Below are positions 1 to 27,931 of a stretch of 27,931 bases of DNA, one piece after another. The notes under the pieces were generated by a model. That model ran no database searches. It was not told the DNA's origin and worked only from the letters and a program-made list of their open reading frames with translations. The stretch lies in the IMG/VR virus record IMGVR_UViG_3300051212_000554, positions 1 through 27,931 of that record, one strand, 5' to 3'. Made by a program: the position numbers and the translations under genes. The stretch comes from a virus. How positions within the stretch are numbered: position 1 is the stretch's first letter; each line of letters opens with the position of its first letter.

Positions 1-98
1 TTCCAGAAGGGGTAAATGGTGAGGTCTCCGCCTCCTGTTGAACCGCCTTTAAGTTCTTGCTCTTTAAGTTTTGCCCTAATTTCTGCCAAAGTTGCCAT
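1..98 (-). CDS. gp32: ssDNA-binding protein gp32, N-terminus only (partial)
   Basis: Only the first 32 codons lie in the window; the gene runs off the left edge. The product begins MATLAEIRAKLKEQELKGG, a short basic, helical N-terminus followed by a Gly/Ser linker and then DLTIYPFW. In T4-like marine phages this arrangement (Lys-rich N-terminal helix, then an I-Y-P-x-W segment starting the OB-fold core) is typical of gp32, which coats single-stranded DNA in replication, recombination and repair and binds cooperatively through its N-terminus. The ATG at 98 is preceded by a good ribosome binding site, AGGAG at 110-106, seven bases away. The upstream 130 bases carry a late promoter, a hairpin and direct repeats that suggest dedicated control. 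The identification rests on a short stretch and could be wrong. Confidence 0.6.
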   Translation of the reverse strand, partial: MATLAEIRAKLKEQELKGGSTGGGDLTIYPFW

Positions 99-111
99 AG
101 TTTTTCTCCTG

Positions 112-141
112 TATTTGCCTATGTTTAAAATATTTGCCTAT
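112..141 (-). repeat. Pair of 11-bp direct repeats in the gp32 leader
   Basis: TATTTGCCTAT occurs exactly twice on the plus strand, at 112-122 and 131-141 (read on the mRNA as AUAGGCAAAUA), separated by 8 bases. The second mRNA copy ends two bases before the AGGAG ribosome binding site. Exact duplication, position and lack of strong secondary structure make it a candidate protein-binding site on RNA or DNA. Confidence 0.6.
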
Positions 142-146
142 ATGTC

Positions 147-158
147 TGACACCTGTCA
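147..158. promoter_or_regulatory. Dyad TGACACCTGTCA overlapping a TTGACA hexamer
   Basis: The 12-mer is an inverted repeat of TGACA around a central CC. On the minus strand it overlaps TTGACA (159-154), a perfect sigma70 -35 hexamer. No good -10 lies at 17 bases; the best is AATATT at 19 bases, so promoter activity is doubtful. The dyad could be an operator-like site, at low confidence. Confidence 0.3.
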
Positions 159-162
159 AACA

Positions 163-190
163 AAACGCATACATGTTATTGTATGCGTTT
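163..190 (-). terminator. 10-bp hairpin after the 765-aa gene; candidate terminator
   Basis: AAACGCATAC (163-172) and GTATGCGTTT (181-190) are perfectly complementary around an 8-base loop. On the minus strand the hairpin is followed by a short T-rich run (TGTTTG), so it could end transcripts coming from the 765-aa gene. The run is weak, so it may instead be a leader structure of gp32 mRNA. Confidence 0.5.
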
Positions 191-191
191 G

Positions 192-199
192 TATTTATA
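192..199 (-). promoter_or_regulatory. Late promoter TATAAATA upstream of gp32
   Basis: The minus strand reads TATAAATA, the full T4 late promoter consensus recognised by gp55-type sigma factors. It lies one base before the left arm of the hairpin at 190-163, so a late transcript would start inside that arm. The distance to the gp32 ATG is 93 bases. Confidence 0.6.
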
Positions 200-225
200 A
201 AATCAAGTAAAAAGGTGTATTAAAT

Positions 226-2523
226 CTATCGTAATCCTGCTATTTTTAAGATAGCACCCAATTCACCACTTTCTCTAGTTACTGGCTTGCCTTTTGGTGG
301 AGGCGCTGTGGCACCATCTGGAGGACTTGGTACATTATTAGTCACGGGCTTGAACTTGGGATTGGTTGGCCTTGGTGCTGCTGATGGCTTATTATATGCC
401 TGTGCACCGCCACCTGCTCTTGCGCTTCCATAATTTGGACTCATTTGTCCGCTTACAATACCTTCTGCTTCACCCTTTCTCTTACCAAAAGTGTTATGAA
501 CTAGGGTATCTAATTTGCCATGAAACTTAGTTTCTTTGTCTTTGCTTATTCCAGCATCTTCTGCTGCACCTTGATCAAAACTTGGTGCTTGTAATCCTGC
601 TAGTTCTAACATACGAGCCTGTTCATAACGTGCATGATGACGTTCTTTAAGTTTACTCATAATACGACCACAAGCACCTTCTACCATGCGATCAAACATT
701 TCTGCTTTAGGATGTTTTGGATCAATATGATATTTTTCTTTAAGTTCCTTACACATCTTTGTTACAAAGCCTTCTTCACCAATAGTAAATGTACCATTGT
801 TCTCATTGAAGAAACCACTAACACGTTCAAATATCTCATCTACTATACGGTGCATTATCTTTCCTTCCATCATAGGAGCTGCTGGGTTTGGTATCATAGG
901 TCCAGGTGCTCCTCCTGGAGGAGGTGGTGCTGCTCCCGCTGCCATAGGATCAACTGGTGCTGGTTCGGGAGCTGGAGGGGGTGCCGCTGCTTCTGGGGGA
1001 GGAGCTGGTGGTGGGGGAGGAGCTGGTGGTACAACAGGTTGATCAGGAATTCCCTTATCAAAACCTAAGTTATCACTCAAATTAGTACCATTTTCTTCAT
1101 CATAAGACTTTAAAAATTCGTTTATGATAGGTCTAGCATCCATTTCATCCAAACCAAGCTCTGCTAATAATTCAAACGCCTTGTTTAACTTTTTTTCATC
1201 AATTATTCCGCTTAGGCTATCCACAGCATTATCACCATTAGTTCCTAACGGAACCTCATTGGAAAATAATTGCTTCAAGCTTTGCATGGCCTGTGCTTGT
1301 ACTTCTTCATTTGCATTGAATAAATCATCTGTTTCACTGACAATTTGATTCAAATAATGTTCAAAAGTACTAAATTCTTTGACATCTTTCATTGCACTTT
1401 TAGCAAGATGTTTAGCACGACTATGACCACCGTGTTCTGCTTTATCACCAGCTTCCTTCTTTTTCTTAGGTGGATCTGGATCAAATGGTGGATCATTATC
1501 ATCGTATTTTTTCTCTTTGTCATCTTCCAATATATCATCAGCACTGAGTTCTTTAATTGGTATTTGTGTTTCATCAACTAGTCTGTAAATATAGGGAAAT
1601 GCGTCTTTAAGTTCTTCATTAAAACTGCGTACAGTTAATCGATCAATCCAATCATTTAAAATGTCTTCTGGAACGTCAATATTTTTACTCTTTCTAAAAC
1701 TTTCTTTGAATTGACTATAATATTTGTTGATTTGTAGGCTATGTACTTCTTCTTTAATTCCTGTAATACGTTCAATAACTTTTTCCTGTATATTGCTCAT
1801 ACTCTCACTTACAACAGGACTACGATCAACGTAGTTTTTAAATACCCTTAACTTACTAAGTTCTTCACTCAACCCAATAATATAGTTTCCTATGTCATCA
1901 AAGAAACTGCCACCTTCAGCTATATGACGTCCCATTGCCCTTGCACCATTTAAGTGTTTAATTGGATAACGAAATCTTTCACCTATAGCATTCTCTACAT
2001 AGATATTTTCAATATGTTGTGTTCTTCCATTTGGGGCATTAAAGTTAATAGGCTGACTATGCCTCACAATAATTTTAGCTTCCCCTATTTCTTGGTAGCT
2101 TGTTTTACTAGTACCAAATAATTTTGATTCATTCATCTTACCTTCCCCGACGGAACTTCTTTTGATTAAGTTGCTTTGACTTGGGTTTTGAGCATTAAAA
2201 TTAAGTCCATGTGTTTGAGCAAATTTAGGTAAAATGCTGCGTATAAATCTATCCCAAGCTCTACTGTTTACACGGTCGCTCCAGCTAACATCTAATCCTG
2301 GTCCACCTCCATCTTCTTCTTTCTCATTTAGGCTTACAGTTACATTAACTAAGCGTTCTCCATTTTCATCTACAAAATCAAAGTTAAACTTACGTGCGTC
2401 TTTATCTGTTAGATTAACACCGTCAATTGGTTTGTCGTCATTTGTACTCTTTTTTAGACTAGGAAATCTAGTCTGTAATTGACGACCCAAATCTACAGCT
2501 ATTCGTTCAAAATTAGCACTCAT
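226..2523 (-). CDS. Large conserved virion-associated protein, function unknown (765 aa)
   Basis: I recognise this as the kind of large protein of unknown role found in the structural clusters of marine T4-like phages. Residues 1-320 look folded, mixed alpha/beta, with a segment around 130-230 rich in conserved-looking charged and aromatic residues. Residues 330-360 are acidic then lysine-rich. Residues 370-490 are helical, and 496-551 form an extreme proline/alanine linker with runs of five and four prolines. Residues 552-690 are a second helical domain, and the tail (695-765) is again Pro/Gly-rich and ends in a short helix. The start has no ribosome binding site and lies 5 bases after a late promoter. 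It follows the large terminase and precedes the gp32 regulatory region. It is probably a head, neck or packaging protein, but nothing in the sequence assigns a catalytic role. Confidence 0.75.
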   Translation of the reverse strand: MSANFERIAVDLGRQLQTRFPSLKKSTNDDKPIDGVNLTDKDARKFNFDFVDENGERLVNVTVSLNEKEEDGGGPGLDVSWSDRVNSRAWDRFIRSILPKFAQTHGLNFNAQNPSQSNLIKRSSVGEGKMNESKLFGTSKTSYQEIGEAKIIVRHSQPINFNAPNGRTQHIENIYVENAIGERFRYPIKHLNGARAMGRHIAEGGSFFDDIGNYIIGLSEELSKLRVFKNYVDRSPVVSESMSNIQEKVIERITGIKEEVHSLQINKYYSQFKESFRKSKNIDVPEDILNDWIDRLTVRSFNEELKDAFPYIYRLVDETQIPIKELSADDILEDDKEKKYDDNDPPFDPDPPKKKKEAGDKAEHGGHSRAKHLAKSAMKDVKEFSTFEHYLNQIVSETDDLFNANEEVQAQAMQSLKQLFSNEVPLGTNGDNAVDSLSGIIDEKKLNKAFELLAELGLDEMDARPIINEFLKSYDEENGTNLSDNLGFDKGIPDQPVVPPAPPPPPAPPPEAAAPPPAPEPAPVDPMAAGAAPPPPGGAPGPMIPNPAAPMMEGKIMHRIVDEIFERVSGFFNENNGTFTIGEEGFVTKMCKELKEKYHIDPKHPKAEMFDRMVEGACGRIMSKLKERHHARYEQARMLELAGLQAPSFDQGAAEDAGISKDKETKFHGKLDTLVHNTFGKRKGEAEGIVSGQMSPNYGSARAGGGAQAYNKPSAAPRPTNPKFKPVTNNVPSPPDGATAPPPKGKPVTRESGELGAILKIAGLR

Positions 2524-2528
2524 AGTAA

Positions 2529-2536
2529 TATTTATT
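2529..2536 (-). promoter_or_regulatory. Late promoter AATAAATA, 5 nt before the 765-aa gene
   Basis: The minus strand reads AATAAATA (7 of 8 to the T4 late consensus), then TTACT, then the ATG at 2523. It overlaps the gp17 stop codon. If initiation occurs about six bases after the element, as in T4, the mRNA would begin at or beside the A of the ATG. Confidence 0.6.
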
Positions 2537-4118
2537 AGAAACTTTGAGAAAGGAAGATTGGTAATGGAGCAACAAAATCTTCTTCACTATGTACGCCACT
2601 AAGACTTTCAAATACTCTAGGGTCCCAATCAGCTACTAGAGTACTCATTCTACACAATAATAGTAGAGCACTTACAAGATCATCATGATCCCCTTCTTTG
2701 GCTTTGAAGGTAAAGCCGTGAGCTACAAATGTTTTTAATTCACTGATCATAGGCTTGCTACATATTGTCATTTGCCCAGTTTCTATTAGATGTTTTAATC
2801 TAGCACAAGCAGCAATTTTAGCATTGTGTGTTGTATTAAATCCTTTACGGAATTTACGTACATGTCCTTTACGGATTGGTTCACTTACCATAAGTCCAGG
2901 AAATTTTTCTTCACCTAAATCACGTATAACTACTAGTCCAGCTTCACCTACAGTATTATTTTCAATACTCCAATAAATGTTATTGGTATTGCCTTCCATT
3001 TGGTCTTCTAGATATTCTAATATATCTTTAAGTACCTTTATTTGACCTTGAATTGGTGTTGTGTTATGATACCATTCTGCTACTTGTTTGAAGCTTGGCA
3101 ATTCAAAAACCACAATGGCACTATAATTTCCACCCGTACCTAAGCTAGGATCAACTGCTACAAGATACAGCATTTCAGGATTAATTTTATTATACCAACG
3201 TGTTTGTCCCATTTTGAACATAGGTTCTTTGCCTATTAGTTCACTTAGCCTAATACTATTAATAAGAGTTTCATCATAGATCAAGAACTCACAACCATAT
3301 TCACGACGAAAACGTTCTTCACCAATACGACCCTGTTCTTCTCTGGCCCATTTTTCATCACGATCTGGATGTTCATTCCAACTACAGGTAAATCCAAAGA
3401 ATCCATTAGCCCCTAGTTCTTGCTCATTTCCATGTTCGTCAAATTTATTATTAGCCTCTTTCCAAATATTAGCAAATGTATCTTCGTCACTATTTGGTGT
3501 GCTGGTAATGATAGCACGACCACCAGTTGCTAGTGTTGGGCTTATTGAAGTCCAAAACTCATCTGCTATATTAGGTTGTACAAACGCAAACTCATCACAA
3601 TATAGTAAGGATATTGACATACCACGACCAGTGTTATTAGTAGTTGTAGCACTAACAATACGACTACCGTTGTCAAATTCTATACTACCTTTGTTATAAT
3701 TTATAACACCACAACGTATAAAATCTGGACATAATTCATAAGCATATCTAATACGCTGCATAATTTCATAAGCACCTTGGTACTTGTGAGCTGCTATAAG
3801 AATTGTTTGATCAGGGTTAAACATGGCAAACCACAGTAGATAGCAAGCAGCACAGGTAGTTTTGCCCATCTGACGTGGCAGCATATTTACAGTGAATCTA
3901 TGATTATGGTAAGCATGCATGAGCCTCTCTTGAAAATTATAAGGCTCAAATAATAGTTTACCTTTTACTGGATGTTGAATGTAATAAAAATGTTGGCTAA
4001 AGTGTAAATAGCCAATATCTGGATCACTACAAAGTAATAAGTTTTGTATTTGATCTTCGGTGTACTTTTCCTTTTTATGTGCTTTTTTGGTTAGTACACC
4101 GTCAAGCGACTTGGCCAT
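2535..4118 (-). CDS. gp17: Terminase large subunit gp17
   Basis: This is the ATP-driven DNA-packaging motor and headful nuclease of T4-type phages. In the N-terminal ATPase domain the Walker A-type loop is at residues 81-88 (PRQMGKTT), Walker B at 171-176 (LLYCDE, acidic pair D175/E176) and the coupling motif at 205-209 (TSTPN). In the C-terminal RNase-H-like nuclease domain the acidic residues appear as AVDPS (D323), SIENN (E386) and GDHDD (478-480), matching the D-E-D triad of T4 gp17. The length of 527 aa is slightly shorter than T4 gp17 (610). The start overlaps the upstream 197-aa gene by one base (TAATG), implying translational coupling. Unlike in T4, two unknown genes separate it from gp16. 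Confidence 0.97.
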   Translation of the reverse strand: MAKSLDGVLTKKAHKKEKYTEDQIQNLLLCSDPDIGYLHFSQHFYYIQHPVKGKLLFEPYNFQERLMHAYHNHRFTVNMLPRQMGKTTCAACYLLWFAMFNPDQTILIAAHKYQGAYEIMQRIRYAYELCPDFIRCGVINYNKGSIEFDNGSRIVSATTTNNTGRGMSISLLYCDEFAFVQPNIADEFWTSISPTLATGGRAIITSTPNSDEDTFANIWKEANNKFDEHGNEQELGANGFFGFTCSWNEHPDRDEKWAREEQGRIGEERFRREYGCEFLIYDETLINSIRLSELIGKEPMFKMGQTRWYNKINPEMLYLVAVDPSLGTGGNYSAIVVFELPSFKQVAEWYHNTTPIQGQIKVLKDILEYLEDQMEGNTNNIYWSIENNTVGEAGLVVIRDLGEEKFPGLMVSEPIRKGHVRKFRKGFNTTHNAKIAACARLKHLIETGQMTICSKPMISELKTFVAHGFTFKAKEGDHDDLVSALLLLCRMSTLVADWDPRVFESLSGVHSEEDFVAPLPIFLSQSF

Positions 4119-4711
4119 TATCTATTTTGTATTTCGTTATACAATGCTTTTAATTTACCACGTAGACTTTCTGCCATAGGTTGTGTATATGGATTACCCC
4201 CACCTGCTGGTTTAGGCATTTCATTACCACCTTTACTGCTAAGATCATCACCAGTTGGTGTGACAGCATCTACTCCTTGCATTTGTGGTTGTGGCTCATT
4301 ACCATAAGTTTCATCCATCTCAGGTCCTTTACCTAACATAGGTTTTTTCATTGGCTCTTCATCGCCACCTTCTGGCCCTCTATCCATATCTGGAGCACCA
4401 TCTGGACCCATGTCATCACCACCATCTGGGCCATCCATACCTATTAGTACACCTGCTGGTCCACCATCTGGACCATCCATACCACCTGGCATATCATCGC
4501 CTCTACCTTGTAGAATGTTTAACAGTTCACGAATACCTTCAGCACCACTAGCATTCATATTAACACTCATAGTAGTTGGGCGCTCATCCATACCACCCAT
4601 TGGACTCATACCCATCATACCACATTCTTCGATAGGTTGTTCACTTTCATTGAGTACTTGTCGACCTTTATCAATATCAGCAATTTTTTTGTATAGTTTA
4701 TTAAAATCCAT
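4118..4711 (-). CDS. Gly/Asp/Pro-rich protein, function unknown (197 aa)
   Basis: Function is not recognised; similar low-complexity proteins occur beside terminase genes in marine T4-like phages. Residues 1-30 are helical, followed by a Met/Gly-rich stretch. Around residues 50-70 is a helix (GAEGIRELLNILQ), then imperfect tandem repeats of the form M-D/G-G-P-D/E-G-G through residues 75-120, strongly acidic. The C-terminal 20 residues (ESLRGKLKALYNEIQ) form an amphipathic helix. This layout, two helices joined by a disordered acidic Gly-rich linker, fits a flexible connector or scaffold-like factor. The start has AAAGGA about seven bases upstream, and the preceding gene stops 2 bases before it. 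The stop overlaps the gp17 start (TAATG). Confidence 0.7.
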   Translation of the reverse strand: MDFNKLYKKIADIDKGRQVLNESEQPIEECGMMGMSPMGGMDERPTTMSVNMNASGAEGIRELLNILQGRGDDMPGGMDGPDGGPAGVLIGMDGPDGGDDMGPDGAPDMDRGPEGGDEEPMKKPMLGKGPEMDETYGNEPQPQMQGVDAVTPTGDDLSSKGGNEMPKPAGGGNPYTQPMAESLRGKLKALYNEIQNR

Positions 4712-4712
4712 A

Positions 4713-5270
4713 TCAGCGTCCTTTTTCTTTTGGTGATGATCCTGTAGGCACGCTCTTGGCTAGTAATTGATCATTTACACCTTTAACTTGTTCACCTGCG
4801 TGTTTAACTTTGTTTAATTCTTTTAAAAAACTTAGACGTTTTTCACCTACCATATCCTGATGATTACTTGCTTCATAAGGTTTATCTAAAATTGATTCAG
4901 AACGTGTACCAATTCTTTTATATCCTTCTATGTTGCTTTGCTGTTCTAATTCTTCAAATTCACCCTTAACAATTACACAGGCGTTACTAATTTTTAATGC
5001 TTCAGCTACTTTTGCTGCCATAACTTGACTTGTAGTTGGATAATTACAACTTACGTCAAATATATGTACATGGCTGAATTTTTGATTGGGAAAGTCTAAA
5101 GGAGTTTCTGTAATAGGAGCACGTTTGGGTTTTCCTACACTAGTACAATCAAACTCACTTAGAGTAATTTTTATAATTTCATGAGCTTTAGCGGCGCAAT
5201 CTCCCGCCACTTTGACTTTAAAGTTATAAACTTTTTTGCTTTCTGCTAGATAATCCTTAAAAGTAGCCAT
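4713..5270 (-). CDS. Conserved phage protein, function unknown (185 aa)
   Basis: No function is recognised. The N-terminus (MATFKDYLAESKKVYNFKVK) resembles the openings of several small proteins in marine T4-like structural clusters. Residues 15-115 read as an alternating beta/alpha domain, and residues 120-185 are helical, Lys/Gln-rich and probably flexible. No membrane segment or signal peptide is visible. It sits between the small terminase and the 197-aa protein within a tightly packed minus-strand series. A candidate late promoter overlaps the end of gp16, 18 bases upstream. A head or packaging accessory role is inferred from position only. Confidence 0.7.
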   Translation of the reverse strand: MATFKDYLAESKKVYNFKVKVAGDCAAKAHEIIKITLSEFDCTSVGKPKRAPITETPLDFPNQKFSHVHIFDVSCNYPTTSQVMAAKVAEALKISNACVIVKGEFEELEQQSNIEGYKRIGTRSESILDKPYEASNHQDMVGEKRLSFLKELNKVKHAGEQVKGVNDQLLAKSVPTGSSPKEKGR

Positions 5271-5287
5271 ATTATATCCAATATCAA

Positions 5288-5767
5288 TTATTTATTCATA
5301 TTTTTTAGTTTTTCTAGCAGGCTGTTACGATCTGCTACTATATACCCATCACCAGGAATGTTGACACCTTTATTAGCATCTGCTTCAGCTTCTTGATCTA
5401 GCTTGGCTTTTTTAAGCTGTAGTTCTATCATTTTTAACTTTTTATCAACTTTAGCTGCTTTGGCATCAATGGCGTTTTTAAGCATTGTTCCTGCTACTTC
5501 AAAAATACGTCCACTGTAACGTGAATCTACATTCATACCCAGATCCATCAGATCATCATAGGCATTGGTAGCTCTATCTGCTAATGCGTCAAATTCACTA
5601 TCGCTTAGATCTCCAAGTCCTTTAACTTGTGGCAGTGCCGCACTAATCTTGTCAAATTCAGCAATATCACGTAGGAAGGGTTCAGGCTTTTCACGTTCCT
5701 TCTTCTCTTCCTTAATAATTTTTTTATTTTCAGGTAAATTGAGTACTTCTTCTAATTTCTTAGTCAT
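5288..5767 (-). CDS. gp16: Terminase small subunit gp16
   Basis: Small terminase subunits recognise DNA and stimulate the gp17 motor. The 159-aa product (T4 gp16 is 164) has the family's central antiparallel coiled-coil region, roughly residues 45-125, including DLMDLGMNVDSRYSGRIFEV and a following Ala/Lys-rich helix (residues 92-125), which correspond to the oligomerisation core of T4-type gp16. The N-terminal 35 residues are very Lys/Glu-rich. The C-terminus is a short charged tail. The ATG lies only four bases after a GATAAATA late element that itself overlaps the stop of gp4. AAGG abuts the ATG but is too close to act as a normal ribosome binding site. Confidence 0.88.
   Translation of the reverse strand: MTKKLEEVLNLPENKKIIKEEKKEREKPEPFLRDIAEFDKISAALPQVKGLGDLSDSEFDALADRATNAYDDLMDLGMNVDSRYSGRIFEVAGTMLKNAIDAKAAKVDKKLKMIELQLKKAKLDQEAEADANKGVNIPGDGYIVADRNSLLEKLKNMNK
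5289..5296 (-). promoter_or_regulatory. Candidate late promoter AATAAATA before the 185-aa gene
   Basis: AATAAATA on the minus strand spans the last codons of gp16 (Asn-Lys-stop) and lies 18 bases before the ATG at 5270. Because it also encodes the gp16 terminus, it may be coincidental. Its spacing matches the promoters at 21473 and 26875. Confidence 0.4.
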
Positions 5768-5771
5768 ACCT

Positions 5772-5779
5772 TATTTATC
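5772..5779 (-). promoter_or_regulatory. Late promoter GATAAATA, 4 nt before gp16
   Basis: The minus strand reads GATAAATA, then AGGT, then the gp16 ATG. The element overlaps the gp4 stop codon. It is 7 of 8 to the T4 late consensus. Confidence 0.5.
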
Positions 5780-6212
5780 TTACTCCGCCTTGGTGGAAAA
5801 TATCTGTTTCATTTAAAACACGAAATTTTAACCCAGCATTACGACACCATTGGCTGGCTGCTGCCCATTTAGCTTGATTAACTACAAATGCGCTGGCTCT
5901 AGCACTATTGCGTCCTACTTTCTCCACAAGCTGTTGATTTTGAGGTTTAATCTCTATAATTTCTGTTAACATCTTACCTTTTTTATCTACGTACTGTATA
6001 AAAAAATCTGGGACATACACAGTTTGACGACCTGTTAAAGGATTTTTATAAGGAATTTTCACAGCTTCACTGGCCCATCTTTGTATACTAGGATGAGTAT
6101 CACAAAAATTCATAAAGGCCCATTCCCAACTGCTTCGATATGTTGGATTTTTTAAACCTACATACTTTTGTGGATTTTTTGGAGTAAATTTTCCTTTAGC
6201 GAATTTACTCAT
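5775..6212 (-). CDS. gp4: Head completion protein gp4
   Basis: T4 gp4 is needed to finish the DNA-filled head before tail attachment and has a nuclease-like (PD-(D/E)XK/TnsA-type) fold. The 145-aa product matches the family in length and pattern: a basic start (KGKFTPKNPQKYVG), then YRSSWEWAFMNFCDTHPSI, then a strand pair ending VPDFFI (Asp near residue 69) and EIIEIKP (Glu/Lys near residues 85-90). Together these form the D...ExK arrangement of the nuclease fold. The start overlaps the upstream 121-aa gene by ATGA, implying coupling, and the next gene downstream is gp16. This groups head completion with packaging genes. Confidence 0.88.
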   Translation of the reverse strand: MSKFAKGKFTPKNPQKYVGLKNPTYRSSWEWAFMNFCDTHPSIQRWASEAVKIPYKNPLTGRQTVYVPDFFIQYVDKKGKMLTEIIEIKPQNQQLVEKVGRNSARASAFVVNQAKWAAASQWCRNAGLKFRVLNETDIFHQGGVR

Positions 6213-6574
6213 ACAAGAATATTACGACTTTCAAAGCTTAAATCTTTTTTATTAGATTTATAGCCAAGTACACTAGTTTGTACCCTATAATAATTTAAAA
6301 TTTGAGTAACAACTTGACTCATTTGTAAATCATTTAAAGATTTTAGTTTATCCAACAATTCAAAGACATTTACATTATCTAGTTTAGCTTGATTTAATAA
6401 AACTATACCAGTAGTTCTTGCTGCTTGCTCATCAAAGCCTCTACGCATGAAAAACCCAAGTACAGCATCAATTTGATTACTGGGAAAACTAATTTCGCTG
6501 CTAAAATAATTGTCAAAAAAGTTTCTAGTTTCTTTATTATCTGTTGGAATAGGTATATTAGTAATATTGCTCAT
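6209..6574 (-). CDS. Small conserved structural-cluster protein (121 aa)
   Basis: Function is not recognised, although this style of protein (a helical core with FFMRRGF, then ILNYYR and a C-terminal SVLGY...ESRNIL) is familiar from marine T4-like genomes. Residues 15-100 are predicted mainly helical, with three amphipathic helices around 35-48, 50-63 and 68-97. There is no signal peptide or membrane segment. It overlaps its neighbours on both sides by ATGA junctions (tube-like protein upstream, gp4 downstream), so the three are likely translated together. It could be a head-tail joining or baseplate assembly factor. Confidence 0.7.
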   Translation of the reverse strand: MSNITNIPIPTDNKETRNFFDNYFSSEISFPSNQIDAVLGFFMRRGFDEQAARTTGIVLLNQAKLDNVNVFELLDKLKSLNDLQMSQVVTQILNYYRVQTSVLGYKSNKKDLSFESRNILV

Positions 6575-7650
6575 CCGCCACCACCTATGTCAGTGTTATT
6601 GTTAAGATCCGATCTTGGTTGTGCTACAGTTTTTTGAGTAGTCGTAATTCCTGGAAATGTTGTACCTTTTAATCCGGTTATTGCTGAAGCTGCTACATTT
6701 AATCCAATATTTGTAGCCAAGTTACTTACTTCATTTTTTATTCCTCTTTTAGTCAAGGATTTGGCATTTTTAGCAGTATTAATTCCTGCTACTACAGCAT
6801 TTAAATAATTACCCTTACTCCACTCATTGGCCGCTGCCCCAATACCATCAAATACTCCATTTTGTCCTAATAGTGATCTAGCACCACCACCTAATGGACT
6901 TAGTGGACTAGGTAGCTTATCATAATGATCTTGAGCAAATCCTAGAACATTTCCGCTATCTACTGCTCCTATGTCATAGTGTACAGCCTCAAAATCTATG
7001 GTCATATTTACTTCAGCACCTTGACCACCATTATCACTCATATTGGCTTGATCATGACTAAAACTACTAATTAATGGATTAACCAACGTATAACTCACAT
7101 ATTCTTTTCTATTCATTTGATATAATATAATTTTATCAAAAAACGGTATGGTAGAGTTATTGTCAAAGCCATAACTATTTGAAACATTGCTCCAACTACT
7201 AGTAGCATTTCTAGCATAACTACTTGGGTCTTTTGCTGTAATGCTATCAGCATAATAGTAAGAATAATAACTTTGCCATAACATATTAGCAATATTGGCT
7301 CTATCATCGTGGAACCTAAAAGTCATAGGACCATAATCATGTGTTACTTGTATTACTTTTTTTCTATTATATTGATTTAAGGTTTGAGTTTTAATATTAA
7401 ATTTTGGAAAATCAACTTGTTTAACTAGCAGTCCTAATTCGGTTCTGTGTCTTTGATCAAGTTGAGGAAATCTTACTGTTCCTGGATTAATACTAAAATA
7501 ACAATGAAATAAAAATTTGGCTTTAGGAGCTAGTCTAAAGTAATCATCAACGTAGGTACGAGCAGCATGTTGCCAATCACCCATGTATCCTTTAGGCGTA
7601 AGAAATCCACCCGCTACACTTTTCAAAAAACTATTAAATTTTCCAGCCAT
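6571..7650 (-). CDS. Probable tail-tube-fold baseplate/tube junction protein (gp54/gp48-like)
   Basis: This 359-aa protein looks like the marine T4-like counterpart of the tube-fold proteins that cap the baseplate and start tube polymerisation (T4 gp54 is 320 aa, gp48 is 365 aa). Supporting features are the FRLAPKAKFLFHCYFSINP beta strand region near residue 40, LVKQVDFPKFNIKTQTLNQY at about 75-95, a core echoed in tube proteins, and VNMTIDFEAVHYD near 215-230 closing the sandwich. Residues 240-359 are Gly/Ala-rich and helical. The first ATG has no ribosome binding site and sits 4 bases after a perfect late promoter. An alternative ATG at codon 22 has AAAGGA three bases upstream. Which of gp48 or gp54 it represents is not decidable here. 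Confidence 0.7.
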   Translation of the reverse strand: MAGKFNSFLKSVAGGFLTPKGYMGDWQHAARTYVDDYFRLAPKAKFLFHCYFSINPGTVRFPQLDQRHRTELGLLVKQVDFPKFNIKTQTLNQYNRKKVIQVTHDYGPMTFRFHDDRANIANMLWQSYYSYYYADSITAKDPSSYARNATSSWSNVSNSYGFDNNSTIPFFDKIILYQMNRKEYVSYTLVNPLISSFSHDQANMSDNGGQGAEVNMTIDFEAVHYDIGAVDSGNVLGFAQDHYDKLPSPLSPLGGGARSLLGQNGVFDGIGAAANEWSKGNYLNAVVAGINTAKNAKSLTKRGIKNEVSNLATNIGLNVAASAITGLKGTTFPGITTTQKTVAQPRSDLNNNTDIGGGG

Positions 7651-7654
7651 AATG

Positions 7655-7662
7655 TATTTATA
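7655..7662 (-). promoter_or_regulatory. Late promoter TATAAATA, 4 nt before the tube-like gene
   Basis: A perfect T4 late consensus is followed by CATT and the ATG at 7650. The gp19 terminator lies directly upstream, so this element is probably the main promoter of the gene. It leaves no room for a 5' leader. Confidence 0.7.
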
Positions 7663-7702
7663 GCCTAAAATTAACTGTAACTATATTGATTTTTAGTCAA
7701 AT

Positions 7703-7726
7703 AAAAAGGGCCCTAAGGCCCCTTTT
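7703..7726 (-). terminator. Intrinsic terminator after gp19
   Basis: On the minus strand the RNA would form a 10-bp stem, AAAAGGGGCC with GGCCCUUUUU around a UUAG loop, followed by AUUU. One pair is a G-U wobble in this orientation but an A-C mismatch on the plus strand, which identifies the minus strand as the functional one. It lies 10 bases after the gp19 stop. Confidence 0.9.
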
Positions 7727-7736
7727 ATTGTAATAT

Positions 7737-8387
7737 TTACTGACCTGGGCCAGTTGCTTGACCACCGTTGCCAGCAGTAAGTGTACGCAATGTTCTTCCA
7801 ACATTGATACCAATACCTGCGTTCTCTTGTGGGATCTGAATACAGTTATCTGGCTGAATTGTAAGGTCAATTGTTTGTGGAGCTGCTTCTTGATAACTCA
7901 ATGATTGCCAGTTAGCCTGTGTAATATAGCAACCATAACATTCCCAAGTTTCAAGAACACCAGCTTCAAAACCTCCATTACCACCATCAAGTACTTCAAT
8001 TCTGAGGGTAAACTTATAGTCCATACCAGCACTAGCACTAGCTTGTTCGAAGAAGTCGAATTGCTTTTGCATTTGTTCACCAACTAGTTTACTTACATTG
8101 CCGCTTTGGTCATCACGTAGGACCACAGCAATAGTTTGCCAAGATGGTTTACCAGCATAGTTGATCTTACTATTATAAGTATGAATCTCTTGATTTTGAA
8201 ATTGTACATTAGGTTTTGCTGCTGTAGACACCTGTTTAGTAAGTTCATAAGTATCACCACCTGCCCCAAAATTAATAAATGTTAATCTAAAACGATATTT
8301 TAACTTGGGCATAAGTGTGCCTTGACTGCTGGCACTTGAACTTGTTGCTAGTGGTACTGTAAATTTGTTTAAGCTTGCGACTGCCAT
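7737..8387 (-). CDS. gp19: Tail tube protein gp19
   Basis: The major subunit of the inner tail tube through which DNA passes. The 216-aa product (T4 gp19 is 163) has the tube pattern: a short N-terminus, RFRLTFINFG (residues 32-41), the ELTKQVSTAAKPNV segment, a beta-hairpin with NYAGKPSWQTIAVVLRDD (76-93), a helix with MQKQFDFFEQA, and the closing WECYGCYITQANWQSLSYQE strand-loop. Pro/Gly-rich extensions at both ends account for the extra length. The start has CGGAG eight bases upstream. It is the second gene of a gp18-gp19 pair, has its own late promoter in the 31-base gap, and is followed by a strong terminator. Confidence 0.93.
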   Translation of the reverse strand: MAVASLNKFTVPLATSSSASSQGTLMPKLKYRFRLTFINFGAGGDTYELTKQVSTAAKPNVQFQNQEIHTYNSKINYAGKPSWQTIAVVLRDDQSGNVSKLVGEQMQKQFDFFEQASASAGMDYKFTLRIEVLDGGNGGFEAGVLETWECYGCYITQANWQSLSYQEAAPQTIDLTIQPDNCIQIPQENAGIGINVGRTLRTLTAGNGGQATGPGQ

Positions 8388-8407
8388 ATTTTTAGCTCCG
8401 TTAATAT

Positions 8408-8415
8408 TATTTAGT
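8408..8415 (-). promoter_or_regulatory. Late promoter ACTAAATA before gp19
   Basis: The minus strand reads ACTAAATA (core CTAAATA) in the gap between gp18 and gp19, 20 bases before the gp19 ATG, with CGGAG between. The CTAAATA form recurs upstream of gp18 and gp13 and resembles late elements described for marine T4-like phages. Confidence 0.6.
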
Positions 8416-8418
8416 CAA

Positions 8419-11400
8419 TTATAATCCTGCGATTTCACCAGTATTCTTTAATCTTAACGGAATATAAATGAATTCAACCGCTTTAACTGGTTCTATAGCA
8501 ATGTCTACATAAAGCTCATTTTTATCAATTCTAGCAGGTGTATTATTACTTTCATCACAAACTACAATGTAATCATACAAGGCTCTTTGACCTACAAGTT
8601 CCAACATCAAACTTTCACAAGCACTTCTTATTTGATCTCTTGTGATCTTATCATTAGGTTCAAAGATATAAGGTTTAGCTAGAATATCTAGTTGTCTACG
8701 CAAATAGATCACTAATCTTGCTACGTTAATACGGTCTAGAGCACTGGCTGCTTTGGCACGAGTCTTCTGACCATAATTTACTAATCCTACACCTGTAAAG
8801 AATGTTATTGGATTAATTTTTACTTCATATAATGTATCACGAGCAGCATTACTTAAAGCTACAACTACAAATTCGCCCTCTTTATCCACATAACCTACGT
8901 TAGTGGCATTTGTAATTCCACCTCTACGTGTACCTGCTGGCGCAAACCATGGATAACTTACACTATCACTTAGAGCAATTGTTCTTAACATCATATGGCT
9001 TGGTGGCACAACAACATTATTTCCAAAGTTGTCGCTAGTGAAACCCCATGGATAGAACATACCTAAATATTCGTCATAGCTGGCACCACCAAAATCATTG
9101 TCTTCAACTGCTAGACGCAGATTGTCACCCCATGCCTTCAAACTAGTTGAATCAGGTGTTAATCTTGCTGGAGTATCTCCTACTATAAATGCTGTAAGAG
9201 CACGATCAAAGTTTAGACTAATTAGTTCACCAATTAGTTCTGGATATCCTGGACATGCTAGTAAATTAAACACACGAGCTTCTTCACGAATGTCTCTTGA
9301 ACTATTTGTAACTGCTTGTAGACTTTGTACAACCACTCTACGCTGTGCCATACGACCAAAATTACCGGCACCGTTTTGTTGATTGCCACTAACAGTTACC
9401 CAACGATGAGGATAGTAGTCATCCATTAAAGGATTTTCTGGATCACCATTAATGTTAAGAACTGTTATTCTTGGATTTGTTGCATCTAAATTAATATAAT
9501 TTTGCTTAAATTCTTTTACGTTAAATCCACTACGACGCATATTCCATAACAGCATACCTTTTGGATACAGTGCTGGATCTGGAGCATCTGGGTCTAGATG
9601 ATCACTTGTTAATAGTTCAACGATTGTAGCATCACCTTCTTGACCATCTGTATTCCAACGTGCATCTGCAAATAAAACACCATCTTCGGTACTTTGATCT
9701 GTATTATCTAGTAATACCCATCTTGTAGCTATTGGTGTAGTTTTTGTAGCATCAAACCTATGAATTTTAGGATAATTTTCTAAATCACTAGTATCAATCC
9801 ATAGATCACCATCTTCAAGTTGTGAACCATCACTCTGTAGTACAGGTGGTGTAGCACCAACTAAAGGACCTAATGGATCAGTGTTAGATACACCATTAGC
9901 GTATCCTACCCAAGTATTACCGTCATGAATCATAATATCTACTTCATCAACTACACTGCTGTACCACAATGTACCATTTTTGGTCAAGCTTGTTGGAGCA
10001 TCTTTACTAGCAGTAAATCTTAGTGGTTCCCATTGACTGGCGACATAATCATATCCACTAGATCCAGGAGCTAAAAATAAAGAAGGATTTGTGGTTCCTC
10101 CAAACATAGGTGCTAGACAAGAAATAAAACCACTATCATTCATTCTAAAATCACCACCTAACTTGTGACTGATAACAACTCTATTTTTAGAATCTACACT
10201 AGCTGTAATATTAATAAATCCAGCTCTATTAATTGCTGATGCAATTAATTCAGCATCTTGATCATTGCCTAAAGTATTTGCCGTAACTGCTTTATTTGGT
10301 GAAAGATCTTTTTGACCTGCTAATGATTCTGATATATCTATTCTAATTAACCCTATTGAAAATGTACTATTACCAATAACTTTACTGGTAATAGTAGTTG
10401 ATCCAGCAGCACGTTTTCTATATATTGTAAAATTAGCACGATCTGGACTATCAAAATCCAATGATGCAAACCCTTCATCTAAATTAGTCTTTGTATAAAG
10501 AGTACCTACAGGAATATTGATACCACCTGCTCTATCAAACTTGTAAATGGCGCTGTGTCCATTCTCTAATAAAGGAGCATCCATTAATTCAAAACTATCA
10601 TTATCTTCATTATACTTTTTAACAATAAGTTTTGCTCCGCCCGTAGCCTCTGTAGTTTTAATCCATAAACTACCAGTAGGTCTTGGTTCATTATCAGCTG
10701 TTTTAAATGAGGGAACTGATGTATGTGGTTGAATGGCTAAAGCTGGTCTATAATATGTTCCTTCATCTAATCCTAAAAATGGTACAGCATCATTTGATAT
10801 TTCAAAACTATCATTATTGGCAAAAATAACAAGTCTGTTATTTCTTACACCTGCTGACACTCCATTAAAGCCTGCTGTACTGTTAATTGTGTTTGCCACT
10901 GTTAGAGCAGTTAGTGGAGTTCCAGGGGCTGGTGTTGGAAGAGTTATTGTAGTACCATCAATTGTTAGGTCCTTGCCTTTAGCTGCGTCAATATCAGCTA
11001 GAGTGCTTACTAGAACAGGCCAACTTTTATACCAATCCTCACTGCCTACTTGTACCCATTCACCAGCGGCAATACCTTGATCTGTGTTGCCTGCGCTCTT
11101 AAACCAAAGAACATCTGAATCACTATAACTTGTATCAAGATTCATTAGGCTAACAATGGCATAATCACCAACAGCACCTACACTACCTTTTGGTGTATAG
11201 TCACCAATTGAATAATCAACAACCTTTGTTGTATCACTAATAACTATAGGAGTTTTCTTAGTCCATGTTTGACCTTTACCTGTTCCCTTAGCATCCCCGT
11301 TCCATTCAAATACACCCCAACTGCTATTGGCAGTATCCAACCAATGAGTTCCATTTAGGGGATCTGCTTTTGGTGCATCTGCTTTAGGATTAAGAGCACC

Positions 11401-11751
11401 TAAATCAATGTCCGCACGTACAACGTAGGCCCTGTTACTTACACCTAAGTAACTGTATGCTGCTTGTAAACCATATTCATTTTGCTCACCAGCATGAATA
11501 GGATTATTATTGGCATCAGTCTTGAAGATTGGAATACCAAAAGTTTCTGCCAAATCTCTTTGGCTAGTTATTAAGTATGCTAGTCCAGCATTGGCTTTGA
11601 GAGTACCAGGAGCAATTCCTGTATTAGCACCGTTTGGTTTATTTTCTTGTGAAGCTACAATTATTAATGGAACTGTTGAAGGCGCAGCTGGTGTGTAAAA
11701 ACTTTCGTCTACTACGGTGACTGCTACGCCTGGTGAATTTAGTTGGGCCAT
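8419..11751 (-). CDS. gp18: Tail sheath protein gp18, greatly enlarged (1110 aa)
   Basis: The contractile sheath subunit that surrounds the tube. Residues 1-118 carry the N-terminal sheath domain (LNSPGVAVTVVDES, the FGIPIF segment and AYSYLGVSNRAYVVRA). Residues 785-1110 hold the conserved C-terminal core (LLACPGYPELI, YPWFAPAGTRRG, INPITFFTGVGLVNYGQKT and RINVARLVIYLRRQ) that makes the contacts between rings. T4 gp18 is 659 aa; here residues about 120-735 are a large surface insertion. It holds at least four copies of a W-x-D/K/S-T motif module (near 137, 363, 596 and 651) and two copies of another module (about 260-320 and 462-540). AGGAGA precedes the ATG by eight bases. gp19 follows with a 31-base gap. 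Confidence 0.95.
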   Translation of the reverse strand: MAQLNSPGVAVTVVDESFYTPAAPSTVPLIIVASQENKPNGANTGIAPGTLKANAGLAYLITSQRDLAETFGIPIFKTDANNNPIHAGEQNEYGLQAAYSYLGVSNRAYVVRADIDLGALNPKADAPKADPLNGTHWLDTANSSWGVFEWNGDAKGTGKGQTWTKKTPIVISDTTKVVDYSIGDYTPKGSVGAVGDYAIVSLMNLDTSYSDSDVLWFKSAGNTDQGIAAGEWVQVGSEDWYKSWPVLVSTLADIDAAKGKDLTIDGTTITLPTPAPGTPLTALTVANTINSTAGFNGVSAGVRNNRLVIFANNDSFEISNDAVPFLGLDEGTYYRPALAIQPHTSVPSFKTADNEPRPTGSLWIKTTEATGGAKLIVKKYNEDNDSFELMDAPLLENGHSAIYKFDRAGGINIPVGTLYTKTNLDEGFASLDFDSPDRANFTIYRKRAAGSTTITSKVIGNSTFSIGLIRIDISESLAGQKDLSPNKAVTANTLGNDQDAELIASAINRAGFINITASVDSKNRVVISHKLGGDFRMNDSGFISCLAPMFGGTTNPSLFLAPGSSGYDYVASQWEPLRFTASKDAPTSLTKNGTLWYSSVVDEVDIMIHDGNTWVGYANGVSNTDPLGPLVGATPPVLQSDGSQLEDGDLWIDTSDLENYPKIHRFDATKTTPIATRWVLLDNTDQSTEDGVLFADARWNTDGQEGDATIVELLTSDHLDPDAPDPALYPKGMLLWNMRRSGFNVKEFKQNYINLDATNPRITVLNINGDPENPLMDDYYPHRWVTVSGNQQNGAGNFGRMAQRRVVVQSLQAVTNSSRDIREEARVFNLLACPGYPELIGELISLNFDRALTAFIVGDTPARLTPDSTSLKAWGDNLRLAVEDNDFGGASYDEYLGMFYPWGFTSDNFGNNVVVPPSHMMLRTIALSDSVSYPWFAPAGTRRGGITNATNVGYVDKEGEFVVVALSNAARDTLYEVKINPITFFTGVGLVNYGQKTRAKAASALDRINVARLVIYLRRQLDILAKPYIFEPNDKITRDQIRSACESLMLELVGQRALYDYIVVCDESNNTPARIDKNELYVDIAIEPVKAVEFIYIPLRLKNTGEIAGL

Positions 11752-11773
11752 TGTGAGATTTCTCCTAAATCTT

Positions 11774-11798
11774 GCTCAAGTATTTAGCGCATTTGAGC
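11774..11798. promoter_or_regulatory. Late promoter GCTAAATA (11788-11781, minus) inside an inverted repeat, before gp18
   Basis: The late element lies 29 bases before the gp18 ATG, with AGGAGA (11766-11761) in between. It is enclosed by GCTCAA (11774-11779) and TTGAGC (11793-11798), a perfect 6-bp inverted repeat that could extend to 8 bp with one wobble pair. The repeat could be a factor site around the sheath promoter or a weak terminator for gp1. Confidence 0.6.
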
Positions 11799-11836
11799 GA
11801 AAAATACCCGTTAAGATAAGGAAAAATCCTAGCTAT

Positions 11837-12508
11837 CTAACTTTCTTCTGTAGAGTATAAAAAAGTTACCTTGTTGGTCACGTTAAACTGAAGTCTATCT
11901 AGTATAATACTTTCAATTTGATTATATAGGTTATTTAAACTACTGTTATTATCAATTATGATGTCAAATTCAGTACCAATCCATTTCCATTCACTAGGAT
12001 GTATTCCTAAATCTTCCATATATTTAGAAGATTTTAGGTTACCCTTGTTAGCATCTAACGCATGGTAATACCAGTTAGGTAATTCACCTCTCTGTACCCA
12101 AACTATAATCCCATTATTGTTTTTAATGGCATTAATTTCATTGGGAAATCTACAATCGCTGATGACTACATTGTCTTTGCTAGTACGTAATTTGTTTTCT
12201 AAACTGGCTATCCAAATGTCATCATGAAAAGCTTGTCTACATACTTCAGTGCCCCAATTTTGTAGTACCCATCTTGGGGTGATTTTCATACCTAAACGAT
12301 TACTCCACCAAAAGTCTACTTGTTCACGCCATTCCCTACTTTCCTTAGTACGACCTTCTAGTAGGTCACGATCCCACCCAAATACAGCGGCTACAGCATC
12401 TTTAAGGCTGCGAGCAAAACTTTCTCTACGAAACTGATGAAGATTAACAAGATAATCAGCGATAGTATCTTTACCGCTACCAATTAAACCACAAATTCCC
12501 ACTATCAT
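11837..12508 (-). CDS. gp1: Deoxynucleoside monophosphate kinase gp1
   Basis: T4 gene 1 encodes the kinase that phosphorylates dNMPs, including modified dCMP, to dNDPs for phage DNA synthesis. The 223-aa product (T4 241) has the P-loop GLIGSGKDT at residues 7-15, the family's FGWDRDLLEG, then WGTEVCRQAFHDDIWI near residues 85-100 and VVISDCRFPNEINAIK near 118-133. This is the usual order of substrate-binding and lid motifs in the dNMP kinase family. The ATG at 12508 is preceded by AAAGGAG seven bases away. A sigma70-like promoter, not a late element, lies upstream, which fits an early metabolic gene placed among late structural genes. Confidence 0.93.
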   Translation of the reverse strand: MIVGICGLIGSGKDTIADYLVNLHQFRRESFARSLKDAVAAVFGWDRDLLEGRTKESREWREQVDFWWSNRLGMKITPRWVLQNWGTEVCRQAFHDDIWIASLENKLRTSKDNVVISDCRFPNEINAIKNNNGIIVWVQRGELPNWYYHALDANKGNLKSSKYMEDLGIHPSEWKWIGTEFDIIIDNNSSLNNLYNQIESIILDRLQFNVTNKVTFLYSTEES

Positions 12509-12526
12509 AGTTTACTCCTTTCTACG

Positions 12527-12555
12527 ATTTTAGTGGAATTAAATTGTAAAGTCAA
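12527..12555 (-). promoter_or_regulatory. Sigma70-type promoter before gp1
   Basis: On the minus strand, TTGACT (12555-12550) is followed after exactly 17 bases by TAAAAT (12532-12527), each 5 of 6 to the bacterial consensus. It lies in the 55-base gap after gp13 and would start transcription about 12 bases before the ribosome binding site of gp1. No late element is seen here. Confidence 0.7.
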
Positions 12556-12563
12556 GACTTATT

Positions 12564-13328
12564 TTAACCAATGATGAAAGTATACCCAGTACCACCTGCT
12601 ACGTAGGTGTCTATTTCTTTTTCTAACTTTTCGATTTCTTCTTTAGCTGCCGATTTTAAATCTGCTCCATTTAATCCACCTGCGCCGCCTGGACCAGCTA
12701 TTTGACTAAATTTACTACGAGCTTCACCTAGCATTAGTTTACAGTTGGCCAGCGTGTAATCTTTGAACCATTGACTGGCATATCTATCTTGTAATAGAAT
12801 ATAGTCAGGTCTATGATTATATCCACGTATTAAAACCTGTTCACCATCCCCGTAAGCTCTTTGTAAAATTCTCAGTGTATGTGTAGTTGGGATCCATTGG
12901 AATTCAATAAAGGCTCCAAACATACGACCTACAAGTTCTTGATATTGAGCAAACATATCATATGTGGCAATACCACCTAGCATAGTGCTATTCAATAGAT
13001 ATGTATTTGTATAGGCTAAGTTGAATGGCTCAAACTGTGTTCCTCCACTACCACCTGCTGTTCTACTACCTATTGTACGACGATAAATGCTACGAACTTC
13101 TATTATTTCTTTAGGTAATCTATAGTCGTTAGTATCTTCTTTTAGTTCTAAAAAATAAAATGCTTCTTCCACGGCATTTGGACTTTTTTGTCTAAATTTA
13201 GCTAGAGCACGGTCTAGTGCAATTTCGTAATGATCCGGGTCTAGTTCTACATCAATCATGCCATCACCCAGCATGGTCCTACAATATTTGTATACTTTTT
13301 CACGCTCTAATGTAGTTGATTCTGACAT
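12564..13328 (-). CDS. gp13: Neck protein gp13
   Basis: gp13 joins gp14 in the neck that closes the filled head and accepts the tail. The product shares the T4 gp13 plan: LDPDHYEIALDRALAKFRQ near the start, a central DMFAQYQELVGRMFGAFIEF region, WFKDYTLANCKLMLGEARSK (compare the T4 gp13 WVKDYATALAKELNG segment), a Gly-rich loop, EIEKLEKEI, and a hydrophobic end FIIG matching the T4 FGILVG ending. The start is taken at 13328 (254 aa), because AAGGAG at 13340-13335 is correctly spaced from it. The upstream in-frame ATG at 13346 overlaps the late promoter and would precede the transcript. It runs divergently from gp14. Confidence 0.88.
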   Translation of the reverse strand: MSESTTLEREKVYKYCRTMLGDGMIDVELDPDHYEIALDRALAKFRQKSPNAVEEAFYFLELKEDTNDYRLPKEIIEVRSIYRRTIGSRTAGGSGGTQFEPFNLAYTNTYLLNSTMLGGIATYDMFAQYQELVGRMFGAFIEFQWIPTTHTLRILQRAYGDGEQVLIRGYNHRPDYILLQDRYASQWFKDYTLANCKLMLGEARSKFSQIAGPGGAGGLNGADLKSAAKEEIEKLEKEIDTYVAGGTGYTFIIG

Positions 13329-13334
13329 ATTAGA

Positions 13335-13340
13335 CTCCTT
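13335..13340 (-). promoter_or_regulatory. Ribosome binding site AAGGAG that fixes the gp13 start
   Basis: AAGGAG lies six bases before the ATG at 13328 and inside the frame that would open at 13346. The upstream ATG has no such site and overlaps the CTAAATA element, so the downstream ATG is preferred. Confidence 0.8.
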
Positions 13341-13345
13341 AACCA

Positions 13346-13353
13346 TATTTAGC
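13346..13353 (-). promoter_or_regulatory. Late promoter GCTAAATA before gp13
   Basis: The minus strand reads GCTAAATA, 17 bases before the gp13 ATG at 13328. It lies 4 bases from the oppositely oriented GATAAATA for gp14, so both divergent transcripts arise within about 20 bases. Confidence 0.65.
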
Positions 13354-13357
13354 TACT

Positions 13358-13365
13358 GATAAATA
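13358..13365 (+). promoter_or_regulatory. Late promoter GATAAATA, 4 nt before gp14
   Basis: On the plus strand GATAAATA is followed by TCAT and the ATG at 13370. No ribosome binding site is present, and no other in-frame start exists between the upstream stop at 13340 and this ATG. It is the only visible promoter for the gp14-gp15-Nudix operon. Confidence 0.6.
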
Positions 13366-13369
13366 TCAT

Positions 13370-14674
13370 ATGCCCCGCATCAGCCTTTATCGTCCAGAAC
13401 GTGGAAATGATTATAAATTCATAGATCGACAGATCAGTGAAATGTTTGCTATTGGTGGTACTGATTTTTATCTGCACAAATATATTGGTGTGAACACGGC
13501 TTCGGAAAACGCTACTCCTGATCAGCCTCATTACGCTGAAACTAAGGAAACTAACATACAAGATTTGTTATTGCTGGAGAATCGTGACAGAAAATATGAC
13601 CCTAGCATTTATAAAATAAGGGGGCATTACCAAGTCCAAAATTTAGATTTTAACCTAACGCAATTTGGTTTATTCATTGATAACGACACTATATTTGCTA
13701 CAGTTCATATCAACGATTGGATTAGGACTGTGGGGCGCAAACCATTAACTGGTGATGTATTTGAATTACCTCACCTAGTAGACGAGTTTGCTCTAAATGA
13801 TTTTAATATAGCACTGCCTCGCTACTTTGTTATTGAAGATGTAAGCAGAGCCAGTGAAGGATTCAGTCAAACTTGGTGGCCACACTTATACAGATTAAAA
13901 CTTAAAAAGATTGTGGATGGTCAGGCATTTGCTGACATTTTAGATCAACCTGCTAGAGAGGGCAGTGATCAAACATTGAGAGAAATTCTTAGTACAAAAG
14001 GTCAAGAACTTAAAATTAATGATGCTATTCTTGCTCAAGCTGAAGCAGATGCTCCTATGAGTGGATATGAGACTAGACAATTTTATACCTTGGCCATTGA
14101 TGAGGAAACAGGATTACCCCTTTTAGAGACAGTGGATCAAACCACTGCTGATGCTAGTTTATTAGGATTGGATGCCAGTAGAATTAATGGTAGACCTATA
14201 AGAAGTGGCTACACTGGTCACCTTGTTGGTGATGGATTTCCTCCTAACGGACATACATTTGGACACGGTGTAAAATTTCCAGCTGAACCATACAAGGATG
14301 ATTATTTTTTAAGGACAGATTTTTTCCCTAACAGATTATTTAGATATGATGGAAATAGATGGATAAAGATGGAGGATGCTGTACGACATACTCTAACTAA
14401 TACTGATGCTAACTTTGCTATATCTAAGGGTGTGTATAGTCAAACAACTACCTACTATCAAAATGATATGGTTACTTTTGGTGGAATAGAATATATTGCT
14501 CAAATTACTACACAAGGTATGGAACCACTAGACAATCCTACAATTTGGCGTCAGGTACGTAAAACTCAAAAGACTAGCTTTATTAATAACACCAATGTTA
14601 ATACTATTGCTGGTGAACAGGTAATTGAACGTGTTAGTTTAAGTAAGGTATTGAAACCTAAGGCAGACCTATAA
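13370..14674 (+). CDS. gp14: Neck protein gp14, with C-terminal extension (434 aa)
   Basis: gp14 completes the neck with gp13. Residues 1-215 hold the recognisable core: an N-terminal helix, FIDRQISEMFAIGGTDFYLH (17-36), LTQFGLFIDNDTIFATVHIND (96-116), then a strand-rich stretch and the LREILSTKGQELKINDAILAQ helix. T4 gp14 is 256 aa; the extra part includes a DYFLRTD...LFRYDGNRWIKM module (about 298-334) like those in the fibre proteins. It also includes a segment, 353-397, whose aromatic pattern (YYQNDMVTFGGIEYIAQ) recalls CBM5/12-type binding domains. The start has no ribosome binding site and sits 4 bases after a late element. The stop overlaps the gp15 start (TAATG). Confidence 0.85.
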   Translation: MPRISLYRPERGNDYKFIDRQISEMFAIGGTDFYLHKYIGVNTASENATPDQPHYAETKETNIQDLLLLENRDRKYDPSIYKIRGHYQVQNLDFNLTQFGLFIDNDTIFATVHINDWIRTVGRKPLTGDVFELPHLVDEFALNDFNIALPRYFVIEDVSRASEGFSQTWWPHLYRLKLKKIVDGQAFADILDQPAREGSDQTLREILSTKGQELKINDAILAQAEADAPMSGYETRQFYTLAIDEETGLPLLETVDQTTADASLLGLDASRINGRPIRSGYTGHLVGDGFPPNGHTFGHGVKFPAEPYKDDYFLRTDFFPNRLFRYDGNRWIKMEDAVRHTLTNTDANFAISKGVYSQTTTYYQNDMVTFGGIEYIAQITTQGMEPLDNPTIWRQVRKTQKTSFINNTNVNTIAGEQVIERVSLSKVLKPKADL

Positions 14675-16305
14675 TGCAGTTTTATTATGATGGACAAATA
14701 AGAAGATATTTGTTACAAACTATTCGTTTGTTCAGCAATTTTGTTGTCAAATACGGTGATGGAAGATTATTCCAAGTTCCTGTAATGTACGGTGATCAGG
14801 ATAGACAAGTAGCCAATATAATAAAGCAAAACAGTGAAAATAAAATTAATGGCATGCCCCGAATAGCTGTTTATATCACTGGTTTAGAAATGGATAAGGA
14901 AAGACTAGCAGATCCTACCTTTGTTGGAAAAGTTCATGTTCGTGAACGTGCTATTGAAAATGGAGAATACACCAGTGATCAAGGATCAAACTATACAGTA
15001 GAACGTCTAATGCCTAGTCCCTATAAATTAACAGCTAAGGCAGATATATGGACTGGTAGTACTGAACAAAAACTACAAATCTTAGAACAAATTTTAATGC
15101 TGTTTAATCCTAGTTTAGAAATTCAAACTAATGATAATTTTATAGATTGGACTAGCCTTAGCGTTGTATATTTGGATGATGTAAGTTTTAGTAGTAGACA
15201 AATACCTGTTGGTACAGATTCAGCTATAGATTTAGCCAGTATAACTGTAAGTATGCCAATTTGGATTAGTCCTCCTGCTAAAATTAAAAAATTAGGGTTA
15301 GTTCAAAGTATTGCTATGAGTATGTTTACTAATATAGGTACTCCAGCAACAGGTTATATAGATGGCTTTGGTTCAGACCCAAATGAAGGGTCTAGGACTT
15401 TGTATGACACAGTACCTGTCCCTGTTAAGGTCAATGTAGCTGACTATGAAGTAGTAATTTTTGGCGGTTGTGCTAGAATATATCAACCTAATCCTAATGG
15501 AAAAATGACTAATAGTTTGGAAGATCCTGATCTATCAGGCATGACTCCAATTAATTGGCAAACTATTCTGCTCAAACATCCTAATACTTATACACCTGGT
15601 GAAAGTAAAATATTTTTACTACAACCTAATGGATCCGAAGTTGTAGGAACAATTGCTATAGATCCTTTAGATTATACTTGTTTAAAAATTAATTGGGATT
15701 CAGATTCTTATCCCAGTAACACAGATATCTCTACTAATTGGAGATCTAATAGTCCTGGTACTTTTGATGCCATAGTAGATCCAGAAACTAAAGGTCCTAA
15801 TAGTGGTTTACCCACTAGTCTAGTAGGTACAAGGTATCTTATTATAAGAAATATTGGTGGTGGTATTAGAGAAACATTGATAGCAGAAAATATAAGCAAT
15901 AGAATAGATACTACTGTTAACTACGATCTTGTTGATGATATCCAAATATTAGTTAATGATCAAAATGTAACTTTTGATTCCTTAGACATAGATGGTAAAC
16001 TAGTAATTAGACTACATAATGATGCTCAAATAGATGACATAATAACTTATATTTTAAACGTAAATCAAGATGGTCCTGATGCTTGGAAGAACTCCGATGG
16101 TAGTGATTTTATAGCAAACGCTAATGATCTTATAGAATGGGATGGTAACAGTTGGCATGTAGTTTTTGACAGCACAAGAGCAAAAGATGTTATCAAGTAT
16201 CTAACAAACATATATACAAATGTTCAATACAAATGGGATGGCATAAGCTGGACTAAGAGTTTTGAAGGACCCTATCGTAGAGGTGATTGGCGTTTAATAT
16301 TATGA
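14674..16305 (+). CDS. gp15: Tail completion and sheath stabiliser protein gp15, enlarged (543 aa)
   Basis: T4 gp15 caps the assembled tail and binds the neck. The N-terminal 210 residues match it in layout: MQFYYDGQIRRYLLQTIRLF, then VPVMYGDQDR, MPRIAVYITG, MPSPYKLTAKADIWTG, QILEQILMLFNP and VSMPIWISPPAKIKKLG (T4 has the equivalent SPIKMIYELSIFTR and EVNGWMYPP). T4 gp15 is 272 aa; residues 220-543 here are an extra beta-rich region. It ends with two W/Y-D-G-x-S-W repeats near 488-494 and 520-526 and a RRGDWRLIL tail. The extension is outside the fold known from T4 and is probably exposed at the neck. The gene overlaps gp14 by one base and the Nudix gene by ATGA. Confidence 0.88.
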   Translation: MQFYYDGQIRRYLLQTIRLFSNFVVKYGDGRLFQVPVMYGDQDRQVANIIKQNSENKINGMPRIAVYITGLEMDKERLADPTFVGKVHVRERAIENGEYTSDQGSNYTVERLMPSPYKLTAKADIWTGSTEQKLQILEQILMLFNPSLEIQTNDNFIDWTSLSVVYLDDVSFSSRQIPVGTDSAIDLASITVSMPIWISPPAKIKKLGLVQSIAMSMFTNIGTPATGYIDGFGSDPNEGSRTLYDTVPVPVKVNVADYEVVIFGGCARIYQPNPNGKMTNSLEDPDLSGMTPINWQTILLKHPNTYTPGESKIFLLQPNGSEVVGTIAIDPLDYTCLKINWDSDSYPSNTDISTNWRSNSPGTFDAIVDPETKGPNSGLPTSLVGTRYLIIRNIGGGIRETLIAENISNRIDTTVNYDLVDDIQILVNDQNVTFDSLDIDGKLVIRLHNDAQIDDIITYILNVNQDGPDAWKNSDGSDFIANANDLIEWDGNSWHVVFDSTRAKDVIKYLTNIYTNVQYKWDGISWTKSFEGPYRRGDWRLIL

Positions 16306-16736
16306 GAGAACGTATTGTTTGTAGTGGTGCATTATTTTACTCAAAAAAAACTAAACGTGTACTTTTAGTACAAAAAAGTAAAGGCAAACATGAAGGCACT
16401 TGGAGTCTAGTTGGCGGAACTAGTTTGGCTACTGAAAATCCTTGGCAAACTTTAATGCGTGAAATAGTTGAAGAAATAGGTTCAATGCCTGAAATAATTA
16501 AATCAATACCCTTAGAAACATTTGTTAGTAATGATAATGTTTTTAATTTTCATACATTTTTATGTGTAGTAGATAATGAATTTATACCTACTCTTAGCAA
16601 TGAACACAATGGATGGTCATGGACCAGTATAGATTTTATGCCTAAGCCACTACATCAAGGACTGCGTAGTAGCCTAAGCAATAGAGCAATAAAAAATAAA
16701 TTACAGACTGTATTCGACATTATGAATATCATCTAG
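16302..16736 (+). CDS. Nudix hydrolase (144 aa)
   Basis: Nudix enzymes hydrolyse nucleoside diphosphates linked to another moiety. A near-complete Nudix box is visible at residues 39-61: G39, E45, R53-E54, E57-E58 and G60 are placed exactly as in G-x5-E-x7-R-E-U-x-E-E-x-G-U, except that the last hydrophobic position is Ser. The ATG at 16302 forms ATGA with the gp15 stop, so it is chosen over a TTG at 16287 inside gp15. It is the last gene of the gp14-gp15 operon, so it is expected to be expressed late. Its 3' end overlaps the convergent glycosyltransferase-like gene by 36 bases. The substrate cannot be read from the sequence; mRNA decapping, NAD-type or oxidised-nucleotide hydrolysis are all possible. 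Confidence 0.9.
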   Translation: MRERIVCSGALFYSKKTKRVLLVQKSKGKHEGTWSLVGGTSLATENPWQTLMREIVEEIGSMPEIIKSIPLETFVSNDNVFNFHTFLCVVDNEFIPTLSNEHNGWSWTSIDFMPKPLHQGLRSSLSNRAIKNKLQTVFDIMNII

Positions 16737-18326
16737 TACTCTTGATAAACTAAACTTATTCATAACATGCACATTTATATTTTTTACCTTCATTAGAGTA
16801 TATTCGCCTCTATAATTTTCTTTTTCAATTAGGAATTTCATAGAGTCATTATATTCTAATAATAAATCTCTATCAGTTGTATAATATAGTTTTCCTGGTA
16901 AACTATAGGCCCAATCACCATTTTGATAACCATTCATAACATGAATACCAATACTGAAAGCATAGTCATTTCTATATAAACTATGCTCAATTTGATATAT
17001 GTGTCTATAATAATTCCAGTTTTCTTGTATATGACCTAAGTAATTAAAAAATACTTCTGTATTAGAATTTTTCTTAAAAAAGAACACAGTAGCCCAATAA
17101 AAATCTATGCCCTTATCACTTACTGTTTTTAATCTAGGATCGTTTCTATACCCAGTTAGGTCAACAGCATCCTTAAAAATTAAAAAGTCATGCGGTTGTT
17201 CCCAACAATATTTTAGTACATCATTGTTTATTAAGTAATCACAATCTAAGACTAAAGTTTCATCATATGGACTAATTTCAAAGCTTTTTATTCTAATATC
17301 ATTTTTAAATTTTAGTCTTTTATATATCAATGATCCGTCAAAATATCGTCTATATTGTATACTAGAATCATAAATTAAAAATCGTTCCTTAGTATCTTCC
17401 CATAAATCAAATCTAATTTCATCACTTGAATAAGAGCAATTTTCTTTACTCAACCAAAGAACTCTATTATGGAGCAAAATTGTTCCTTTTAAAAATTTAT
17501 CTGTGGTGGATAAATCAAAAACATTTTCAAGTAGCAAATCATAATTTACAAAACTGAATTCGTCTTGTTCTTGATAATCATTATTACATCTATAAAGAGT
17601 ATTTTTGTACCATACATGTTGCCCTTTTAAATATGGTAAATTAGGATACCATTTATCTATATCAATACCTTGGTAAACTCTTTCTAAACTACTAGTATCA
17701 TAAATATTAGTTATAGTATGATTGTTTATATTACTTAACCAAAGAACTCTGTCTTTAAGTACAATATCACCTTTGTTTAATTTTGTATTTTCATTTAATT
17801 CTTTTACATTTTCAAGTACAATACTATATCTTTCCTTACTAAAATTATCATTTTCAGTATAGCCTACATCACAACGATACAGTATATTTTCATACCAAAC
17901 ATGTTGTCCTTTTAGGTAGGGTAAATTTGGATACCATTTATCAATGTCTATACCTTCATATATTCTATCAAAATCTTCAGGCGTATAATTATAATCTATA
18001 GATACTTCTTCATTGACTACACTGACAAATTCTGGGCCTTCATTTACCTTACGCCATATAGTTCCATTATAATAAACTAGACTACCTACAGGATATGTAG
18101 CAGAACTGTGCCATTTTTCAATACCAGATTCATAGGCCAGTCTTATAACAAAATCAAAATAGTCCTGCCAATCTGGATATTGTTGATACAACCAATCAGC
18201 ACTATCTGTAACTAAAGTAGACTTAACATTTAGATATTTTTTTACATTTTTTGCTACATTTACAGCTAATTTTACATAGTCTATTTGCTCATTGTTTAGT
18301 GCATATAGCAGTACACCTTTACTCAT
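16701..18326 (-). CDS. Glycosyltransferase-like protein with nested repeat modules (541 aa)
   Basis: Residues 1-66 (KGVLLYALNNEQIDYVKLAV, then STLVTDSADWL) look like the Rossmann-like start of a GT-A glycosyltransferase. The fold seems to resume at about 320 with YRRYFDGSLIYKRLKFKND, then SPYDETLVLDCDYLINND, where D361-C-D363 is a plausible metal-binding DxD. Between them, residues about 71-300 are an insertion of three modules: 71-107, 122-200 and 217-294. The last two are near copies (both with IDIDKWYPNLPYLKGQHVWY, 95 residues apart). Each has the spaced W...Y..G..V.Y...LY pattern of chitin-binding-type (CBM5/12-like) domains. The start overlaps the upstream 115-aa gene by ATGA. The sugar donor and acceptor are unknown; virion, LPS or DNA glycosylation are possibilities. 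Confidence 0.6.
   Translation of the reverse strand: MSKGVLLYALNNEQIDYVKLAVNVAKNVKKYLNVKSTLVTDSADWLYQQYPDWQDYFDFVIRLAYESGIEKWHSSATYPVGSLVYYNGTIWRKVNEGPEFVSVVNEEVSIDYNYTPEDFDRIYEGIDIDKWYPNLPYLKGQHVWYENILYRCDVGYTENDNFSKERYSIVLENVKELNENTKLNKGDIVLKDRVLWLSNINNHTITNIYDTSSLERVYQGIDIDKWYPNLPYLKGQHVWYKNTLYRCNNDYQEQDEFSFVNYDLLLENVFDLSTTDKFLKGTILLHNRVLWLSKENCSYSSDEIRFDLWEDTKERFLIYDSSIQYRRYFDGSLIYKRLKFKNDIRIKSFEISPYDETLVLDCDYLINNDVLKYCWEQPHDFLIFKDAVDLTGYRNDPRLKTVSDKGIDFYWATVFFFKKNSNTEVFFNYLGHIQENWNYYRHIYQIEHSLYRNDYAFSIGIHVMNGYQNGDWAYSLPGKLYYTTDRDLLLEYNDSMKFLIEKENYRGEYTLMKVKNINVHVMNKFSLSRVLDDIHNVEYSL
17445..18116 (-). repeat. Tandem module repeats inside the glycosyltransferase-like gene
   Basis: Module 1 lies at about 18116-18006, module 2 at 17963-17727 and module 3 at 17678-17445. 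Modules 2 and 3 are offset by 285 bases and share long near-identical stretches at DNA as well as protein level, for example the strands encoding KWYPNLPYLKGQHVWY. This points to a fairly recent in-frame duplication. Confidence 0.8.
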
Positions 18327-18670
18327 TTTACAAGTGCCTCAACATTCCTATTTTTCTTAAGTGTTTGATATTCATTGTAATAACTATTACTGGCCAGAAA
18401 ATATTGATCTACAATATTTTCAAAGAATTCTTTAAGATCACTGACTCTTATTGGTAATTCATTATCATCTATAAGTATGACATTTTCTATATTCCCAAGA
18501 TCAATTAATACTTTGGTAAAAGTAATTAAATCCTTGTTTATAGTAAATGTGCCACCTGAGTGATAGTAGATACACTCTGTTTGATACTGCTCTTTAAGGC
18601 TACGTTTTTGGTTATTAAGAGTAACCATAAAATTAGCAAATTCTAGTGCTTTTTCCAGTCTTTCGTCCAT
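18323..18670 (-). CDS. Small protein, function unknown (115 aa)
   Basis: Function is not recognised. The product is a mixed helical protein with a Lys/Glu-rich N-terminal helix (residues 1-30), a short segment CIYYHSGGTFTINKDLITF that looks like a beta-hairpin, then FTKVLIDLGN and VILIDDNELPIRVSDLKEFFEN. No signal peptide or transmembrane helix is present. AAAAGGAG precedes the ATG, giving a strong start. It overlaps the glycosyltransferase-like gene by ATGA, so the two are probably co-translated and may work together, for instance as an accessory or chaperone. A weak late-like element lies about 20 bases upstream. Confidence 0.7.
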   Translation of the reverse strand: MDERLEKALEFANFMVTLNNQKRSLKEQYQTECIYYHSGGTFTINKDLITFTKVLIDLGNIENVILIDDNELPIRVSDLKEFFENIVDQYFLASNSYYNEYQTLKKNRNVEALVK

Positions 18671-18690
18671 AGAAACTCCTTTTAAGTAGT

Positions 18691-18698
18691 TATCTATA
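18691..18698 (-). promoter_or_regulatory. Possible late promoter TATAGATA before the 115-aa gene
   Basis: TATAGATA on the minus strand is one mismatch from the T4 late consensus and lies 20 bases before the ATG, with AAAAGGAG between. The mismatch breaks the TAAATA core shared by all the other elements here, so it is uncertain. Confidence 0.25.
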
Positions 18699-18718
18699 GC
18701 TCTATGTACTAGTTATTT

Positions 18719-19579
18719 TTATGGTGCTTGTGTGGTTGATATAGTAGGACCAGTCACACTAACATATGATCCTGTTGCTCTATAATGACTTACAGTGCTG
18801 GTCAAAGTACCATCAACATTCTCATCAATAATACCAGTGCTTCCATCATCATTATACTGAATATTAAGGGTGAGTACTGTGGCAGTTTTACTGGCTGTGA
18901 TTGTTAGATCATTGTTTGAATATGTTCCACTATCCACAATAGTAAAAATTTGCTGTGTTCCACTTAGGTTATACCAACCTATACTACTACCAGTACCACC
19001 ACTAGCCACTGTATCATAGGCTCTAAACCTAATTGATCCGGCAGTTGTAAATAAATTATTCCATCTACCACCTTTTGTTGTTGAACTTGAATGTCCTGAC
19101 ATAGTTGGTATAATTCTTATTTCACCACCAGCATTAAAAAAATATCTTGCGATATCTGCGCTGCCAAATGACGCTGTAACTATATGTGTTCTATTATTGT
19201 TCCATGTTCCACTGGCAATTTGTGGATTAACCCCTGTGGTTAAAGTAGCTTGTTCGCTAGCTATACTTAATCTATTAGTATCAAGTGTGCTTGCTTGACT
19301 ACTATAAGTACTCCAATCACTAGCATATATTACACCACCTGCGCTTACACTTGGAGCTGTACTGGCAGCATTAGCTTGATGATAACGTATTTTATCTAAA
19401 TCACTTTTGAGATTTTGCATTTGACTAGCGGTTATGGTATTAGTGGCTGCTACTTGACCACTACTTACAGCCTGTCCATAACCTCGATCTCCGCTACCTG
19501 AACCTAAAATACTTGCTACGGTACTTTGAATACTGTTATAGTCACTAGCTAATATTGTATTACCAACACCAATTGCCAT
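18719..19579 (-). CDS. Probable tail-associated structural protein with N-terminal repeats (286 aa)
   Basis: Function is not established; proteins of this style occur near fibre genes in marine T4-like phages. The N-terminal 100 residues contain three imperfect copies of an I-x-A-S-D/Q-Y/M/W helix motif (TILASDYNSIQS near 8, TITASQMQNLKS near 48 and VIYASDWSTYSS near 83), joined by Ser/Gly/Ala-rich linkers. Residues 120-286 are Ser/Thr/Gly-rich beta strands (for example HIVTASFGSADIARYFFNAGG), typical of a compact fibre-tip or adhesin-like domain. It follows the 620-aa fibre gene by 12 bases, with AAAGG before the ATG. An exposed tail or receptor-contact role is inferred. Confidence 0.65.
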   Translation of the reverse strand: MAIGVGNTILASDYNSIQSTVASILGSGSGDRGYGQAVSSGQVAATNTITASQMQNLKSDLDKIRYHQANAASTAPSVSAGGVIYASDWSTYSSQASTLDTNRLSIASEQATLTTGVNPQIASGTWNNNRTHIVTASFGSADIARYFFNAGGEIRIIPTMSGHSSSTTKGGRWNNLFTTAGSIRFRAYDTVASGGTGSSIGWYNLSGTQQIFTIVDSGTYSNNDLTITASKTATVLTLNIQYNDDGSTGIIDENVDGTLTSTVSHYRATGSYVSVTGPTISTTQAP

Positions 19580-19591
19580 AAAAAACCTTTA

Positions 19592-21454
19592 TTATATAAT
19601 TATGCATTCAACTAGTTTTACACTAGGATCGTTATTTGATTCTAAAGCAATAGCAAAAACGTCTTGACTATTTAAGCTATGTACTGCAACTCCATCATTA
19701 TGAGCAACTAATTTTTGTCCTTTTAGTATTGGACCTACAACCTTAACTGGTACACGACCCTTTAGTGCTACATTTGTGCCATTTTCTAAGTCTCTATTCA
19801 TAAGGTAAGCAGGATTAGCACTTACAGCACCTATAGCTCTTGAACCAATACTACACGCAGTTACTTCCTTATCACCACCAACCATGAGCACAGTGCCTAC
19901 ATCATATTCTTTATCAGCCAAATACTTTTCAGCAAGATCAGCATATCCAGCTGTACTGGCTTGACCAGCAAAATTTACAGCAGTTAAAGTATTGCTAGCT
20001 GGGTTATAGGTAAGACCAGTGCTATCAATTTTAATATCTTGAAAGCCTGAAGTTCCAGAAACAAATGTTATGTAATGTGTGCTTGAATCATTTGTTTGAT
20101 TTATTGTTATGGTGCTAGCAGATCCTGTATTCACTAGACTAGTTATTGGTACCCAATCTAATTGACCACCTGCTCCAACGCTTAACACTTCGTTTTGATT
20201 ACCTAATGGTAAAAAGGCTGTGGTATCACTAGCACTTTGATACACAATACTACCGCTTTGACCACCTTGAATGTTATCTGCTAGATCTGATAAGCCACTA
20301 AATCTCGTAGCATATAGTATACCATTGGCATCACGAGCAGCTATTTTATTGGCTGTGGCTGTTACAGTACCATCAATATAGGTACCACCTACAAGCACTT
20401 TATCCGCTTGATCTGCTGTACCTTTAAATAAGCCATAGTATTCACTGGCATATACCTTAGAAAACCCTTGTCCACTACGTCCTAAACTACTTGATGTTTC
20501 CCCTGGTAATATATCAGCACCTGATAGCAACATTGCTGTTTTTCTAATATTGCTTACTGTGGTTTTGAATACTATTTGTTTGTCTGTAATTACATGTTCT
20601 AATGTTGGATTACCATTGTCAATAAAAAACTTAATGTCATCATCAGTTCCTAAAGTAAATCCAGTATCATCAAAACTTACGCCGCCTGTGAAATTTGGGT
20701 TGTCAGCACTGATAAAATCTTGTGCTGTGTATAGAGTGCCATCTATTCCTTGTAGTTTTAGGCTTGAGCTTGATGTACCCCAAAATCTGTATAGGCTACT
20801 AGTTTTACCAAAGTTTAAATCATAAAATAAATTAGGATCTGATTCTGGAATAGTATGATCTGTGCCTACATTTGTACCAATTAGATTAATACCTTGTCTA
20901 ATTACAGTAAAAACTGGTCTAAGACTGCTACCTAATTCTAGAGTAAATGTTGTGCTGCTTATGATGAAAACTGTTTGATTGTTTATTAGACCTTGTACTA
21001 TTGGATGTGTTATACCATTAGTATCATTTACACTGATACTTTTAAGTTCTGTTGTCCCTGCGTTTTCAACTGCTTGTGGACCGATTAGAGTAAATGCTGT
21101 TCCACTCCAAGCAAATAACTGATTACTGCTAGTATCAAACCAAAAATCACCTGTTGTTAGTCCTGAAGGAGGGTTAGTTCCTATTTCAGCACCACCACTG
21201 GTTCTAAATTTATTGCCATCATAGAACTTTAGCTTTTTACTACCACTATCGTACCAAATTTGACCAGCTATTTTACGGGGTGGTTCACTGGTTCCTGCGA
21301 AATTTTCCAGCAGATGAACCATATTTTCATTTTGAACTTCGCCATAACCAGCGTAATTTCTACCGATAAGCTTGATATCTAAGGTATTATCAACGGTACC
21401 ATCTTCTACTACTGCTATGATAGCACCATTATACCTATTAATATTATATGGCAT
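19592..21454 (-). CDS. Tail fibre-like protein, third paralogue (620 aa)
   Basis: The N-terminal 130 residues are shared with the next two genes: MPYNINRYNG, then IKLIGRNYAGYGEVQNENMV, LLENFAG, GQIWYDS (64-70) and GDFWFDT...LFAWSG (102-118). This looks like a virion-attachment module. The middle is beta-rich and contains SSLGRSGQGFSKVYASEYYG (about 340-360), a motif common in fibre shafts. Residues about 495-620 (YADLAEKYLADKEYDVGTVL, then SANPAYLMNRDL and GRVPVKVVGPI) form a C-terminal domain seen on many phage fibres, possibly a trimerisation or self-cleaving chaperone type. A GATAAATA element lies 18 bases upstream and AAAGGGG precedes the ATG. Host-recognition is the likely role, but no receptor is indicated. 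Confidence 0.8.
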   Translation of the reverse strand: MPYNINRYNGAIIAVVEDGTVDNTLDIKLIGRNYAGYGEVQNENMVHLLENFAGTSEPPRKIAGQIWYDSGSKKLKFYDGNKFRTSGGAEIGTNPPSGLTTGDFWFDTSSNQLFAWSGTAFTLIGPQAVENAGTTELKSISVNDTNGITHPIVQGLINNQTVFIISSTTFTLELGSSLRPVFTVIRQGINLIGTNVGTDHTIPESDPNLFYDLNFGKTSSLYRFWGTSSSSLKLQGIDGTLYTAQDFISADNPNFTGGVSFDDTGFTLGTDDDIKFFIDNGNPTLEHVITDKQIVFKTTVSNIRKTAMLLSGADILPGETSSSLGRSGQGFSKVYASEYYGLFKGTADQADKVLVGGTYIDGTVTATANKIAARDANGILYATRFSGLSDLADNIQGGQSGSIVYQSASDTTAFLPLGNQNEVLSVGAGGQLDWVPITSLVNTGSASTITINQTNDSSTHYITFVSGTSGFQDIKIDSTGLTYNPASNTLTAVNFAGQASTAGYADLAEKYLADKEYDVGTVLMVGGDKEVTACSIGSRAIGAVSANPAYLMNRDLENGTNVALKGRVPVKVVGPILKGQKLVAHNDGVAVHSLNSQDVFAIALESNNDPSVKLVECIII

Positions 21455-21472
21455 TCTACGACCCCTTTCGAA

Positions 21473-21480
21473 TATTTATC
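21473..21480 (-). promoter_or_regulatory. Late promoter GATAAATA before the 620-aa fibre gene
   Basis: GATAAATA on the minus strand lies 18 bases before the ATG at 21454 and is followed by AAAGGGG. It sits in the 29-base gap after the 992-aa gene. Spacing is typical of an mRNA with a short leader. Confidence 0.65.
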
Positions 21481-21483
21481 AAA

Positions 21484-24462
21484 TTATGTGTTTAAGTAGC
21501 ACCAACCTCTTACTGTTCCTGTGTAAACTAGGGCAAATGCTATGCCAGGGGTGTCTATAGCCACTGGGTCGGTAACAGCAGCTCCATTAAACTTTTCTCC
21601 ACTAAATCTTAAAAATAAGGGTCTAGCAGCACTTAAACCGTTTCTATCCATAAAATATATAGTATCCCCTACTTCAGGATTCGTTGTTACAAGACCCACT
21701 GTATGTGGTGGCAAATATACTTGTACATTTGCGCTGGAATTATCAATAAGTAAAAATTCACCACCTTGAGCATACTTTACTGGACTGCTAGTTATGATTT
21801 TCCAGTTAGGTTTAAAATATCCAGGTATTTTGACCTTAGTAGTAGATCCGCCTAAATTTATAGTGCTATTAACTGCTCCACCAAAATTTATTGTTGTAGC
21901 TGTGGTTGTCAATACATCAATTGTGCTGAGGCTGGTACTGATTTCATCGTCAATTCTAATTGTATCTACTCTAAGATTTGGAATATTAAGCTTGGGATCA
22001 ATGCCAGTGCCTACAAGATTTCCAGTTACACTGAGATCACCTAAGATACTCATACTATTACCAATAAGTCGTATAGTAGTACTTGCTTCTATTTCTTGGT
22101 TAATATTCTTAAATAGCACACCAGCACCACCTACTACAGCCGCAGTATCTAGTTCTGGCATCATTAGTTTGTTACGTATTAAAAGATTTTGTCTAGCTAT
22201 TATTACAGGCAATTGACTAGTTAGCCCTGGTCCTGAATTAGTACTAGGCTGATACAAACTGCTATCTTCTACAAGATCACCTGCTCCTATTTCAATACGT
22301 TCGCAACTGGCACCCATGTTCATATTTTGAACATAATCTGGGATAAAATCAAAGAACGCTGTGTTAACACCTACGCTGATAATTCCCCTAAACACACTAC
22401 CTGTGCTTACTTCACTGGTTATTTGAACTTCACCTGCCACACTACCTACAATTAGTTCTTTACCTACACGTACTCTTGTTAACCCTCCACCACCTAGTTC
22501 AATGGTATTGGCAGCACTACCTACAGTAATATTACCAGTCATATCAGTGTTAAAAATTGACCCATTAACAACACCTGGAGGTGTTATTATATCACCACCT
22601 TCAACAATAAGGTCACCACTTAGAGTAGTTTCTCTAGCATCTATTCTTACATATTGCTGTAGACCGTTTGGATTACCAATATTAATTTGTGTAGTATTAC
22701 GACCAATATTTAATGTACTTACACTAGCTTGATTGAATAGGTTAACAGTATCAGTTATACGTTCAATAAAAGGATCACTAGCATTATTGGTTCCTAATAC
22801 AATTTTCCTTTGTGCCTGTAAATTGTTGCGTATTGTAGTATTACTTGAAGTGTTTGTTGAATTACCCATGACAATGGCCAATGCTTCACCACCAAATGAT
22901 ATATTATTGACATTATCATTGAGTACTTCAAAAGTTCCTATAAATCCAGGTGTAGCTGTAATTTTGTTAACACCGTCAAAATTAAGTTCTTTTTCTAAAA
23001 CTAGATTATCCTTAGCTCTAGTTTCTCTTAATAAAACTACATCTCCGTCAAATGATCCAATTTCTAAATTTATCCCGGTTCCAGTAGCTCTTATTTTATT
23101 ATCTACAAGTAGTATATCATCTATAAGCATGTCACCTGTGATACCTAATGTACCTGCTACATTAATATCGTTGGCGAAATTTACTGCTCCGGAACCACTA
23201 CCTATATTGATTTGATCAGCTGATTGTCCAAAATTAATTGTACTTACAGTGGTATTAGCAAGGTTGAAATCTGATGTAGTAACTATTAAATCTTGACCTT
23301 TAATTGTTATATCCTTTTCTACTACAAGATCATGATTAATTGTAGTTTCACCAGTGTTAGCTCCAATATTAATCTCTGTAGCTGCACCTGCTAAATTAAC
23401 TAAAGTAGCATTTGTATTAACTAGGTTAATACTGGCACTATTTGTTACTAAATTTTGTCTTACATTGAGATTACCGTTAACATCTAAAGTTTGTAAAGGC
23501 TCTTTAGTAAAAATGCCAACCTTTTCCGCACTGGCATCAATGTGAATAGATTCTTTACTGCCACTTGAATTTTTTGTTATTAGGGATAAATCTTGATCTG
23601 TAATATTATTTTTAATTTCTACTGCAGGTAAAGGATCTCCGTCAACTAATTGCTTTATTTCTATACTAATGTTACTGGCATATCCTAATGTAACAGGTAC
23701 AGCATAAGGATCTAACGGGTTAGTCTTGTTATTACCAGTTAAATTTATTCTACCATCAACATCACTGGTTCCTGTGGTTTGAACAAAGTTACCTACATTG
23801 ATTGGAACACCATCTTTAACAAGGTTTTCTGCGTTTAGAGCTGTACCATTAAATTTGAAATTTTGTGTAAGAACATTAAATCCTTGTTTTACTTGGCCAG
23901 TTACTCCTTCAGAAGCTAATATTTTTCCTTCGCCTACATTGTAATTAGGAGTAAATGACTCTTTAGCAAATATTCCTACTAAAAAACTACCTATTTTAAG
24001 TTTAACAATTGTTCTATTATTACCATCAGTGTCTATTAGACTAACTATTTCGTGACCACTAACTCCTTGTTGGGCTGTATAAATAGGACCAGCCAGTCTA
24101 TTACCTGTACCATCATTAAAATATAGTTGACGTTTTTCAGTATTAATCCAAAATTCACCTGCTTGTAGTACAGGCTCACTGGTTCCTACCACAGGTCTAT
24201 TAAATTCTTTCCATATTGTACCATTGTAAATTTTTAGTCTTTCCACACTGGTGTCATACCATAATTGACCTTGTATAGGAGCTCTAGGTTGATCACTGTT
24301 AGCAAAATTTTCTAATAATTTTATAAAATTTTCGTTGACATATTCACCATAATTAGGAGTGCTTTTACCAACTAGAGCTAGATCTGTGGTTGTTCTATCT
24401 ACACTATTATCTAGAACGTCTGTAAGAATAGTGCCATTAGTTTTATTAATTGTATATGGCAT
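21484..24462 (-). CDS. Long tail fibre-like protein with beta-repeats, second paralogue (992 aa)
   Basis: The N-terminal 130 residues match those of its two neighbours (MPYTINKTNG, ALVGKSTPNYGEYVNENFIK, GQLWYDT, GEFWINT). Beyond this, about residues 315-725 hold at least five imperfect repeats of the form S/T-x-h-N-F/I/L-G...I-N-I/L-G, with intervening T-x-I-x-x-x-L-x-V-x-G strands, typical of an extended beta-structured shaft; VGIFTKEPLQTLDVNGNL is a fibre motif at their start. Another copy lies near 865-895 (TTINFGGAVNSTINLGG). The C-terminal 100 residues form a compact end domain. The ATG at 24462 is preferred over a TTG one codon upstream because it overlaps the preceding stop as TGATG. 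Confidence 0.8.
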   Translation of the reverse strand: MPYTINKTNGTILTDVLDNSVDRTTTDLALVGKSTPNYGEYVNENFIKLLENFANSDQPRAPIQGQLWYDTSVERLKIYNGTIWKEFNRPVVGTSEPVLQAGEFWINTEKRQLYFNDGTGNRLAGPIYTAQQGVSGHEIVSLIDTDGNNRTIVKLKIGSFLVGIFAKESFTPNYNVGEGKILASEGVTGQVKQGFNVLTQNFKFNGTALNAENLVKDGVPINVGNFVQTTGTSDVDGRINLTGNNKTNPLDPYAVPVTLGYASNISIEIKQLVDGDPLPAVEIKNNITDQDLSLITKNSSGSKESIHIDASAEKVGIFTKEPLQTLDVNGNLNVRQNLVTNSASINLVNTNATLVNLAGAATEINIGANTGETTINHDLVVEKDITIKGQDLIVTTSDFNLANTTVSTINFGQSADQINIGSGSGAVNFANDINVAGTLGITGDMLIDDILLVDNKIRATGTGINLEIGSFDGDVVLLRETRAKDNLVLEKELNFDGVNKITATPGFIGTFEVLNDNVNNISFGGEALAIVMGNSTNTSSNTTIRNNLQAQRKIVLGTNNASDPFIERITDTVNLFNQASVSTLNIGRNTTQINIGNPNGLQQYVRIDARETTLSGDLIVEGGDIITPPGVVNGSIFNTDMTGNITVGSAANTIELGGGGLTRVRVGKELIVGSVAGEVQITSEVSTGSVFRGIISVGVNTAFFDFIPDYVQNMNMGASCERIEIGAGDLVEDSSLYQPSTNSGPGLTSQLPVIIARQNLLIRNKLMMPELDTAAVVGGAGVLFKNINQEIEASTTIRLIGNSMSILGDLSVTGNLVGTGIDPKLNIPNLRVDTIRIDDEISTSLSTIDVLTTTATTINFGGAVNSTINLGGSTTKVKIPGYFKPNWKIITSSPVKYAQGGEFLLIDNSSANVQVYLPPHTVGLVTTNPEVGDTIYFMDRNGLSAARPLFLRFSGEKFNGAAVTDPVAIDTPGIAFALVYTGTVRGWCYLNT

Positions 24463-26246
24463 CAAATTTTCCCAGTAAAGATTATATATTGTGTTCCTTC
24501 AACAGGAACGTCTGGCCTTAGATCAGGCAAAGCAAAGGTTGATAAACCACTTGATGGACCTACTAATTGATTTAAGGGTTTAAACTTGTATTGTACTAGT
24601 TGATATAAACTATTATACTCACTTACTAGCACTTCTTGACCATTACATGGCAAATAACCTACAGGTATACTAGTACTATCTCCAGCATGTAAAATAATAC
24701 TACCTAAAGGCACTACTGGCATAGTTGCTACCAATGTAGATTTTTTAATCCTATATAAAGTATTATTCCTTTCTAACAATAAAACATCACTATTGACAAA
24801 TCCAGTAGTTTCTGGTTTAGAGCTTATTACATCTGGTGCTAGGTTGTTGGTAAAAGATACATTTTGTCCTGATGTTCTAAAAGTAAATTGTCCTCTTACA
24901 TCACCCAATAAACTTACTAGTACAGGGTTTATAAATCCACCTGAATCACCAGTGGTATCCCCATTATAAGTTCCATTTAATTGTCCATAAACCACAACAG
25001 GATTACTGGCATCTCCTACATAATTAGAATACAATGTGCCCCATTTTTTACCAGTAGATCCTAAATCGTAAGTACCGTTTACTACAGGATCTATGTCATG
25101 TGCTGTAATTAATCCACCTATAGATAAATTTTCGTTTATACTAACACTTTTTTGAATAGTAGCACCACCTTGAGTGCTTATACTATTATTGTCAGTTGAT
25201 GTAATAATTAATCGACCATTAGTCTTTATATTTCCATCTACATCCAAACTTTCTGTTGGAGCTAGTACGTTAATACCAACACTACCACGTTGTAAATTAT
25301 CGTTGTTTGAACTGACTCTTAAAATTGTACGTATAGCATTGGATTTTTTAAGTCTTAGATCAATAGTTGAACCTAAAATTTTATTGTATAAAAATGATCC
25401 AGTACTTTCTGTACCTATATTAAAACTTAGATCATTACCAATACTTAGGCCATTGTTGTTTCTAATATTAAAGCCAAAACCAGTAGTGCTTGTTTTATCA
25501 CTTCTTAAAAAGTTTTTTGATTCAACAGTTTCGTCACCTACTATGAGTGTTTCTGCTTTTTCACTTGTACCCCAATATTTTGTACCACCACCATATGAAC
25601 TTAGACTAGTTGTAGTAAGATTTATACCTTGTTTGATTATAGGAAATCCTTCAATAACACTTTTTGGTATAAATTCTTGATCACTGATTATAGCTACTCT
25701 ACGTGTTTTTACAAAAACACTGAGAACAGGTCTGGCTACATTATTACTAGCATCTGTGATTACATCGACTTCAATACCAGTTTTTTCGCTGGCATTGAAT
25801 TGTGGACCAACTAGAGTCCAACCACTTTCATTAAAAATATACAGTTGTTGTTTGGCTGTGTCAACATACAAATCTCCTAAGTTTAAATTTGTACTTTCAG
25901 CACTTTCTAAAGTAGGAATTTGACTGCTCTTTTTTAGTACACCTAATGGTAACCAGTTACTGCCATCATAAACCTTTAGACCATAACTGTTAATACTGGT
26001 ACTGGCCAATGTATCGTTATTGACCAAGTTGTTTGTATTAAACCATAGTTGTCCTCTTACTGGAGAACTTGGAGGACTAGGAAAAGCAAAATTTTCTAGT
26101 GAGTGTAAAAAGTTTTCACCTACTACTTCACTATAACCTTGACTGTATCCTTTACCTAAAAAAGTAATAGGAGTACTAGTCTCATCTTTTTCCTTGTCAT
26201 TTACTGTAATAACTCTACCGTCGGTATAATTTATACTGATAGCCAT
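24462..26246 (-). CDS. Short tail fibre-like protein with collar domain, first paralogue (594 aa)
   Basis: It has the same N-terminal module as the two downstream genes (FLGKGYSQGYSEVVGENFLH, GQLWFNT at about 65-71, GDLYVDT at about 124-130). A VGINVLAPTESLDVDGNI motif lies near 320-340 and DLGSTGKKWGTLYSNYVG near 395-415, both common in fibre shafts. The C-terminus (512-594) is recognisable as a phage tail collar domain: PLGSIILHAGDSTSIPVGYL, PCNGQEVLVSEYNSLYQLV and FALPDLRP, as in T4 gp12-type short fibres. It lies downstream of the 202-aa gene with one base between stop and start and overlaps the 992-aa gene by one base, so all are co-translated. It may be the short-fibre equivalent. Confidence 0.85.
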   Translation of the reverse strand: MAISINYTDGRVITVNDKEKDETSTPITFLGKGYSQGYSEVVGENFLHSLENFAFPSPPSSPVRGQLWFNTNNLVNNDTLASTSINSYGLKVYDGSNWLPLGVLKKSSQIPTLESAESTNLNLGDLYVDTAKQQLYIFNESGWTLVGPQFNASEKTGIEVDVITDASNNVARPVLSVFVKTRRVAIISDQEFIPKSVIEGFPIIKQGINLTTTSLSSYGGGTKYWGTSEKAETLIVGDETVESKNFLRSDKTSTTGFGFNIRNNNGLSIGNDLSFNIGTESTGSFLYNKILGSTIDLRLKKSNAIRTILRVSSNNDNLQRGSVGINVLAPTESLDVDGNIKTNGRLIITSTDNNSISTQGGATIQKSVSINENLSIGGLITAHDIDPVVNGTYDLGSTGKKWGTLYSNYVGDASNPVVVYGQLNGTYNGDTTGDSGGFINPVLVSLLGDVRGQFTFRTSGQNVSFTNNLAPDVISSKPETTGFVNSDVLLLERNNTLYRIKKSTLVATMPVVPLGSIILHAGDSTSIPVGYLPCNGQEVLVSEYNSLYQLVQYKFKPLNQLVGPSSGLSTFALPDLRPDVPVEGTQYIIFTGKI

Positions 26247-26247
26247 A

Positions 26248-26856
26248 TTACATTCCCATTAAACCAGTTAGACTTTGTATTCTAACAGTGTAGTCAATCT
26301 GTATTAATCTATTCAAACTCTTTTGAACAGGATGAAAAATTACATGAGTTAATAGACGTTTTTCGCCACTTTCACTTTTGGCTACAAGACCTAATTCATC
26401 AAAAACATATAAACTTTCACTGCTTGTTGTATTATCAAAGGCTTCTTGACCATTAGGCTCACCGTAATCTAATAAACAGGTTACAAAAACATCTGTATAA
26501 GTAGTACCTGTGACATGACGTGTTTCTAAATAATTTCTAACAGGGTTTGAATTAGCACTATTTGTGTCATCTACAATTTTACTGTAGGTTTCATTGTATA
26601 AACTAGCATTGATCCCTGTGGTATTAGGTGTTAGATATGTAATAATTCCAGTGGGATCAACAGCAGTACCACCATTACCAAAGGCCATTTCTGATATAAT
26701 ACCACTTCCACTGTTGGCTATGGCGTTGGCTAATGCCACGCTCATGTTTTCATAATGTATGGCGTTTCGTTTATTGATGTAGATTTCTTTGGAATTTGGA
26801 TCCCAAATTTTAATATGACCTTCTATATGTATACCGCCGAAATCCTTATTTTGCAT
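26248..26856 (-). CDS. Tail/baseplate-associated structural protein (202 aa)
   Basis: I recognise the N-terminal style (GIHIEGHIKIWDPNSKEIYI, then KRNAIHYENMSVALANAIAN) as conserved among marine T4-like phage proteins encoded beside fibre genes. No exact role is known to me. Residues 1-50 are beta-strands then a helix. A Gly-rich loop SGSGIISEMAFGNGGTAVDP follows, then beta-rich regions up to a C-terminal stretch QIDYTVRIQSLTG. The presence of N-terminal HIKIWD and late regulation suggests a baseplate or fibre-connector. It is the first gene of a tightly packed unit with the three fibre genes. GAGA lies near the ATG. Confidence 0.7.
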   Translation of the reverse strand: MQNKDFGGIHIEGHIKIWDPNSKEIYINKRNAIHYENMSVALANAIANSGSGIISEMAFGNGGTAVDPTGIITYLTPNTTGINASLYNETYSKIVDDTNSANSNPVRNYLETRHVTGTTYTDVFVTCLLDYGEPNGQEAFDNTTSSESLYVFDELGLVAKSESGEKRLLTHVIFHPVQKSLNRLIQIDYTVRIQSLTGLMGM

Positions 26857-26874
26857 GTTTATTCTCTATCAAAA

Positions 26875-26882
26875 TATTTATT
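26875..26882 (-). promoter_or_regulatory. Late promoter AATAAATA before the 202-aa gene
   Basis: AATAAATA on the minus strand lies 18 bases before the ATG at 26856 in the gap after the protease gene. It probably drives the 202-594-992 unit. Confidence 0.6.
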
Positions 26883-26902
26883 ATATTTAAAAAGTGCTAG
26901 TA

Positions 26903-27931
26903 TTACCTTCTAATCCTCTGTCTAGGAAATAATCTACCACTAGTTGGTCTAGGTTTATAGTTCAACTTGGGCCAAGTAGATCCAGTATCTGGACGTTCCT
27001 TGTAGTAAAATAAGTATCTGTTAGCACTACCTTGTAGGCTAAAATAATCATTGTAGCTGCCATTAGTGTCTGTTATCTGCCCATATTTACTGTATTTTAT
27101 CAAATAATCTCTTATTTGACTTTGATTAAAATTAGGATATACTTCTAGTACACAGGCTAGTAGTCCACATACTTGAGGACTGGCCATACTGGTTCCATTA
27201 TATTTGCTAATCCAATATGTTGTGCCTTGACTGCGTGGATCACCTACTCCACCACTTAGAACACTGCTAATTATACTACGTCCTGGAGCGTAAATATCTA
27301 TCCTTGGGCCACAATTACTAAAATCTGCCTTGGCTTCGTTGACGCTGCGACCTATAGCACCTACACAAATGCTATCATTGCCAACATTAGGAGCCATTCC
27401 TTGGTGATAAAATATAGTATTTCCATTCCAAATAAAGTAATTGTTATAATCTAGTCCACCCTCTACATCAATTTTATAACTTTCGTTGCCCGCAGCCCCT
27501 ACCATAATTATACCATCATCTATAGCCAATTGTACGTCATCTTCAATAGCTTGATATCTTGCTGGAGCATAGGCATATACTCCATCATTTATAACCCCTA
27601 AACTTTCTAAAAATGCACTAGATAATCCTGAATTATAATTAACACCTCTAACATTTACTTGTGTAATGTAAGTTATATCTAAACTATATCCATATCCCCA
27701 ACTATTATTACAGATTGTAGGATTTCTGCGCCCTGTTTGAGGATTTATAGGTTTACTGTTGTGCCAAGCTCTAATATAATCAAATAATGTAAGTACATCC
27801 AGTCCATTTGGATCTGTGGAATAAGGATGTAAATTATAGACATTAGCACTTCTTGCCCATCCTTGTGTATTTCCCGCAGCAGTTCCAGCCACATGCATGC
27901 CATGATTATTGTCACCGTTGGCTGTTAAGGG
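26903..27931 (-). CDS. Subtilisin-like serine protease (S8 family), 5' end cut by window
   Basis: The frame is open to the right edge; 342 residues are visible. The catalytic His is in NNHGMHVAGTAAG (codon at 27904-27902), the oxyanion-hole Asn in IIMVGAAGNES, and the catalytic Ser in YNGTSMASPQVCG, all with S8 family spacing. The catalytic Asp motif must lie beyond the edge. The last 45 residues (RPDTGSTWPKLNYKPRPTSG, then RLFPRQRIRR) are a basic Pro/Arg-rich tail after the protease domain, possibly an anchor to the virion. The gene lies upstream of the fibre genes on the same strand, and the next gene has its own late promoter. A role in tail maturation or in degrading host surface proteins is inference. 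The ATG of HGMH is internal, not the start. Confidence 0.88.
   Translation of the reverse strand, partial: PLTANGDNNHGMHVAGTAAGNTQGWARSANVYNLHPYSTDPNGLDVLTLFDYIRAWHNSKPINPQTGRRNPTICNNSWGYGYSLDITYITQVNVRGVNYNSGLSSAFLESLGVINDGVYAYAPARYQAIEDDVQLAIDDGIIMVGAAGNESYKIDVEGGLDYNNYFIWNGNTIFYHQGMAPNVGNDSICVGAIGRSVNEAKADFSNCGPRIDIYAPGRSIISSVLSGGVGDPRSQGTTYWISKYNGTSMASPQVCGLLACVLEVYPNFNQSQIRDYLIKYSKYGQITDTNGSYNDYFSLQGSANRYLFYYKERPDTGSTWPKLNYKPRPTSGRLFPRQRIRR

Follow-up and report, generated by a model that had tools for sequence, protein, structure and literature searches.

The window analyzed here, 27,931 bases of an IMG/VR virus record, encodes a T4-type contractile tail sheath protein (ORF 8419-11751), in which the conserved N- and C-terminal parts of the core are separated by a large insert. 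The insert consists mainly of W-type modules, which are likely related to modules of tail fibers, and of two modules that resemble the Flagellin IN motif. We put the probability that this anatomy is right, and that the insert lies on the exterior of the sheath, at roughly 0.75. The window sheath is a well-resolved example of a large-sheath class that has already been described, not a new kind of machine; what is new is the flagellin-like identity of inserts and the differing positions that they take among relatives. Jumbo-phage sheaths of this group, which is abundant in the environment, carry large inserts that these results would link to known kinds of domain, tail-fiber-type W and flagellin-IN-like. 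If confirmed, the flagellum and the phage tail, two unrelated helical tubes, share a type of outer domain, and surface binding by jumbo-phage tails becomes a question about modules of about 100 residues, each of which can be expressed in isolation. In the literature searched, which excludes most subscription journals, we found no published report of a domain shared by sheath and flagellin; a 2022 survey drew a parallel between the two solely at the level of architecture, in that both chain ends contribute to the core (PMC9230969).

A T4-type sheath protein with a large insert

The ORF is complete, running from an ATG to a stop codon (1110 aa). It matched the tail sheath family phrog_10581 across residues 1-1105 (E = 3e-235) as well as phrog_23 (E = 4e-51), residues 1003-1099 matched Pfam Phage_sheath_1C (59.2 bits, compared to a curated cut-off of 26.9), and a PDB search returned T4 gp18 at residues 883-1099 (E = 1.4e-25). 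The conserved core fold that is built from both termini is present in a full-length AlphaFold2 model (pTM 0.66, with several C-terminal core blocks low, at pLDDT 32-56). Residues 22-1089 of this model superposed on T4-like, pyocin and PVC sheaths with Z scores of 15-18, and residues 24-1089 gave Z scores of 18.6 with the T4-like KP1 sheath, 17.8 with pyocin R2 and 16.6-17.2 with T4 gp18. Mass spectrometry has detected homologues of this sheath in virions of phAPEC6 (97 kDa, 68% coverage; PMC7247149) and of PA5oct.

The window carries T4-type structural genes: those for the large terminase, for head completion and the neck, for the sheath and its gp15-like terminator, for two tail-tube-like proteins and for several fiber-type proteins, along with a deoxynucleotide kinase gene. 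The sheath gene adjoins a tail tube gene (Table 1) in a morphogenesis cluster, with the terminator, neck and terminase genes also in the window. The second tail-tube-like protein (359 aa, 6571-7650, minus strand) matched phrog_4542, as did the one that adjoins the sheath gene; two tail-tube proteins are annotated in Phosso too. The sheath terminator, at 543 aa compared to 441 for its PHROG, is enlarged, like the sheath that it would cap, and it carries W-rich repeats (WDGNSWH, WDGISWTK) near its C terminus.

The borders of the insert came from alignment to the shorter sheaths of XacN1 and CM1 (714-715 aa). In this alignment the core resumes at about residue 795-803, and we therefore place the insert at about residues 119-797, such that its approximately 679 residues make up the middle two-thirds of the protein. 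Thus, an earlier note on this DNA was right that an insert lies between conserved N- and C-terminal sheath domains, but the extent that it gave (residues 120-735, positions 9547-11394) falls short. The last part of the insert is a conserved junction back to the core. The profile made from it (profile X) picked out most of the large relatives, whereas RaK2, XacN1, CM1 and T4 gave no match.

In the model, extra beta-rich domains run through the insert (pLDDT about 90). They lie outside the core; folding into the conserved T4 sheath domains, which the earlier note had named as the outcome that would refute its reading, is not what the model shows. Type 3 multi-domain sheaths have at least three domains, with the extra ones between the N- and C-terminal parts of the core; the beta-rich elements, with their W-type and IN-like modules, place the window sheath in this class.

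T4 gp18 has an exterior insert of its own at the matching site, 258 residues long (88-345), which forms domain II (88-97 and 189-345) and domain I (98-188) (PMC3004832); the T4 sheath domains range from I, the most exposed, to IV, the most buried (PMC3004832; PMC8570332). Thus, the net excess of the window sheath is only about 450 residues, and its insert replaces an exterior insert rather than being added to a bare core. The two proteins have the core fold and the insertion site in common, but the T4 insert was recognized by none of the window module profiles, and profile alignment of T4 gp18 through the insert yielded no reliable alignment.

Table 1. Parts of the tail sheath protein and nearby tail genes in the window
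Feature	Positions	Strand	Basis
Tail sheath protein (gp18-like)	8419..11751	-	1110 aa; PHROGs, Pfam and PDB matches
N-terminal part of sheath core, residues 1-118	11398..11751	-	Aligned via XacN1 and CM1 sheaths
W-type module W1 (GTHWLDT), residues 119-180	11212..11397	-	Invariant W137, D139; W1-W3 match
Linker or weak W-like hairpin M1, residues 181-240	11032..11211	-	M1-W3 profile match
Flagellin-IN-like module I1, residues 241-340	10732..11031	-	Flagellin_IN matches; Vibrio flagellin FlaA superposition
W-type module W2 (GSLWIKT), residues 341-397	10561..10731	-	Invariant W363, K365, T367
Weak W-like hairpin G1 (GTLYTKT), residues 398-449	10405..10560	-	Motif match; G1-W4
Flagellin-IN-like module I2, residues 450-572	10036..10404	-	Flagellin_IN matches; repeat of I1
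W-type module W3 (GTLWYSS), residues 573-625	9877..10035	-	Invariant W596, Y597, S599, D602
W-type module W4 (GDLWIDT), residues 626-690	9682..9876	-	Invariant D649, W651
Conserved junction back to core, residues 691-797 (DPDAPDPALYPKGMLLWN)	9361..9681	-	Profile X; identity 0.66
C-terminal part of sheath core, residues 798-1110 and stop	8419..9360	-	Phage_sheath_1C and T4 gp18 matches
Tail tube protein adjoining sheath gene	7737..8387	-	216 aa; phrog_4542 (E = 3e-57)
gp15-like sheath terminator	14674..16305	+	phrog_11196 (E = 5e-71); phrog_227 sheath stabilizer (E = 1e-20)

W-type and flagellin-IN-like modules

Along the insert, the modules follow the order W, (w), I, W, (w), I, W, W. The earlier note had proposed W-type modules near residues 137, 363, 596 and 651, and indeed each of these four tryptophans is invariant in an alignment of 64 sequences. 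We compared the module profiles with each other and with 60 column shuffles. No shuffle was as good as the real match for W1-W3 (probability 84.8), W2-W4 (62.6) or the weak hairpin G1 with W4 (25.3), and one of 60 was as good for M1-W3 (20.7), so that the W-like nature of M1 is suggestive only; the W1-W2, W2-W3 and W3-W4 comparisons fell within the shuffle null. The note had described the modules as alternating; strict alternation of two types was rejected, since M1 and G1 are two further weak W-like hairpins that break it and the likeness within several W pairs is not significant. An apparent likeness of G1 to I2 and of W3 to W4 was due to overlapping segment borders and was gone with non-overlapping cuts.

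Several observations connect the W-type modules to tail fibers. The sheath has five copies of the motif G-x-hydrophobic-W/Y-x-D/N/K/S-T/S and three window fiber proteins have two each, for a total of 11 compared to 2.45 expected across all window proteins. With a profile of all W-type modules, two of these fiber proteins scored 14.4 and 12.0 bits, above the shuffled maximum of 9.4, whereas the third scored 8.7 bits, below it. The model of residues 570-795 resembles tail-fiber modules among the predicted viral proteins of BFVD, several of them at an rmsd of about 2 A over 55-65 columns (E = 0.01-0.5), but its resemblance to solved tailspikes is weak (Z = 3.6), and the W3-W4 profile found no relative in the PDB. 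Since the third fiber protein scored below the shuffled maximum and solved tailspikes are only weakly alike, we consider a relation between the W-type modules and fiber modules likely, but not proved.

The second module type, which the earlier note had placed at about residues 260-320 and 462-540, proved to be a repeat: I1 and I2 matched each other with a profile probability of 94.9 (E = 4e-8), and with one of 89.0 in the shuffle-controlled comparison, in which none of 60 shuffles was as good. Pfam Flagellin_IN (PF07196) was matched by 15 of 40 homologous I1 segments at a reporting limit of 0.01 (best 6.6e-6) and by 18 of 40 homologous I2 segments at a limit of 0.1 (best 1.6e-5), while any other Pfam family was matched by at most two of the 40 I1 or I2 segments. 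The predicted folds agree, with both modules superposing on the flagellin outer domain: model I1 (residues 241-336) superposed on Vibrio flagellin FlaA with a Z score of 8.8 (85 aligned residues, 2.5 A), as did model I2 (residues 450-572) on Vibrio flagellin with a Z score of 8.4 (96 aligned, 2.8 A). Flagellins were also the top matches of the I1 profile in the PDB, although the I2-only profile found no flagellin there.

The window I1 itself scored 13.1 bits against Flagellin_IN, below the cut-off of 22.7, and the window I2 alone had no Pfam match; therefore, we call these modules flagellin-IN-like rather than members of Flagellin_IN. In flagellins and hook-associated proteins, the Flagellin IN motif forms an outer domain. 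I1 and I2 are like it in sequence profile and predicted fold, but differ in that they are placed in a phage sheath, among W-type modules, and score under the curated cut-off. In a PHROG scan of the I modules, the sole strong match was the sheath family itself, and a tblastn search of phage records with a composite I1 consensus gave no matches, perhaps because these were filtered or too diverged. We also considered an Ig-like identity for the insert modules, as in phage decoration domains, which had no Pfam support: single insert segments had no match to Ig families at E up to 10, although searches with such short segments are weak.

Distribution and divergence of the modules among related sheaths

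At least 593 relatives of this sheath were found in viral contigs, and 72 complete environmental homologues range from 1066 to 1157 aa (median 1102). The nearest sequenced phages are Sinorhizobium phage Phosso (1091 aa), Agrobacterium phage Atu_ph07 (1086), PA5oct (879), Salicola SCTP-2 (955), Vibrio 2.275.O (990), GAP32 (883), RaK2 (888), 121Q (887), and XacN1 and CM1. The T4 sheath has 659 aa, and one viral sheath among the BFVD predictions reaches 1141 aa. Thus, the sheath is giant, as the earlier note had called it, in a relative sense only, and the idea of a record size was dropped, given the lengths of the BFVD sheath and of the longest environmental relatives.

The Atu_ph07 and Phosso sheaths have the core, the W series, IN-like modules and the length class in common with the window sheath (best-segment identity about 50%), but the IN-like modules are not at the same junctions. 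All three have one at the I1 place; Atu_ph07 and Phosso have another between W1 and M1, where the window sheath has none, and lack I2, which in the window sheath occupies the G1-W3 junction. In the 2022 survey, the Atu_ph07 sheath was modeled as a type 3 sheath with five or more domains (Evseev et al.; PMC9230969). The Rak2-like sheaths (RaK2, 121Q, GAP32) and that of PA5oct have the window-type core with W1, W2, W3 and W4 recognizable, but, unlike the window sheath, no I1; in PA5oct (0.037) and GAP32 (0.0095), the I2 place holds no more than a diverged IN-like stretch, and RaK2 and 121Q have no IN-like module by these profiles. The XacN1 and CM1 sheaths have no W-type modules by profile and a single weak match. 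As judged by these profiles, the W series is kept between phage groups, with IN-like modules at differing junctions.

Conservation varied with the type of region. Median identity of relatives to the window sheath was 0.76 in the N-terminal and 0.78 in the C-terminal part of the core, 0.49-0.60 in the W-type modules and 0.32-0.41 in the I modules, whose length was also the most variable. In eight close pairs, dN/dS was below 1 in every region, with a tendency to rise in the I modules (in one pair, up to about 0.46, compared to about 0.04 in the core). One close pair (L025/L036) had an I-module dN of 0.21 compared to 0.009 in the C-terminal core, as might result from a local replacement of the I module.

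These patterns bear on whether the insert has a function at all. It might be a mosaic accretion that the outside of the sheath can bear, under selection only to leave the core undisturbed, as the varying number and place of the IN-like modules among relatives and their low conservation would allow. We consider this improbable, given that the layout is kept in the aligned environmental sheaths, with the four tryptophans invariant in 64 of 64, and that no module reaches a dN/dS of 1.

Placement of the insert and its possible roles

The earlier note had envisaged an exterior coat on every sheath ring that would greatly thicken the tail. The extra beta-rich domains do occur at the site of T4 domains I and II. 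Since these are the outermost T4 domains, we expect the insert to face outward on every ring, although this placement is inferred from the T4 insertion site; no assembled structure of any close relative was found. The thickening is another matter. The T4 sheath is 24 nm in diameter. Starting from a sheath of this assumed size and adding the mass of the 451 residues by which each window subunit exceeds that of T4, we obtained a predicted diameter of 27-30 nm for the window sheath. The mass-based estimate for CBB, with a sheath of about 880 aa, was 25.6-27.4 nm, and its measured diameter is 27.1 +/- 1.8 nm (PMC5259590); that of the phage G sheath is 240 A (PMC8570332). From our estimate and the CBB measurement, we expect the thickening of the tail to be modest rather than great.

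We propose that the source phage is a jumbo phage of the T4-like kind, with Atu_ph07 and the Rak2-like phages as its allies. Residues 1-118 and about 798-1110 of its sheath make up the core, which would surround the tube and power contraction, while the insert would form an outward, beta-rich multidomain arm in place of T4 domains I and II. The conserved part of the arm would be the series of tail-fiber-type W modules, and the two flagellin-IN-like domains between them would be its fastest-evolving, and presumably most exposed, knobs. Such an arm on each subunit would add both lateral contacts and exposed surface. Its main job may be to pack against neighboring subunits, stiffening or protecting the tail of a large virion, a role to which we give slightly under even odds; weak binding to cell-surface polymers seems a less probable second or alternative benefit. 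Stiffening and adhesion are not separable by sequence data.

If adhesion were the chief role, the modules would mainly attach to glycans or flagella of the host, and the tail would stick by its side ahead of baseplate docking. Evseev et al. proposed that extra sheath domains are positioned away from the tube and could aid stability or adhesion (PMC9230969), and both the resemblance of the W-type modules to tail-fiber modules and the rapid diversification of the I modules are consistent with a binding surface. However, fast change fits relaxed constraint too, every dN/dS is below 1, and dedicated fiber proteins are already encoded in the window; we consider this role unlikely. We also consider it unlikely that the IN-like modules and flagellins are of common descent, with the modules exchangeable between junctions of the insert, and give the tail a flagellin-like outer coat for attachment to flagella or cell-surface polymers or for imitation of the filament of the host.

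The modules might instead anchor the hair-like whiskers of Rak2-like phage tails. Whiskers emerge from the sheath surface in CBB (PMC5259590) and phAPEC6 (PMC7247149), a group that carries sheaths of the same family as the window sheath, and W-type modules recur in the window fiber proteins. In phAPEC6, however, the whiskers occupy only three annular positions along 25 rings (PMC7247149), while inserts are on every subunit, and Atu_ph07, with a larger insert, has whiskers mainly on its capsid (PMC6102473). Thus, whisker anchoring alone cannot explain inserts on all rings, and we give it little credence compared to the packing of an outward arm against its neighbors.

Three further ORFs of the window were noted. 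Beside the fiber genes lies a fragment of a subtilisin-like protease (26903-27898, minus strand), with HVAGT and GTSMASP motifs and matches to phrog_9158 and phrog_3677, the start of which is apparently past the end of the window. A 541-aa protein without a PHROG match (16701-18326, minus strand) contains IDIDKWYPNLPYLKGQHVWY twice. Finally, an ORF with a Nudix-like hydrolase motif (16287-16736, plus strand) overlaps the end of the terminator gene.
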